A DNA stretch of 64,000 nucleotides from Candidatus Endomicrobiellum trichonymphae (GTDB taxonomy: Bacteria; Elusimicrobiota; Endomicrobiia; Endomicrobiales; Endomicrobiaceae), in assembly GCF_002355835.1 (NCBI RefSeq), contig NZ_AP017459.1, positions 248,001 through 312,000 of the forward strand, read 5' to 3'. Both the position numbers and the translations under genes were made by a program. Shown here piece by piece: positions 1-64,000 of the stretch (position 1 is the stretch's first letter; every line of letters begins with the position of its first letter). Below the pieces are notes generated by a model. The model saw only the letters and a program-made list of their open reading frames with translations. It made no database searches and was not told where the DNA came from.

Positions 1-1243
1 CGAAGCGAAAGTAAATATTTTAGGACACAGCCAAAAGAGCGTTGCCGCCGCCGAAGACAGAGAAAAATTTTCAGCTACGCTTGATAAGCTCGGAATAGAC
101 CAACCGGAATGGATTTCTGCCGTTTCTATTGCTGATATTGATAAATTTATAAAGAAAGTCGGATTTCCGGTTTTAATACGTCCAAGTTTTGTTCTTTCAG
201 GGACTCTTATGAATGTTGCAACCGACAAAAAGAGTTTGGATTATTATTTGTCTCTGACTAGAGATATTTCATTTGATTTTCCCGTTGTTATTTCAAAATT
301 TATTCTTGACGCAAAAGAGATAGAGTGCGACGGAGTCGCAAAGAACGGAGATGTCATTCTTTCTATCGTAAGCGAACATATTGAAAACGCTGGTGTACAC
401 AGCGGCGACGCAACAATGGTGTTTCCGGCTCGTAAGATATACGTTCGCACGGTAAACATTATAAAAGACATAGTTAGAAAGATAGCTAAGGGTCTTAATT
501 TAAACGGACCTTTCAATATACAGTTTATAGCTAAAGACAACGATGTCAAAGTTATTGAATGCAACGCAAGGGCTTCGAGATCATTCCCGTTCATTTCAAA
601 AGTTTCGGGCGTAAATCTTGCCGAGATTTCGTGTAAAGTGATGAATAATGAGAGAGTGAAAAAGATTTTAATCGATGAAAGCGAGATACCTTACGTAGGA
701 GTTAAAGCTTCAATGTTTAGTTTTCAGAGATTAGATGGGGCGGATCCGGTTGTTGGCGTAGAAATGTCGTCTACTGGCGAAGTAGGTTGTTTGGGCGAGA
801 AATTTAATCATGCAATGCTTCTTTCTATGGAAGCAACCCGAATAATAAAACCCCAAAAGGGAGTTCTTTTAAGCACTGGCAGAGAAAAAGATAAAGTTAA
901 ATTTATGGAAGTGGTGGATAATCTTTATAAACTCGGCATTCCAGTTTATGCTACAAAGGGATCTGCAAGATATCTTGAAGGCAGGGGATATAGCGTCAAT
1001 ACAGTTCACTGGAACCGCAGTTCGCGCGCTGTAGATGTTATAATTGACGGGAAAGTTGATTTCGTAATAAATATAAATAAGAATCTGAGCGTTGACGAAA
1101 TTAATAATAATTCAGAAATAAGAAAAACAGCCGTTAAATTCGGATGTTCCATTTTGACAAATCTCGAAAAAGCGATAGCTTATTTGAGAGCGTATGACTC
1201 ATACGACGAACTGCAGAATATTGAAAACTGCATAGGTCTGTAA
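1..1243 (+). CDS. carB: Carbamoyl-phosphate synthase large subunit, 3' part (5' end outside window)
   Basis: The reading frame is open from the window edge (codons start at base 2), so the ATG at 209 is internal, not a start. About 413 codons are visible against roughly 1070 for the family. They cover the second ATP-grasp domain, which carries the substrate-binding sequence VIECNARASRSFPF and forms carbamoyl phosphate from carbamate, followed by the C-terminal MGS-like regulatory domain (from about LLSTGREKDK). The enzyme makes carbamoyl phosphate for arginine and pyrimidines in the cytoplasm. The frame ends cleanly with no sign of decay. Identification is from the family sequence; the missing N-terminal half cannot be judged. 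Confidence 0.95.
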   Translation, partial: EAKVNILGHSQKSVAAAEDREKFSATLDKLGIDQPEWISAVSIADIDKFIKKVGFPVLIRPSFVLSGTLMNVATDKKSLDYYLSLTRDISFDFPVVISKFILDAKEIECDGVAKNGDVILSIVSEHIENAGVHSGDATMVFPARKIYVRTVNIIKDIVRKIAKGLNLNGPFNIQFIAKDNDVKVIECNARASRSFPFISKVSGVNLAEISCKVMNNERVKKILIDESEIPYVGVKASMFSFQRLDGADPVVGVEMSSTGEVGCLGEKFNHAMLLSMEATRIIKPQKGVLLSTGREKDKVKFMEVVDNLYKLGIPVYATKGSARYLEGRGYSVNTVHWNRSSRAVDVIIDGKVDFVININKNLSVDEINNNSEIRKTAVKFGCSILTNLEKAIAYLRAYDSYDELQNIENCIGL

Positions 1244-1367
1244 AGAGCAGAATAAAATTGGCGGTAAGCAAATCCTATCAGTAATAATATGTTTTTAAGA
1301 GTTAAATAATAAGAGCGGAGTATAAAGAAGAAACTTAAATCCCGCGTAAAAAACATCAAAATAAAAA

Positions 1368-1396
1368 TGGACAGGGAATGAAATATTTGGTATAAT
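1368..1396 (+). promoter_or_regulatory. Sigma70-type promoter of rpsO
   Basis: TGGACA at 1368-1373 and TATAAT at 1391-1396 are separated by exactly 17 bp. The ATG of rpsO lies 31 bp downstream, preceded by AAGGAG. The carB-rpsO gap holds no other recognisable element. Confidence 0.65.
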
Positions 1397-1427
1397 TTTT
1401 AAATGTAATAAAAGCAAGGAGTCATAA

Positions 1428-1688
1428 ATGACATTTGAAAAAAAAACGGTGGTTGATCAGTTTAAAGTACATGCAACCGATACGGGGTCTTCAGAAGTTC
1501 AGATTGCTATTCTTACTACAAGAATTAAATATCTTTCAGATCATTTCAAGAAATTTCCGAAAGATTTTGCGTCGAGAGTTGGATTTCTCAAAATGATAGG
1601 ACAGAGAAGACAATTATTGGATTATCTTAAGAAATATAACAAGGACAGTTATTCTTCGTTAATCAAGAGATTATATCTCAGAAAATAA
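1428..1688 (+). CDS. rpsO: 30S ribosomal protein S15
   Basis: This 86-residue protein has the usual length and sequence of uS15, including TGSSEVQIA near residue 20 and the C-terminal KRLYLRK. It binds 16S rRNA early in small-subunit assembly. A good ribosome binding site (AAGGAG) precedes the ATG. It is followed 114 bp later by pnp, the conserved rpsO-pnp pairing, which supports co-transcription. Nothing is unusual. Confidence 0.97.
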   Translation: MTFEKKTVVDQFKVHATDTGSSEVQIAILTTRIKYLSDHFKKFPKDFASRVGFLKMIGQRRQLLDYLKKYNKDSYSSLIKRLYLRK

Positions 1689-1802
1689 AAAATAATATCT
1701 GGCAAAACTACAAAGGATGCAAGGAGACGCTTGAATAGTAAGATAAAAGTGTGTGTTTGAATCTTTTGTATGAGTTGTTGTGTCGACTAATGGAGCTTAA
1801 GA

Positions 1803-3872
1803 GTGGAATATTTTAAAAAAGAAGTTGATGTTGCTGGAAAAAAATTTATTGTTGAATCCGGTAAAGTTGCGAAACAGGCTGGCGGTTCTTGTACTGTAAG
1901 AATTGGAGAGACAGTAGTTTTGGTTACGGTGGTTTCTTTAAAAGAGCCTAAAGTTAGCATAGATTTTATGCCTTTAACGGTAGACTACAGGGAAAGAACT
2001 TATGCAGCCGGCAAAATACCAGGTGGTTTCTTTAAAAGAGAAACTAGACCTAGAGACGGAGAAGTATTGGTAAGCAGGCTTATAGACAGAAGCGTCAGAC
2101 CTCTTTTTCCTGAATATTATAGAAACGATACTCAGATATCGGCTGTTGTTCTTTCGCACGACGGGGAGAATGATTCTGAGATGGCGGCTATTTTAGGTGC
2201 TTCCATTGCGTTATACACCTCCGATTTGCCTTTTACGACGCCTATAGCGTCTGTGAGAATAGGCAAGATAAACGGACAGCTTATTATAAATCCGCTTATT
2301 GCTGAACAAAAATTGAGTGATTTGGATTTGGTTGTCAGTGGAACTGAAGAGGCTTTGACTATGGTTGAAGCTGGTGCGCGAGAACTTTCAGAAGCTGAAA
2401 TGCTTGAGGCTTTAAATCTGGCGGGAAAGACGTTAAAAGGAATATGTTTATTTCAGAAGACGCTTCCTGCAAAAACAAAAATTGTGGTTGAACAGCCTCA
2501 GCATAACTCGTTATTGAAAGCGGATATTGAAGCTGAAGCGGTTTCGAAAGCTGAAATGAGCGTCGTAATTAAAGAAAAATGCGAAAGAGAATTTTTCTGG
2601 GATTCATTTAAAAAAGACATATCGTCGAGACTTCTCGAAAAGTATCCGGAAGAATTGCCGTCGACAATAGATGCGATACTGGAAGATATTTTCTATCAAA
2701 AAGCGAGGGATCTTGTTTTAAATAAAAAAATCCGTACAGATGGGCGGGGTTTTGAAGAGATAAGACCGATAACTTGTGAAACCGGTGTGCTTCCGAGGGT
2801 TCATGGCTCCAGCTTATTTACAAGGGGGCAGACGCAGGCTTTAGTAACTGTAACACTGGGGAGCCCGTGTGATATGCAGGTTATTGATGAGCTTATAGTC
2901 GAATATAAAGAACGTTTTATGCTTCATTATAATTTCCCCGGTTTTGCGACGGGAGAACCTAAAAGAGATAGAGCTGTAAGCAGGAGGGAAATCGGACACG
3001 GGAATCTAGCTAAAAAAGCTTTAAGACATATTATGCCGGACGGAGAAGATTTCGGTTATGCCGTAAGAATAGTCTCGGATATATTAGAATCAAACGGTTC
3101 TTCGTCGATGGCTTCAGTTTGCGGGGGGTCGCTTGCTTTATTTAATGCCGGAGTACCTGTAAAATCAAGCTGTGCTGGTGTCTCTATGGGGCTTATGAAA
3201 GAGGGCGGCAGTTATGTTATTTTAACGGATATTACTGGAATGGAAGATCATCTCGGAGATATGGATTTTAAAGTTGCAGGTACAAGAAAAGGCATTACTG
3301 CTCTTCAAATGGATATAAAAATTTTGGGACTTACTACTGAAATTGTGGCTCAGGCTCTTGAACAGGCAAAGCGTGGAAGATTTTTTATATTAGATCAAAT
3401 GGATGCGGTGGTTTCAGCTCCTAAAAATGATCTTTCAAATTATGCGCCTCGTATGATAACTTTGACAATACCTCAAAATAAAATAGGCGAGCTTATAGGT
3501 CCCGGCGGAAAAAATATAAGAAAAATTCAGGAAGATAATAGCGTTAAAATAGATATTGAAGAAACCGGCAGGGTTTTTATTTCCGGGGTAGAACCTGATG
3601 GTGTTAAGTCTGCGAAGGAATACGTTGAATGTTTGACCGTTGAAGCCGAAGTCGGGAAAATTTATAAAAGCAGAGTTACAAAAATAATGGCGTTTGGCGC
3701 TTTTGCCGAAATTTTGCCGGGCAAAGAGGGATTGATACACATTTCGCAACTTTCAAATCGGCATACAAAAAGAGTTGAAGACGTTGTAAAAGAAGGCGAC
3801 GAAGTTAAAGTTAAAGTAATTGAAATTGATAAGCAGGGAAGAATAAATTTAAGCATTAAAGCGGCTTTATAA
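1803..3872 (+). CDS. pnp: Polynucleotide phosphorylase (3'-5' exoribonuclease)
   Basis: At 689 residues it is close to the usual family length. Two RNase PH-like domains (about 1-225 and 310-540) are joined by a helical linker and followed by a KH domain with GPGGKN near residue 566 and an S1 RNA-binding domain (about 620-689). It degrades RNA phosphorolytically in the cytoplasm. The start is GTG at 1803, supported by GGAG at 1792-1795; no ATG fits the conserved N-terminus better. It follows rpsO as in many bacteria. The gene is intact. Confidence 0.97.
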   Translation: MEYFKKEVDVAGKKFIVESGKVAKQAGGSCTVRIGETVVLVTVVSLKEPKVSIDFMPLTVDYRERTYAAGKIPGGFFKRETRPRDGEVLVSRLIDRSVRPLFPEYYRNDTQISAVVLSHDGENDSEMAAILGASIALYTSDLPFTTPIASVRIGKINGQLIINPLIAEQKLSDLDLVVSGTEEALTMVEAGARELSEAEMLEALNLAGKTLKGICLFQKTLPAKTKIVVEQPQHNSLLKADIEAEAVSKAEMSVVIKEKCEREFFWDSFKKDISSRLLEKYPEELPSTIDAILEDIFYQKARDLVLNKKIRTDGRGFEEIRPITCETGVLPRVHGSSLFTRGQTQALVTVTLGSPCDMQVIDELIVEYKERFMLHYNFPGFATGEPKRDRAVSRREIGHGNLAKKALRHIMPDGEDFGYAVRIVSDILESNGSSSMASVCGGSLALFNAGVPVKSSCAGVSMGLMKEGGSYVILTDITGMEDHLGDMDFKVAGTRKGITALQMDIKILGLTTEIVAQALEQAKRGRFFILDQMDAVVSAPKNDLSNYAPRMITLTIPQNKIGELIGPGGKNIRKIQEDNSVKIDIEETGRVFISGVEPDGVKSAKEYVECLTVEAEVGKIYKSRVTKIMAFGAFAEILPGKEGLIHISQLSNRHTKRVEDVVKEGDEVKVKVIEIDKQGRINLSIKAAL

Positions 3873-3981
3873 TAGCAGTGCGGCGTTTGTCTATTAAGTT
3901 AGTATTTTTTGTGCTTTTAGCCGCGTTAACTCCGCTCTTTACGTTCAAATCTTCGCATTTTTTTATAAAAAGGTTGATAAT

Positions 3982-4404
3982 ATGGTTAATGATATTAAAG
4001 ACGAAGTAAGGTCTCTTTATGAAATAATGAAAGAGGAGAAAGTTCAGGAACTTGAGATAAACTCAAGAAATTATAGTATTTGCATAAAGCGCAAAGATCA
4101 CGATGAAAATAATCAGACTGTTCAGAAAAAACAAATTATTGTGCAAGAAGAGCCGATGGTTTCAGGTGAAACTATAAAAACGCCTATAGCGGGCGTATTT
4201 TATAGATCTCCGTCGCCATCGTCTCCTGTGTTTGTAAATGAGGGAGATATTGTAAATATCGGAAAGACCGTGTGTATAATTGAAGCGATGAAAGTTATGA
4301 ACGAAATAAAAGCTACTTTTAAAGCTAAGATATTAAAAATGCTGGCGGAAAACGGAAAACCAGTGAATTCGGGACAGGACTTGTTTGAAGTAGAAAAAGT
4401 ATGA
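3982..4404 (+). CDS. accB: Biotin carboxyl carrier protein of acetyl-CoA carboxylase (copy 1, away from accC)
   Basis: This 140-residue protein has an N-terminal segment typical of AccB, a short linker, and a C-terminal biotinyl domain with the biotinylation motif EAMKVM (Lys104). The proline- and serine-rich thumb (YRSPSPSSP) is typical of AccB. It would carry carboxybiotin between biotin carboxylase and carboxyltransferase in fatty-acid synthesis. It stands alone between pnp and ftsK with degraded sequence downstream. A second, more divergent carrier lies beside accC at 33.9 kb. By motif this copy looks the more orthodox AccB; which one serves the carboxylase cannot be told from sequence. 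Confidence 0.85.
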   Translation: MVNDIKDEVRSLYEIMKEEKVQELEINSRNYSICIKRKDHDENNQTVQKKQIIVQEEPMVSGETIKTPIAGVFYRSPSPSSPVFVNEGDIVNIGKTVCIIEAMKVMNEIKATFKAKILKMLAENGKPVNSGQDLFEVEKV

Positions 4405-4613
4405 GGTAAGGTATGTATGGAAATAGCTGGAAATAAATTCTGCCATAGTTGAAACTTTTGTATTTATCGGTAATAAAATAAAGACAAGTCTGGGCGTGTA
4501 CGGATACAATGCTTTATCTTTCGTTAGAGCGGCTTTTAAAAGAAGGTAAAGTTAATTGGATAGAGCATCGGAATTTCTCCAAAATAACTTCCGAAAAGTA
4601 AGGGATTGTTTTT
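4405..4613 (+). pseudogene. Unassigned decayed gene fragment
   Basis: An ATG at about 4415 opens MEIAGNKF and stops after 11 codons. A neighbouring frame then runs for over 30 codons (VETFVFIGNKIKTSLGVYGY onward), and a third frame covers the last 40 codons to a TAA just before ftsK. The succession of protein-like frames suggests one small gene broken by frameshifts. I do not recognise the family. Confidence 0.35.
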
Positions 4614-6785
4614 GTGAGAAAAAACAAAAAAACTAAAAATAAAAAGCAGGATAGTTTAAAGAGAAACAGGGAAGCCGCTGCCCTATTTTTTGCTTTAGCA
4701 TCTTTTTTAAGTGCTTATGTTTTTATCGTTCGATCCAGATCGGGAATACTCGGAGGGGCATTCTTTGCTGTGATGTTTGCCGTGTTCGGTCCGACGATCT
4801 ACATTTTGCCTTTGATATTTTTACGTTACTTCATAATACATATAATGCAGTCTGTGGAGTTGAGCAAAAAACTTGATTTTATATGGTCCGTTATCTGCAT
4901 TGTTTCTTGTTCTGTATTATTTAAGGCGGTGTGTTTGACATTTGTGCCTACAACTAAGATTTTCAGCGGCGGCTGGGTAGGGGATAATCTATATCCTTTT
5001 TTTAAAGAACTTTTTGGTGTATGGCTTGGTTTTGCCGTTATTATAGCAATCTTTTTGTTCTCAGTTGCAAAGCTTTTTAGGATTTCGATAAATAATTTTC
5101 TGAAAAATCCGGAAGCAAGCATAACAAAAGTGGAAGAAGAAAAAGTTCAAGATATTGCGCAGGCGAAAAAGCAGGAATATTTGATACTGCAGAAATCCGA
5201 TCGTGCAATTCCTAAGCCTAACATTTTAAGCAGACAGGAAAAAGAAGAAAAGAAAAAAGCGGAAAGTCTTATCTGTCCAACTGTTAAACAGACAAAAGTT
5301 GACAGCAAGATTTTTGATTATAAACTTCCTGTTGCTGGTTTGCTTAAGAATGATTCTGCCGCAGACTTTGAGACAGGCAAAGACGAACTTTTGAAAAGAG
5401 CGGAACTTTTGAGAACCACTCTTGCAGATTTTGATATTGACGCAAAAGTTAAAGATATTATTCCGGGTCCCGTAGTAACTCGTTATGATTTGATTTTATC
5501 TCCCGGAATAAGAATACAGACGGTGTCCGGAATTATAGATAATATTTCTCTTGCTATGCGCACTGCGTCGATAAGAGTTGTTCCTATACCCGAAAAAGCG
5601 GTTGTGGGAATAGAAGTTCCCAACTCTTCAGGCATTATTGTCGGTTTGAGAGGAATTTTAGAAAGCGCTACTTTTGAAAATTCAAAATCTTTACTTACTT
5701 TGGCTTTGGGGAAAACTACGGATGGATCAGGTTATGTAACTGATTTGGCTTCAATGCCGCATCTTTTAATCGCGGGTGCTACTGGTTCTGGAAAAAGTGT
5801 CAGCATTCATACTATAATACTTTCTATTTTATATAAAGCGCGTCCTGACGAAGTAAAGTTTATGTTGATTGATCCTAAACGCGTTGAAATGCCTATATAC
5901 AGAGATATTCCGCACATATATAATCCATGTACTTGTGCGACTAATGCGGATATTATAACCGGTCATAGAGAGGCAGCGGTGGCTTTGAAAAAACTTGTAA
6001 ACGTTATGGATGAAAGATATACGAAATTTGCAAAGGCAATGGCAAGGAACATTGAAGATTATAACAGCAAAATGGTTGAAACCGGAGGGGAGAAAGAATT
6101 TTATATTGTCGTTATAATTGACGAGCTTGCTGATTTAATGACTGTGGTGCAAAAAGAAATAGAAGATTCTGTACAACGTTTGGCTCAAATGGCAAGAGCG
6201 GTAGGTATACATTTAATTCTTGCAACTCAAAGACCTTCGGTTAACGTCGTAACCGGTATTATTAAAGCCAATTTCCCAGCAAGGCTTTCATTCCAGACGA
6301 CATCTAAAATAGATTCAAGAGTTATTTTGGATATGCTTGGAGCGGAATGCTTGATGGGTAAAGGCGATATGCTGTTTTTGCCGCCCGGAGAAGCAAGACC
6401 CGCTCGTCTTCAGGGAGCTTATGTTTCATTAAAAGAAGCCGAGAAAGTTATCTCGTTTATAAACGAACAAAATTTCCCAAGATCATACGAGCCTGTAGTC
6501 GCTGAAGTTGAGAGAACCGTCGGTTTTAATGCAGACAAAGAGAAAAGAACGAGAGATTTAATACCCGCGCTTAAGCTTATAAATGAGCGTAAACGCATAT
6601 CTCAGGATTTGCTTAAAGCAAATTTCGGCGGTTCCGCAAGAGCTACGAATATATTAAGCATTCTTGAAACGAGAGGCTTTATAACAAAACCGGAAGGCAC
6701 TAATAAATGGCAGATAGATTATGATAAAATCAGACAGTACTTGGAAGAAACAGAGCGGGGAGCGTGCGCTGAAAGGCAGAGTTAA
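4614..6785 (+). CDS. ftsK: DNA translocase FtsK/SpoIIIE
   Basis: This 723-residue protein has about four membrane segments in the first 160 residues, a short charged linker, then the motor domain: Walker A GATGSGKS at 388-395 and Walker B with DELAD near 503. A winged-helix gamma domain ends the protein (about 655-715). It pumps DNA through the division septum and helps resolve chromosome dimers. The start is GTG at 4614, with TAAGGG about 9 bp upstream. It heads the ftsK-lolA-rodZ-rimO-pgsA-pgpA string, in which the second and third genes are dead while this one is intact. Confidence 0.95.
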   Translation: MRKNKKTKNKKQDSLKRNREAAALFFALASFLSAYVFIVRSRSGILGGAFFAVMFAVFGPTIYILPLIFLRYFIIHIMQSVELSKKLDFIWSVICIVSCSVLFKAVCLTFVPTTKIFSGGWVGDNLYPFFKELFGVWLGFAVIIAIFLFSVAKLFRISINNFLKNPEASITKVEEEKVQDIAQAKKQEYLILQKSDRAIPKPNILSRQEKEEKKKAESLICPTVKQTKVDSKIFDYKLPVAGLLKNDSAADFETGKDELLKRAELLRTTLADFDIDAKVKDIIPGPVVTRYDLILSPGIRIQTVSGIIDNISLAMRTASIRVVPIPEKAVVGIEVPNSSGIIVGLRGILESATFENSKSLLTLALGKTTDGSGYVTDLASMPHLLIAGATGSGKSVSIHTIILSILYKARPDEVKFMLIDPKRVEMPIYRDIPHIYNPCTCATNADIITGHREAAVALKKLVNVMDERYTKFAKAMARNIEDYNSKMVETGGEKEFYIVVIIDELADLMTVVQKEIEDSVQRLAQMARAVGIHLILATQRPSVNVVTGIIKANFPARLSFQTTSKIDSRVILDMLGAECLMGKGDMLFLPPGEARPARLQGAYVSLKEAEKVISFINEQNFPRSYEPVVAEVERTVGFNADKEKRTRDLIPALKLINERKRISQDLLKANFGGSARATNILSILETRGFITKPEGTNKWQIDYDKIRQYLEETERGACAERQS

Positions 6786-6803
6786 CAGAAATAATCTAAT
6801 GCG

Positions 6804-7319
6804 GTGCGGGATTTTATTACTGCGACGGCAGACCGTGCCTTTACTGCGTTGGTTGCGTTTATTGTTTTGGCAGTCGTCGCTTTTGCACATAGTAAAGATG
6901 ATAATCTCAATGATATTCTTAAGAAAACCGGACAGCATTTATATAAATTAAAGGATGCCGCAGGAACAGCGCATATATATTAACAGCAAAAATATTACAA
7001 TTTATGCCCCGGAAAATAGACAGGCGGTAATTTGCAGCTGGAAAAATTTCATTGATGGAGACTTTGCTCTGGCAGTTTTTATAAATTTTGGAAGTAGCTG
7101 GAGAGAAATAAAAAGAACTAACATAATAAGTTTAGGCGGAGAAAATGAAAAATATGTTGTTATTAAAGTTAATCCGATAGAAAATAAAGAAAAGACTGGA
7201 ATATAAAAATATATGTTTCAAAAGCAACTATGCATCCCGGAAAAGCCGTTATAGAGTCTGAGGGAGTTAGAGGGGAAATTATATTTGAAAGCTATACTCT
7301 TAATCCTGCATTGAAGTAA
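6804..7319 (+). pseudogene. lolA: Pseudogene: outer-membrane lipoprotein carrier LolA
   Basis: Three protein-like stretches in different frames follow ftsK. The first (6804-6979) has a hydrophobic signal-like segment and ends at a stop after GTAHIY. The second (about 6955-7206) resembles the LolA core, where an IYAPE-type strand is typical. The third (about 7210-7319) carries the C-terminal strand, GEIIFESYTLNP. At least two frameshifts are needed to join them. Intact LolA ferries lipoproteins across the periplasm to the outer membrane. ftsK followed by lolA is a known gene order, which supports the call. The family assignment is by pattern and could be checked by profile search. Confidence 0.65.
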
Positions 7320-7336
7320 TAAAGCTCAATTAGAAG

Positions 7337-8077
7337 ATGCAGTGAAAAAATAGGAGAGTTACTTAAAGAAAAACGCGGAAAAATGAATATATCTTTTGCC
7401 GACATTTATAAAGCTACAAAGATCCGCGAAAAATATATCTCTGCAATTGAAGACGGTGATATGAGTATTTTTTCGCGGCAGTTTATTATAGAAGTTTTGT
7501 GTGGTCGTACTCTGAATATCTAAGTTTTAATACGGAAGAGCTGTTTGAGAGGTTTGGTATGGGAAAACGTCTTCTTAAGGAATTGCCTAGCGAAGAAGAA
7601 AAAAATCAAATATGAAAATTGAATTACTCGGAAAAACTTCTCAAAAAAGTAAAATTAGTGCTTTTATATAATAGCTACGGCTTTTTTTGTGCTTTATAGA
7701 AGTATTTTAAGTATCCCACTGTTTGTTAAAACTCATCCTCAAATCGAAAATTTAAATAATCAGGATCATACTGATGGAGTTATCGCTGCTCTTGAAGAAA
7801 AAAAGAAACTCTTTCTGATTCTAAACAGAAACTTGTTGTTGAAGCCGTTGCCGATGCTTGGATTAAAATAGATTCCGATAACAGTCCGATATTTGAAGGA
7901 ACTGTTGCATAAGACAGTAAAAATTCATGGGAAGCTGGCAAATGTTTTGAGTTGCAAATAGGGGTTATACGCCCGGCGTTAATGTATTTTTTAATGGAAA
8001 GTCGGTGTTGACGTTGACGTAGTAGTTTTTCAGGAGCTGTACAGGATGTCAATACAGTCATTTTAGAGAAACAATGA
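7337..8077 (+). pseudogene. rodZ: Pseudogene: cytoskeleton/shape protein RodZ
   Basis: The first frame gives an N-terminal helix-turn-helix of the RodZ type (IGELLKEKRG, KIREKYISAIEDGD). A frameshift near 7500 leads to YLSFNTEELFERFGMG, then a hydrophobic segment. A third stretch (ADAWIKIDSDNSPIFEGT) matches the C-terminal periplasmic domain, and a last stretch ends at TGA 8075-8077, overlapping the rimO start as ATGA. At least three frameshifts or stops are present. Intact RodZ links MreB to the cell-wall machinery and supports rod shape. The preserved overlap with rimO shows it was once translationally coupled. Confidence 0.75.
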
Positions 8078-9393
8078 CGGATAATATTATGCAGACGATA
8101 GCCGTAATAGCTTTAGGATGTCCGAAAAATACTGTTGAAGCTGAATACTTACTTGGGATTTTTCAAGAAAAAGGTTTTAAGATAAGCAGTAATCTTGATA
8201 AAGCTGACATTGTCGTGATACATACGTGTTCTTTTATAAAAGCGGCAAAAGCGGAATCCGAAAAATGCATACGAACTATTTTGGATATTAAAAAAAAGAA
8301 AAGTTTGCGTGTTTACGTTTCAGGTTGTCTTCCACAGTTGTTGAAAGAAAAAATGTCTGTGCTTTTCCCAGACATCGACGGTTTTGCAGGTACGGGAACA
8401 TTGCAGTATCTGCCGGATTTGGTTTTCGGCAAAAATTTCGGCAGATTTATTTTGCCTCCCGGAGGTTTGAACGATTCTAATTACAGAGTGCTTTCTTCAA
8501 CTATTCCGTCTGCATATTTGAAAATTGCCGAAGGTTGCGGACACGTATGCAGTTTTTGTATAATTCCAGCTTTGCGCGGAAGATACGAAAGCCGCACGAT
8601 GGAATCATTAGTTGACGAAGTTGCCGCATTGGCAGAAAGCGGCATAAAAGAACTTATATTAATAGCTCAGGATACAACGGGTTATGGAAAAGACATTTAC
8701 GGCGCTTTCGTTTTGGATAAACTGCTTGTAAAACTTTCAAAAATAAACGGGTTAAAATGGATAAGGTTGCTTTATGCTTATCCGTCGAGTATTACCGACG
8801 GTTTGATTGAAGTGTTTAAAGAACATAAAAAAATTTGCAGTTATATGGATATTCCCATACAGCACGCGAGTAAAAATGTTTTATCTGCGATGAAGCGTCC
8901 GTTAAATACACCTGGTATTATTGAGAAAATAAAGAGAAAATTGCCTGATATTGTTTTGAGGACGTCGATAATAGCGGGTTTTCCCGGTGAGACGAAAAAA
9001 GACGTAAACGAACTTATAAATTTTTTAAATCGTGGATATTTTCAATATGCAGGAGTTTTTGAATATTCCGATCTCAAAGAAGCTGTCTCGTCAAAGTTGA
9101 AAAGGCATGTCAGAGCTGCCGCCGCAAAAGAAAGAAAAATAATGATAGAAAATGCACAATATGATATTTTTCAAGCAAAAATTGATAAAATAAAAAACAA
9201 TACTGTTGAATTTCTTGTTGAAAGCTGTTTAAAAAAAGGGAACGTATATAGTATAAAAGGAAGAAGTAGTTTTCAATCGCCTGAAATTGATGGAAATATA
9301 ATATTGGAAAACGATAAACCTCTTGCGGTCGGAGGATTCTATAAGGCAAAAGTAAGAAGCGTTGACGGTTATAATATAAAAGTATATATTTGA
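8074..9393 (+). CDS. rimO: Ribosomal protein S12 methylthiotransferase RimO (radical SAM)
   Basis: This 439-residue protein has the N-terminal UPF0004 domain (LGCPKN, Cys pattern), a radical SAM core with CGHVCSFC (Cys155, 159, 162) and a C-terminal TRAM-like region. It adds a methylthio group to an aspartate of ribosomal protein uS12. The relative MiaB is less likely because GCPKNTVEAE is RimO-like and the neighbourhood (rodZ, pgsA) is a RimO one. The ATG at 8074 overlaps the end of the dead rodZ. It is intact. Confidence 0.9.
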   Translation: MTDNIMQTIAVIALGCPKNTVEAEYLLGIFQEKGFKISSNLDKADIVVIHTCSFIKAAKAESEKCIRTILDIKKKKSLRVYVSGCLPQLLKEKMSVLFPDIDGFAGTGTLQYLPDLVFGKNFGRFILPPGGLNDSNYRVLSSTIPSAYLKIAEGCGHVCSFCIIPALRGRYESRTMESLVDEVAALAESGIKELILIAQDTTGYGKDIYGAFVLDKLLVKLSKINGLKWIRLLYAYPSSITDGLIEVFKEHKKICSYMDIPIQHASKNVLSAMKRPLNTPGIIEKIKRKLPDIVLRTSIIAGFPGETKKDVNELINFLNRGYFQYAGVFEYSDLKEAVSSKLKRHVRAAAAKERKIMIENAQYDIFQAKIDKIKNNTVEFLVESCLKKGNVYSIKGRSSFQSPEIDGNIILENDKPLAVGGFYKAKVRSVDGYNIKVYI

Positions 9394-9449
9394 CGATTTT
9401 ATTTGCTAACTTAAGTTTATCTTAGATGATCTTAAAGTGGAGGGACTGA

Positions 9450-10073
9450 GTGAATTTGGCAAACAGGCTTACCATAGCAAGAATTTGTATGCTTCCATTT
9501 TTTACTTTATTTATGGAATTAGGCGGATTCTATAATAGTGTTTTAGCACTAGCTGTTTTTTGTGCTGCATCAATTACGGATATGCTTGATGGGCAGATAG
9601 CTAGAAGAAGTAAAACCATAACATCTTTGGGAATATTTTTAGATCCTATTGCTGATAAGATGTTAATATCTGCTGCTTTTATATATTTTGTTAATATTCC
9701 TATGCTTGGCATTGCCGTATGGATGGTTATTATCATAATTGCTAGAGAATTTATAATTACAGGACTTCGTTCCATAGCTGCAGCCAGAAATATAATGATA
9801 CCTGCAGACAAGTCTGGAAAATGCAAGACTGTATCGCAGATAGTCGTAATTATAGTAATAATGGTGATTTTAATAGCGCGCGAAGCGCTTTTTGAGTTTA
9901 CGGGGCTAACTCCTGATACTCTTAGACTTTATGATTTCGGATCTTATACCGCATTGTCGCTTATAATGGAAAAGATGCCCTTTTGGACAACTTTTGTTGC
10001 CATCGTGCTTACGGTTTATTCGGGCGTAAAATATATATTGAGATACAGAAAACTGTTCAGTGAAAATGGATAA
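9450..10073 (+). CDS. pgsA: CDP-diacylglycerol--glycerol-3-phosphate 3-phosphatidyltransferase
   Basis: The 207-residue integral membrane protein carries a complete CDP-alcohol phosphatidyltransferase motif: D44, D47-G48, A51-R52, G61, D65, D69 with the standard spacing. It makes phosphatidylglycerol phosphate, the step before PgpA. The start is GTG at 9450 with GGAGGG upstream. The 3' end overlaps pgpA by 14 bp, placing consecutive pathway steps together. MprF at 56 kb uses the product phosphatidylglycerol. Confidence 0.94.
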   Translation: MNLANRLTIARICMLPFFTLFMELGGFYNSVLALAVFCAASITDMLDGQIARRSKTITSLGIFLDPIADKMLISAAFIYFVNIPMLGIAVWMVIIIIAREFIITGLRSIAAARNIMIPADKSGKCKTVSQIVVIIVIMVILIAREALFEFTGLTPDTLRLYDFGSYTALSLIMEKMPFWTTFVAIVLTVYSGVKYILRYRKLFSENG

Positions 10074-10515
10074 AATAGTGATATTTTTTTCTTCGGTTTT
10101 TGGTTTGGGTTATATAAAATCCGCTTCGGGTACGTTCAGCAGTTTGGCCGGCATTTTGTTTTGGGCGTTATTTGTGACGGATATTTATATATTTCAGATT
10201 TTTGTGCTTGCTGCAATGTTTAGCATTTCGGTTTTATTTTCCTCACTTGCCGAAGATATTTATAATAAAAAGGATGACCTGAGAATAGTCATAGATGAAG
10301 TTACGGGAGTATGGGTTTCGGTTGCGTTTTTGCCTAAAACTTTTATGTTTTTATTTTTAGGCTTTTTATTGTTTAGAATATTTGATATAGGAAAGCCGCT
10401 ATTTATAAGAGAAGTTCAGAAAGTAAAAGGCGGACTGGGAATTACCATAGACGATGTGGTAGCAGGAATATTTACGAATATAATATTGCAGGTTTTAAGA
10501 TTTGTGGCATATTGA
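10060..10515 (+). CDS. pgpA: Phosphatidylglycerophosphatase A
   Basis: This 151-residue membrane protein has PgpA motifs: SASGTFSSLAG near the N-terminus, IDEVTGVW, FRIFDIGKP and a C-terminal GITIDDVVAG. It dephosphorylates phosphatidylglycerol phosphate to phosphatidylglycerol. The start may be GTG at 10060 or ATG at 10066; both lie inside pgsA, so translation is probably coupled. It ends the rimO-pgsA-pgpA run; the next gene is convergent. Confidence 0.92.
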   Translation: MKMDKIVIFFSSVFGLGYIKSASGTFSSLAGILFWALFVTDIYIFQIFVLAAMFSISVLFSSLAEDIYNKKDDLRIVIDEVTGVWVSVAFLPKTFMFLFLGFLLFRIFDIGKPLFIREVQKVKGGLGITIDDVVAGIFTNIILQVLRFVAY

Positions 10516-10595
10516 ACTTTTTTCTTTTGATTTAGTGTTGACATTTCAATTACGCTGTTGTTGATTGGTGTCAGACTGCGTAGTGAGCGGGATAA

Positions 10596-11820
10596 TTAGC
10601 CGCATTCGATGTTTTGCAGTCGATCATCAAAAATATCAAGAAGATTTTGTATTTTTTCTTTGAATTCTTTTTTATCTTCACTGGTTAATGTTATTGTTGG
10701 TTGTTCTATTTTACAGAAGTCAAAGAAGTTATTGTTGTGTTTTATTCTAAAATCCAAGTGCGCTCCTGTGGCAAAACCTGTCATACCTACGTATCCTATA
10801 ACCTCTCCTTGATTTACTCTTACGCCTTCCTTTATCCCTTTTGCGTATTTTGAAAGATGTGCGTAATATGTTTCATAATTGTTTGGGTGTTTTATGACAA
10901 CTAAATTACCGAACTGTTTGGTACTCTCTACTTTTTTCACAATTCCGTCCCCGACAGTCGACACGGGCGTCCCAAAAGGAGCAGCGTAATCCGTAGCCAA
11001 ATGAGATTTTACGCATTTTAATATCGGATGGATTCTTTTTGTTGTAAAGTTCGAACTTATTCTTTTAAATTGCAGAGGAGCTTTTAAAAATACACTTTTT
11101 ATAGATTTGCCATTTTCGTCGAAATATCCGCTTCTTGCGTTTTTTTGGTTTAAAATAAAATGCGTTATAGGTTTTTAAAGGTGTTTTATACTGAGCTGCG
11201 ATAATTCTTGATGACAGCTTTTTATTTTTTTTGCTTATATTTTCTACTTCGTACACAATTTTAAAAGCGTCATCTTTTTTTGCCTTTCTAAGAAAGTCTA
11301 TATGCCATGAAAATATGTCTGTAAAAGAGGTTATTATTTCCAGCGGTATGTTTTGAGATTTCATTGCTGCCCACAGGGAAGAATTGATAATCCCTTGCGC
11401 TTTATGTTCTGTTATGGTTGTTGAAAATTTTTTCTTTTCTGTTTTTATGACGCCGTCTGAGGATTTGGTTATTAAGCAATATGAAGTACCTGTCGGATAA
11501 TACAAAAAGTCCGTCCATTCTCCAGTTCTTGAATCGTAAAATATTTCGTAGAAGTCTCCCGGTAAGCAACGGTTGATATTTAAGACTTTTTTTAATTCTC
11601 TTATGATATCGCTTGAATCCTTTGGAGGGAGTCTTGTATTGTTTAATGTTAAAGAGAAAGAATCGCCGTGTTGAATTATTACTGTTTCTATATTGGGATT
11701 GTGGTTATCCGTAGCAGCTGTATATTCAGTGCTTGAAGTGTTTTTTTTGGCGATTAACATAGCGACAATGAAACAAAAAATACATAATAACATGAAAGTT
11801 TTCTTTGAAAAAAAGTTCAT
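10596..11820 (-). pseudogene. M23-family metallopeptidase gene with a single-base frameshift
   Basis: The N-terminal frame (11820 down to about 11065) starts with a signal anchor and continues through a soluble domain. The second frame, open from about 11150 to 10596, carries the M23 peptidase domain with zinc-ligand motifs HLATDYAA, YYAHLS and GAHLDF. The break is in a run of seven A (T at 11140-11146 on the plus strand). With six A the frame reads FKPKNARSGYFDENGKS and continues to the normal end. All other visible motifs are preserved. Such enzymes cut peptidoglycan cross-links or activate amidases. It may be a recent pseudogene, a gene rescued by slippage, or a sequencing error. Confidence 0.8.
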
Positions 11821-11851
11821 AATGTAATTATTATATCAGATTTTAAGTTTT

Positions 11852-11880
11852 TTGACAATAGCGGGAATTTATGGTAAAAT
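11852..11880 (+). promoter_or_regulatory. Sigma70-type promoter for the DUF1015 gene
   Basis: TTGACA at 11852-11857 and TAAAAT at 11875-11880 have a 17-bp spacer. It points toward the gene at 11929 and lies in the divergent gap after the M23 gene. It may drive the DUF1015-CvpA-hisG run. Confidence 0.65.
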
Positions 11881-11928
11881 CAAGCCTTCAATCGGGTATA
11901 AAACGCCCGGATTTTCGGGAGAAGTATA

Positions 11929-13149
11929 ATGGCAGAAATAAAAGCATTTCAGGCGATAAGATATTCAAAAAAGTTTATTACAGATTTTATATGTCCGCCT
12001 TATGATGTTATAGATTCCGAAGAAAAAAAAAGGCTTCAGGAACTTTCGCCCTTCAATATAGTAAATATTGAGTTGTCCGATCCCGGAGACAAAAGTGACA
12101 AATATAAAAATGCCGCTAGTTTATTTAATGCATGGCAGAACAACGGCGTGCTTGTGCGCGATAAGGAACCATCTTTGTATTTTTATGAGCAGATTTTTGA
12201 GGTTTGCGGAATTGAGATGACGAGGAAGGGTTTTTTTGCGGCTTTGAAACTTGACGAGCCGTATTCTGAGAAAGGTTTGGTGAAGCCGCATGAGAAAACG
12301 CTCGCAAGATCTAACGCCGACCGACTGAGACTTTTGAAAGCAACAAAAGCAAACATCAGTCCTGTTTTTTGTTTGTTTGAAGATGAAAAACTTGTTGTTA
12401 CGGATATCTGCAGGAAAATAGCGAAGAGAGTGCCTTCGGCAACAGTAAGAGATAAAAAAAGGACATTTCATAAGTTGTGGGTTGTCAGCGATGAAGACAT
12501 AATTAAAACGGTTGAAGAATATCTATCGGACAAAAAAATATTTATAGCGGATGGACACCGTAGATATGAGACCGCTTGGGATTACAGTCAGGAGATAAAA
12601 GAAAAAAATGAAAATTATTCTCCGACAAAAGGATATAATTATGTTTTAGTTTATTTGTGTCCAATTGAAGACCCGGGAATTTCAATTTGGCCTGTGCATA
12701 GAGTTATTAAAGCGCCTGCAGATTTGGAATCAAAGATTGAAAAATATTTTGATGTGCATCCGGCAAAAAATTTTCATAGACTTTCTAAAAAAGAAATTCA
12801 ACCTATGATAATTTTTAAAGACGGCAGATACAGGGTTTTAACGATAAAAAAAGAGGCATTTCTTAAAAAGGCTATGCCCGGAAAAAGCAAAGCCTATAGA
12901 GATTTAGCGGTAAACACTCTGCATTATATACTTATGCCGAAAACTGATGCTTCAGAATTCGCTTATGTAGAAAACGATAAAGAGGCGGTTTTGCTTGCGC
13001 AGAAAACAGGAAGAATTGCAGTTATAGTTCCGGCTACGACTGTCAAATCTTTAAAAACTGTCAGCTTAAATAACGAGATGTTGCCGCAGAAATCAACATA
13101 TTTCTATCCGAAACTTGCAAGCGGAATAGTGATAGCCAGTTTAGCATAA
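11929..13149 (+). CDS. DUF1015 family protein
   Basis: This 406-residue protein is recognisable as DUF1015 from its N-terminal CPPYDVI, the VKPHEKTLARSNADR segment and the central IADGHRRYET motif. It has no signal or membrane segment, so it is likely cytoplasmic. A precise function cannot be read from the sequence. Histidine and arginine in the central motif suggest a ligand or phosphate site (inference). A clear promoter precedes it. The CvpA-like gene and hisG follow closely on the same strand. Confidence 0.85.
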   Translation: MAEIKAFQAIRYSKKFITDFICPPYDVIDSEEKKRLQELSPFNIVNIELSDPGDKSDKYKNAASLFNAWQNNGVLVRDKEPSLYFYEQIFEVCGIEMTRKGFFAALKLDEPYSEKGLVKPHEKTLARSNADRLRLLKATKANISPVFCLFEDEKLVVTDICRKIAKRVPSATVRDKKRTFHKLWVVSDEDIIKTVEEYLSDKKIFIADGHRRYETAWDYSQEIKEKNENYSPTKGYNYVLVYLCPIEDPGISIWPVHRVIKAPADLESKIEKYFDVHPAKNFHRLSKKEIQPMIIFKDGRYRVLTIKKEAFLKKAMPGKSKAYRDLAVNTLHYILMPKTDASEFAYVENDKEAVLLAQKTGRIAVIVPATTVKSLKTVSLNNEMLPQKSTYFYPKLASGIVIASLA

Positions 13150-13170
13150 ATATAAAGGATATCATAAGTC

Positions 13171-13626
13171 TTGGCAATAGATATTTTTTTAACGTTAACT
13201 GTAGTTCTGGCAGTTTGGCTCGGCTGGTTTGCGGGTTTTACAAGAACTTTTTTTGCGTTTCTTGCGGGCTTTTTAGCAGTTTTTGCCGCAAGTAAGTATC
13301 CGCATCAGAAAGGACTAAATTTCTATTTAGTATTTGTAATAACTGCACTGCTCGTTATTATGTCCGGCGGGTTTACGTTGAGACTGATCAGTTTCTTCTA
13401 TCTGAATATTTTAGATAGAATCGGCGGTGCCGCATTAGGCGCCTGCATTTGGCTTGTAGTATCCGTCAATATAATAATTCCTGCGGTGTTTTGCGGGACT
13501 TATATGTCGTGCGGCCAATCGCACATATATAAGACCGTTTCCCACGTAATGCAGTCTGAGGTTCCGGTGTTTAAAGATTACATTTCGCAGTCGCTTGGAA
13601 GAATAATGATAGAATGCCGAAAGTAA
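13171..13626 (+). CDS. CvpA-like small integral membrane protein
   Basis: The protein has 151 residues and about four hydrophobic segments. The segment LDRIGGAALGACIWLV matches the conserved region of the CvpA (colicin V production) family; the exact role of this family is poorly known. The start is TTG at 13171 with AAGGA upstream. The short gaps to the DUF1015 gene (21 bp) and to hisG (22 bp) suggest one transcript. The family call is from pattern only. Confidence 0.65.
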   Translation: MAIDIFLTLTVVLAVWLGWFAGFTRTFFAFLAGFLAVFAASKYPHQKGLNFYLVFVITALLVIMSGGFTLRLISFFYLNILDRIGGAALGACIWLVVSVNIIIPAVFCGTYMSCGQSHIYKTVSHVMQSEVPVFKDYISQSLGRIMIECRK

Positions 13627-13648
13627 AATCTAAGGAGATATTATAATT

Positions 13649-14521
13649 ATGAAAAAGTTAAAATTAGGTTTTCCGAAAGGAAGCCTTCAGAACGCGACGG
13701 TTGAATTATTTAAAAAAGCAGGCACAAAAATAAGTATATCGTCGAGATCATATTATCTGATATCAGATGATGATGAGTTGGAAATAATGCTTGTGCGTTC
13801 ACAGGAAATGGCAAAATATGTCCAGGATGGCTTTTTTGATGCCGGACTTACCGGTTTTGACTGGATTTGTGAAAGCGGTGCAAAAGTCGAGGAAGTGTGT
13901 GAATTGAATTATGCAAAATCGGGATTCAGATCCGTAAGGTGGGTTTTGGCAGTGACTGAAGATTCAAAAATCAAATCAATAAAAGATCTGGAGGGAAAGA
14001 GAGTTGCAACCGAACTTATAAATTATACAAAAAAGTATTTTGCAAAAAATAAAATTAAGGCGGATATAGAGTTTTCATGGGGTGCGACGGAAGCTAAAGC
14101 AGGTAAGCTTGTTGACGCAATAGTTGAACTTACTGAAACGGGCTCATCTTTAAGAGCGAATAAGTTGAGAGTAATCGACGAAATGTTTTCTTCAACCACG
14201 AGATTTATTGCAAATGACAAAGCATTAAATGATAACTGGAAAAAAGAAAAAATTGAAAATATGGCAATGCTTTTAAAAGGGGCACTTGCGACAGAAGGGA
14301 TGGTAGGTTTAAAGATGAACGTTCCTCTTAAGTTTTTAGAAAAAGTTATAGTTGTTCTTCCCGCGCATAAAAAACCTACGATATCGCAGTTAAGCGATCG
14401 TGAGTGGATTGCTCTGGATATTATTATAGAAGAACGGACTGTTAAAAAAATAATCCCCGCGCTGAAAAGATCCGGAGCGGCTGACATTATTGAGTACCCG
14501 TTAAATAAGATAATATATTAA
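13649..14521 (+). CDS. hisG: ATP phosphoribosyltransferase, long form
   Basis: This 290-residue protein matches the long HisG type, which has a C-terminal ACT-like regulatory domain (about residues 212-286) and works without HisZ. The N-terminal KLGFPKGSLQ and the phosphoribosyl-binding region VELTETGSSLRANKL are present. It catalyses the first committed step of histidine synthesis and is usually inhibited by histidine. No other his gene lies in the window, so the pathway is dispersed. ATG is preceded by AAGGAG. Confidence 0.94.
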   Translation: MKKLKLGFPKGSLQNATVELFKKAGTKISISSRSYYLISDDDELEIMLVRSQEMAKYVQDGFFDAGLTGFDWICESGAKVEEVCELNYAKSGFRSVRWVLAVTEDSKIKSIKDLEGKRVATELINYTKKYFAKNKIKADIEFSWGATEAKAGKLVDAIVELTETGSSLRANKLRVIDEMFSSTTRFIANDKALNDNWKKEKIENMAMLLKGALATEGMVGLKMNVPLKFLEKVIVVLPAHKKPTISQLSDREWIALDIIIEERTVKKIIPALKRSGAADIIEYPLNKIIY

Positions 14522-14654
14522 AGAACAGTAAATTCTTTGAGTATTTTCAGATGACAGCGGTGGTGTGTGTTGCCTGATAATGACGTTTTACGTTTTTGTG
14601 ATATCTTCTGTCAGTAGTAAAATGTTGGATTTTAAGTGAACGGATATACTCTTA

Positions 14655-15530
14655 ATGTTCCATATTCCTGTAATGCCTTTAGAAACATCGCGGTATTTAA
14701 TTGGTAAACCCGGCGGTTTATATGTTGATTGTACCTTCGGTGGTGGTGGACATGCTTTGTATTTGCTTGATAAATTCAAAGACATTAAAATAGTTGCTTT
14801 TGACTGGGATGAAGACTCTTCAAAAAGGTTTATTGAAAGAGAAAAAGAGTTTAGCGGAAGAGTAACTTTTATAAGAGACAATTTTAAAAATGTAAAAAAA
14901 GCTTTGTCCGCTTTAAACATAAGTAAAGTTGATGGCATTTTAGCCGATATTGGCGTTTCTTCAAAGCAGTTTGGCGATTTAGACAGGGGATTTTCGTTTA
15001 ATTCTGGCACTCTTGATATGAGAATGGATAAAAGAAATGGTTTTGAGGCAAAGGAAGTTGTTAATTCGTATTCGTATGAAGATCTAGCTGATATTTTTTA
15101 TAAGTACGGCGAAGAGCGCAAGTCAAGGCAAATTGCCTCCGCAATTCTTTTGCGCAGAAAAAGAGGTATAATAAACACAGCGTCAGAACTGCAGACTGTA
15201 ATATGTTCTGTGAAAAGACCGGAAGGTAGAATAAATCCTGCAACAAAAGTTTTTCAGGCTTTGAGAATTTTTGTAAACAGCGAACTTGAAAATCTGGCAG
15301 TTTTATTATCCGATGCTCCGGAATTGTTGAACGCCGGCGGCAGAACGGTGATAATAAGCTTCCATTCTTTGGAAGACAGAATTGTAAAACAGAACTTTAA
15401 GCGGAATTCCGAGTGCGGAATATATAAAATACTTACGAAAAAGGTTGTTACGGCTTTAAAGGAAGAGGTAAAAATCAATCCCGGAAGCAGAAGTGCAAGG
15501 ATAAGAGCGGCAGAGAAAACAAGTGTATAA
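14655..15530 (+). CDS. rsmH: 16S rRNA (cytosine1402-N4)-methyltransferase
   Basis: The 291-residue protein has HIPVMPLE at the N-terminus, the SAM-binding DCTFGGGGHA near residue 25 and the C-terminal SFHSLEDRIVKQNF typical of RsmH (MraW). It methylates C1402 in the ribosomal P site. It opens the dcw cluster and overlaps ftsL by 8 bp. No mraZ is visible in the 133-bp gap upstream, where many bacteria carry it. Confidence 0.95.
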   Translation: MFHIPVMPLETSRYLIGKPGGLYVDCTFGGGGHALYLLDKFKDIKIVAFDWDEDSSKRFIEREKEFSGRVTFIRDNFKNVKKALSALNISKVDGILADIGVSSKQFGDLDRGFSFNSGTLDMRMDKRNGFEAKEVVNSYSYEDLADIFYKYGEERKSRQIASAILLRRKRGIINTASELQTVICSVKRPEGRINPATKVFQALRIFVNSELENLAVLLSDAPELLNAGGRTVIISFHSLEDRIVKQNFKRNSECGIYKILTKKVVTALKEEVKINPGSRSARIRAAEKTSV

Positions 15531-15774
15531 ATCGTTTTTAGCATTTATATTGATGATTTTAAGTGTCTTTATTTTCCTTTGGCAGCAGAATACTTCTACT
15601 AGATTTGCCTATAAATTAAGTAACTTACAAACGGAATATGATAAAATCAGTTCGGAAAATAGGTCTTTGCAGATGAGAATTAATTCAATACTTGCTCTTG
15701 ATAAAATGCATAAAATTGCCGAAGAAAAAAATCTTTCCATTCCAAATGAAAATTCCATAGTTTACATTGATTAG
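15523..15774 (+). CDS. ftsL: FtsL-like division protein
   Basis: This 83-residue protein has one N-terminal membrane span (about 3-20) followed by a coiled-coil-like helix (LSNLQTEYDKISSENRSLQ). Size, topology and position between rsmH and ftsI fit FtsL, a poorly conserved septal protein that works with FtsB and FtsQ. The start is GTG at 15523 inside rsmH. Sequence alone would be weak evidence; the context decides. Confidence 0.75.
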   Translation: MYKSFLAFILMILSVFIFLWQQNTSTRFAYKLSNLQTEYDKISSENRSLQMRINSILALDKMHKIAEEKNLSIPNENSIVYID

Positions 15775-15786
15775 GGTTTTCCTGAG

Positions 15787-17568
15787 ATGGTGAGAAGAAA
15801 CAAAAAACGAATTAGCAGAAAGACTGTGTTGGTATTGATAATACTAGCAGTCTTTTTTCTTTTATTTGCAAAGCTTGTATATGTGCAGATTTTTTTGCAC
15901 GGTAAAATAAACGAAGCAGTTAAAAGGATGGTAAGTCGTAAAAATATTAAAATCTCAAAACGAGGAGATATTTTGGATTCAAGAGGAAAAATTCTTGCTT
16001 CAAGCATAGAAAAATATACTGTTTTTCTTGATCCGAAAATAATAGAAGATTTTGATAAGGTGAAAAGTATTTTGTCCGAAAACGGAATAAAAGTCAAAGA
16101 AAAAAGTTTAAATGAATTCAGGAAAACGTCTTATGTTCCCGTAGTTTTTAATATTGATGCCGATGCTGTTGATAGAATTAAAAATGAGAAATTAAAAGGT
16201 ATTGGATTTGAAAGCAGATATTTAAGGCAGTATCCGGAGGGCAGACTTCTTGCACACATTCTTGGAATAATAGGATCTGATGGAAATGGGCTTGAAGGTA
16301 TCGAGAAAACCTGCAATGAGTCTTTGTCTGGAGACAATATTATGACTAGAGCGATAAGAGATGGGCGTGGGTGCATAATACAGGATGAATTTATCGATAA
16401 AACAAGAATATGCGGACGAAATGTTAAACTCAATATAGACAGGACCCTGCAGTTTATAGCTGAACAGGAACTTCGGAGAGCTTTTGAGAAGTATAAAGCA
16501 AAAAAGGCGATATGCATAATTCAAAATCCTAAAACCGGAAAAATTCTTGCAATGGTTTCTCTGCCTGATTTTAATTCTTCAGATAAAATTAAAGATTTAG
16601 GAATTTTAAGAAATTCAGCCATAAGCGATATTTATGAGCCAGGATCGACTTTTAAAATTGTTGCCGTTGCTGCGGCTTTAGAGCTGGGGAAAGTAAAATT
16701 TACGGATAGTTTTTATTTGGAAGACGGAAAATATAAAATTGCTGGACATACTATAAAAGATGACCACAAAATTAAAGGCAACGCATCTTTAAGTGGAATT
16801 ATGGAACAATCATCAAATATAGGTATGATAAAAATTGCGCAAAAACTTGGAAGCGGAAACTTTTACGGATACATAAGAAAATTCGGTTTTTACTCTTTAA
16901 CTGGCGTTGATTTGCCGGGAGAGGCAAGAGGTCTTTTAAAAGATGTTAAAAACTGGAATGCTTTATCTTTACCTGCGATTTCTTTTGGACAGGGCATAGG
17001 AGTTACGGGGCTTCAGATGATAAACGCTTTTTCTGCGATTGCAAATGACGGAGTGTTAATGAAACCGCTTGTAATAGAAAATATAGGAAAAGCTGATGCT
17101 GATACTAAAGCGGCATCGACTGAAAGTGCGATAGCTATGCATGCGATGGGGACTAAGGAAAAGACTGGTAACGGAATGGCAGAGGGTGTTTTTGAACCAA
17201 AAGAAATAAGAAGAGTTGTTTCCATTGAGACTGCCCGCAGGGTAAAAAAACTTTTAAAAAGTGTCGTGGAGTTCGGAACCGGCAGAAGCGCAAAAATTTC
17301 GGGGTATACCGTAGGCGGAAAAACCGGTACGGCGCAGAAAGTTGATCCTGTATTAAAAACTTATTCTGCAAAATATTATACTGTTTCATTTTGCGGTATG
17401 GTGCCTGCTATGGAACCAGAAATTGTCATACTTGTTATTATTGACGAACCTAAAGGTAGCAGTTATTATGCGGCTTCGGTTGCATCTCCTGTTTTTGCAA
17501 ACATTGCCAAAAGAGTGGCGGAGTATTTGGGCATTAAAAAAGATGATAAGAATGAGTCGTCATTTTAG
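15787..17568 (+). CDS. ftsI: Septal peptidoglycan transpeptidase FtsI (PBP3 class)
   Basis: The protein has 593 residues: a cytoplasmic basic tail, a membrane anchor (about 13-32), a dimerisation/pedestal domain and a transpeptidase domain. Active-site motifs are complete: STFK with Ser287 and Lys290, SSN at 342-344 and KTG at 512-514. It cross-links septal peptidoglycan. Position after ftsL supports FtsI over the elongation enzyme PBP2 or a sporulation PBP. A decayed mobile element follows where murE would be expected. Confidence 0.92.
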   Translation: MVRRNKKRISRKTVLVLIILAVFFLLFAKLVYVQIFLHGKINEAVKRMVSRKNIKISKRGDILDSRGKILASSIEKYTVFLDPKIIEDFDKVKSILSENGIKVKEKSLNEFRKTSYVPVVFNIDADAVDRIKNEKLKGIGFESRYLRQYPEGRLLAHILGIIGSDGNGLEGIEKTCNESLSGDNIMTRAIRDGRGCIIQDEFIDKTRICGRNVKLNIDRTLQFIAEQELRRAFEKYKAKKAICIIQNPKTGKILAMVSLPDFNSSDKIKDLGILRNSAISDIYEPGSTFKIVAVAAALELGKVKFTDSFYLEDGKYKIAGHTIKDDHKIKGNASLSGIMEQSSNIGMIKIAQKLGSGNFYGYIRKFGFYSLTGVDLPGEARGLLKDVKNWNALSLPAISFGQGIGVTGLQMINAFSAIANDGVLMKPLVIENIGKADADTKAASTESAIAMHAMGTKEKTGNGMAEGVFEPKEIRRVVSIETARRVKKLLKSVVEFGTGRSAKISGYTVGGKTGTAQKVDPVLKTYSAKYYTVSFCGMVPAMEPEIVILVIIDEPKGSSYYAASVASPVFANIAKRVAEYLGIKKDDKNESSF

Positions 17569-17633
17569 ATATGAACGGGCAGTCTGTTTGCCTGCGTGTC
17601 TGGTTGCTGTTTTTCTGAATAGAACGTGCTTTC

Positions 17634-17664
17634 AAAGTAAGAATTCTAGAGATATCCTTACTTT
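17634..17664 (+). terminator. Inverted repeat, possible terminator after ftsI
   Basis: AAAGTAAG (17634-17641) pairs perfectly with CTTACTTT (17657-17664) around a 15-base loop and is followed by a T-rich stretch. The stem is weak and AT-rich, so termination is uncertain. It marks the left border of the decayed island. Confidence 0.35.
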
Positions 17665-17699
17665 TCTACTATAAATTTTATATATTGGTTAAGAAAACA

Positions 17700-18420
17700 A
17701 TAATATTGCCGCATCGCAAAGAGCTGATATATTGGAATATAAAAGGGATATGGTAGCAAGAGGTCATAATCCGTCGACGATTGCGGTTATCTTAATTTCA
17801 GTAAAACTGTTTATCAGATAAGGGAAAATATGCTAATGTTGCTGACTATGTTAAAGCTTCGAAACAAGATAAGGGACATAAAAAGGATTATTTGGCAACT
17901 GAATATATACAGATAATCTTAAACAAGATAGACCTCAATGCGATGACGGAAAAAGAAATTATGCATTAATGTTGCTTGCATTAACGGGCGGATTATGTAC
18001 GATAGAAATAAGTCGTACAGACGTTGTAGGCATAAGAATAATTGGAAATTCTGAAGTATTATGTATATACAAGGAAAAGATAAAGCTAAAAAGAATGATT
18101 ATATTAAGATTACCGTAAAAACAGCTGAAGCAATAAGAGAATATTTAACGGTGAGGAATGTATATAAGATCTTTGCCAGTCCATTATTTGTAAGTCATTT
18201 AACCCACAACACCGAAAGCAAAATGACCTGGAAGCATAAGTAGAATTATCAAAGAAAGAATAATAGACGCAGGATTTAATAGCGACGAGCGATTGAGACG
18301 ACGCACAACTATAACATTAAGTCTTATGAATGGCTCGACGTTGCAAGAGGGTAAGGCATTCAAGCACAAAGAAAAGATATATGCACACAATTTAGACAAG
18401 TTTGCAAGCACTTGGAAGTA
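17700..18420 (+). pseudogene. Pseudogene: tyrosine recombinase/integrase
   Basis: Fragments in several frames line up with one phage-type integrase: a SAM-like N-terminal part, then LLALTGGLCTIEISR, the KAKKNDYIKITVKTAEAIREYL region, SRIIKERIIDAGF and a last part with IYAHNLDKF holding the would-be catalytic tyrosine. The first catalytic arginine (normally GLRTIEI) reads as cysteine. The H-x-x-R box appears deleted, as ERLRRRTTITLSL runs straight on. With the frameshifts, the enzyme is certainly dead. It sits between ftsI and murE, inside the dcw cluster. Confidence 0.8.
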
Positions 18421-18652
18421 AGTATTGAACAGACAATATTTGCTTGCAAGTGGGACTGGGGGGGGATGAGGAGGTAATAATAGGAATAACGTCTAGAGCA
18501 GTGTGTGTAGGAGCGATATATGTTTTATTTGTGAAAAAGAAAGAAACGAAATGAACGTAAAATTTATAGGTTTGTTTTTTGGGAATAGTTGGTTGTTTAA
18601 AAAATATTGTATGTTTATTGAAAATTATAAATGAGGATTTAAGAGAGTAGTA
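18421..18652 (+). other. Degraded mobile-element sequence
   Basis: A frame open from 18450 encodes a short peptide with one hydrophobic segment (VCVGAIYVLFV) and a lysine-rich end, stopping near 18557. An 8-G run is at 18458-18465. It looks like a further piece of the inserted element. No family is recognised. Confidence 0.3.
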
Positions 18653-18799
18653 ATGAAACTGAAAAAAGGACGTCCAGTATTGAGTAAGAATAGAGTTATT
18701 ATGGGAGTTTATATTAACCCGGTAAATCTTAAAAATTTAAAAAGCGAAGTAAAGAAAAACAAAGTCACAACATCGGCAATGTTAAGAGGACTATCTTGA
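18653..18799 (+). CDS. Small ribbon-helix-helix-like protein, probably truncated
   Basis: This 48-residue ORF begins MKLKKGRPVLSKNR and contains GVYINPVNLKNLK, a pattern like ribbon-helix-helix DNA-binding proteins that often accompany integrases. It stops after MLRGLS, but shifting frame at that point continues as LEKDLRARGGVL, the usual kind of ending. A one-base frameshift has probably trimmed the protein. If expressed it might bind DNA as a dimer; this is inference. Confidence 0.4.
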   Translation: MKLKKGRPVLSKNRVIMGVYINPVNLKNLKSEVKKNKVTTSAMLRGLS

Positions 18800-19052
18800 A
18801 AAAGACTTGCGAGCAAGAGGGGGTGTATTATAAGATAAAGGAAACAGAAATAAAACCGAAACTGACACCTCTTAACTTGTTGTCAGGAATGCATCGTGAG
18901 TTAGTTAAAGTGATGTGAAAAATTAAGTGGTTTGATGATAATATTTTAACAAAACGGTATAATGAGTGTTGGCAACCAAGCATAATTTAAAATATTGAAA
19001 AATTAATATTATTAATAAGTAGGTTCATAAGTTTATTAAAAGGAGAAGTAAA
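18800..19052 (+). other. Non-coding or decayed island sequence
   Basis: No intact gene is seen. A frame with ILKKTCEQEGVYYKIKE and PKLTPLNLL follows the small DNA-binding ORF and ends near 18918. A TATAAT at 18958-18963 could serve as a -10 box for the next small ORF, but no -35 at proper spacing is visible. Confidence 0.3.
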
Positions 19053-19181
19053 ATGGGCTTTTTTGACATAATTAGTCTTATTATTGTTGTACCTGTTGGG
19101 CTTGTAATTTGCCTGATGACAGTATCTGAAAGGTTTTTCCTTTTTTGTATAGGTAAAATGAACAATGCGGCAGTAAAATAA
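19053..19181 (+). CDS. Small hydrophobic membrane peptide (42 aa), unknown
   Basis: The 42-residue ORF has a single membrane span (IISLIIVVPVGLVICLM) and a short basic tail, with a strong ribosome binding site (AAAAGGAGAAG) before the ATG. Size and shape resemble small membrane peptides of mobile elements, including type I toxins, but nothing specific supports that. The clean binding site in otherwise ruined sequence suggests it could still be translated. It may equally be the N-terminal scrap of a longer lost gene. Confidence 0.4.
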   Translation: MGFFDIISLIIVVPVGLVICLMTVSERFFLFCIGKMNNAAVK

Positions 19182-19669
19182 AAACATTTTGTCATAGTAA
19201 AACCTGCTTGCGGTTCGCAGAAAATAGAAGTAGTTAGCTTATATATGAAATAGAAAAAACGATGAAGAAACAAAAAGAATTAGAGCCATTTTTTACATTT
19301 AATAATGCTTGTCTTTTAAAGGAAGTGTTCTTAGTATATCTAATTTTAAAAAGGAATTTTGTGATTTAATTATTACATCTAATATGATATTGGGATTGAA
19401 TATAATTCAAATAATGATGTTTTAAGTTGTGGGGATTTAATATTTACCAAAGAATGATTAACAATTGTTACTATTGGACGAGAGATACTGGACGTTTGAT
19501 ACTAAATATTCCTCTTGATAAAAGCAAAGATGGACAAAAAAGCGTAGACAACATCACTGGCAAATTTGCTATATAGGAAACGAACAACACTAGAAATAGA
19601 AACAGTAAGGGCAGTAGGTCGAATTACGGTTTTTAATTGGTAGTTTATTTAATTTGAAGAGATTAAGTA
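19182..19669 (+). other. Decayed sequence before murE, nothing identifiable
   Basis: Short frames such as YYWTRDTGRLILNIPLDKSK (around 19460-19520) look protein-derived but are interrupted by stops. They are probably the tail of the inserted element. No RNA gene, repeat or promoter with both boxes was seen. Confidence 0.3.
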
Positions 19670-21199
19670 ATGAAATTAAGAGAACTTTTGTCTGATGAAA
19701 GTGCGTTTGTTATAGGCGATGAGGATACCGAAGTGTCAGGAGTGTCGTATGATTCGAGAAAAATAGAAAAAGATTATGCCTTTTTTTCGCTTCCTGGTCA
19801 TAATACCGATGGCAGAAAGTATATTGCCGAAGCAATAGCAAATGGAGCTTCCGTGATTATTACTGATTCAAAATACGATACTAATGACGTGGCTCAAGTT
19901 GTCATTAAAGATATTTTTCGTTTTATGTCACTTTTTGGTGCTAAGTTTTATAATTATCCAGATAGAGAATTAAATATTATGGGTATAACCGGCACAAACG
20001 GCAAAACGACGGTTACTTATATGATTGAAAGTATACTTGCAAATTCAGGCATCGAATGTGGAGTTATAGGCACGGTTAATTATAGATATAAAGGTAAAGT
20101 TATTGAAGCAAACAATACAACGCCGCAGTCTTTAGATATTTATAGAATTATGAGAGATATTTCAAACAACGGTATTAAATATCTTGTAATGGAAGTGTCT
20201 TCACACGCTTTAAGTTTAGACAGGGTTTACGGAATAGAGTTTGACACAGCCGTTTTTACAAATTTAACGCGTGAGCATTTGGATTTTCATAAAAATATGG
20301 ATAGATATTTTGAGGCTAAGTCCGCACTGTTCAAAGAACTTGGAGCGGGCAAAAAAAATAATAAAAAGTGCGCTATAATTAACGTTGATGATGAATACGG
20401 CAGAAAACTTTTAAAAGTGGGGATTAGTGCTGAAATAAAACTCTATTCCGCGATAGAAAAAAATGCGGCGGACTTTAAAGCCAGCAATATTAAGGTTACA
20501 AATAAAGGAGCTGTGTTTAACTTGGTTTTTTGTAACAAAAGGGCAAGAATTAGAATAAAACATATAGGTGTGCACAACGTTTACAATGCTTTAGCGGCTT
20601 TGGCTGCCGCCGTTTGCAGCGAAATCTCTTTTGAGAATGCCGTTGAAGGATTAAATAATTCCAGCCGGGTGCCCGGCAGACTTGAAAAAGTTAATACGAT
20701 AGGACTGGGATTTGAGATAGTCGTTGATTATGCGCATACTGATGATGCTTTAGAAAGTGTTTTACGAGCTTTGAAAGATCTAAATCCGAAAAGAATTATA
20801 ATCGTTTTTGGTTGCGGTGGTGATAGAGACAGAGCGAAGAGACCCTTGATGGGGAAAATTGCTGTTGAAATGAGTGATTTTGTTTTTGTAACATCTGACA
20901 ATCCGAGAACAGAAGATCCGTATCAGATAATTTTAGATATAGAAGTCGGAATAAAGAGAGCGGGCAAAAAAAATTATAAAGTTGTAGTTGACAGAGAAGC
21001 GGCAATAAAAGAAGTTATTATGATGGCAGATAAAGGCGATATTATTCTGCTTGCCGGAAAAGGGCACGAGACTTATCAGATTACGAGTGGTGGAAAAGTT
21101 CATTTCAATGATGTTAAAATTGCTGAAAAGTATATTGATTTAAAAAAGAAACAAAAAATTGCGGCAAAACAAACGGGACAGAGGGAGTTTATCTTTTAG
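19670..21199 (+). CDS. murE: UDP-N-acetylmuramoyl-tripeptide synthetase (meso-DAP adding)
   Basis: This 509-residue Mur ligase has its ATP-binding GTNGKT at 108-113 and the substrate motif DNPR at 410-413. In this family DNPR goes with meso-diaminopimelate rather than lysine, so the peptidoglycan should be DAP-type. It adds the third residue of the stem peptide. The last base of its TAG stop is the first base of the murF GTG, so translation is probably coupled. It is the first gene after the decayed island. Confidence 0.95.
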   Translation: MKLRELLSDESAFVIGDEDTEVSGVSYDSRKIEKDYAFFSLPGHNTDGRKYIAEAIANGASVIITDSKYDTNDVAQVVIKDIFRFMSLFGAKFYNYPDRELNIMGITGTNGKTTVTYMIESILANSGIECGVIGTVNYRYKGKVIEANNTTPQSLDIYRIMRDISNNGIKYLVMEVSSHALSLDRVYGIEFDTAVFTNLTREHLDFHKNMDRYFEAKSALFKELGAGKKNNKKCAIINVDDEYGRKLLKVGISAEIKLYSAIEKNAADFKASNIKVTNKGAVFNLVFCNKRARIRIKHIGVHNVYNALAALAAAVCSEISFENAVEGLNNSSRVPGRLEKVNTIGLGFEIVVDYAHTDDALESVLRALKDLNPKRIIIVFGCGGDRDRAKRPLMGKIAVEMSDFVFVTSDNPRTEDPYQIILDIEVGIKRAGKKNYKVVVDREAAIKEVIMMADKGDIILLAGKGHETYQITSGGKVHFNDVKIAEKYIDLKKKQKIAAKQTGQREFIF

Positions 21200-22599
21200 T
21201 GGAAACGTTTTATCTTAAAGATTTAATGCGTGTTGTCGGCGGAAAATTTGTAAAGGGAAATCCCGGATTTTCCGCAAATGGTGTTTCGATAGATTCAAGA
21301 ACAATAAAAAAAGGTGAAGTATATTTTGCAATGCAGGGTGCTCGCTATGACGGACATGATTTTATAAAAGAAGCGATTAACAAAGGCGCAGCCGCCGTAG
21401 TATGTTCAAAAGATAAAATTGATTTCGTAAAATCTTTTCCGGATTCTGTTTCAATAATTAAAACTAATGACACGCTTATTTCTCTTGGAGAATTTGCAAA
21501 ATCATATAGAGCGAAATTTAAAAGTATAAAAATAGCTGGCATTACGGGATCAAACGGCAAGACCACTACAAAAGAAATACTGGTTTCGATTTTTAATAGA
21601 AAAGGACGGACGCTTTCAAATAAGGGCAATTTTAATAATAGAATAGGTATTCCTCTTTCAATATTTAATTTAACTTCAGATATTGAGTATGCTGTTTTTG
21701 AAATGGGGACATCTTTGCGCGGTGAAATTAAAATATTGTCTGACATTTTAAACCCGGATGCCGGTATCATTACAAATGTAGGGTTTTCGCATTTAGAAAC
21801 TTTTATTTCTCCGGAAGGTGTATTTGAAGAAAAAAAAGTTTTGTTTGATAATGTAAAAGAAACAGGATTTATTGTTATAAATAATGACGATGAGTTTTTA
21901 ATGACAGCGCCTCAATATGTCAGTCGCAAAATTATTGCGTTTGCTTTGGATGTGGCTGCGGATGTCTGTGCAAAAAATATAAAGTTATATTCTAATAAAA
22001 TGGATTTTGAAATTTTTTATAAGGAAACCTCGGTGAAAATTGCAATGCCTGCAAAGGGCAGGTTTAATGTGTCAAACGCTTTAGCCGCAGTCGCCTGTGC
22101 AATCGGATTCGGATTTTCTCTTGACGAAATAAAATGCGGTATAGAAAATTTTATGCCGCCCAAAATGAGGATGGAAACTCTAGTAACAGGAACGGATGTT
22201 GTTTTGATAAATGACGCTTATAATGCAAATCCATCTTCTATGAAGAAAGCAATACAGGCAGTACTTCAGTCTTACAGCGGAAAAAAGATTAATCTTGTGT
22301 TGGGCGATATGCTTGAACTCGGCGATAAATCAGCCGATTATCATTCTGAACTTGGGAAGTTTATCAATGCTCATGATGTAAGTTCCGTTCATCTTTTGGG
22401 CGAAATGAGTTTTTATACAAAAGAAGCTTTAAATACTAAAAATGTTTTTCATTCAAGGAATTCTGATTCTCTTTTGACTCAGCTTAAGCAGATTCCTGCC
22501 GAAGACGATTGCGTATTTTTATTTAAAGCATCAAGGGGTATGAAACTTGAAAAGATTTGCGCAGAGTTTTATAATATTTTAGAGCAGAGAAATAAATAG
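21199..22599 (+). CDS. murF: UDP-N-acetylmuramoyl-tripeptide--D-alanyl-D-alanine ligase
   Basis: The 466-residue Mur ligase has the ATP motif GSNGKTTT, central AVFEMGTS and the C-terminal domain with LINDAYNANPSSMKKA, characteristic of MurF. It adds D-Ala-D-Ala to finish the UDP-MurNAc-pentapeptide. The GTG start overlaps the murE stop, and its own stop overlaps the mraY GTG in the same way. It is intact. Confidence 0.95.
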   Translation: METFYLKDLMRVVGGKFVKGNPGFSANGVSIDSRTIKKGEVYFAMQGARYDGHDFIKEAINKGAAAVVCSKDKIDFVKSFPDSVSIIKTNDTLISLGEFAKSYRAKFKSIKIAGITGSNGKTTTKEILVSIFNRKGRTLSNKGNFNNRIGIPLSIFNLTSDIEYAVFEMGTSLRGEIKILSDILNPDAGIITNVGFSHLETFISPEGVFEEKKVLFDNVKETGFIVINNDDEFLMTAPQYVSRKIIAFALDVAADVCAKNIKLYSNKMDFEIFYKETSVKIAMPAKGRFNVSNALAAVACAIGFGFSLDEIKCGIENFMPPKMRMETLVTGTDVVLINDAYNANPSSMKKAIQAVLQSYSGKKINLVLGDMLELGDKSADYHSELGKFINAHDVSSVHLLGEMSFYTKEALNTKNVFHSRNSDSLLTQLKQIPAEDDCVFLFKASRGMKLEKICAEFYNILEQRNK

Positions 22600-23684
22600 T
22601 GCTGTATCATGTCTTTTACTGCTTAAGTAGTATATTTACACCGTTTAATATTTTCCAATACATAACTTTCCGCGCTGGCGGTGCCATTTTAACAAGTCTT
22701 TTGATTTGTTTTGTTGCCGGACCTTGTATTATCGAGAAGCTAGAAAATTTTAAAATAAAACAAATAGTGAGAACAGACGGTCCTGAGACGCATTTAAGCA
22801 AAAATGGTACTCCGACTATGGGTGGCTTGCTTATACTGCTGTCGGTAGTTGCATCGACGTTTTTATGGGCGAGACTTGATAACAGATTTATTCTCTGGCT
22901 TTTAACAGGAACTTTATGGCTTGGTTTTTTGGGATTTTGCGACGATTATTTGAAACTTAAGAAAAGAGATTCAAACGGACTCTCGGCAAAAAGTAAGATT
23001 TTTGGTCAGACGGTTTTTGCCGCCGTTCTCGCCGCATATTTAAATTTTTCCCCGTCGAACCCAGAATTTGCAACGTTAGTAAACGTTCCTTTTCTTAAAG
23101 GTTTTTTTATAAATTTTTCCTTTTTGTACGCGTTATTTGTGATTATTGTAATTGTAGGCAGTTCAAATGCCGTAAATTTAACGGATGGTCTTGACGGACT
23201 TGCCGTAGGCAATATAACTATTGTAGCTTTTAGCCTTACTTTGTTTGCATATTTTGCCGGACATTCCCAGATAGCAAATTATTTAAAGATTATTAACGTT
23301 TCCGGCGCTGGAGAAATATCAATTTTTTTGTTTGCAGTGGTGGGATCGAGTCTTGGTTTTTTATGGTATAACTCACATCCGGCGGAAATTTTTATGGGTG
23401 ATACCGGCAGTTTGTTTCTAGGTGGAGTGCTTGGTATGGTGTCTCTGTTTATAAAGCAGGAACTTGTTTTGGTTCTTTTAGGCGGTGTTTTTGTTATTGA
23501 AGCACTTTCAGTCCTTATACAGATATTTTACTATAGAAGAACAGGTAAAAAAGTATTTAAAATGTCTCCGCTTCATCATCATTATGAAATGCTTGGACTA
23601 TCTGAAATGAAAGTTACGGTAAGATTTTGGATAGCAGGCGTGATTTTGGCAATACTTTCTTTTGCATCGCTTAAAGTGAGGTGA
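22599..23684 (+). CDS. mraY: Phospho-N-acetylmuramoyl-pentapeptide transferase
   Basis: This 361-residue polytopic membrane enzyme has about ten hydrophobic segments and the MraY motifs GTPTMGG near residue 72, CDDYLK, AVNLTDGLDGLA and the C-terminal SPLHHHYEMLG. It attaches phospho-MurNAc-pentapeptide to undecaprenyl phosphate, making lipid I. The start is GTG at 22599. It is intact and sits in the normal dcw order murE-murF-mraY-murD. Confidence 0.96.
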   Translation: MLYHVFYCLSSIFTPFNIFQYITFRAGGAILTSLLICFVAGPCIIEKLENFKIKQIVRTDGPETHLSKNGTPTMGGLLILLSVVASTFLWARLDNRFILWLLTGTLWLGFLGFCDDYLKLKKRDSNGLSAKSKIFGQTVFAAVLAAYLNFSPSNPEFATLVNVPFLKGFFINFSFLYALFVIIVIVGSSNAVNLTDGLDGLAVGNITIVAFSLTLFAYFAGHSQIANYLKIINVSGAGEISIFLFAVVGSSLGFLWYNSHPAEIFMGDTGSLFLGGVLGMVSLFIKQELVLVLLGGVFVIEALSVLIQIFYYRRTGKKVFKMSPLHHHYEMLGLSEMKVTVRFWIAGVILAILSFASLKVR

Positions 23685-23691
23685 AAAGTAT

Positions 23692-25017
23692 ATGAAAAAA
23701 AATATAGGGATTTTGGGTCTTGGCAAAAGCGGCGTTGCCGCCGCAAATCTTGCCGTAAAATTAGGATATAATGTTTTTGCAAGCGACAGCAAAGAAAAAA
23801 AAATAAAAAATTTGAATAAAAAAGTCATAAAAGAATTTGGCGGGCACTCAGATAAAGTTCTGAATTCGGATGTTATTATAAAAAGTCCCGGAGTTCATTC
23901 TAATATCCCGATTTTAAAAAAAGCTCGGAAACAAAAGATTAAGATTATGAGTGAACTCGCTTTTTCTCTTGAGAATTCTAAATATAAAAAAATTATGGCT
24001 GTTAGCGGCACCAACGGTAAAACTACTGTAACTGATTTAATTTCAAAAATAATAAAAGCAGCGCATAAAGATTCAATAGTGTCGGGGAATATAGGTTGCC
24101 CTTTGGCAGATAAAGCTTTGAAAACTACAGAAACTACATTTATTACGATGGAACTTTCAAGCTATCAGCTTGGTGATACTCCTGATTTCAGACCTGCCAT
24201 ATCGGTATTGTTAAATATTACTCCGGACCATCTCGAATATCACAAAACGATGAAAGCGTACCTGAGGGCGAAAGAAAATATATTCATAAACCAAAGGGAC
24301 GGGGATTTTACGGTGATAAATTATGACGATACAATTTGCCGAAAAATATTTGAAAAAACTAAAGCGGCAGTAATTTTTTTCAGTAAAACCCCTTTGAAAA
24401 AAGGAGTATTTTACGACAGCGGAAGCATAGTTATAAACGTTAAAGAAAAACATTACGTAATAAAACCTAAAATTAATATTGTCGGGACGCACAATATAGA
24501 AAATATTTTGGCGGCAGTAGCGGCATCTTATGCGGCGGGAGTAAAACCCGCGGTTATAGAGAAAATTGTTTCAAAGTATAAAGGCGTAGAACACAGAATA
24601 GAGTTTGTGAAAACTTTAAATGGCGTTGATTATTACAACGATTCAAAATCGACAAATATTGATTCCACTAGAGTTGCCCTTGAATCTTTTGATAAAAATA
24701 TTTTGATTATCATGGGCGGACGCGATAAAGGCGTTCCTTATACTCCCTTAAAAGAACTTGTGAAGCAGAGAGTTAAGTTAATTTTTCTTATAGGTGAAGC
24801 TTCTGATAAAATCAAAAAAGATTTAAACGGAGCGTCTTTTGTTGACTGCGGCAATATGGAAAATGCTGTAAAACAGATATTTAGAACTGCTGTCAGAGCT
24901 GATATAGCTTTGCTTTCTCCCGCTTGTGCTTCTTTCGATCAGTTTGAAAACTTTGAAGAAAGGGGTAAAGTGTTTAAAAAAATGGTTTTAAGTTTAGGGA
25001 GTGGTGCCATAAGCTGA
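23692..25017 (+). CDS. murD: UDP-N-acetylmuramoylalanine--D-glutamate ligase
   Basis: This 441-residue Mur ligase has an N-terminal Rossmann-like domain (ILGLGKSG), ATP motif GTNGKTTV, HKTMKAYLRAKENIF in the central domain and YNDSKSTNIDST at the start of the C-terminal domain. It adds D-glutamate to UDP-MurNAc-L-Ala. It is the last dcw gene here: ftsW, murG, murC and ftsQAZ, which usually follow, are absent, so the cluster is cut short. Confidence 0.95.
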   Translation: MKKNIGILGLGKSGVAAANLAVKLGYNVFASDSKEKKIKNLNKKVIKEFGGHSDKVLNSDVIIKSPGVHSNIPILKKARKQKIKIMSELAFSLENSKYKKIMAVSGTNGKTTVTDLISKIIKAAHKDSIVSGNIGCPLADKALKTTETTFITMELSSYQLGDTPDFRPAISVLLNITPDHLEYHKTMKAYLRAKENIFINQRDGDFTVINYDDTICRKIFEKTKAAVIFFSKTPLKKGVFYDSGSIVINVKEKHYVIKPKINIVGTHNIENILAAVAASYAAGVKPAVIEKIVSKYKGVEHRIEFVKTLNGVDYYNDSKSTNIDSTRVALESFDKNILIIMGGRDKGVPYTPLKELVKQRVKLIFLIGEASDKIKKDLNGASFVDCGNMENAVKQIFRTAVRADIALLSPACASFDQFENFEERGKVFKKMVLSLGSGAIS

Positions 25018-25132
25018 GATATGGACAACTTTCCGCAGTGACTTGCCATTTTTTATAGCTGTTTTTGCAATAGAATCATAGTAGTCTTGTTGTTTGGCTG
25101 AAAAGTAAAAATTTTGAATAATTATGCGATAG

Positions 25133-25138
25133 TATAAT
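25133..25138 (+). promoter_or_regulatory. Possible -10 box upstream of rpmE
   Basis: TATAAT at 25133-25138 lies 38 bp before the rpmE ATG in a gap of 160 bp. No good -35 box with a 16-18 bp spacer is visible. Confidence 0.35.
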
Positions 25139-25176
25139 AAAGTATGTAACGGCAGAGTAAAAGGAGAAGTCAGGAA

Positions 25177-25512
25177 ATGAGAGAAGCAATACATCCTAAA
25201 TATGAAGAAAGCACGGTTTCATGTGTGTGCGGTTATACTTTTAAAACCCGCTCGATAAAGCCTTTAATAAAACTGGAAATATGTTCAAACTGTCATCCAT
25301 TTTTTACCGGCCGGCAGAAGCTTATAGATACGGCGGGTAGAGTTGAAAAATTTCAGAAACGTTTTGCGAAAACAATGGGAAAAACTATAGTAAAAAAGAA
25401 AACTGAAAAGAAAGTTCCGGTATCGAGAAAAACTTCGGTGAAAATATTCACTATTTCACCTAAAAATGCAAAAATGGACCCGAAGAAAAAAAAAGAAACT
25501 AAGGGTAAGTAG
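25177..25512 (+). CDS. rpmE: 50S ribosomal protein L31 with lysine-rich C-terminal tail
   Basis: The first 70 residues match bL31 of the zinc-binding type: CVC near residue 16, CSNCHPF near 36, then [18 protein letters not shown]31 bridges the ribosomal subunits. The protein continues to 111 residues, about 40 beyond the usual length, with a tail rich in Lys, Thr and Ser (ending [12 protein letters not shown]). The start is supported by AAGGAG and by AGGA immediately before the ATG. prfA follows 62 bp later, a common pairing. Confidence 0.93.
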
Positions 25513-25589
25513 TTTTCAAAGATAATATTGCAACAGAACATTTTATGCGTATTTAAAGATTTTGTCATATTTTTATGGGTGATAAAATT

Positions 25590-26660
25590 ATGTTTTTAGA
25601 AAAATTGAAATTGTTAAATAGTATATTTGAAGAAGTTGAGAGTAAACTCAGCGATTTGTCTGTTATTTCAAATCAGGAAGAATACAGAGAACTTACAAAA
25701 CAGCACTTTTATCTTCGCCCTCTTGCCGAAAAGTATATTCGATATTCAAAGCTCTTAAATGAAATAAAAGATGCCGAAGAGTTACAAAAGTCGAAAGATG
25801 CTGAAATGAAAGAGATAGCTTTTGCCGAATATAACAATCTTATTGAGAAACGGAATCAGATGGAAAATGAAATAAAAGTTTTGCTTATACCGACTGATCC
25901 AAATGAAGATAAAAATATTATTGTAGAAATCCGCGCGGGAACTGGCGGCAATGAAGCCGCTTTGTTTGTAGGCGATTTGTATGGAATGTATACAAGGTTT
26001 GCTGAGAGAAACGGATGGAAATACGAAATTTTAGGTTCAAATCCTACGGGACTTGGCGGTTATAAAGAAGTTGTATTTGAAATAAACGGCGGCAAGGTAT
26101 GGCGTTGTTTTAAATTTGAAAGAGGCGCTCATAGGGTCCAGCGAGTTCCTGAAACCGAAGCGTCTGGAAGAGTTCATACGTCGGCGGCGACTGTGGCGGT
26201 TCTTCCCGAAGCGGAAGAAGTAGATGTTGAAATAAAAATGGAGGATTTGAGGATTGATACTTATAGAGCCTCCGGAGCAGGTGGGCAGCATATAAATAAA
26301 ACAGATTCAGCAATAAGAATCACGCATTTGCCTACAGGACTTGTCGTTTCATGTCAGGATGAGAGAAGTCAGATAAAGAACAGGGCGAAAGCGTTTAAAG
26401 TTTTGAGAGCAAAGATTTATGAACAAAGAATCTTAGAACATGAAATGCGGCTTTCAAGTGAGAGAAAGCAGCAGATTGGTTCCGGCGACAGGTCAGAAAA
26501 GATAAGAACGTATAATTTTCCACAGAATAGAATTACGGATCATAGAATAGGATACAGTGTGTATAATATCACTGAGGTTATGGATGGGAATTTATCAGAG
26601 CTTGTCAATAAACTTATTAAAGCCGATATAGAGTCTAAACTTAAAGAAAACAATATTTAA
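25590..26660 (+). CDS. prfA: Peptide chain release factor 1
   Basis: The catalytic GGQ motif (GAGGQHINKTDSAIR) lies near residue 231, and the N-terminal coiled domain and PxT-type recognition domain are present. It ends translation at UAA and UAG. I chose ATG 25590 (MFLEKLKLL), which matches the usual N-terminus; an in-frame ATG at 25575 would add five residues. The stop at 26660 is directly followed by the prmC ATG. prmC modifies the glutamine of this GGQ motif. Confidence 0.95.
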   Translation: MFLEKLKLLNSIFEEVESKLSDLSVISNQEEYRELTKQHFYLRPLAEKYIRYSKLLNEIKDAEELQKSKDAEMKEIAFAEYNNLIEKRNQMENEIKVLLIPTDPNEDKNIIVEIRAGTGGNEAALFVGDLYGMYTRFAERNGWKYEILGSNPTGLGGYKEVVFEINGGKVWRCFKFERGAHRVQRVPETEASGRVHTSAATVAVLPEAEEVDVEIKMEDLRIDTYRASGAGGQHINKTDSAIRITHLPTGLVVSCQDERSQIKNRAKAFKVLRAKIYEQRILEHEMRLSSERKQQIGSGDRSEKIRTYNFPQNRITDHRIGYSVYNITEVMDGNLSELVNKLIKADIESKLKENNI

Positions 26661-27527
26661 ATGTTTGGCGACGGAAATGTTTATTCTTTGCTGAAAAGAG
26701 CCAAAAGATTTTTGGAATCAAAAGGGCTTTCTGAGCCTGAATCTGATGTTGAAGTTCTTTTAAGTTTTGTTTTACAGACTAAACGTTCAAAACTTCCTCT
26801 TATGAGAAGTCAAAAACTCACAGATATACAAGTATTGCAATATGAAAGATATATTTTAAGACGTTCTAAAAGAGAACCGGTGGCTTATATAATGGGGCTT
26901 GCCGGGTTTATGGATCTTGAATTTAAGGTGAATAAAGATGTTTTAATACCGAGGCCTGAAACTGAAATTTTAGTCGAAACTGCATTAAAGATTGCAAAAA
27001 AAGAAAATAAGAATTCGGTGCTGGATTTATGCACGGGTTCTGGTTGTATAGCTGTCAGTTTGGCAAAACTCGGTAAATTTAAAGATATTATGGCTTCGGA
27101 TGTAAGCGGCAGCGCTCTTGAGATTGCGAGAGAAAATGCGCGGAGCAATAATGTTCTTGATATAAATTTTGTTAAAAGCAATGTTTTCAGCGGAATAAGC
27201 GGTAAAAATTTTGATATTATTATTTCAAATCCGCCTTATGTTTCGCATGAAGAGTATGATGCTTTAGAACCCGAACTTAAGTATGAGCCCGAGATTGCTT
27301 TAGCAGCTGATGACAGTGGCTTATTTTTTTATAAGAAAATAGCAGGTAAAGCCGGCAGATATTTAAAGGATAACGGATTTATTTTGATTGAATTAAATGC
27401 ATATAAAGCTGGTGAAATAAAACAAATATTTTCAACCTGCGGTTACAAAAATATTGAAATAGTCAAAGATTATGCGGGATTGCCGAGAATGTTAAAAGCA
27501 GAATCTAATTTCCTGATGGGGAATTAA
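26661..27527 (+). CDS. prmC: Release factor glutamine methyltransferase
   Basis: The 288-residue protein has an N-terminal helical domain and a SAM-dependent methyltransferase domain with VLDLCTGSGCIAV and the catalytic NPPY (SNPPYVSHEEYD). It methylates the glutamine of the GGQ motif in release factors. It starts at the base after the prfA stop, so the two are surely co-transcribed. It is intact. Confidence 0.95.
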   Translation: MFGDGNVYSLLKRAKRFLESKGLSEPESDVEVLLSFVLQTKRSKLPLMRSQKLTDIQVLQYERYILRRSKREPVAYIMGLAGFMDLEFKVNKDVLIPRPETEILVETALKIAKKENKNSVLDLCTGSGCIAVSLAKLGKFKDIMASDVSGSALEIARENARSNNVLDINFVKSNVFSGISGKNFDIIISNPPYVSHEEYDALEPELKYEPEIALAADDSGLFFYKKIAGKAGRYLKDNGFILIELNAYKAGEIKQIFSTCGYKNIEIVKDYAGLPRMLKAESNFLMGN

Positions 27528-27882
27528 TATCAATAGAATATTTAGAAAAGGTGGAATTTAGTCTGTTAGACTTTAATGGTTTTCATTTTTTTCACAATAT
27601 TATTATAATTGCATTTTAGCGCGACAAAGACGGCTTTGGCAAAAGACATTGCCTTTCACACTCCCCTTTGAGGTAATAAAAGAAGACTTGACGAGAAATA
27701 AGGTTTAGTTGCTTAGATGTTGCCGGACTATCCGGAAAAAATATATTTGCCGCGATACCATTTGGGTCAGTTAAGGCTTGAATATCAATCGGACGGAATA
27801 CGTCATCTTGTTTCAATATTATTCTGTATGATTAAATTTGCGACATTGCGTTTAATATAGGTAAAGTTATAGAAAAAAGTAA
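27528..27882 (+). other. Decayed sequence between prmC and mlaF
   Basis: Protein-like stretches in different plus-strand frames (AKDIAFHTP near 27640, DVAGLSGKNIFAAIPFGSVKA near 27720-27780) are broken by stops. The position before mlaF is where a permease gene mlaE would be expected, but I could not match it to MlaE. The 66-codon minus-strand frame here is not convincing. Confidence 0.35.
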
Positions 27883-28646
27883 ATGATAAAAATGGAAAAT
27901 GTTCATAAACAGTTTGGCGTTAAACTGTGGAGTAGATCTTGAAGTCCGCGATGGTGAGACTTTGGTTACTATAGGTTCTTCCGGAACTGGAAAAAGTATT
28001 TTATTAAAAAATATAGCCGAACTTATGAAACCCGATACTGGTTCGGTAAAGATTGACGGAATAGACATAACAAAATGTTCTGCTTTCAATTTACACGAAA
28101 TCCAGAAAAAATAGGTTATGTATTTCAAGAATCCGCTCTTTTTGATTCGCTTACTATTTTTGAGAATGTTGCATTCGGTTTAAGGATTCTTACTTCGCTT
28201 GGCGAAAGCGAAATAAAACAGAGAGTTGCGCAGAGTGTCTTACAATGATGGAATTGGGGAATATTGAACACTTAAAGCCGCCTGAACTTTCATGGGGAAT
28301 GAAGAAGAGAGTCGGACTTGCAAGAGCTATTGCATATCAGCCGCAGCATATTTTATATGATGAGCCTACTACAGGACTAGATCCGATAAGGGTTGACATA
28401 ATAAGCGGTTTAATAATAAGTTTGAGAGAATATCTGCGGATTACTTCGATTGTCGTAACGCATGATATGAAATCGGCATATAAAATTGCAGATAGAATAA
28501 TGATGCTCTATGAAGGTAAAATTATTTTTAGCGGTACGCCGGAAGAGGCGAGAGATACTAAAAACGAATATATAAGGCAATTTGTGGAAGGTTCAAGTCA
28601 CTGGCCGATAATTTATGATAGAACTTTTGAAATGGAAAGAATATGA
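27883..28646 (+). pseudogene. mlaF: Pseudogene: lipid-asymmetry ABC transporter ATPase MlaF
   Basis: Four frame segments add up to one ABC ATPase: MIKMENVHKQFG at the start, GVDLEVRDGETLVTIGSSG with Walker A GSSGTGKS, IGYVFQESALFDSLTIFENV, and from 28245 the signature region, Walker B and H-loop. The signature reads LSWGM instead of LSGGM. At least three frameshifts are needed. The MCE-type gene mlaD follows with a 4-bp overlap, which identifies the system: transport of phospholipids between membranes to keep outer-membrane asymmetry. Confidence 0.8.
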
Positions 28647-29935
28647 ACAATCAGCTCAAACTTGGAATTTTTGCCGCTATAGGATTTTTTGCGATAGTTG
28701 TTTCAATTGTTTCAACCGGAGCGTTTACGCTGACAAAAACTTATCATGTTTATGCAAAGTTCGACAATATTTCGGGTCTCACGCGGAAAGCCAAAGTTAA
28801 AATAGCTGGTGTTGAAATAGGAGTTTTAAGAGGTATTTCTTTGGACGATTCAAAAGCAAAATTAAAGCTTTTAATAAGGAAGAACATTGTTTTATACCAA
28901 AATGCTTCCGCGCACATTGCATCTATGGGAGTTATTGGAATGAAATACATTGAAATTATTCCGGGAGATGCAAGCTTTCCGAGATTGAAAAAAGGTGATT
29001 ATATATCGACGGTGCAGAGACCCTTTATTGAAGATACTTTCAATAATATCGTTAATAAAATTGCTAAAGCGTTGGACGACGACAAGGAAAGAGGTGATAT
29101 GATAGAAAATCTTGCCGCAGCATTATGTTCTCTTAAGCAAGTTTTAGATAATCTGGCGGCGCAGAACAATTAGATTGCGGCAATGTTAAGCAACTTTTAA
29201 TAAATTCTCAATTGATGTCGCAAAAATTTCTATGCAGAATAAGCAGGATTTAAGAGATACAATATCATTTATCAGAAATATTTCAGATAAAGTAAACGTA
29301 TTAATTGCCCGCATATATGACGGCAACGGACCGTTGCAGCTCTTATAAATGATGAACAGATAAGTGTAAAGACTTAAAAGAAACAATAACGTCTGCAAAA
29401 GAGGACTGCCGGCAGTCTCAATGATGTAATCGGAATAGTTGACAGATTACAGTTCGGCTGCTGGGATTATACCGGGGGATATAATTTTAGAGATGAGAAA
29501 TACAAAAACAATATCGGCGTTAGAATAGTGCCGGACAACAATAAGTTTTACTATTTGGGAATTACAAACAGCGTTTATAACCGCTCTGCGGCTGATAAAG
29601 ACAAAAAAAATGCTGTGAACGCTCTTTTGGGGGATTCATAATATCAACAAAAGCAGAAATTTACGGTGGAGTGATGAAGGTTTTGGATATTCGTTATGCG
29701 TTATACGCTGAAAGTTTATCTGAATGGCATATAACTTCCAGAGAAATAAACGCGGTCTGGAAATTGATGCAGGCATAAGATTTGGAATAACAGAATGGGA
29801 GGGGGGCTCTATGCCGGAGTTGCGATTGAAGATGTTTTGCATAAAGTATCGCGTGTGTATGCCTTAGGGTCGATGGATAAAAGTTTAACGGCGCTGCTTA
29901 GAATTATAGGTATTACCGCCGTTGCTTTGCGGTAA
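28643..29935 (+). pseudogene. mlaD: Pseudogene: MCE-domain substrate-binding protein MlaD
   Basis: The first 176 codons are open and give a membrane anchor followed by an MCE domain (VYAKFDNISGLTRKAKVKIAGVEIG). The stop at 29173 is followed by further matching sequence in shifting frames: a helical part (QDLRDTISFIRNISDKVNVL), then strand-rich pieces (DYTGGYNFRDEKY, KFYYLGITNSVYN) and a last part ending ALLRIIGITAVALR at 29935. Several frameshifts and stops separate these. The truncated protein might still be made, but with the ATPase gone it should have no transport role. Confidence 0.75.
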
Positions 29936-30003
29936 GCGTTCACTATCATCCTCTCTTCTCGTCAGTCAGTATAAGAACTTACTGCAAGAGGATATTTAAA
30001 CAA

Positions 30004-31371
30004 GTGAAAAAACGAAAAACAAGGTTTTTGTGTCAACACTGCGGTTATGAATCTGTCCAATGGCTTGGCAAATGTCCTTCTTGCGGAGCGTGGAACAGTT
30101 TTGCGGAAGAAAAGTTTTCATTGCCTGCCAGAACAGGTTCTCTTTCAAGACAGCTTACCGGATTTTCCTCTGAAGTTTTAAAATTAAAAGATATTTCAGT
30201 CAAAGATTTTTCAAGATACCAAACTGCAATAAAAGAATTCGACAATATGATAGGCGGAGGAATTGTACCGGGATCTTTAATACTTTTAGGCGGAGCGCCC
30301 GGAATTGGAAAATCTACGCTGATGTTGCATATATCGGATTCTTTAAGCGATAGCGGGACGGTTCTTTACATATCAGGCGAGGAATCCCTTTCTCAGGTTA
30401 AAGCGCGCGCTGAACGCCTTAAAGTAAAAAAGGATAATATTTTTTTAGCTTCTGAAACAAATCTTAAAAATATTATAGACGCCGTAAATAAAATAGATCC
30501 TAAGTTTCTGGTTATAGATTCAATTCAGACAACTTATCACCCCGATCTTTCAAGCGCTCCCGGCACAGTGGGACAGGTGAGGGAAACTGCGGCAGAGCTT
30601 TTAAGAGTCGCAAAATCAAAAAGTATTGCCGTGTTCCTTTTAGGACATGTTACAAAAGAAGGCGACTTGGCAGGTCCTAGGGTTTTGGAGCATATTGTCG
30701 ACACAGTGCTGTATTTTGAGAATGAACGCCGACAGACGTACAGAATTTTAAGAGCATATAAAAATAGGTTTGGACCTACAAGTGAAATCGGAATTTTTGA
30801 GATGGACTCTTCAGGACTTTCTGAAGTTTCAAATCCGTCGCTTATTTTTTTGGGAGAGCGTGCTGCGGAAGCTGCTGGAAATACTGTAACTGTGGCAATG
30901 GAGGGTACAAGACCTATTCTTTTGGAAGTTCAGGCTCTGACTGCAAGAACTACTTTTGGCATACCTCGCAGAATGGTTTCCGGATACGACGCAAACCGTA
31001 TTACAATTCTTATAGCAGTTTTGGAAAAAAGACTGAATCTTCCGCTTGAAGTGCAGGACGTTTTTATAAATATAGCAGGCGGCGTAAAGATTAAAGAAAC
31101 CTCTGCAGACTTAGCTGTTGCTTGTGCTATAATGTCTGCCAATTCTGGTTTTATATGTCCTAAAGATATTATAGTTTTCGGCGAGGTCGGTCTTGCCGGT
31201 GAAGTTCGTTCCGTAACTTTTACTGCGGAAAGACTTTCCGAAGCGGAAAAGCTCGGCTTTAAAAAAGCAATAATACCGAAAAGCAATTTAAAAAATTTGT
31301 CATATAAAGGTAAAATCGACGTGCTTGGAACAGAAACGCTAAGAAGCGCAGTCAAATTTTTAAGAAATTGA
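30004..31371 (+). CDS. radA: DNA repair protein RadA
   Basis: This 455-residue protein has the N-terminal zinc finger (Cys10, 13, 24, 27), a RecA-like domain with Walker A GGAPGIGKS, the RadA-specific KNRFG motif and a C-terminal Lon-like domain. It promotes branch migration during recombination repair. The start is GTG at 30004. It is intact although the genes on both sides are decayed. Confidence 0.95.
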   Translation: MKKRKTRFLCQHCGYESVQWLGKCPSCGAWNSFAEEKFSLPARTGSLSRQLTGFSSEVLKLKDISVKDFSRYQTAIKEFDNMIGGGIVPGSLILLGGAPGIGKSTLMLHISDSLSDSGTVLYISGEESLSQVKARAERLKVKKDNIFLASETNLKNIIDAVNKIDPKFLVIDSIQTTYHPDLSSAPGTVGQVRETAAELLRVAKSKSIAVFLLGHVTKEGDLAGPRVLEHIVDTVLYFENERRQTYRILRAYKNRFGPTSEIGIFEMDSSGLSEVSNPSLIFLGERAAEAAGNTVTVAMEGTRPILLEVQALTARTTFGIPRRMVSGYDANRITILIAVLEKRLNLPLEVQDVFINIAGGVKIKETSADLAVACAIMSANSGFICPKDIIVFGEVGLAGEVRSVTFTAERLSEAEKLGFKKAIIPKSNLKNLSYKGKIDVLGTETLRSAVKFLRN

Positions 31372-31925
31372 AGCTTTAAATGAGCGTTTTCCGCAAAGAT
31401 AAAGATTATTTTATTAAAAAATTTGCTTTTGTTTTTAATTTGCAATCAAACCTCAATAGCGGATACTCAAGAAAAAAACAGAGAGACAAGTTATTCTCCA
31501 CAGTAAATAGTTTGTGAAATGGAAATATGTTGATGATTTGATAAAACAAGACGGTATTTTTCATATTTTTGCCAGCAGCGATGTGCTGGAAGTTATGAGC
31601 AGGTTTTTTAAGGTTGTAAATTCTCAAGTCATTGCCAAAGGACAATTCCCTGAACAAAAGATAATGGTTAAATGTAGAGGAAATTTAAATGAGAAATGAT
31701 ATTCCCGTACAATTTAGATTTAATATCTTAAAACCGAGAACAATGAAGTTATTATTTGAAAAAATCCCGCAAACTAAAAAGTTTAGCGATAAGATTTTCG
31801 TTTATGTCGTTGCAGACAAACGATTTGGTAGTTGGTGATTTATAAAATAGAACATTTTTGCAACTCAATGGCTTCCGCAATTCCCATTTTCATCTTGTCA
31901 TCTTTTATGAACCGATATTTTAGTT
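31372..31925 (+). pseudogene. Unassigned decayed gene downstream of radA
   Basis: From about 31440 to 31830 several plus-strand frames carry protein-like sequence: QDGIFHIFASSDVLEVMSRF, AKGQFPEQKIMVKCRGNLNEK, then a broken end. The pattern FFKV...CRGNLNEK is faintly like DUF3108-type periplasmic proteins, but I would not name it. The rest, 31830-31925, holds nothing recognisable. Confidence 0.35.
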
Positions 31926-32459
31926 TTATGTCTGATTGAAAATTTTTTCTTCGACAAGTTTTGCAATGATATGTATTAGAAGTATATGACATTCTTGCGC
32001 TCTCGCAGGAATTTTTGACGGAGCGCAATAACACAAATCGCATATATTTTTCATTTTCCCGCCGTTGAGGTTTGTAAATCCTATTGTAAAAATGCCTGAC
32101 TTTTTTGCCGATTTCAAAGTTTTTATGATGTTTGGCGCGCTATAAAGACATCACCTTTTTGTCCAAAAGCTTCAAGCTGGCGACTGAAAGATTAATCGTA
32201 TCCGAAATCGTTTCCTATAGCGGTTATTGTCGATGTGTTTTCAGATAGAGCAATTTTTCAAACCCGTCGACCATCTCCGCAAAGCGTCTAAAGCAGAACC
32301 TCCGTTACCGCAGATAATTGTTTTTTTCTTATTTCTGTACATTTCAACAATTTTATATGCAACATTGTAAATACATTCGATATGCTTTGGTTTAAGCATT
32401 TTCTTTTTTGCTTCAACATTTTCATTGATAAGATTTTTAATAAATTTTTTGGTTTCCAC
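31926..32459 (-). pseudogene. gmhA: Pseudogene: phosphoheptose isomerase/DiaA-like SIS protein
   Basis: On the minus strand a GTG at 32459 opens ETKKFIKNLINENVEAKKKM and leads to the SIS motif ICGNGGSALDA. The frame then breaks, and the middle of the protein (the STSG part) is deleted or scrambled. The last 60 codons are clear again: GIFTIGFTNLNGGKMKNICD to AKLVEEKIFNQT. Intact GmhA makes the heptose precursor of the LPS inner core; DiaA is a close relative acting in replication initiation. I favour gmhA from the general pattern. Either way the gene is dead. Confidence 0.75.
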
Positions 32460-32487
32460 TGTTCTTTTTTTAAGTTTATGACCAAAA

Positions 32488-33837
32488 TTATCTTCCCAAA
32501 ATATATTTTGGCAGAAAGTTTGTGCTGACGCTGCCTTTGCGGAACTTTTCATTTGCCATGATTTTACTATGAAGGGCTGAAGTATTTTTAATGCCCTCTA
32601 TTTCAACTTCTCTCAAAGCTCTGGACATTCTTGCAATAGCTTCATCCCTGCTCTCGCCTAAAGCAATAATTTTTGCAATCAGGCTGTCATAAAAAGGAGG
32701 TATTGTATATCCCGAATAAACGTGCGTGTCCAGTCTTATTCCGGGACCTCCAGGCAAAAATAATTTGCCTATTGTTCCCGGCGAAGGAATAAAGTCTCTG
32801 TCAGGATCTTCAGCATTTATTCTGCATTCTATGGCGTGACCTAAAATATTAATTTTTTCAGGAACAATCAAAAGTTTTTCGCCTGCAGCAAGTTTTATCT
32901 GTTCTTTTACCAAATCTATTCCTGTAACCAATTCGGTAACGGGATGCTCTACCTGAATTCTCGTATTCATCTCTATAAAATAGAAATAGCCTTTTTTATC
33001 TACGAGAAATTCTACAGTGCCTACAGTGACATATTTTATGGCTTCCGCTGCATTTCTTGCGACTCTGCCCATTTTCTTTCTCAACGTATCGCTTATTAAC
33101 GGAGAGGGACTTTCTTCAATTAATTTCTGATGTCTTCTCTGTATGGAGCAGTCTCTTTCCGGAAGATAAGCTGTTTTCCCGTATTTGTCGCCGAGTATCT
33201 GGAACTCTATATGATGGGGTTCTTCAATGTATTTTTCCATATATATTTCAGGATTTCCGAAAGCGGCTTTGGCTTCTGTCTGTGCCATAACGATAGAATT
33301 CTTTAGGTTTTCTTTGGAAGTGACTATTCTCATGCCTTTTCCGCCGCCGCCTGCAGTTGCTTTAATAATAACGGGGTATCCTATTTTTTTGGCTGTATCA
33401 AAAATTTTAGGATCATCGACATTGACAGGACCGTCTGAACCGGGAATTACTGGAATACCTGACTTTTTCATAAGTTTTATAGCTGTAATTTTATTGCCCA
33501 TTTGTTCTATTGATTCTTTTGAAGGTCCGATGAAATTCAATCTGCAAGCTTCGCAAACTTCAGCAAAATAAGTGTTTTCAGCTAAAAACCCGTACCCGGG
33601 ATGGATTGCGTCCGCGCCAGAAATTTCCGCGGCTGCTATAATGCTTGGTATATTTAAATAACTTTCAGAAGCGCTTGCATCTCCTACGCATATAGATTGA
33701 TCGGCAAATTTTACATGCATACTTTCTCTGTCAACTTCTGAATGAATAGCAATGGTTTTAATACCCAGTTCTCTGCAGGCTCTTATAACTCTGCACGCTA
33801 TTTCACCTCTGTTTGCAATCAAAACTTTCTTAAACAT
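32488..33837 (-). CDS. accC: Biotin carboxylase subunit of acetyl-CoA carboxylase
   Basis: Starting at ATG 33837 (MFKKVLIANRGEIACRVIRA) gives 449 residues, the usual length, with AGGAG just upstream. An in-frame ATG at 33909 would add 24 residues of no known kind. The ATP-grasp fold has the glycine-rich loop ATAGGGGKGMR, EMNTRIQVEHPVTE and the C-terminal domain. It carboxylates biotin on the carrier protein using ATP and bicarbonate. It lies downstream of accB in the minus-strand order pepQ-efp-accB-accC. Confidence 0.95.
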   Translation of the reverse strand: MFKKVLIANRGEIACRVIRACRELGIKTIAIHSEVDRESMHVKFADQSICVGDASASESYLNIPSIIAAAEISGADAIHPGYGFLAENTYFAEVCEACRLNFIGPSKESIEQMGNKITAIKLMKKSGIPVIPGSDGPVNVDDPKIFDTAKKIGYPVIIKATAGGGGKGMRIVTSKENLKNSIVMAQTEAKAAFGNPEIYMEKYIEEPHHIEFQILGDKYGKTAYLPERDCSIQRRHQKLIEESPSPLISDTLRKKMGRVARNAAEAIKYVTVGTVEFLVDKKGYFYFIEMNTRIQVEHPVTELVTGIDLVKEQIKLAAGEKLLIVPEKINILGHAIECRINAEDPDRDFIPSPGTIGKLFLPGGPGIRLDTHVYSGYTIPPFYDSLIAKIIALGESRDEAIARMSRALREVEIEGIKNTSALHSKIMANEKFRKGSVSTNFLPKYILGR

Positions 33838-33912
33838 CTTATCTCCTGTTAAGATTGTTTGAAATGTTGAGAATGGAGTTTTCACAGAGTATCTTTTGTT
33901 CAACTCCAAACT

Positions 33913-34392
33913 TCACTCAAACTTCACTCTGTCTTTTCTTTCGCTCCTTTCACATTGTTTACTTGTATCCACCAGAAACAATTCTTGCCCGTATTCAACG
34001 GACTGTCCGTTTGATACAAGAATTTTTGATATTCTGCCTTTGATATTAGAGAGGATGTCTTTGATAATTTTCATAGCTTCAATTTGTCCAATTTTTTGTC
34101 CGACAACTATATTATCACCCTCTCTGACAAACGGAGGTTTGTCATTGCTTTGGGCGCTGGCAAATGTGCCGACCATTGTTGATTTGATAGCAGTGAGTAC
34201 TATCTTTTTATCTTCTTCTTTTTTATTTTTGACTTTGACTTCAGTTTCGATAGCCTCTTTTGCGTCAGGCGCTATAGCCTTTACATCGGTTTTTTTTAGA
34301 TATAGAGAATTATCTCCGCTTTGATATTGGATTTCTTCAATATCCGTATCTTTAATTGATTTTAAAAGTTCTTTAACTTCCTGCGAATTCAT
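33913..34392 (-). CDS. accB: Biotin carboxyl carrier protein (copy 2, beside accC)
   Basis: The 159-residue protein has an AccB-like N-terminal part, a lysine/glutamate-rich linker and a biotinyl domain with EAMKII (Lys108). It lacks the proline-rich thumb seen in the copy at 3.98 kb and ends with an unusual charged tail (CERSERKDRVKFE). GAGGT precedes the ATG. Its place between efp and accC is the standard accB locus. Both carriers keep the biotinyl lysine, so they may share accC or serve different partners; the sequence does not decide. Confidence 0.85.
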   Translation of the reverse strand: MNSQEVKELLKSIKDTDIEEIQYQSGDNSLYLKKTDVKAIAPDAKEAIETEVKVKNKKEEDKKIVLTAIKSTMVGTFASAQSNDKPPFVREGDNIVVGQKIGQIEAMKIIKDILSNIKGRISKILVSNGQSVEYGQELFLVDTSKQCERSERKDRVKFE

Positions 34393-34499
34393 TTTGACCT
34401 CATTAATTCAATTCCCCGCCAGATTGGGGAATTATTTATTCATTATTGTTTATATCGATGATATTAAACCTTTACGAAATTTAAAAAAGTAGTATTTTT

Positions 34500-35057
34500 T
34501 TAGGCTCTTTCCACGTATTCGCCGGTTCTTGTATCAACTTTTATTCTGTCGCCTTCTTTGATGAAAAGAGGTACATGTATGTCTGCGCCGGTCTCAAGTT
34601 TAGCTGTTTTCGTCGTATTTGAAACAGAATCGCCCTTGATTCCATGTTCCGCTTCGGCTATTGTCATTTCTATAATTACGGGAAGATCTATTCCGATAAG
34701 TTCATTTTCAAGATATATTGCTTCAACTTCAAGGTTTTCTTTAAGAAAATTTACCATTTTGCCCAAGAGTTCCGGATGTACGGTTATCTGTTCATAAGTG
34801 TCCATATCCATAAAGTTGAAGTTGTTGCTCTCTTTGTATAAAAACCGCTTTTTCTGCCTTCTAATGGTCAATGCTTTAAATTTTTCACCTGACTTAAAAG
34901 TGCGTTCAATAATACCGCCCTTTTTAAGATGTCTGAGTTTTACGCGCATTACAGCGCCGCCTTTGCCCGGCTTATGGTTTTGAAACCATGCAATCTGGTA
35001 AGGTTCTCCGTCAACTAAAATATTGGTCCCGTTTTTAAAATCTGATGTTGAGATCAT
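34500..35057 (-). CDS. efp: Translation elongation factor P
   Basis: At 185 residues this is a full-length three-domain EF-P. Domain I carries the loop KPGKGGA with Lys32 at the tip, the residue modified in many bacteria. It rescues ribosomes stalled at polyproline. The order pepQ-efp-accB-accC is widespread. No EpmA or EpmB gene is in the window. A short inverted repeat (34410-34433) lies between efp and accB. Confidence 0.96.
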   Translation of the reverse strand: MISTSDFKNGTNILVDGEPYQIAWFQNHKPGKGGAVMRVKLRHLKKGGIIERTFKSGEKFKALTIRRQKKRFLYKESNNFNFMDMDTYEQITVHPELLGKMVNFLKENLEVEAIYLENELIGIDLPVIIEMTIAEAEHGIKGDSVSNTTKTAKLETGADIHVPLFIKEGDRIKVDTRTGEYVERA

Positions 35058-35073
35058 CTTTATCTCCTGATTA

Positions 35074-36126
35074 TTAGTACACTGCTGAAGTCAACATTTC
35101 GCACCCGTTTTCTTTTATTAATATTGTATCTTCAATTCTCACACCGAATTCACCTTCAATGTATATGCCCGGTTCTACCGTAACTGCCATGTGCGTTAAA
35201 AAGACACCTTCGGCATTTGGCGCTAGCAAAGGCATTTCATGAATTTCTATACCTACTCCGTGACCGGTAGTGTGAATGAATTTATCTTTATAGCCGGCTG
35301 CTTCTATAATATTTCTTGCCGTTTTGTCTGCCCAGGATAGCGGCAGTCCGGCTTTTATTTCTTTCAAAACGGCATTTTGAGAGCTTTTTACAATGTTCCA
35401 GATTTTTTTTTGCTTGTCGTTAATTTTATCTAAAAAATATGTGCGTGTCAAATCCGAACAATAGCCATTGTACATGCAGCCTATATCCATCATTACTATG
35501 TCATTTTCGATTATTTTGCGATTTGAACTTCTGTGATGGGGATTAGCGGAATTCGCCCCTGAAGCAATTATAGGGATAAAACTCTCTGTTACCCGGTTTT
35601 TAGCAAACAATTCAATTACTCTGTAATGAATGTCAATCTCGCTTAAGCCCGGTTTCAGCTCTTCTTTAACTGTATTGCATACTTCGGATACAATCTGACA
35701 GGCTTTCTTGAGATTTTCAACTTCAACAGTGCCTTTTATAATTCTTAAACTGTCTAAAACACCGGTTTTTTTTATAAGATTGATTTTTTCATGGCTTAAA
35801 TTTTCATTTATTAAAATAAAATCTGCAGCGTTCATGTATTTCGGATTAATTAACAAAGAGTTTATTTTATCTTGTTTTAGAATTTTTACAACGGTCTTAT
35901 ATAGAGGCGATTCTGTGTGCATGCGTATATTCTGTTTCCCAAAATATTCCATTATCTGGTTTTCAATCATTTTTGAGCATATTATATGAGTGTTATCTTT
36001 TGCGTTTAAAAGCCAGAATCCGTCAAATTCCGCGCCTGTAAGATAAGAAGTTTCTTTTACGTTTGTAAAAAGAATACTTTCTGTTTGATATTTGCTTAAT
36101 ATTTTTTTTAATATTTTTTCTTTCAT
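35074..36126 (-). CDS. pepQ: Xaa-Pro peptidase (M24 family)
   Basis: Starting at ATG 36126 (MKEKILKKIL), which has GGAG six bases upstream, gives 350 residues; a longer frame from 36177 has no such site. The C-terminal pita-bread fold keeps all five metal ligands: D in MMDIG, D in CSDLTRTY, H in TGHGVGIEIHE, and E in VEPGIY and RIEDT. It removes residues next to proline in peptides. PepQ and PepP are not distinguishable here, so the symbol is tentative. Confidence 0.85.
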   Translation of the reverse strand: MKEKILKKILSKYQTESILFTNVKETSYLTGAEFDGFWLLNAKDNTHIICSKMIENQIMEYFGKQNIRMHTESPLYKTVVKILKQDKINSLLINPKYMNAADFILINENLSHEKINLIKKTGVLDSLRIIKGTVEVENLKKACQIVSEVCNTVKEELKPGLSEIDIHYRVIELFAKNRVTESFIPIIASGANSANPHHRSSNRKIIENDIVMMDIGCMYNGYCSDLTRTYFLDKINDKQKKIWNIVKSSQNAVLKEIKAGLPLSWADKTARNIIEAAGYKDKFIHTTGHGVGIEIHEMPLLAPNAEGVFLTHMAVTVEPGIYIEGEFGVRIEDTILIKENGCEMLTSAVY

Positions 36127-36170
36127 ATTTTCTCCGCTGGCTTTTGTTTTGTTGACCAAAAGTGGTTTAT

Positions 36171-36199
36171 TTGACAATTTATAATTATTTAGCTACACT
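36171..36199 (+). promoter_or_regulatory. Sigma70-type promoter of the cold-shock gene
   Basis: TTGACA at 36171-36176 and TACACT at 36194-36199 have a 17-bp spacer. The transcript would carry a leader of about 60 nt before the ATG at 36269, with AAAGGAG close to the start. Long leaders are typical of cold-shock genes. Confidence 0.7.
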
Positions 36200-36268
36200 A
36201 AAATAGCAATCGCGAGAAGTGATTGGAAATTAGTTATCCGCAAAGGATATGGAAAAGGAGTTGTAGTA

Positions 36269-36472
36269 ATGGCACAAGGCAAAGTTAAATGGTTTAACGA
36301 CCAGAAAGGTTATGGATTCATTTCTAATGATGATGGATCAGGAGATGTATTTGCACACTATTCAGCTATTCAGTCTGACGGTTTTAAGTCGTTGGCAGAA
36401 GGCGACAGTGTTGAGTTTGAAATTGTAAATTCAGACAAAGGACCTAAGGCGGCAAATATAAAAAAGATCTAA
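36269..36472 (+). CDS. Cold-shock domain protein
   Basis: This 67-residue single-domain protein has the RNA-binding motifs KGYGFIS (13-19) and DVFAHYS (26-32; the usual form is VFVHFS). It binds single-stranded RNA/DNA and acts as an RNA chaperone. It stands alone on the plus strand between the minus-strand pepQ and aroQ genes, with its own promoter and terminator. It belongs to the CspA group, but the exact paralogue cannot be named. Confidence 0.95.
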
Positions 36473-36483
36473 CCTTATTAATA

Positions 36484-36525
36484 CCTTAAAAGACCTCCGG
36501 GTATTTTCTTGGAGGTCTTTTAAGG
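36484..36525. terminator. Bidirectional terminator between the csp gene and aroQ
   Basis: A perfect 15-bp inverted repeat (36484-36498 and 36511-36525) surrounds a 12-base loop. The arms end in T-rich sequence on both strands, which suits the convergent genes on either side. Confidence 0.85.
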
Positions 36526-36545
36526 ATATGTTATTTAAAAACAGT

Positions 36546-36977
36546 TTACATTAAGGATACCATTTTTCTTAAAGCGAAAAGATAACCGTCAATTCCCAGT
36601 CCAGCAATTTGTCCTATCGCCTCAGCAGCGATATAAGATTTATGTCTGAATTCTTCCCTTGCGTAAATATTTGAGATGTGAACTTCGATCGTCGGTACGG
36701 AAATTGAAGATAAAGCGTCTCTTATTGTTATAGAAGTGTGAGTAAATGCTGCTGGATTTATAATAATTCCAAAAATCTTATTTATGCTGTCTTGGATTTT
36801 ATCTACAATCTTGCCTTCATGGTTTGATTGAAAAAATTCAACTTCAACTTTGAGCTCTTTTGCAAGTGAACTGAGGCTTTTTTCAATTTCTGCAAGAGTA
36901 ATGTTTCCGTAAACCGCAGGTTCTCTTATTCCTAACATATTTATATTGGGCCCGTTTAAAACAAGTATTTTTTTCAT
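36546..36977 (-). CDS. aroQ: 3-dehydroquinate dehydratase, type II
   Basis: The 143-residue protein shows the type II pattern: LNGPNINMLGIREPAVYG, the QSNHEGKIVD loop, NPAAFTHTS and VEVHISN-like EVHISNIYAREEFR. It converts 3-dehydroquinate to 3-dehydroshikimate. It overlaps the upstream aroB by 4 bp (ATGA), so two consecutive shikimate steps are translationally coupled. Confidence 0.95.
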   Translation of the reverse strand: MKKILVLNGPNINMLGIREPAVYGNITLAEIEKSLSSLAKELKVEVEFFQSNHEGKIVDKIQDSINKIFGIIINPAAFTHTSITIRDALSSISVPTIEVHISNIYAREEFRHKSYIAAEAIGQIAGLGIDGYLFALRKMVSLM

Positions 36978-38059
36978 TTGTTTTCTCCGGTAAAATTCTT
37001 TAAAACATTTAAAACAACATTATCTTTTACATAAGTGCTGACTGCTTTTCCTATATCTTTTATAAGAATAAATTTAATGTTTCCGTCAATAGATTTTTTA
37101 TCTTTTTTCATAAGAGAAAGCATCTGCCGGGCATTGTTTTTTGTACTTAAAGTAAAATCTGCTTTCTGCAAAAGGTTTTCAACTTCTTTATATGTTTCCG
37201 GTTTGCATATTCTTAATTTCAAAGAAAGTTTTACTGCAAAGAGCATTCCTACGGCAACCGCTTCTCCGTGTAAAAACTTTTTGTATTTTGTAGCCGTCTC
37301 AAGTGCATGAGCAAAAGTATGTCCGAAGTTCAGAACAGCTCTTAATCCCGTTATTTCTTTTTCATCTTTTTCAACGACTCTGGCTTTATAGGAACAGCTT
37401 TGATATATAATGTATTCAAAATCTTTTGGCGGTACGGTTCCATTTTCCAACGTATCGGATAAATAACTGTAGAATTTTTTATCAAAAGTAAAAGCGTATT
37501 TTATAATTTCAGCAAGTCCGTTTTTTATATGCCTTTCAGTTAGAGTGCTTAAAAAAGCAGAATTAATCCATACAAGATCGGGCTGGTAAAACACGCCTGC
37601 AATATTTTTCCCGCCTTTTATATTTACTGCGGTTTTTCCCCCGACTGAAGAGTCTGTCATTGCAAGCAGAGTCGTAGGCACTTGGATGTAATTTATGCCG
37701 CGCATATATGTTGCCGCAAAGAATCCTGCAACATCGCCGATAACTCCGCCGCCCAAAGCTATTGCGCAGCTTTTTCTGTCTATGCCGGCTTCAAGCGCTT
37801 TATCATATAAAAAAGATAAACTTTTTATATTTTTCCCGATTTCGCCGGCGCTTATAACTGCAGTTTTAACGTTGAAGCCTTTCCGTTTTAGTAAAACCGT
37901 AAAATATTTTAAATGAAGTTTTTCTACGTTTTTATCGGTAATGACAAAAAACATGTTTGTTTTTGCGGCTTTTGCTAATGCCGTAAAAAAATCATTTTCA
38001 GATTGTGAAATAACAATATCGTATTTCTTTGTTTTTAAATTTACAATTATTTGTTTCAT
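36974..38059 (-). CDS. aroB: 3-dehydroquinate synthase
   Basis: This 361-residue protein has the NAD-binding region with ALGGGVIGDVAGFFA, the VPTTLLAMTDSSVGGKTAVN motif and the metal-binding HGEAVAVGM and FGHTFAHALE. It cyclises DAHP to 3-dehydroquinate. It is the first gene of a two-gene minus-strand operon with aroQ. It is intact. Confidence 0.96.
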   Translation of the reverse strand: MKQIIVNLKTKKYDIVISQSENDFFTALAKAAKTNMFFVITDKNVEKLHLKYFTVLLKRKGFNVKTAVISAGEIGKNIKSLSFLYDKALEAGIDRKSCAIALGGGVIGDVAGFFAATYMRGINYIQVPTTLLAMTDSSVGGKTAVNIKGGKNIAGVFYQPDLVWINSAFLSTLTERHIKNGLAEIIKYAFTFDKKFYSYLSDTLENGTVPPKDFEYIIYQSCSYKARVVEKDEKEITGLRAVLNFGHTFAHALETATKYKKFLHGEAVAVGMLFAVKLSLKLRICKPETYKEVENLLQKADFTLSTKNNARQMLSLMKKDKKSIDGNIKFILIKDIGKAVSTYVKDNVVLNVLKNFTGENK

Positions 38060-38344
38060 AACTCTTTTAATGTAGGACTATTACGCTGCTGAGATTTTTT
38101 GAATAATATAAATTATCAGCATATAACTCTTGAAACTTCACATATTTTACTTTTACCTGAGTTTTTTTGCAAATATTTGCATATATTTTTCGGTTGCAGT
38201 CTTATTCTACCTTAAATCTGCCCATCGGTAAGAATTTAAACGCTTTAAGAGCAGCGGCATTTAATAATATTTTTATATGAGTTGAATTGAGAGTAGTAAT
38301 TGGGGATTATAAATGTCGGCTGTTTTAAAACGCTCCCCGATAAT
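38060..38344 (-). other. Gap between aroB and tRNA-Met
   Basis: Mostly AT-rich. On the minus strand around 38210-38280 a short frame reads ALKAFKFLPMGRFKVE followed by a stop, a possible end of a lost gene (some chemotaxis receptors end similarly). Too short to name. Confidence 0.25.
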
Positions 38345-38416
<72 letters not shown>

Positions 38417-38747
38417 GAAATAAAAAATAATGTGATTATTCTATCTATTTTTACTTACAGAAGTCAATTTCAAATTGGAATTAAACAGACTTTATATCTG
38501 CCGTTTTTTTAGTTTTTTCGCTTATTATTTTATATGCGTTCGCATTGAAAAGCATTCCCATCCAGAGATAGGCATCAATAAAGAGATATTATGCAGATTT
38601 GGAATTTAATCCGCAGAACTTTAGAAAAAAGAGAGAATAAAAAGGTATTCCCGCCGTCAGAGAATTAACGATAACAGCAACCGGTTTCTTCATTTAATTT
38701 CTGTCAATATTTTGCAGCAAATGTATAAAAAACTTTTTGGTTTTGTA

Positions 38748-38781
38748 TGTCATTTTGGCATGCTGTTCCTTTGAGAAATCT
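38748..38781 (+). repeat. Dispersed intergenic repeat, copy 1
   Basis: TGTCATTTTG at the left and TTTGAGAAATCT at the right; the most diverged of three similar segments. Confidence 0.35.
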
Positions 38782-38862
38782 AAAAAAAGAACAAAATATT
38801 TTTCTATGTTTATTAAGAATATATAGTAAAAAAAGATTTATTTTTAAGAGTATATATTATTA

Positions 38863-38871
38863 TGCTAAAAT
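38863..38871 (+). promoter_or_regulatory. Extended -10 promoter of the restriction-modification locus
   Basis: TGCTAAAAT gives a TG-extended -10 box (TAAAAT at 38866-38871) about 40 bp before hsdM. The -35 region is weak. The surroundings are very AT-rich. Confidence 0.4.
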
Positions 38872-38909
38872 TATTTAAATAAACTTGATTTTAACTTTTG
38901 AAAGGATAA

Positions 38910-40373
38910 ATGATGTTTGAACAATCTTTCAAGAATATAGACGATATTTTGCGTAAAGACGCAGGCTGTAGCAGTGAACTTGATTATATTGAGCAGACTT
39001 CTTGGATTTTGTTCTTAAGATATTTAGATAGTTTAGAACAGACAAAAATCAAAGCTGCCCTGCTTGAGGACAAGAAATATACAAATATAATTTTAAAAGA
39101 ATTCCAATGGGATGTTTGGGCATGTCCGAAAAAAGGTGGTAAATTAGATTATAATGAAGCTCGTACAGGCGATGACCTTATTGATTTTGTAAATCAAAAA
39201 CTCTTTCCATATTTTAAAAAATTTAAGACTACTTCTGAAAACTATAATACGATAGAATATAAAATCGGAGAGATTTTCAGCGAACTTAAAAATAAAATCC
39301 AAAGCGGTTATAATTTAAGAGAAATATTAAATATTGTTGATGAATTGAAATTTTCCACTAGCGCTCAAAAACATGAGATGTCTCACCTTTACGAATCAAA
39401 AATTAAGAATATGGGCAATGCCGGACGTAACGGCGGGGAATACTATACTCCGCGTCCGCTTATTAGGACTATAGTAAAAGTTGTAGCGCCCAAAATAGGA
39501 GACAAAATTTATGATGGGGCTGCTGGCTCGGCGGGATTTTTGGTAGAAGCGTTTGTTTACCTGCATGAGAAAGTCAAAACGACAGGAGAGCAGTCCATAT
39601 TACAACACGATACTTTTTACGGCAAAGAGAAAAAAGCTCTTGCGTATATCATAGGAATTATGAATATGATTTTGCACGGCATAGAAGCGCCGAATATTTT
39701 GCATACGAATACTCTTTCAGAAAATATTAAAGATATGCAGGAGAAAGATAAATTCAATGTTGTTCTTGCTAATCCGCCTTTCGGCGGGAAAGAACGTTCT
39801 GAAGTACAGCAGAATTTTGATATTAGAACTGGAGAAACAGCCTTTCTGTTTTTACAGCATTTTATAAAAATACTAAAAGCGGGAGGTAAAGCCGGCGTTG
39901 TTATTAAAAATACATTTTTATCTAATACTGACAATGCTTCTGTATCGCTTCGCAAAGGATTGATTGAAAATTGTAATCTGCATACGGTGCTGGATTTGCC
40001 AAGCGGAGTGTTTATCGGAGCAGGCGTAAAAACTGTAATTTTGTTTTTTGAAAAAGGCAGTCCGACAAGAAAAATTTGGTATTATCAGTTAAATTTAGAC
40101 AGAAATCTTGGCAAGACTAATCCTTTAAGCGAAGATGATTTAGCCGATTTTGTTAAACTTCAAAAAACAAAAGCTGATTCAGATAATTCTTGGACTGTAA
40201 AAATTACGGATATAAATAAAGAAACTTATGACTTATCTGTAAAAAATTCCAATAAAAAAGATGAAACGGCAATAAGAGATCCGGAAGATATATTAAAAGA
40301 AATAGCGGCGTTAGATAAACAGTCCGTTAAAATAATTGCTGAAATTGAAAAAGTTTTAATAATGGAAAAATAA
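38910..40373 (+). CDS. hsdM: Type I restriction-modification methyltransferase subunit HsdM
   Basis: The 487-residue protein has the N-terminal HsdM helical domain and an N6-adenine methyltransferase domain with the SAM region DGAAGSAGFLVEA and catalytic NPPFGG (N288). It methylates adenine at the site chosen by HsdS and is also part of the restriction complex. Two adjacent ATG codons (38910, 38913) follow AAAGGA; the second has slightly better spacing. It is the first gene of hsdM-DUF3800-hsdS-hsdR. It is intact. Confidence 0.95.
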   Translation: MMFEQSFKNIDDILRKDAGCSSELDYIEQTSWILFLRYLDSLEQTKIKAALLEDKKYTNIILKEFQWDVWACPKKGGKLDYNEARTGDDLIDFVNQKLFPYFKKFKTTSENYNTIEYKIGEIFSELKNKIQSGYNLREILNIVDELKFSTSAQKHEMSHLYESKIKNMGNAGRNGGEYYTPRPLIRTIVKVVAPKIGDKIYDGAAGSAGFLVEAFVYLHEKVKTTGEQSILQHDTFYGKEKKALAYIIGIMNMILHGIEAPNILHTNTLSENIKDMQEKDKFNVVLANPPFGGKERSEVQQNFDIRTGETAFLFLQHFIKILKAGGKAGVVIKNTFLSNTDNASVSLRKGLIENCNLHTVLDLPSGVFIGAGVKTVILFFEKGSPTRKIWYYQLNLDRNLGKTNPLSEDDLADFVKLQKTKADSDNSWTVKITDINKETYDLSVKNSNKKDETAIRDPEDILKEIAALDKQSVKIIAEIEKVLIMEK

Positions 40374-41042
40374 ATGGCTTATATTTTTATGGATGAAAGC
40401 GGCTGTTTAGGTTTTGATTTTACAAAAGCCATAACTTCCAGATATTTTGTTATTACACTTTTAATGGCAAAGAATGATAATGTTATTAATAAAGCTGTTA
40501 GTAAAATATTTAAATCAATTCCTAAAAATGAACTTAAAGTTCATTGCGATACATTACATTGCTATAAAAAAAATGACAGGACAAGAATAAAATTATTAGC
40601 GGAGTTGAAAGGTTTGAAAGATTTGAAAGATAAGGATGTAAGCGTAATGTCTATAATTTTGAATAAGCAAAAAGTTTTTGATTATTTACAAAATGAAAGA
40701 CGCGTTTATACAATTATATAACAAAGATACTTTTGGATAGAATTATAAATAAAAGATTATTGCTTTCAGATGAAAGTATTGATTTCATAGCGTCAAGAAG
40801 AGAAACAAATAGGTTCTTAAATGAAAATTTTAAAGGTTATTTGGAAACTAAAACATTACTAAATCACAAATTAAAAATTGAGGTGAGCATAAACTCCCCG
40901 TATTCTGTTAAAGAATGCAAGCGGTAGATTTTGTGTCTTGGGCAATGTTTAGGTAATGTTTAAGAAATATGAACACGACGAGAGTTATTATTACAATATT
41001 ATCAAAAATTTGGTAGTTGATAAAGTGCCTTTATTTAGATAA
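40374..41042 (+). pseudogene. Pseudogene: DUF3800 family protein in the restriction locus
   Basis: The first 115 codons begin MAYIFMDESGCLGF, the typical DUF3800 start with an acidic DES motif. The sequence goes on in other frames: LLLSDESIDFIASRRETNRFLN from 40733, then AVDFVSWAMF and KKYEHDESYYNII to a stop at 41042. At least three breaks are present. One lies at a near-duplicated 11-base stretch (aatgttta.g at about 40944-40965). DUF3800 proteins are predicted nucleases often found near defence genes; the function of this one is unknown and it is now dead. Confidence 0.75.
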
Positions 41043-41219
41043 AAAAAGGAAAGAACGAAGAACCTTAAAAACACTTTAGGCTTTTAAACCTTGAGGAACC
41101 ATTCGGAGCCCCATTTTTAAAGGAAATTACCTTCGCTCACTACTCAGCATAATATAAAATTATATGTAAATGTCAATAATTTGCATTTTAAGATGCTAAA
41201 TAGCTTCAAAGGTTTAGTG

Positions 41220-42491
41220 ATGAGAATAAATAGTAAGTGGGAAGTGAAAAAACTTGGGGAAATTTGTACTTTCATTAATGGATTATGGGCTGGGAAAAAA
41301 TGTCCGTTTATTAATGTTTATGTTATTAGAAATACTAATTTTACTAAAGATGGAAAACTTGATTTATCGAATGTTGTAAATTTATCTCTTGAAAAAAAGC
41401 AATATGAGAAAAAAAGATTAGAGTATGATGATATAATATTAGAAAAGTCTGGAGGAGGACCGAAACAACCCGTCGGAAGAGTTGTTCTTTTTGATATTAA
41501 AAAAGGAAATTTCTCATTTAGCAATTTCACATCAGTTATAAGAATTATTAATAAGAGATATGTATATCCAAAATATTTGTATAACTATTTGTTTTATTGT
41601 TATATATCTGGCATGACTGAGGTTATGCAAAGTCACTCAACAGGTATTAGAAATCTTAATTTTGATGAATATAAGAAAATTAATATAGTATTTCCTTCTA
41701 TTTCAGAGCAGAAAAAAATTGTTGCTAAACTTGATAAATTTTCAGAAAATATAAAAAGACTTGAGGATGCGTCAAGAAAAAATCTTCAGAATGCAAAAGA
41801 TTTATTTAATAGCGTTTTGAATGAAACGTTTAAAAATAAATCTGCCGTAGCCAATGATAATAGACAAGTATATAAAAAAACGCATTGGGAAGTGAAAAAA
41901 CTTGGGGAAATTTGTACTTTCATTAATGGATTATGGGCTGGGAAAAAATGTCCGTTTATTAATGTTTATGTTATTAGAAATACTAATTTTACTAAAGATG
42001 GAAAACTTGATTTATCGAATGTTGTAAATTTATCTCTTGAAAAAAAGCAATATGAGAAAAAAAGATTAGAGTATGATGATATAATATTAGAAAAGTCTGG
42101 AGGAGGACCGAAACAACCCGTCGGAAGAGTTGTTCTTTTTGATATTAAAAAAGGAAATTTCTCATTTAGCAATTTCACATCAGTTATAAGAATTATTAAT
42201 AAGAGATATGTATATCCAAAATATTTGTATAACTATTTGTTTTATTGTTATATATCTGGCATGACTGAGGTTATGCAAAGTCACTCAACAGGTATTAGAA
42301 ATCTTAATTTTGATGAATATAAGAAAATTAATATAGTATTTCCTTCTATTTCAGAGCAGAAAAAAATTGTTGCCAGACTTGACAAACTATCTGCAGAAAC
42401 AAAAAAATTAGAAATTGTTTATCAAAAGAAAATAGATGGTTTAGCAGAACTAAAAAAATCTGTGTTTAAACAAACATTTGATTGCGGGTAG
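41220..42491 (+). CDS. hsdS: Type I specificity subunit HsdS with two identical recognition domains
   Basis: From ATG 41220 (MRINSKWEVKKLGEI) the protein has 423 residues, with AAAGG upstream; an in-frame ATG at 41181 adds 13 residues. Two target-recognition domains, each followed by a coiled spacer helix, give the usual HsdS layout. Unusually, the domains are identical from WEVKKLGEI to SEQKKIVA, while the helices after them differ (AKLDKFSENIKRLED against ARLDKLSAETKKLEI). Normal HsdS domains differ and read two different half-sites. This one should read the same half-site twice, giving a symmetric bipartite target (inference from the pseudo-dyad of HsdS). Confidence 0.93.
   Translation: MRINSKWEVKKLGEICTFINGLWAGKKCPFINVYVIRNTNFTKDGKLDLSNVVNLSLEKKQYEKKRLEYDDIILEKSGGGPKQPVGRVVLFDIKKGNFSFSNFTSVIRIINKRYVYPKYLYNYLFYCYISGMTEVMQSHSTGIRNLNFDEYKKINIVFPSISEQKKIVAKLDKFSENIKRLEDASRKNLQNAKDLFNSVLNETFKNKSAVANDNRQVYKKTHWEVKKLGEICTFINGLWAGKKCPFINVYVIRNTNFTKDGKLDLSNVVNLSLEKKQYEKKRLEYDDIILEKSGGGPKQPVGRVVLFDIKKGNFSFSNFTSVIRIINKRYVYPKYLYNYLFYCYISGMTEVMQSHSTGIRNLNFDEYKKINIVFPSISEQKKIVARLDKLSAETKKLEIVYQKKIDGLAELKKSVFKQTFDCG
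41238..41725 (+). repeat. Perfect direct repeat, copy A (hsdS recognition domain 1)
   Basis: A stretch of 488 bp is identical, base for base by eye, to 41886-42373, with an offset of 648 bp (216 codons, in frame). The 160 bp between the copies are unique. Confidence 0.97.
41886..42373 (+). repeat. Perfect direct repeat, copy B (hsdS recognition domain 2)
   Basis: Second copy of the 488-bp unit. Identity includes silent positions, so the duplication or gene conversion is recent. Sequence differs immediately outside both ends. Confidence 0.97.
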
Positions 42492-42526
42492 AGGTTTTTT
42501 GCAGAAAGGTAAGAGTGTTATTTATC

Positions 42527-42564
42527 TGTCATTCTGAAAAGGCGAAGCTTTTGAGAAATCCAGT
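42527..42564 (+). repeat. Dispersed intergenic repeat, copy 2
   Basis: TGTCATTCTGA at the left and GAGAAATCCAGT at the right. Related segments are at 38748-38781 and 51616-51650. All three lie between genes. Confidence 0.45.
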
Positions 42565-42618
42565 GTTTATATGTTATTGATGTCGAGTATGATAAGGCAA
42601 AACTTGTAGAGAGTAATT

Positions 42619-44925
42619 ATGAACGAAGCGGAAACAAGGGCAGAACTTATAGATCCTAAACTGAAGGACAGCGGCTGGATTGAGGAAAATAATTGTAAAA
42701 TTTTTCGCGAGTTTACTATAGCTGAACCTAAAATCGGACTGCGTTCTTCTCATGGTCTTAAGGCAGATTATGTACTTTCTTATAAAAATGTGAAACTTGC
42801 TGTTGTTGAAGCTAAGAAATCGTCTTTATCTGCCGGCGATGGTGTCAATCAGTCTAAACTGTATGCGCAAAAGTTAAATATTCGTTACGCTTTAGCGACT
42901 AACGGCAGGGGAATTTATTTTATTGATATGGAAACAGGCAAAGAGAAAGAAATAGACAAATTTCCCGATCCGGATGAACTTTATAATAATATTTTCGCAA
43001 TGCAAAATGAATGGCGCGATAGGTTTAATTCCGAGCCTTTTGAAAATAAAGGCGGGTCAATATCTGTGCGTTATTATCAGGAAATAGCCGTAAATAAAGT
43101 TATGTGCGCCGTCTCGGAAAATAAAAATCGTATTTTATTAACTTTAGCCACAGGTACAGGCAAGACTTATATAGCATTTCAAATTGCGTGGAAACTTTTT
43201 AAAACGCGCTGGAATATAAATAAAGACGGCAAAAGGCTGCCGCGTATATTGTTTTTAGCGGATAGAAATATTTTGGCAGACCAAGCGTTTAATACTTTTT
43301 CCGCTTTTCCTGAGGACGCTTTAAAACGCATTAAACCTGAAGAAATAAAAAAGACGGGCAGAGTCCCGACAAACGGCAGTATTTTCTTCACAATTTTTCA
43401 AACTTTTATGAGCGGCGCAGATGAAAAACCCTATTTCGGTCAGTATCCGAAAGATTATTTCGATTTTATTATAATTGACGAATGCCACAGAGGCGGAGCA
43501 AATGACGAGAGTCGGTGGCGCGCTATTTTAGATTATTTCTATCCGGCAGTGCATCTTGGAATGACTGCCACGCCCAAACGTGAAAAAAACGCAGATACAT
43601 ATAAATATTTTGGTGATCCTGTATATATTTATTCTCTTAAAGACGGAATAAACGACGGGTTTTTAACGCCTTTTAAAGTTCGTCGTATTCAAACAACTTT
43701 AGACAGCTATATTTATACTCCTGATGATGATGTTATTGAAGGAGAAGTTAAAAAAAATCATGAGTATGTAATAGAAGAGTTTAATCGAGATATTGAAATT
43801 GAAGAAAGAGAAAAAAAGCATGTTAAAATTTTTATGAATGAAATAGATCAAAAAGAAAAAACGCTTGTTTTTGGCGCAAATCAAGATCATGCGGCTTTGC
43901 TCAGGGATTTAATAAACCAAATTAAAACTATCGAAAATCCTGACTATTGCGTAAGAGTAACTTCAAATGACTGTGAAATAGGGAACCAGCATTTGAGAGA
44001 TTTTCAAGATAATGATAAAACAATTCCTACTATTTTAACTACTTCTCAAAAACTTTCTACGGGTGTTGACGCAAGAAATGTGAGAAATATTGTGCTTATG
44101 CGTTCCGTAAATTCTATGATTGAGTTTAAGCAGATAATAGGCAGAGGAACAAGACTTTTTGACGGTAAAGAATACTTTACAATATATGATTTTGTCGGTG
44201 CTTATAAAAACTTTTCTGATTCTCAATGGGACGGAGAACCTGTAGAAGATGCAGATATTTATGAATCTACTAAAAAAGAACAGATAAAGAGCTTTAAATC
44301 GTCTGATATTGCAGGAGCAGAGGCTTTGCTTGAACGTCCTAAAAAACAGAAAGTTAAAATAAAATTAGCGCCGGGTAAAGAAAGAGAAATTCAATACATG
44401 TCACGGACATCATTTTGGGATGCAAGCGGAATTCCTATATCTGCCGAGCAATTTATATATAAATTATTTGGGAAACTTCCTGAGTTTTTTAAAAATGAGC
44501 AAGAATTAAGAGATATTTGGTCTTATCCGGATACGCGGAAAAAATTTTTAGAAAAACTTGAGCATGCAGGATACGGGCGTAAAGAACTTGAAATTTTACA
44601 GCAACTTACATATACGCAAAACAGCGATTTGTTTGATGCTTTAGAATATCTTGCATATAACGTTAAACCTTTGACAAGAGCGGCTCGAGCAGGAAAAGCA
44701 AAAAATGAAATAGCGAAAGTTGAAGAATTTGAAGATAAGCAAAAAGCTTTTTTAGAGTTTGTTTTGGAAAAGTATGTAGATGCAGGCGTAAAAGAATTGG
44801 AACAAGAAAAGTTGTCTGAGCTTGTCAAGCTGAGATATAACACTATTGATGACGGTTTGGCGGAATTAGGGGATGCTGAACAAATCAAAGAAGTTTTTAT
44901 ATCCTTTCAAAAATATTTGTATTGA
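42619..44925 (+). CDS. hsdR: Type I restriction endonuclease subunit HsdR
   Basis: The protein has 768 residues. An N-terminal nuclease domain carries VEAKK (E64, K66). A superfamily 2 motor follows with Walker A ATGTGKT (177-183), DECH at 287-290 and MTATPKR, then a C-terminal HsdM-contact region. It translocates and cuts unmethylated DNA. It lies 127 bp after hsdS and has no frame break, so the whole restriction system may be active. The length is at the short end for HsdR but matches this subtype. Confidence 0.94.
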   Translation: MNEAETRAELIDPKLKDSGWIEENNCKIFREFTIAEPKIGLRSSHGLKADYVLSYKNVKLAVVEAKKSSLSAGDGVNQSKLYAQKLNIRYALATNGRGIYFIDMETGKEKEIDKFPDPDELYNNIFAMQNEWRDRFNSEPFENKGGSISVRYYQEIAVNKVMCAVSENKNRILLTLATGTGKTYIAFQIAWKLFKTRWNINKDGKRLPRILFLADRNILADQAFNTFSAFPEDALKRIKPEEIKKTGRVPTNGSIFFTIFQTFMSGADEKPYFGQYPKDYFDFIIIDECHRGGANDESRWRAILDYFYPAVHLGMTATPKREKNADTYKYFGDPVYIYSLKDGINDGFLTPFKVRRIQTTLDSYIYTPDDDVIEGEVKKNHEYVIEEFNRDIEIEEREKKHVKIFMNEIDQKEKTLVFGANQDHAALLRDLINQIKTIENPDYCVRVTSNDCEIGNQHLRDFQDNDKTIPTILTTSQKLSTGVDARNVRNIVLMRSVNSMIEFKQIIGRGTRLFDGKEYFTIYDFVGAYKNFSDSQWDGEPVEDADIYESTKKEQIKSFKSSDIAGAEALLERPKKQKVKIKLAPGKEREIQYMSRTSFWDASGIPISAEQFIYKLFGKLPEFFKNEQELRDIWSYPDTRKKFLEKLEHAGYGRKELEILQQLTYTQNSDLFDALEYLAYNVKPLTRAARAGKAKNEIAKVEEFEDKQKAFLEFVLEKYVDAGVKELEQEKLSELVKLRYNTIDDGLAELGDAEQIKEVFISFQKYLY

Positions 44926-44937
44926 TACGTAAACAAA

Positions 44938-45462
44938 ATGAAAAACGCTGTATATTTAAGTTTAGGGTCAAACGTCGGCGACAGAGCGGAAAATATTGTT
45001 TCCGCTTTATCTTTTTTGCAAAGCAGTTTATTTGCAGATATTAAAAAGATTTCTTCTTTTTATGAAACGGCGCCTATTGGTCCTAAACAAAGAAGTTTTT
45101 ATAATATTGTAATTGAAGCGCAGACAGATTTAAAACCGGATGATTTGCTTTTATTTATAAAACAGGCTGAACATATTTTAGGGCGGAGGAAGACGATAAG
45201 ATGGGGGCCGCGCGTTATTGATATTGACATTCTGCTTTTTTGCAGAAAAATTATTAATCAAACCGGTTTAACTGTGCCGCATAAAGAGATACAGAACAGA
45301 CTTTTTGTTTTAATTCCGTTAAGCGAAATAGCTGGCGACTTTGTACACCCTGTTTTAAAACAGAAAATCAGCGGTATTTTATACGATAAATCATTGACAC
45401 TTAAATGCCAAAAGGTTAAAATCATACAAACAAATATTGCAAATCGGAGTTTGAAAAATTGA
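44938..45462 (+). CDS. folK: 6-hydroxymethyl-7,8-dihydropterin pyrophosphokinase
   Basis: This 174-residue protein has the HPPK motifs LSLGSNVGDR near the N-terminus, FYETAPIG and GPRVIDIDILLF with the two metal-binding aspartates. It transfers pyrophosphate to the pterin, the step before dihydropteroate synthase (folP at 62.8 kb). It begins a run of cofactor genes: folK-panB-panC-nadB. Confidence 0.93.
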   Translation: MKNAVYLSLGSNVGDRAENIVSALSFLQSSLFADIKKISSFYETAPIGPKQRSFYNIVIEAQTDLKPDDLLLFIKQAEHILGRRKTIRWGPRVIDIDILLFCRKIINQTGLTVPHKEIQNRLFVLIPLSEIAGDFVHPVLKQKISGILYDKSLTLKCQKVKIIQTNIANRSLKN

Positions 45463-45508
45463 AAACGGAACGAACGGAATGACAAAAAGAAACGGATTGA
45501 ATTTTTAA

Positions 45509-46309
45509 ATGAAGAAAAAAACGGTTTTAACGATTTTAAAGAAAAAACAGTCCGGCGAAAAAATAACAATGCTTACCTGTTATGATTATGTTACTGCAAA
45601 GCTTATTTCCTCACAGGATATTGATGTGTTGCTTGTAGGAGATTCTCTCGGCAACGTTAAACTTGGCTACGAGAATACTCTTTCCGTTACAGTCGACGAT
45701 ATGATATACCATACAAAATCCGTAAAAAGAGGTAATGACGGCGCTTTGCTTATTACTGATATGCCGTTTATGTCTTATGAAATAACTGTTGAAGATGCTG
45801 TTAAAAATGCGGCAAGAATTGTTAAGGAAGGCGGAGCAGAAGCGGTAAAAGTTGAGGGCGGAATTGAAATTGTAGATAGGGTTAAGGCAATTTCGGACGC
45901 GAAAGTTCCTATCGTCGGACATTTAGGGCTTACCCCGCAGTCGATAAATAAATTCGGCGGTTTTAAAATTCAGGGAAGAACGGAAGAAGAGCGCGGGAGA
46001 CTGATTGCCGATGCTGAAGCACTAGAGAAAACCGGCGCATTTGCGGTCGTTTTGGAGGCTGTTCCCGAACAGCTTGCAAAAGAAGTTACAGAGCGCTTGA
46101 AAATTCCTACGATAGGCATAGGTTCAGGCCGTTATTGCGACGGACAGGTTTTAGTTGTTGACGATATGCTGGGAATGTTTACTGATTTTACGCCTAAATT
46201 TGTAAAAAAATATGCCGAAATTGGCGAAATGGTGCGAACTGCAGTAAAAAACTATATAGATGAAGTAAAAAAAGGACAATTCCCGCGTGAAGAGAATACA
46301 TATAAATGA
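45509..46309 (+). CDS. panB: 3-methyl-2-oxobutanoate hydroxymethyltransferase
   Basis: This 266-residue TIM-barrel enzyme has [25 protein letters not shown] and GHLGLTPQS motifs. It makes ketopantoate for pantothenate and CoA. It overlaps panC by 4 bp (ATGA). It is intact. Confidence 0.96.
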
Positions 46310-47157
46310 AAATTATAAAAAATGCTTCGCAGATGCAGAAAATTGCTTTAAGACATATTAAAGACGGTGATGAAATAGGACTTGTCCCTACAATGGGAGC
46401 TTTGCATGAAGGTCATATTTCTTTGATTGCAAAGTCTGTAAAAAATGATGATATCACTATAGTATCGATTTTTGTAAATCCGATACAATTTGGTCCCAAT
46501 GAAGATTATTTAAAGTACCCTAGACCTGTCAAAAAAGATAAGGAAATCTGTAAAAAAAATCATGTGGATTATGTTTTTATGCCGTCGGTAAACGATATGT
46601 TTCCGGCGGATCATAAAACTTTTATAGAAGTAAAAACCTTGCAGGATATTTTATGCGGAGCGTTCAGGATAAATCATTTCAAAGGTGTTGCCACAGTTGT
46701 TGCAAAACTTTTTAACATATCGTGCGCCGACAGAGCCTATTTTGGAATGAAAGATTTTCAACAGCTTAAGATTATAGAGAAAATGGGTAAAGATTTAAAT
46801 TTCAGGACTAAAATTATTCTATGTTCTATCGTAAGGGAAAGAAACGGTCTTGCTCTTTCAAGCAGAAATTCTTATTTGAGCGCTGAAGGAAAAAAGAGAA
46901 GCTTAAATATTTCTAAAAGTTTAAAAGAAGCAGCGGAAGATTTTAAACGCAGAGATTTAAATTTTGTCAAGAAAACTGTCATAAATAAACTCAAGAAAAT
47001 ACCGGGAAGCGAAATTGATTATGCTGAAATTGTAAATTTTGACGATTTGTTGCCAGCTGATAAGAATACGAAAAAAGCAGTTTTTGCGGTAGCCGTATGG
47101 ATAGGAAAAACAAGACTCATAGATAACATTATGATGATAAAGGATAAAGATAGCTAA
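46306..47157 (+). CDS. panC: Pantothenate synthetase
   Basis: The 283-residue protein has the nucleotide-binding [29 protein letters not shown] and the SSRNSYLS loop. It joins pantoate and beta-alanine. The start overlaps panB by 4 bp; nadB starts at the next base after its stop. panD, which would supply beta-alanine, is not in the window. Confidence 0.96.
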
Positions 47158-48720
47158 ATGATAAGTTCGGACTATTTGGTTATAGGGAGCGGCATAGCGG
47201 GCCTTAGTTTGGCATTGAAAGCATCAAAAAACGGCAGCGTTTCTTTGATTACAAAGAAAAAACTGTTTGATTCGGCTACGGGGAAAGCGCAGGGTGGTAT
47301 TGCTTGCGTTATGGATGAGTCCGACTCTTTTGAAGCGCACGTACGTGATACGATAGTTTCTGGAGCAGGACTTTGCAATGAGAAGATGGTTGAAAAAATG
47401 GTTGTAGAAGGTCCAGAAAGAATAAGAGAGCTTATAGTGCTCGGCGTTGAATTTACTAAAAAGAAAGATTCTGATTCGAAGTTTGAGTTGGCTCTTGAGG
47501 GCGGACACGGTAAGAGAAGAATTCTTCATGCCGGAGATATAACCGGAAATGAAATAGAAAGAGTTTTGATAAGAAATATAGAAAAATATAAAAATATAAC
47601 TGTTTATGAGTATCATACAGCAATAGATTTGATTTTAAATAAGGATAGAATTTGCAGGGGTGTGTATGTTTTTGATAGTGAAAATAATAATACGGAAATT
47701 TTTGAGGCAAAAGTGACAGCTTTAACTTGCGGCGGCGCTGGAAAAACGTATTTATATACTTCAAACCCCGATGTTGCCACAGGTGACGCGGTAGCTATGG
47801 CATACAGAGCCGGAGCGGACATTGCGAATATGGAATTCGTCCAGTTTCATCCAACGTGTTTGCACAGTAGCGATGCTAGATCTTTTTTAATATCTGAAGC
47901 AGTACGCGGTGAGGGCGCTGTTTTAAAACTTAAAGACGGCGGATCGTTTGTTGAAAAATACAATCCTCAAAAAGAACTTGCTTCGCGTGATGTTGTGGCA
48001 AGAGCGATAGACTGTGAATTGAAATCCAGCGGCGAAAAATTTGTTTATTTGGATATCACCGCAAAGAGTAAAGATTTTCTTATGAAAAGATTTCCGAATA
48101 TCTATGCAAAATGCCTTGAATACGGCATAGATATTTCAAGGGATATGATTCCGGTGGTTCCCGCGGCGCATTTCTTCTGCGGGGGCGTTGTGATAGATGA
48201 AAACGGCAGGAGTAGCATTAAGAATCTTTACGCGGCGGGGGAAACCGCGTGTTCCGGCGTACACGGAGCAAACCGACTTGCTTCAAACTCTCTTCTTGAG
48301 GGAGTTGTCTATGCAGACAGGATATATAAAGACTCGTTGCAATTTTTAAGAAAAGAGTATTCAAAAATTGACGTCAAGCCTATTGGCAATATAAAGTCTT
48401 CTTTAAATAAATCTGCTGTTTTTGTGCAGAAAAAGGAAGAAGTGAGACGATTGACTTGGGATTATCTAGGTATTTCGCGTTCAAACGAAGGACTTTTAAA
48501 AGCGCAGGAAAAAATAGATGTTTTGAAGGTTGAAATAGAGCAGTGTTTCAAAAAAGCGCCTTTTACGATAGACGGGATCGAAGTGAGAAATATGATGTTT
48601 ATAGCAGAAATGATTGCGCGTTCAGCGATACAGAGAAAAGAGAGCAGAGGACTGCATTTTAATACGGATTATTTGTTTCTTCTGCCTGATGTGAAAGACA
48701 CAGTAATAAACATAAGATGA
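47158..48720 (+). CDS. nadB: L-aspartate oxidase
   Basis: This 520-residue flavoprotein has the N-terminal FAD motif GSGIAGLSLA, GKAQGGIACV, the substrate region NMEFVQFHPTCL and AAGETACSGVHGANRLASNSL. It oxidises aspartate to iminoaspartate, the first step of NAD synthesis. It resembles succinate dehydrogenase flavoproteins, but the length and absence of SDH partners favour NadB. nadA and nadC are not nearby. Confidence 0.93.
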   Translation: MISSDYLVIGSGIAGLSLALKASKNGSVSLITKKKLFDSATGKAQGGIACVMDESDSFEAHVRDTIVSGAGLCNEKMVEKMVVEGPERIRELIVLGVEFTKKKDSDSKFELALEGGHGKRRILHAGDITGNEIERVLIRNIEKYKNITVYEYHTAIDLILNKDRICRGVYVFDSENNNTEIFEAKVTALTCGGAGKTYLYTSNPDVATGDAVAMAYRAGADIANMEFVQFHPTCLHSSDARSFLISEAVRGEGAVLKLKDGGSFVEKYNPQKELASRDVVARAIDCELKSSGEKFVYLDITAKSKDFLMKRFPNIYAKCLEYGIDISRDMIPVVPAAHFFCGGVVIDENGRSSIKNLYAAGETACSGVHGANRLASNSLLEGVVYADRIYKDSLQFLRKEYSKIDVKPIGNIKSSLNKSAVFVQKKEEVRRLTWDYLGISRSNEGLLKAQEKIDVLKVEIEQCFKKAPFTIDGIEVRNMMFIAEMIARSAIQRKESRGLHFNTDYLFLLPDVKDTVINIR

Positions 48721-48729
48721 AGAAAATAA

Positions 48730-51558
48730 GTGGAAAAAGAAAATATTATGGACATAATCAAAATTCGCGGCGCGCGGCAACACAATTTAAAAAATATAGA
48801 TCTTGACATACCGAGAAATAAACTTATCGTGATTACGGGTTTGTCCGGTTCCGGCAAATCTTCTCTTGCTTTTGACACGATTTATGCTGAAGGTCAAAGA
48901 AGATATGTTGAATCTCTATCCGCTTATGCAAGACAGTTTTTGGAACTTATGGAAAAGCCCGATGTTGATATTATTGAAGGTTTGTCTCCGGCAATTTCAA
49001 TAGAACAAAGAAATCCGTTGCATAATCCGCGATCTACAGTGGGAACAGTAACAGAAGTTTACGATTATTTAAGGCTTTTGTTTGCAAAAGTAGGTGTTCC
49101 GCACTGTCCTAAATGCGGCAAGATAATCCGTCCTCAGTCCGCTCAGCAGATAATTGATGAAATTATGAAGATGCCTGCTGCTACTGTAATTCATATTTTG
49201 TCACCGCTTATAAAAGGAAGAACTGGCACTTATGAGGAACTTTTTTCTCGTCTTGCGAAAAGCGGATATTCGAGAGTAAGAGTTGACAATGAAGTTTATC
49301 TGCTTGATGAAAAGATAGAGTTGAACAGATATAAAAAACATACTATAGATATAGTAATAGACAGAATAACACTTAATGAAAATTTACGTTCAAGAGTCGC
49401 TGCTTCGATTGAAACAGCTTTAAAAGAGTCAAAAGGGACAGTGTCTGTTGCCGTAATTAAGAATGGAAAATCTATTGCTGAGACAGTTTACAGCGAGCAG
49501 TATGCTTGTACGGACTGTGGGATAAACCTCTCTGATATTGAACCGAGACTTTTTTCTTTTAACTTGCCGTTTGGAGCGTGTCCTGAATGCGGCGGACTCG
49601 GAAATAAGATAGAGATTGATGAAAATTTGGTAGTACCCGATAAAAACCGTTCCGTAAGACACGGCGCGATTATTGCATGGTCAGAGCCGATAACTACGAA
49701 AACCAATAGATGGAAAAACAGTTGGGGTGGGTATTACAGGGAACTTTTAACTGAAGTCGCAAGAAAAAATAAAATATCTTTGATTGTGCCTTGGGAAGAA
49801 CTTATAAGAGAGCATCAGAAAATTCTGCTTTACGGACAGGACGATTTTGAAGGTGTTATAACAAACATGCAGCGCAGATACAACGAAACAGAATCTGCTT
49901 TTGTAAGAGAAGAAATTTATAATAAATATATGACCAGAAAAATTTGTCCGCTGTGCGGCGGACAAAGACTTAAAAGAGAAGCTCTTTCAGTTTTGGTTGG
50001 CGGGAAATCAATTTCAGATGTTACAAAAATGTCCGTTGAAAAATCTTTTGACTTTTTCGATAAAATAAGGTTTGGCGGTAAAGATAAAATTATAAGTAAA
50101 GCTGTTTTGAAAGAGATACATGAACGACTGCGGTTTTTAAATAATGTGGGTTTGGGATATTTAAGTTTGGAAAGAGAAAGCGGTACGCTTTCAGGCGGAG
50201 AAGCGCAGAGAATACATTTAGCGACGCAGATAGGTTCAGGTCTTACTGGAGTTTTATATGTACTTGACGAACCATCTATAGGTCTTCACCAGAAAGATAA
50301 CTATAAACTTCTGGAAACTCTCATAAAACTTAGAGATTTGGGCAATACTTTGATTGTTGTTGAACATGATGAAGATACAATGAGAAGGGCGGATCGCATA
50401 ATAGATTTAGGTCCCGGCGCCGGAGTATACGGTGGGCATATAGTGGCTGAGGGAAATGCAAAAGAAATAGTAAAATTTAAAAACTCTCTTACGGGTCAGT
50501 ATTTAAAAGGGGTTTTGCAGATACCGGTTCCCAAAAAGAGAAAACAACTTTCGGATAAATGTCTTACGGTTGAAGGTGCAAGTCAATTTAATTTAAAAAA
50601 TATAGATGTGCATATTCCTATCGGACTTTTTATCTGTGTTACCGGAGTGTCGGGAAGCGGTAAATCTACTTTAGTGCACGAAATAGTATATAAAAGTATT
50701 GCTCATAAACTTTACGGATCGAAAGAAAAACCCGGAAAATTTAAAAATATGGATGGACTTGAAAATATAGACAAAGTTGTAATTGTCGATCAGTCGCCCA
50801 TAGGAAGGACGCCCAGATCAAATCCTGTAACTTATACGGGCGCTTTTTCAATAATAAGGGATTTATTTGCATGGGTTCCTGAGGCAAAAGCAAGAGGATA
50901 TCAGCCGGGGAGGTTTTCTTTTAACGTAAAGGGTGGAAGATGTGAAAACTGTCAGGGTGACGGTACTTTGAAAACTGAGATGCAGTTTTTGCCGGACATT
51001 TATGTCAGATGCGATGTTTGCGGCGGAAGAAGATTTAACGAAGAAACTCTACAGATAAAGTATAAAGGCAGGAATATCGACGAAGTTTTAAATATGACGG
51101 TTGAAGAAAGTGTAAAGTTTTTTGAAAACATCCCTGTGCTTAAAAGGATTTTGTCGACGATTGAAGATGTTGGTCTCGGATATATAAGAATAGGGCAGCA
51201 GGCTACTATGCTTTCAGGCGGGGAAGCGCAGAGAGTAAAACTTGCGGCTGAACTGTCAAAAAAAGCTACCGGGAGGACAATGTATATTCTTGACGAACCT
51301 ACTACCGGGTTGCATTTTGCCGATGTGAGCAAACTTCTTGAAGTGTTGCAGAGATTTTCTTATGCCGGAAATACCGTTCTTGTTATAGAGCATAATCTTG
51401 ACGTTATAAAAACTGCCGATTGGCTTATTGATTTGGGTCCCGAGGGCGGTGAAAGAGGCGGTAGGCTTGTAGCTGAAGGCACACCTGAAGATGTAATGAA
51501 AAATCCTAAATCTTTTACGGGATATTACTTGAGAAATCATATTAATCGTCATAAATAG
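48730..51558 (+). CDS. uvrA: Excinuclease ABC subunit A
   Basis: This 942-residue protein has two ABC ATPase modules with Walker A GLSGSGKSS and GVSGSGKST, both LSGGEAQR signatures, and zinc fingers (CPKCGK, CENCQGDG, CDVCGGRR). It recognises bulky DNA damage with UvrB. The annotated GTG is 48730, but ATG 48748 (MDIIKIRGARQHNLKN) matches the family N-terminus better. No damage is visible in the gene. Confidence 0.96.
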   Translation: MEKENIMDIIKIRGARQHNLKNIDLDIPRNKLIVITGLSGSGKSSLAFDTIYAEGQRRYVESLSAYARQFLELMEKPDVDIIEGLSPAISIEQRNPLHNPRSTVGTVTEVYDYLRLLFAKVGVPHCPKCGKIIRPQSAQQIIDEIMKMPAATVIHILSPLIKGRTGTYEELFSRLAKSGYSRVRVDNEVYLLDEKIELNRYKKHTIDIVIDRITLNENLRSRVAASIETALKESKGTVSVAVIKNGKSIAETVYSEQYACTDCGINLSDIEPRLFSFNLPFGACPECGGLGNKIEIDENLVVPDKNRSVRHGAIIAWSEPITTKTNRWKNSWGGYYRELLTEVARKNKISLIVPWEELIREHQKILLYGQDDFEGVITNMQRRYNETESAFVREEIYNKYMTRKICPLCGGQRLKREALSVLVGGKSISDVTKMSVEKSFDFFDKIRFGGKDKIISKAVLKEIHERLRFLNNVGLGYLSLERESGTLSGGEAQRIHLATQIGSGLTGVLYVLDEPSIGLHQKDNYKLLETLIKLRDLGNTLIVVEHDEDTMRRADRIIDLGPGAGVYGGHIVAEGNAKEIVKFKNSLTGQYLKGVLQIPVPKKRKQLSDKCLTVEGASQFNLKNIDVHIPIGLFICVTGVSGSGKSTLVHEIVYKSIAHKLYGSKEKPGKFKNMDGLENIDKVVIVDQSPIGRTPRSNPVTYTGAFSIIRDLFAWVPEAKARGYQPGRFSFNVKGGRCENCQGDGTLKTEMQFLPDIYVRCDVCGGRRFNEETLQIKYKGRNIDEVLNMTVEESVKFFENIPVLKRILSTIEDVGLGYIRIGQQATMLSGGEAQRVKLAAELSKKATGRTMYILDEPTTGLHFADVSKLLEVLQRFSYAGNTVLVIEHNLDVIKTADWLIDLGPEGGERGGRLVAEGTPEDVMKNPKSFTGYYLRNHINRHK

Positions 51559-51615
51559 CACGGCAAAAACATGAAAAAATGCTGCCGTTAAACAGCAAGA
51601 AGTTTGAGTTTTGTT

Positions 51616-51650
51616 TGTCATGCTGCGACAGTGTTTTGTCTCAATCCAGT
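51616..51650 (+). repeat. Dispersed intergenic repeat, copy 3
   Basis: TGTCATGCTG at the left and CAATCCAGT at the right, similar to 42527-42564. Confidence 0.4.
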
Positions 51651-51683
51651 AGAAGGCAGGCAGAATAGAAAAGGAATGATGAA

Positions 51684-51863
51684 ATGCCTTTAAATCTTAT
51701 AGTATATGCAGTTATTTTCGGTATTTTCTATGCGTTGATATTTTTATTAATTTACAAAACTAAATTTTTTAAATTTAAAATCGATTTTGCATCGTTATTC
51801 TTTTTTACTTCAATCATATATCTCGTTTTTACTTTTCTTTTGAAGAAATATATAAATCTATAA
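51684..51863 (+). CDS. Small membrane protein (59 aa), unknown
   Basis: The 59-residue ORF has two membrane spans (about 4-21 and 34-52) separated by a lysine/phenylalanine-rich turn. AAGGA precedes the ATG, and its stop is one base before the alkD-like start, so the two are probably co-translated. No family is recognised. The clean binding site and tight spacing support a real gene. Confidence 0.6.
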   Translation: MPLNLIVYAVIFGIFYALIFLLIYKTKFFKFKIDFASLFFFTSIIYLVFTFLLKKYINL

Positions 51864-51864
51864 A

Positions 51865-52578
51865 ATGAAAATAAATTTTAAAGAAAATTTGTTAAAAGAT
51901 TTGAAAAAATACAAGAATGAAATTTTTGCAAACCGCTACGCGAAATATTTTCAGACGCATAAAGGCGGTTATGGGGAAGGCGATTTTTTTTGGGGACTTA
52001 AAGTTCCTCAGCAGCGGATTACAGCTCGTAAATATTGGAAAGATATAAATTTAAAAGACGTTGAAAAATTATTACAGCATAGAATCCACGAAGTAAGACT
52101 TACCGCGTTAATGATTTTAATTGAAAAATATCAAAAAGCGGATGATGCTAAATCAGTTATAGTAAAAATATATTTGAGAAATTCTGAATGCATTAACAAC
52201 TGGGATTTGGTTGACTTATCTGCGCCATATATCCCGGGACATTATTGGCATGACAATTCTTTAAAAGATTTTTGGGAATACGCGGAGTCGGGGAGTCTTT
52301 GGAAAGAAAGAATTGCGATGATTTCAACATTATATTTTATAAGACAAGGAAGATTTGTGGAAACTTTGGCATTGTCAAAGTTGTTTTTAGCGCATAATCA
52401 CGATTTGATACATAAAGCATCGGGCTGGATGCTTAGAGAAGTTGGAAAAAGGGACACAAGGACGCTTATTTCATTTTTAGATAAATATTCTAACGTGATG
52501 CCGAGAACTATGTTGAGGTATTCGATTGAAAAACTCTCTCAGGAAAAAAGAGAATATTATATGGAAAAAGACATATAG
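51865..52578 (+). CDS. DNA alkylation repair protein, AlkD-like
   Basis: The 237-residue protein consists of HEAT-like helical repeats with AlkD family marks: KVPQQRITARKYW, HEVRLTALMIL, INNWDLVDLSAPYI, WKERIAMIST and the C-terminal KASGWMLREVGKRD followed by MPRTMLRYSIE. This family excises N3- and N7-alkylated purines without base flipping. It follows the small membrane protein by one base. It is intact. Confidence 0.9.
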   Translation: MKINFKENLLKDLKKYKNEIFANRYAKYFQTHKGGYGEGDFFWGLKVPQQRITARKYWKDINLKDVEKLLQHRIHEVRLTALMILIEKYQKADDAKSVIVKIYLRNSECINNWDLVDLSAPYIPGHYWHDNSLKDFWEYAESGSLWKERIAMISTLYFIRQGRFVETLALSKLFLAHNHDLIHKASGWMLREVGKRDTRTLISFLDKYSNVMPRTMLRYSIEKLSQEKREYYMEKDI

Positions 52579-52867
52579 GAAATTGAAAAATAAAAGCAAT
52601 GATGTCTCTATTTTTTAATGCGGTATAGAAAAAGATAAAGGGTTGTTGGCAGAACGCAGTTAGAATATAGGCGTATGACAGGATGTCCAACCGGGAAAGA
52701 AATACAAAAGACTGAAAATTTCTGAGACAAAGTTTATTCAGCGTGATAACAGGGACTGAATTATTATAACTTCTGAAAACTGTAAAGAAAACAAATATAT
52801 TTACATTGTTTTTCTATTGATATAAATTTCCTCCTATGAAAATAATATTAGCCTGATAGTAGAACAG

Positions 52868-54043
52868 ATGATAACAAAAGACTTGATTTTAAGAATTTTT
52901 TCAGCTGCAAATATTTTAAGATGGAACGACCACATACGCCCGTTTGATTTTTTTGAACTTGATAAGCAAGCCCACAAGATGATAATCGCTTATATCGTTG
53001 CGAAATTTGAAGAAGAAGATGACAAACCGGTTGACTGGGTGAAACTTATTGAATGCGGGATTTTTGAATTTTTTCAGAGAATAATGCTCACGGATTTAAA
53101 GCCGGAAGTTTTCCGCGAGATAATGTCAAAAAAAGAAAAAGAGTTAAACAGATGGGTGATAGAAAACTTAAATAATGATTTATCAGTTTTAAAAGGAGAG
53201 TTTGGCAAAAGATGTTCAGAGTATCTTTTAGAATCGGATTATGCACTACATGAAAAGAGAATTTTAAGCGCGTCGCATTGCCTGTCGACAAAATGGGAGT
53301 TCAATATAATTTATCCGTGGAATTCAATGATTTACGGTATAGAAAAAACAAAGAATGAAATAGAAAAAAGTATTGCAGCTTTTGATGATTTATCAGGTAT
53401 AAAAAAGTTGGTAATAAATAAAAAATATTATGGGTTTTTGGATTTGTGCGGGCAGTTGCGGTTTCAGCAGAGATGGGCGCAGGCTTTTAGAATACCGAAG
53501 ACAACCGTATTGGGACATATGCTTACGGTTGCAATTTTTGCATATTTGTTGTCAATGGAAATAAACGCTTCAGACAGGAGAAAATATAATAACTTTTATT
53601 CTTCTTTATTTCACGATCTTCCTGAAATTCTAACAAAAGATATTATTAAGCCGGTAAAATCTTCAATAGTAGGTCTTGAGAATATAATAAAGCACTACGA
53701 AAAGAAACAGGTTGTAGAGAAAATACTTCCTTTAATTCCACCTGAGTGGCATTTTGAAATGCAGTATTTTATAGAAGATGAATTTTTGGATAAAATTATT
53801 GAAAACGGAAAAGTAAAAGAAGTTGATAATGCAGCGGATTTCAATGATAATAAATATAATGCTGTTGACGGAACTTTGACTGAAATGTGTGACAAACTGT
53901 GTGCTTATATTGAGGCTTCAATGGCATTGGAATACGGTATAAAATCCTCCACTTTAATCAAATCAAAACAAGCCCTTTATGATAAATATTCAAATGTCAG
54001 AAAGAACAACTTAGATTTTAGACGACTGTTTGATCATTTTTAA
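52868..54043 (+). CDS. HD-domain phosphohydrolase (YfbR-like)
   Basis: This 391-residue protein has HD-type metal motifs: H in VLGHMLTVAIFAYLL, HD in SLFHDLPEILTKD and a later D in MCDKLCAYIEASMALEYG. Relatives of this subgroup hydrolyse nucleoside 5'-phosphates or similar substrates; the substrate here is unknown. The N-terminal half (about 1-190) is helical and not recognised. The 289-bp gap upstream shows no gene or clear promoter. Confidence 0.75.
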   Translation: MITKDLILRIFSAANILRWNDHIRPFDFFELDKQAHKMIIAYIVAKFEEEDDKPVDWVKLIECGIFEFFQRIMLTDLKPEVFREIMSKKEKELNRWVIENLNNDLSVLKGEFGKRCSEYLLESDYALHEKRILSASHCLSTKWEFNIIYPWNSMIYGIEKTKNEIEKSIAAFDDLSGIKKLVINKKYYGFLDLCGQLRFQQRWAQAFRIPKTTVLGHMLTVAIFAYLLSMEINASDRRKYNNFYSSLFHDLPEILTKDIIKPVKSSIVGLENIIKHYEKKQVVEKILPLIPPEWHFEMQYFIEDEFLDKIIENGKVKEVDNAADFNDNKYNAVDGTLTEMCDKLCAYIEASMALEYGIKSSTLIKSKQALYDKYSNVRKNNLDFRRLFDHF

Positions 54044-54096
54044 GAAAAAGATGTAAAAGTAAATTTTTGGGAAAGAGTAAAAAAGGATAGGAAAAA

Positions 54097-54270
54097 ATGA
54101 AAAAAACTTTAGCAGTTATTTTATCAATGTTTCTTTTAGTAATTACAAGCAGGAATAGTTTTGCAACAAAAAGTTATAGAAGCAAAATAGGCGAACCAAA
54201 GACTGTAAAAGTAAAAAGTTATAATCGTAAAAGTGGAACTTCGGTAAAGTCTCATTATCGTTCAAAATAA
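54097..54270 (+). CDS. Small secreted basic peptide (57 aa)
   Basis: The protein has a clear signal peptide (MKKTLAVILSMFLLVITSRNSFA) of about 23 residues and a mature part of about 34 residues rich in Lys, Ser, Tyr and Arg, with a repeated YRSK (SYRSKIGEPKTVKV and HYRSK). AAAAGGA precedes the ATG. Similar short TYVKPHYRS-type endings occur in small secreted proteins of many bacteria, but no function is known to me. It lies 53 bp after the HD-domain gene. Confidence 0.55.
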   Translation: MKKTLAVILSMFLLVITSRNSFATKSYRSKIGEPKTVKVKSYNRKSGTSVKSHYRSK

Positions 54271-54742
54271 AAAGAAATCATAACTTGATGAATACAGATT
54301 AAAAGAATAAAAATTATAGATATAAATTTATCAAAGTAGTAAATTTATGTCTATACTTATACTGTTTATTTGCAATATTTTTGTTTCCTTTCTATTTATT
54401 TTTCTCTGCCGCAATTTAAACATATTGCTTATATATTTATTCTTCCACTTTGTTTTAGTAATATGATACTATCATTTCTGGTGGTTTTCTGCATAAAACT
54501 TTAAGTTATTTTTCCATTAACAGATAAATGAAGACAGCTTATCCAAAAGTTTCCGTTATGGACACCATTAGTTTTACTTGAATCAGAAAAAAGATTTGTT
54601 GAAAATAACAACAATAGCAAAACACTTAGAAATTTTTTCCTCGTAATTCCTTCTTGTTTGTTAAAGGTTTTTGTTGCTTATTTAACATTTTCAATCAGTT
54701 GTAAAATTTTTGACTGCTTTCCCAAAAAACAAAGTAAAAATA
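54271..54742. other. AT-rich intergenic stretch
   Basis: No gene, RNA or repeat is supported. The short frames present are without a ribosome binding site or family pattern. Confidence 0.5.
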
Positions 54743-54826
54743 TGCTGAGGAGGGGATTCGAACCCCTACCGCCCTTTCGGGGACAGGCTTCTGAGACCTG
54801 CGTGTCTGCCGTTCCACCACCTCAGC
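54743..54826 (-). tRNA. tRNA-Leu (anticodon CAG)
   Basis: This 84-nt class II tRNA has a 7-bp acceptor stem GCTGAGG/CCTCAGC, anticodon loop CTCAGAA and the long variable arm CCCCGAAAGGGCGG expected for Leu. The discriminator base is A and the CCA end is not encoded. It reads CUG codons. Confidence 0.93.
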
Positions 54827-55056
54827 TTTATGCGCATACGTTTCCATTTATTTGTTTATATCTTAAGTAAAAAAAAGCGGCAACGCTCCAACGTTTTTTT
54901 ATGAGAGTAAAAGTTTTTAGAACTTAGCACACACTTTATATAATTATTATTTTATTCTCAAATTGTTAAGACGGTGCTTTGAAGCTATGATCTCTCTTTC
55001 TTTTTTCTGCCGTATATTATAGAATTTACCTCTTATTATGGAGAAGGAGTAATAAA

Positions 55057-55842
55057 GTGGATAGTTTTATTGAATTAAAAAAAATTTCTGTACTTCGTGG
55101 TGACAGAAAAATTTTAGACGATATTAATTTTGATATAAGTTCCGGCGAAAATGTTGCTGTGATAGGTCCTAACGGATCAGGAAAATCTACTTTTATCAAA
55201 CTTATAACCGGCAAAATTTATCCGTCTTATACCGGAAACGGCACGGTTTGCAAGTTGTTTGGACACAGTCGGTGGAATATACATAATCTGCGCAGTATGC
55301 TTGGAATAGTAACAAACGAACTTCAACATGATTTTTATAACGAGATAACGGGTTTTGAAGCTGTTTTGTCGGGATTTTTCTCAAGTGTTGGCATATCAAA
55401 CAATCATATAGTTACAAAAGATATGACTAAAAAGGCCGACGACATGATTGACTTTTTGGAAGTATCTTCTCTAAGAAATAAAAAACTTGAAACTATGTCG
55501 TCTGGAGAAGCAAGAAGATTTTTAATAGCAAGAGCGCTTGTAAACAATCCTAAAGTTTTAGTTTTGGACGAACCGTCAAACAGTTTAGATATTTCATCAT
55601 CTTTGAAACTTCACAATACAATGAGAAAAATTTCGTATTCTGGAACAAAAATAATACTTGTAACACACTTAGTGTCGGACATTATTCCTGAAATGAACAG
55701 ATTTGTCTTTTTTAAAGGCGGAAAGATTTTTGCCGACGGAAAACGCAGTGAAGTTTTTACTTGTGATAAACTCTCTTCTCTTTTTGATATGAAAGTGAAA
55801 CTTGCTGAAAATAACGGCTTATGCTGTATTACGATAGTGTAG
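55057..55842 (+). CDS. ABC transporter-type ATPase, cytoplasmic
   Basis: This 261-residue single ABC module has Walker A GPNGSGKS, signature MSSGEARR, Walker B VLVLDEPSNSLD and H-loop LVTH. The start is GTG at 55057, with AGAAGGAG before it. No permease or binding protein gene is adjacent. The SSGEAR signature is like ModF-type ATPases that have no membrane partner, but the substrate or role is unknown. Confidence 0.85.
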   Translation: MDSFIELKKISVLRGDRKILDDINFDISSGENVAVIGPNGSGKSTFIKLITGKIYPSYTGNGTVCKLFGHSRWNIHNLRSMLGIVTNELQHDFYNEITGFEAVLSGFFSSVGISNNHIVTKDMTKKADDMIDFLEVSSLRNKKLETMSSGEARRFLIARALVNNPKVLVLDEPSNSLDISSSLKLHNTMRKISYSGTKIILVTHLVSDIIPEMNRFVFFKGGKIFADGKRSEVFTCDKLSSLFDMKVKLAENNGLCCITIV

Positions 55843-55996
55843 TTATAGAGGTTTTCATTGTCAAAAAAAATACCAGCTATTTTCTTTTATGCATTTGTCG
55901 CGTGCGACTATCATTTTAATACGCATAATATATAAAATGTGTTATCATATCCATGTAATATTGTGAAAATATATTTTGACTGCTGCTTGTTTTTAT

Positions 55997-56012
55997 CCCC
56001 CCCCCCCCCCCC
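55997..56012 (+). repeat. Homopolymer of 16 C upstream of mprF
   Basis: Sixteen consecutive C lie 42 bp before the likely mprF ATG (56055) in otherwise AT-rich sequence. Tracts of this length change easily by slippage. A GTG at 55963 leads through the tract in a frame that would join mprF if the tract had 17 or 14 C. Confidence 0.95.
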
Positions 56013-56054
56013 GCCGTTTTGCAGCATGATTGGATTCATAGGATTAAACACATA

Positions 56055-58619
56055 ATGAGAAAATGGATAAAATTTATTATTGTGCCATTAGGCTTTTTGA
56101 TTTTTATTGGGGCGTTGATGTTGCTTCACGATCAGCTGAAAGATTTGAGTTACGTTGATATTATAAACGCATTGAAAGCAATACCGGCATTAAGAATTAC
56201 AATAGCTTTATTTTTGTCTTTATCGTATTATCTGATTTTTGGCGGGTATGATGTTATCGCATTTAAGTATATAGGCTTAAAAGTTCCATTAAGTCTCAAA
56301 GACATTTTATTCACATGTTTTATAAGTAATGTTTTAGGAAGCAATACTGGCTATTCAATGCTTTTTGGCGGATCAATACGATACAGACTTTACTCAGTGT
56401 ACAACGTGCCAATAGTTGACGTTACAAAGATTATTATTTTTTCTTCAATAACAATCTGGCTCGGTTTTTTAACGGTTGGCGGACTTATTTTTACTTTTGC
56501 GCCTGTTTCTCTAGAAAGAATGTTTAGTTTTACTACTAGAACAATAGGTCTGTTTTTCATCGCTGTTCTGGTTTTGTATATTTTTTTAAGCATACTACGT
56601 TCAAGACCGATAAAAATATTTAAATGGAATGTAGCTTTTCCAAATATCAAAATTGTTTCTTCGCAGATTTTGCTTGCCACATACGACTGGCTTATCGCAT
56701 CGCTTATTCTTTACATTCTTATGCCTTCTGGAGAAATATCTTACTTTGTTTTGCTTAAAGCTTTTCTTGTATCGCAGCTTTTGGGAATTATAAGTCAGGT
56801 GCCGGGCGGCATAGGGGTTTTTGAAACTGCCATTTCAAAGCTGCTTCCAAATTCCGCAGGCAACCCCGGAGTTATCGGAGGCTTGCTTGCCTACAGGGCA
56901 ATATTTTATTTCTTCCCGTTTTTAATAGCGCTTGCTCTTTTAGGTATTTTTGAGATTATGATGTTTATAAAGAAATTTAACGGGAAAGCGAAGATTTTCG
57001 GAAAGACTATTTCTTCGGTTATAATTCGGGTTATAGCGCTGTCGTCATTTTTTGCCGGTATGATTGTGATGTTTTCTACATCTACGCCTTTTGATGTAGT
57101 GCAGTTAAAGTTTGTCATAAATATTCTTCCTGCATGGTTTGCCAATTTATCGCATTTTCTATTGAGCATTACGGCAATAGGGTTGCTTTTTGTTTCAAAA
57201 ACTTTACAGCTTAGAGTTAAAAGTGCGTGGAGTACTGCCTGTATTTTGATAAGTTTTATGATTGTTCTTGTACTTGTGGTAGGCGAGCCGCCTTTAGTGC
57301 TTTTGTATCTTATAGCGTTGTTGCTCTCTCTTTTATTTTCTAAAAAATATTTTTATAGGGATATGTCGATATTGAATACGGCGTTCAACGCGTGGTGGTT
57401 TAGCGCCATTGCAGTGGGGGGTATTTTATCGGTATGGATAGGATTCTTTGTAAATAGGCAGGATACTTTTTCTTGGGTACATTTGGGCGTATTTTTTAAA
57501 AATATTTTAAGTACTACGGATGCCGCAAGATTTTTAAGGGCAAGTCTGGGTATGGGAATTATAATCTTTATAGCTGTTTTGGAGCAGATATCAAGAAATT
57601 TATTTAAGAAACCTGTCTCATTTACAAAGCGCGATATAAAAAATATAGTTGACTCTTCGGATTACACATATTCGTTTAATGCGCTTGCTTCCGATAAAAG
57701 TTATATTGTAAACGATGAAAAAGACGCATTTATTATGTATGCAAAATCAAAAGGTAGTTTGATTGCTTTGGGGGACCCTATAGGAAAATCCGAGCGCAGA
57801 AACGAACTTTTATGGCAATTTAAAGAAATTGCGGACAACGCTTTGGCAAAGCCCGCTTTTATCGGAGTAGATCATAAATACATGCAGATTTATGACGATA
57901 TAGGACTTGATACTTTTAATATAGGACAAGAAGCAAGAGTTCCGTTAATAACTTTTGATAAAAGAGACAATCGTTTTGAATATTTCTGCAGTTTGGAAAA
58001 AGATATAGAAGATTCAGGATTTAAATATCAAATAATGAATGCCGGGCAGTTTGGGCAGTACAAAGAGATATTTGCAAAGATAAACGAAGAGTGGGAAAAA
58101 AATACTAACTATCTTGAGAGAAATTTCATACCGGGGAAATACGACGAATCTTATATGAACGATATGGACTTTGGGATATTGGAAAAAGCCGGTAAAATTT
58201 ATGCTTTTTCCATTATTATAAAAACTAAAAACAAGTGTGAGTTGTCTTCCGAAGTTGTAAGATATATAAAGTGTGATCATAATGTTTTTGCTTATGTTGT
58301 GTTTAAAAATATTTTGTGGGCTAAACAAAATGAATACGATTGGTTTAATTTGGGGTTTGCGTATTCTCCGGCAGTAAATAGTGATGGCGGAGTGATAAGG
58401 CATTTTGCAAAAATGTTTATGTTTGCCGAACATTTTGATTATAATCTTGTATTTTTGAGAAAATTTAAAGATAAGTTTTATCCTGTATGGCGTAACAAAT
58501 ATATTGCAGTGAGTCCGGATAAGTATATCGTTACTTTTATTAAGAATTTTACGACTCTTATTTCTCCTCTTAGAATGGTTGACGAAAAACATTTGTTCAG
58601 AAGGTTCTTTAAAAGATGA
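56055..58619 (+). CDS. mprF: Phosphatidylglycerol lysyltransferase/flippase MprF
   Basis: From ATG 56055 (MRKWIKFIIV) the protein has 854 residues; the open frame extends upstream to a TTG at 56019. The first 500 or so residues hold about 14 membrane spans forming the flippase part (GSNTGYSMLFGGSIRYR, QVPGGIGVFE). The C-terminal cytoplasmic GNAT-like domain (DUF2156) carries LGDPIGKSE and WFNLGFAYSP and attaches an amino acid, usually lysine, to phosphatidylglycerol. This lowers surface charge and protects from cationic peptides. pgsA and pgpA in the window make its lipid substrate. It overlaps tilS by 4 bp. Confidence 0.93.
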   Translation: MRKWIKFIIVPLGFLIFIGALMLLHDQLKDLSYVDIINALKAIPALRITIALFLSLSYYLIFGGYDVIAFKYIGLKVPLSLKDILFTCFISNVLGSNTGYSMLFGGSIRYRLYSVYNVPIVDVTKIIIFSSITIWLGFLTVGGLIFTFAPVSLERMFSFTTRTIGLFFIAVLVLYIFLSILRSRPIKIFKWNVAFPNIKIVSSQILLATYDWLIASLILYILMPSGEISYFVLLKAFLVSQLLGIISQVPGGIGVFETAISKLLPNSAGNPGVIGGLLAYRAIFYFFPFLIALALLGIFEIMMFIKKFNGKAKIFGKTISSVIIRVIALSSFFAGMIVMFSTSTPFDVVQLKFVINILPAWFANLSHFLLSITAIGLLFVSKTLQLRVKSAWSTACILISFMIVLVLVVGEPPLVLLYLIALLLSLLFSKKYFYRDMSILNTAFNAWWFSAIAVGGILSVWIGFFVNRQDTFSWVHLGVFFKNILSTTDAARFLRASLGMGIIIFIAVLEQISRNLFKKPVSFTKRDIKNIVDSSDYTYSFNALASDKSYIVNDEKDAFIMYAKSKGSLIALGDPIGKSERRNELLWQFKEIADNALAKPAFIGVDHKYMQIYDDIGLDTFNIGQEARVPLITFDKRDNRFEYFCSLEKDIEDSGFKYQIMNAGQFGQYKEIFAKINEEWEKNTNYLERNFIPGKYDESYMNDMDFGILEKAGKIYAFSIIIKTKNKCELSSEVVRYIKCDHNVFAYVVFKNILWAKQNEYDWFNLGFAYSPAVNSDGGVIRHFAKMFMFAEHFDYNLVFLRKFKDKFYPVWRNKYIAVSPDKYIVTFIKNFTTLISPLRMVDEKHLFRRFFKR

Positions 58620-59581
58620 AAACGTGGAATATTTTTTATCAAAACGTCTCTCAGAACGGCTTTGTTATACCCGGAGATAAAATTATTTTGTCAGTGTCGG
58701 GTGGTATGGATTCCATGTGTATGTTACATTTGTTTTGGCGTCTTGCCAAAAAAATGGATATTGTTTTTTTAGCGGTAAATTTCAACCATAATTTAAGAAA
58801 AGAATCCGTAAAAGAAGCGGAAATCGTCAAGAATTTGTCAGCTGAATTCGGAATAGACTGTCTTCTTGAGGAAATAGGTGTAAAAGAGTATTCCAAAAAG
58901 TATTCTCTTTCGGTTGAGACAGCCGGGCGTAACTTGAGATATTTAACTCTTGAGAGAATTTCAAAAAAATATAAGTGCAATAAAATCGCCACTGCACATA
59001 ACGCAAACGATAATGCCGAAACCGTACTTATGCGACTTTTGAGAGGGAGCGGAAATTTTGCTGGCATACCGCAAAAAAGAAAAATAAATAGAAATATTGT
59101 CGTAATCCGCCCGCTGCTTCCGGTTAAAAGAAAATTTATTGAAGAATATGTTAGAAATCATAAGCTTCCATTTTGCACTGATAAATCTAATTTTTCAGAT
59201 ATATATACAAGGAATAAAATAAGGCTGTCGCTTATGCCTGTTTTTGAAAAAATAAACCCTATGGCTGTGGAACATATTTTTGCTTTAAGTTGCATACAGT
59301 CTCGGGAAAATGCGTATCTAGAAGAAGTTTCGGCTAAGTTTTTGAAAAAGTGTGTAAAGAAGCAAAAGAATCAGATTTTACTTGATTTAAAGACGTTTTT
59401 ACGGTATAATAAAACAATACAATTTAGAATTCTAAAAAACCTGTTGCCACAAAAGAAATATAATTCACATATTAATCTAATAATGCGTAAAATTGTGTTG
59501 TCAGACACGTCTGTTTATAGACTCTCTGCCGTCTGGATTTTTAAGATAAAGTCGGACAAAGCTTGTTTTATAAGAAATTAG
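58616..59581 (+). CDS. tilS: tRNA(Ile)-lysidine synthase
   Basis: This 321-residue PP-loop ATPase has SGGMDS at 28-33 and the family sequence ATAHNANDNAETVLMRLLRGSG. It converts the wobble C of tRNA-Ile(CAU) to lysidine, needed to read AUA. It is shorter than E. coli TilS and has a small C-terminal part, as in many AT-rich genomes. The ATG overlaps the mprF stop. In many genomes hpt and ftsH follow; here hpt is a relic. Confidence 0.93.
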   Translation: MKTWNIFYQNVSQNGFVIPGDKIILSVSGGMDSMCMLHLFWRLAKKMDIVFLAVNFNHNLRKESVKEAEIVKNLSAEFGIDCLLEEIGVKEYSKKYSLSVETAGRNLRYLTLERISKKYKCNKIATAHNANDNAETVLMRLLRGSGNFAGIPQKRKINRNIVVIRPLLPVKRKFIEEYVRNHKLPFCTDKSNFSDIYTRNKIRLSLMPVFEKINPMAVEHIFALSCIQSRENAYLEEVSAKFLKKCVKKQKNQILLDLKTFLRYNKTIQFRILKNLLPQKKYNSHINLIMRKIVLSDTSVYRLSAVWIFKIKSDKACFIRN

Positions 59582-59610
59582 ATTAGAATTAATTAAAATC
59601 AGATATATAT

Positions 59611-59851
59611 ATGCGGACGTTATTTTTTCCGAGAAAAGTAAAAAAGAGAATCTCTGAATTTGCTTTGCGGAATATCTGTCTGTTTTGAAAGATAAAGAAA
59701 TTCCGCTTATTTCGATTTATTTTAAATGTCAGTGTTTTTGAGTGCGATTGTTTGGAGACGCGTGGTTATTTTGTCGCAGGGCGCGGTTTGGATTGCGGCG
59801 GATTTTTCGGAGGATTGCCTTTACACAGGAAAATTAAAAGGAGTTTTTTAA
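59611..59851 (+). pseudogene. hpt: Pseudogene: hypoxanthine phosphoribosyltransferase, internally deleted
   Basis: Just after tilS, short frames resemble the two ends of an Hpt protein: DVIFSEK, VKKRISEFALRNIC and LKDKEIPLISIYF from the N-terminus, and RGYFVAGRGLDC (compare FVVGYGLDY) near the C-terminus, with TAA at 59849-59851 one base before the ftsH ATG. The middle, including the PRPP loop, is missing. The tilS-hpt-ftsH order is common, which supports the assignment. Loss would remove hypoxanthine/guanine salvage through this enzyme. Confidence 0.6.
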
Positions 59852-61747
59852 ATGAAGAAGAGCAATCCATGGTTTGTATTTTTCTGGATAACACTGTTAG
59901 TTATTGTACTTATGTTTATAAATTTTGCTAGGCAGGGAGGGAATGAAGTCGAGCTTGAATATTCCCAGTTTAAACAACATATAAAGGCGGGAAGCGTATT
60001 TAAAGTTTTGGTCGCTCCCGGACTTATCAGAGGACAATTCAGAGACGGTGACGGAGTTTTTAAAAGATTTAAAACCGTTCCTATGGATGATCCAAATCTT
60101 GTAAAAGATATGGAAGACAATAAAGTGCTTGAATTTTCAGCTACGGAAAAGAGTGGGTGGCTTGGATCTTTACTGTTAAATTGGGGCCCCGTAGTTCTTT
60201 TAATTTTGTTCTGTTTTTGGATGATGCGCGGTATGTCTATGGGGAACAAGCAGGCTATGTCTTTTGGTAAAACAAAAGCAAAACTTGCTGTCGGTGCTTC
60301 AAAAAAGATTACTTTTAAAGATGTTGCGGGTTGCGATGAGGCAAAAGAAGAACTTCAAGAGCTGATAGAGTTTTTAAAAGATCCGGCAAGGTTCCAAAAA
60401 CTTGGCGGAAAAATTCCTAAAGGTGTTTTGCTTTTCGGTTCTCCGGGAACAGGAAAAACGCTGCTTGCAAAAGCTGTTGCAGGCGAAGCCAATGTTCCGT
60501 TTTTCTCTTCAAGCGGTTCGGAATTTGTCGAGATGTTTGTAGGTGTTGGCGCTTCAAGAGTAAGAGATCTCTTTGATCATGGCAGAAAATCTGCTCCGTG
60601 TTTGTTGTTTATAGATGAAATAGACGCCGTGGGCAGACACAGATTTGCGGGTATAGGCGGCGGACATGATGAAAGGGAACAGACATTAAACCAGCTTCTT
60701 GTTGAAATGGATGGTTTCGATAGCAAAGAGGGCGTGATTCTGATTGCTGCAACAAATAGACCGGATGTTTTAGATCCTGCGCTTTTAAGACCGGGAAGAT
60801 TTGACAGACAGGTTATTATTCTAAGCCCTGATCTTAAAGATAGAGAAGAGATACTCGGTGTGCATTCAAAAAAAATAAGACTTGATAACGACGTAAATTT
60901 AAATGTAATCGCAAGAAGAACTCCTGGATTTGTCGGTGCGGATCTTGCAAATCTTGTAAACGAGGCGGCTCTTCTTGCGGCAAGAAATAGCCAAAACGCC
61001 GTGAATATGAAAAATATGGAAGAAGCAATAGACAGAATTCTTGCTGGACCTCAGAGGAAATCGCGTTTGATGTCTGATAAAGAAAAGAATATTATTGCTT
61101 ATCATGAAGCGGGACATACTCTTGTTGCAAAATTTTTGCCGTCGGCAGATCCTGTGCATAAAGTTTCTATAATTCCACGTGGTCCTGCTTTGGGATATAC
61201 GTTGCAGCTTCCGGAAGAAGATAAATATTTAACTTCAAAATCTGAGCTCCTGGATAAACTTTCAATATTGTTTGGCGGACGTGTTGCTGAAGAGCTTGTG
61301 TTCTCCGAGATTACTACGGGAGCGCAAAACGATATATCTAAAGCGACGGAAATTGCCATGAGAATGGTTACTGAGTTTGGCATGAGTGATAAAATAGGAC
61401 CTATGGCTCTTCAGAGGCCTAATGAAGAAGTGTTTTTAGGAAGAGATATTTCAAGAGATGCAAGGCATTCAGGAAAAACTTCTGAACTTATAGACGAAGA
61501 AGTTAAAAATATTATATACAGTTCAAAAAGCAGGGCTTCTAAAATTATTAAAGACAATGTGAGTATCTTAAATAAAATTGTAAGCTATCTTCTGGAAAGA
61601 GAAAACTTAAGTGGTGAAGATATAGATAAAATAATAAAAGGTGAGGAATTAGCGCCTTTATCTGAAAGCAGTTCTGTTGATGAGGAAACTAAAAAAAAAT
61701 CTACTGTTGAAAAAAAGGTTATAAATGAAAAAGTTATAACCAGCTGA
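59852..61747 (+). CDS. ftsH: ATP-dependent zinc metalloprotease FtsH
   Basis: This 631-residue membrane protease has two N-terminal membrane spans (about 8-26 and 103-121) around a periplasmic domain, an AAA+ domain with Walker A GSPGTGKT (196-203) and the SRH region, and a zinc protease domain with HEAGH at 418-422. It degrades membrane and regulatory proteins. AAAAGGAG precedes the ATG. It is intact. Confidence 0.96.
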
Positions 61748-61791
61748 CTTGACTGTGAAACATTGCCGGCATTAATCTTAGTTGTCTGAAA

Positions 61792-62379
61792 GTGGGAAAA
61801 GTACTAGTGCAAATATTTAATTTTGATGAAAAAAAGGCACAAAGAGCCGTAAAACTTTTACTTGAATCTTTTGGTGAAGATTTAAACAGAGAAGGTATAA
61901 AACGTACGCCTGAAAGAGTTGCGGAGTTTTATAAGGAAGTATTATCTGGAAATAAAATTGATCCTTTAAAATTTATTCCAGTGCATTATGCGACAGAAGA
62001 CCATGAGGAGATAGTTTTAGTTAAAGATATTACTTTTTATTCTCTGTGCGAACATCATTTGCTCCCTTTTTTCGGTAAAATGCACATAGCGTATATACCT
62101 AAAAAAGACAGGATAATCGGAGTATCAAAACTTATAAAACTTGTTGAAATTTTTGCAAATAGACTCCAGCTTCAGGAAAGACTTACAAAACAGCTTGCAG
62201 ATATAGTAATGAAGTTTGTAAAGCCGCATGGAGTTATGGTAGTTGTTGAAGCAGAACATTTGTGTATGACGATGAGAGGCGTAAAAAAAGCAGGTTCAAA
62301 AATAATTACTTCCGCCATGCGTGGCATATTTTTGAAAGACGTAAGAACACGCTCAGAAGCGATGTCTCTATTAAGATGA
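61792..62379 (+). CDS. folE: GTP cyclohydrolase I
   Basis: The 195-residue protein has the family pattern GIKRTPERVAEFYKE, the zinc-binding and catalytic SLCEHHLLPFFG, and C-terminal EAEHLCMTMRGVKKAGS. It converts GTP to dihydroneopterin triphosphate, the first folate step. The annotated start is GTG 61792; a slightly later start is possible. folP lies downstream and folK at 44.9 kb, so most of the folate route is present. Confidence 0.95.
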   Translation: MGKVLVQIFNFDEKKAQRAVKLLLESFGEDLNREGIKRTPERVAEFYKEVLSGNKIDPLKFIPVHYATEDHEEIVLVKDITFYSLCEHHLLPFFGKMHIAYIPKKDRIIGVSKLIKLVEIFANRLQLQERLTKQLADIVMKFVKPHGVMVVVEAEHLCMTMRGVKKAGSKIITSAMRGIFLKDVRTRSEAMSLLR

Positions 62380-62789
62380 TAGACAAGTGAAAATAACTGA
62401 GATTAACGGCGCTGCAAAAAATTGACATTACTGAATGCAAATCATGCAATAAATAAGGTTTATATATATCACAGCGAAAACGAAATAGACAAAATAAATA
62501 TCAATACCGAGATGGTTTGTTAATACGCATATATAAACATTATAGGTAAGATTACTAAGTTTTTCCCATATTTATAGTTATTAAACTAAGCGATAGTATG
62601 ATGGTGATTGCTTATTGTATGACTTTTTAAATGCTTTGGTGGCAGAGATGGAACACTGTGGACAAAATAACAAGCAGTCTCTCCATATTTAACAGTGTGT
62701 ATAAAACCGTTTATAGCAGTAAGTTGCAAAAAAATCTGTCATTGAGAAGTTGTTTATCTGCTTTGGCAGTCTGTGTGGTGTGTAAATAA
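62380..62789 (+). other. Decayed sequence between folE and folP
   Basis: Near 62391-62520 short frames read EINGAAKN and LNANHAINKVYIYHSENEID, the latter like the N-terminal part of an RlmB/SpoU-type rRNA methyltransferase, but stops interrupt soon after. The remainder (62520-62789) has no recognisable gene. The relic call is weak. Confidence 0.3.
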
Positions 62790-63956
62790 ATGATTATAAG
62801 AAAAGCAATTGTTAGTAACTTTAATGACGCTTTAAGACTTGTAAAAAACACCGGGAGCAGCAGCGTTGTTAACGAACTTCTTGCAAAAAAAGGAGTTTTC
62901 AATGCGATAGTTATTGAAAAAATAGATAATAGAGCAGCAAATATTTTAAAACAGGAAACTATTTCTGTCGGAGCTTCTGTTGCATTAAACGAAAATGTCA
63001 GTAGATTTAAAAAAGGCATATCCAATACAGTTTTATTTGCTACCGTAAATCAAATTGAGAAGTTGATAAAGAAGCTTCGCTTACAACCGTTTAGATTGAA
63101 AGAAATTGCTTTAAAACTTGAAAATATAGTAAACAAAAAAAAAGTTTTCAAATATAGAGAAAGATATATGGATTTGTCAAATCCGGTTGTTATGGGTATT
63201 GTAAATGTAGATCCCAATTCTTTTTCCGGTGACGGACTTACAGATCCTAATGAAGCGCTTAAACAGGCGGTTGAATTTGAAAGGTTTGGTGCGGGAATAA
63301 TAGATATAGGCGCCGAATCTTCAAGACCGGGAACAAAACTTATTGATGCAAAAACAGAAATAAAGAGGCTAATTCCTGCTCTTAAAAGAATAAGGAAAAA
63401 TGTTAAGATTCCCGTTTCGGTAGATACTTATAAGTATGAGACTGTGAAAGCAGCTCTTGATGAAGGCGCGGATATAATAAATGATATTTTTGCTTTAAGG
63501 AAAGGTAGAGAAAGATCAGCAAAGCTTATTGCGGATGCGAAAGCCGGAGTGATACTTATGCATATGAAAGGCATACCTAAAAATATGCAGACATCTCCGG
63601 AATATAAAAACTGTACATCGGAAGTTTACGGATTTCTTGCGCAGCAAAAAGAATATGCAGTTGGTTTTGATATAGAAGAGGAACGTATTGCAGTTGACCC
63701 TGGTCCAGGTTTTGGAAAAACAGTAGAACATAGTGTTGAGTTAATAAAGAATATTGGCGTTTTCTCAACGCTTGGTGCTGTTGTGGGAGCGGTGTCAAGA
63801 AAAAGATTTATAAAAGCGCTTGCAGGTGAAGATAGAACGTCGTTTATTGCTGCAAATTTTCTTGCGGGGTTTTGTGGCGCAGATATTATAAGAGCACACG
63901 ATGTAAAAGAGACAGTAAACGTTTTGAAAATGGCTGAGACTTTTCGGAGAATGTAA
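62790..63956 (+). CDS. folP: Dihydropteroate synthase with N-terminal extension
   Basis: The C-terminal 270 residues are a complete DHPS TIM barrel: MGIVNVDPNSFSGDG, DIGAESSRPGTK, VSVDTYK, NDIFA and AVSRKRFI. It joins p-aminobenzoate to the pterin. The first 120 residues (MIIRKAIVSNFNDALR, with RAANILKQE) form an extra domain that I recall from DHPS of some anaerobes and archaea; its role is unknown. The stop overlaps the next ATG. Confidence 0.93.
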   Translation: MIIRKAIVSNFNDALRLVKNTGSSSVVNELLAKKGVFNAIVIEKIDNRAANILKQETISVGASVALNENVSRFKKGISNTVLFATVNQIEKLIKKLRLQPFRLKEIALKLENIVNKKKVFKYRERYMDLSNPVVMGIVNVDPNSFSGDGLTDPNEALKQAVEFERFGAGIIDIGAESSRPGTKLIDAKTEIKRLIPALKRIRKNVKIPVSVDTYKYETVKAALDEGADIINDIFALRKGRERSAKLIADAKAGVILMHMKGIPKNMQTSPEYKNCTSEVYGFLAQQKEYAVGFDIEEERIAVDPGPGFGKTVEHSVELIKNIGVFSTLGAVVGAVSRKRFIKALAGEDRTSFIAANFLAGFCGADIIRAHDVKETVNVLKMAETFRRM

Positions 63957-64000
63957 TGGAAACTATGTTAAATATTTACAATACATACATAGTCAACATT
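63956..64000 (+). CDS. cdaA: Start of a gene, probably diadenylate cyclase CdaA (cut by window end)
   Basis: An ATG at 63956 overlapping the folP stop opens METMLNIYNTYIVNI and runs off the window. The LNI-x-x-TYI-x-NI beginning and position after ftsH/folP fit the membrane start of CdaA (DacA), the c-di-AMP synthase. Only 15 codons are visible, so this rests mainly on context. Confidence 0.4.
   Translation, partial: METMLNIYNTYIVNI

What the first reader, a model, noticed from the sequence alone, without database searches (positions are those of the whole stretch)
41220..42491. HsdS with two base-identical recognition domains: predicted symmetric target site
The two target-recognition domains share 488 identical bp (41238-41725 and 41886-42373), in frame, with unique DNA between and around them. 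Type I specificity subunits normally carry two different domains and read an asymmetric bipartite site. Two equal domains in the pseudo-symmetric HsdS fold should read the same half-site on both strands. Identity at silent positions means the event is recent, by gene conversion or by unequal exchange between hsdS alleles. This suggests specificity switching in a genome that is otherwise shrinking. hsdM and hsdR are intact.
Basis: partly seen in the sequence, partly recalled or inferred. Interest (0 to 1): 0.8.

Follow-up and report, generated by a model that had tools for sequence, protein, structure and literature searches.

The report
DNA-recognition gene with doubled domain
A complete bacterial DNA-defence system here carries a DNA-reading protein whose two reading heads are exact copies of each other, so it most likely recognises a symmetric (palindromic) DNA site; this is uncommon, but the same arrangement has been shown to work that way in other bacteria.

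Summary
hsdS (41220-42491, 423 aa) contains two base-identical 488-bp copies (41238-41725, 41886-42373), in frame, the only direct repeat of 50 bp or more found in the window. Each copy is one complete target-recognition domain (TRD), bounded by the conserved WEVKKLG and EQKKIVA blocks; the conserved helices differ between the slots.

hsdM and hsdR are complete and under purifying selection (dN/dS 0.14 and 0.20 against the nearest relative, like flanking housekeeping genes). That relative has the same locus and nearly the same hsdS helices, but two other TRDs. The nearest TRD homologues (62-65% identical) all sit in slot 1 beside an unlike partner. Of 68 HsdS proteins compared, only this one has near-identical halves.

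Best reading: slot 1's TRD was recently copied over slot 2 by recombination (DOMO-like), giving a working Type I enzyme (EcoAI/FtnUII class) with a predicted bipartite palindromic m6A site. The principle is known experimentally: Btr188II (ACGN6CGT), an identical-TRD Hpy99XV construct (AAGN5CTT), EcoR124INT. It is a new member of a known kind, unusually clean because the copies are exact. Ongoing switching is not shown (no silent cassette, no inverted repeats). The methylation motif is untested.

The parts
38910..40373 (+). hsdM, 487 aa, modification subunit, complete
   Evidence: Pfam N6_Mtase 217.6 bits and HsdM_N; NPPF motif; dN/dS 0.14 against G063
40374..41043 (+). frame-broken DUF3800-family gene between hsdM and hsdS (bystander); end coordinate approximate
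   Evidence: Pfam DUF3800 on the 115-aa first part; remainder continues in other frames
41220..42491 (+). hsdS, 423 aa, specificity subunit with two identical TRDs
   Evidence: model pLDDT 87; HsdS fold by Foldseek
41238..41725 (+). TRD copy 1 (slot 1), 488 bp
   Evidence: exact match to copy 2
41238..41258 (+). short conserved block TGGGAAGTGAAAAAACTTGGG at the 5' border of slot 1; the same 21-base block (one base different) opens both slots of G063 although its TRDs are unrelated
41726..41885 (+). central conserved region (long helix and linker), unique
   Evidence: 80% identical to G063 at protein level; helix 161-204 in the model
41886..42373 (+). TRD copy 2 (slot 2), 488 bp; its first 21 bases (41886-41906) are the second copy of the border block
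42374..42491 (+). C-terminal conserved region (second long helix), different from the central one
   Evidence: dN 0.011 against G063 over 37 codons; helix 377-421
42619..44925 (+). hsdR, 768 aa, restriction subunit, EcoAI/FtnUII family, complete
   Evidence: NF046051 795.6 bits, cut-off 550, 1-767/768; dN/dS 0.196

Best explanation
A complete Type I (EcoAI/FtnUII-class) restriction-modification locus in whose specificity gene the TRD of slot 1 has recently been copied base for base over slot 2, by homologous recombination at the short conserved blocks that bound each TRD (intragenic gene conversion or unequal exchange, as in DOMO). Shown here: the exact duplication, its boundaries at domain borders, intact hsdM and hsdR under purifying selection, different TRDs in sister species. 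Inferred: the direction (slot 1 to slot 2) and the recombination route. Predicted, not tested: the two equal TRDs, held in inverse orientation by the antiparallel helices, bind the same half-site on both strands, so the M2S enzyme methylates adenine at one interrupted palindrome (half-site, about 5-8 N, reverse complement of the half-site) and HsdR restricts unmodified DNA carrying it. Recombination between the repeats would delete 648 bp in frame and leave a 207-aa half-HsdS expected to dimerise and read the same half-sites.
For: Exact 488-bp repeat in frame. Boundaries at the conserved W and EQKKIVA codons. Same locus, nearly the same helices and two different TRDs in G063 and G021. The two slots of G063 open with the same 21 bases. 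TRD homologues of 62-65% identity are in slot 1 in six of six cases, with unlike partners. 67 other HsdS proteins lack near-identical halves. hsdM and hsdR complete and constrained. recA present. Model with two equivalent domains and two long helices. Precedent for function: PMC3936762, PMC4996451, PMC3320862 and PMC2877798, PMC3874165; precedent for the genetic route: PMC3077401.
Against: No methylome and no raw reads. The 3' border shows little shared sequence between slots in G063, so a flanking repeat on that side is weak. hsdS is separated from hsdM by a broken gene, so its expression is not assured. Not every TRD works as a symmetric pair: Hpy99XV TRD1 alone did not modify a palindrome.
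Confidence: 0.8

Rival explanations
1. Assembly or amplification chimera: the population (or amplified DNA) carries alleles with this TRD in different slots, and the assembled sequence joins them artificially.
For: Both copies are identical to the last base, and slots in this gene share short blocks at which chimeras could form. Symbionts of this kind are often sequenced from amplified or pooled DNA (general knowledge). Reads are not available.
Against: Repeat mis-assembly usually collapses copies rather than creating one. The unique spacer and tail match the orthologous positions in G063, the frame is kept, and both borders fall at domain borders. The genome is 99.58% complete with 0.08% contamination, in 4 contigs.
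Confidence: 0.1
2. The locus is decaying or silent: the doubled TRD is a passing recombination by-product and the enzyme does not methylate or restrict.
For: A neighbouring DUF3800 gene is broken, and the long hsdM-hsdS gap contrasts with about 20 bp in G021. R-M systems are described as rare and scattered in this family (PMC11257099).
Against: All three genes are open and full length, with dN/dS like housekeeping neighbours.
Confidence: 0.12
3. Phase-variable shuffling locus: the doubled TRD is one of several interchangeable states made by a recombinase acting on silent hsdS cassettes.
For: Both TRDs differ between sister species at the same locus.
Against: No inverted repeats in the window. 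No additional hsdS cassette and no significant fragment of this TRD elsewhere in the genome. The repeat is direct, not inverted, and the other HsdS of the genome is unrelated.
Confidence: 0.04

Closest known systems
Btr188II (Bibersteinia trehalosi Type I system, PMC4996451)
   Same: Type I M-S-R locus with intervening ORFs; the S gene consists of two copies of one TRD; palindromic ACGN6CGT methylation shown in the native strains and in a cloned system.
   Different: Its copies are imperfect; here they are exact, so the event is more recent. A different TRD, and no methylome here.
M.Hpy99XV, JHP1422/JHP1423 (Helicobacter pylori J99, PMC3936762)
   Same: Identical TRD2 and TRD3; the construct holding just those two methylates palindromic AAGN5CTT.
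   Different: The native allele has three TRDs and reads two sites; here there are two only.
DOMO, domain movement in hsdS (PMC3077401)
   Same: TRD sequences move between slots by recombination at flanking blocks; a Type IIG S allele with one TRD in both slots is reported (HPV225_1544).
   Different: There it was inferred from many alleles of one species; here one genome and two sister species, and the 3' flanking repeat is weak.
EcoR124INT and natural half-HsdS systems such as NgoAV (PMC2877798, PMC3320862, PMC3874165)
   Same: Two equal TRDs give a symmetric bipartite site; EcoR124INT is active as methyltransferase and endonuclease.
   Different: There two separate one-TRD chains dimerise; here both TRDs are in one chain.
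M.BstXI (PMC3874165)
   Same: Two-TRD S subunit whose similar TRDs both read CCA, giving a symmetric site.
   Different: Part of a Type II system, with TRDs similar but not identical.

Membership tests
Type I R-M system (EcoAI/FtnUII class) | hsdM, hsdS and hsdR together, with HsdR of the EcoAI/FtnUII family | tested here: met
   NF046051 795.6 bits against cut-off 550; N6_Mtase and Methylase_S over cut-off
Type I R-M system (EcoAI/FtnUII class) | HsdS with two TRDs joined and followed by long helices | tested here: met
   two Methylase_S matches; model and Foldseek
Type I R-M system (EcoAI/FtnUII class) | sequence-specific m6A methylation and ATP-dependent restriction | not testable with these tools
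   needs a methylome or an assay; catalytic motifs present
Symmetric Type I enzymes with a doubled TRD (Btr188II-like) | both TRD slots hold the same TRD | tested here: met
   488/488 identical bases
Symmetric Type I enzymes with a doubled TRD (Btr188II-like) | palindromic bipartite methylation motif | not testable with these tools
   no methylome available
DOMO (domain movement) | TRDs flanked in both slots by shared blocks at which exchange can occur | tested here: inconclusive
   21-base 5' block shared by both slots in G063 and here; 3' side only weakly similar in G063
DOMO (domain movement) | one TRD sequence found in slot 1 of some alleles and slot 2 of others at the same locus | tested here: inconclusive
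   it is in both slots of this allele; no other allele of this species is held, and sister species carry other TRDs
Phase-variable (inverting) hsdS loci | inverted repeats and extra hsdS cassettes | tested here: not met
   no inverted repeats; no further cassette
Half-HsdS (NgoAV-like) systems | HsdS chain with a single TRD | tested here: not met
   423-aa chain with two TRDs; the genome's second system does have a 214-aa one-TRD HsdS

The most novel reading that the evidence does not exclude
The doubled TRD is a metastable state that the bacterium actively uses: recombination between the 488-bp repeats interconverts double-TRD HsdS, half-HsdS and three-TRD forms and takes up new TRDs without ever losing modification of the resident palindrome, so that specificity turnover is self-safe in a shrinking genome.
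Probability: 0.07. Interest if true: 0.55.

Novelty: new member of a known kind. Interest (0 to 1): 0.32.

Why it matters
It is a natural HsdS with base-identical TRDs in one chain, so it isolates what the flanking helices contribute to site spacing and symmetry. It also records a very recent TRD-to-TRD conversion at a locus where sister species carry other TRDs, so R-M specificity has kept turning over in this reduced lineage. The underlying principle is already established in other bacteria.

Tried and rejected
(1) Search for a donor cassette in the same genome by protein, Pfam family and DNA: none; the only other HsdS is unrelated. (2) Inversion-type phase variation: no inverted repeats. 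(3) Whether the whole family has doubled TRDs, suggested at first by a 46% full-length match in G043: rejected, because G043's second TRD is unrelated (26%) and only its first TRD matches. (4) Genome-collection search with the single protein found nothing; the TRD alignment found 20 relatives. (5) Half-site prediction from TRD homologues: the plasmid tblastn gave only distant hits (27-40% identical), and no relative of known specificity could be identified. (6) The first AlphaFold run with 4 sequences was poor (pLDDT 43) and was not used. (7) Two papers on R-M and defence systems in this group (PMC4760077, PMC5174739) are not held, so I could not check whether this locus was described there.

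Full report
OBSERVATION. The two stretches 41238-41725 and 41886-42373 are identical over exactly 488 bases. They lie 648 bases apart start to start, a multiple of three, within one open frame of 423 codons from ATG 41220 to the stop ending at 42491. No other direct repeat of 50 bp or more, and no inverted repeat, was found in the 64-kb window, so chance is excluded. Pfam Methylase_S matches each half separately. The 160 bases between the copies and the sequence around them are unique.

ANATOMY. Each copy starts at the tryptophan codon of WEVKKLGEIC and ends inside EQKKIVA. It therefore covers one entire recognition domain and stops where the long helices begin. The helices differ: after slot 1, KLDKFSENIKRLEDASRKNLQ...; after slot 2, RLDKLSAETKKLEIVYQKK.... 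An AlphaFold2 model built on 26 sequences (mean pLDDT 87, pTM 0.75) shows two domains with the same order of elements and two helices of 44 and 45 residues, 161-204 and 377-421. Foldseek places it with solved full-length HsdS structures (best TM-score 0.72, 5ybb).

SURROUNDINGS. hsdM (38910-40373) and hsdR (42619-44925) are complete. HsdR matches the EcoAI/FtnUII model end to end (795.6 bits, cut-off 550). Catalytic motifs are present: NPPF in HsdM; GTGKT, DECH and D..EAK in HsdR. Against the nearest relative G063, dN/dS is 0.14 for hsdM and 0.20 for hsdR, compared with 0.135 for flanking aroB and 0.17 for folK. The enzyme was thus under constraint at least since that split. Between hsdM and hsdS lies a frame-broken DUF3800 gene; in G021 the two genes are about 20 bp apart.

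ORGANISM. The class-level relative G043 has the contig (185,681 bases) and hsdS of MGVC01000013.1, an Elusimicrobia MAG, so the window is from Elusimicrobiota; an Endomicrobium-like termite-flagellate symbiont fits the size and gene content (inference).

RELATIVES. G063 has the same locus between the same neighbours (aroQ/aroB and folK) and nearly the same hsdS helices. Both of its TRDs are different, from each other and from ours. G021, another member of the genus, likewise carries two other TRDs. The TRD itself has relatives of 62-65% identity in Elusimicrobia, Chloroflexi, Moranbacteria (two), Parcubacteria and Halobacillus. In all six of these it sits in slot 1 and is paired with an unlike domain. 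More distant relatives occur in slot 2 or in large fused enzymes. In a survey of 68 HsdS proteins, drawn mainly from the same phylum and from the TRD relatives, only this one has near-identical halves (89% over 198 aa, helices included). The next highest is 47% over 146 aa.

HISTORY. In G063 the two slots, although their TRDs are unrelated, begin with the same 21 bases, TGGGAAGTGAAAAAACTCGGG. Ours read the same with one change. Such blocks are the exchange points described for domain movement (PMC3077401). The ends of our TRD (GEIC, SEQKKIV) resemble slot 1 of G063 more than slot 2, and the TRD's nearest relatives live in slot 1, so copying from slot 1 over slot 2 is the likelier direction (inference). 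Zero differences over about 96 synonymous sites bounds the divergence of the copies at about 0.03, against 0.2-0.35 for synonymous sites between this genome and G063 in the R-M genes and their neighbours. The event is recent unless conversion keeps renewing the identity. recA is present. No donor copy exists elsewhere in the genome.

MECHANISM. The antiparallel helices place the two TRDs in inverse orientation (review PMC3874165), so equal TRDs should read the same half-site on the two strands. This has been demonstrated elsewhere. An H. pylori HsdS reduced to its two identical TRDs methylates AAGN5CTT (PMC3936762). A natural Bibersteinia HsdS with two imperfect copies of one TRD methylates ACGN6CGT (PMC4996451). 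EcoR124INT recognises GAAN7TTC, is active as a methyltransferase, and was studied as an endonuclease in vitro (PMC2877798, PMC3320862). The prediction here is one interrupted palindrome, methylated at the same adenine on both strands. The half-site and the spacer length cannot be deduced from the data at hand. Deletion between the repeats would be in frame and leave a 207-aa half-HsdS with the same expected half-sites.

VERDICT. The claim of present-day switching is not supported. The thing is a new, unusually clean member of a known kind. The main residual doubt is assembly, which raw reads would settle.

Noticed in passing
L022 4170-9531 (G000 contig C1, about 74169-79530): A second Type I locus in the same genome has overlapping open frames for hsdM (570 aa), a one-TRD half-HsdS (214 aa) and hsdR (1001 aa). 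It too would be expected to read a symmetric site, as a half-HsdS dimer, so both Type I systems found in this genome look symmetric.
   Followed up: partly
40374-41043: A DUF3800-family gene between hsdM and hsdS is broken by frameshifts. G063 has other small open frames at the same place (L018 7154-8051), while G021 has no insert, so this gap seems to be an insertion-prone spot.
   Followed up: partly
L067 (G082:C8), HsdS of 413 aa: The second most symmetric HsdS of the survey: halves 47% identical over 146 aa, possibly an older TRD duplication that has diverged.
   Followed up: no
L089, L090, L091 (G061:C51, G021:C86, G005:C26): Shorter S-like open frames (331-336 aa) with two Methylase_S matches only about 70-80 bases apart occur in several genomes of the same genus; a distinct S-subunit type that was not analysed.
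   Followed up: no
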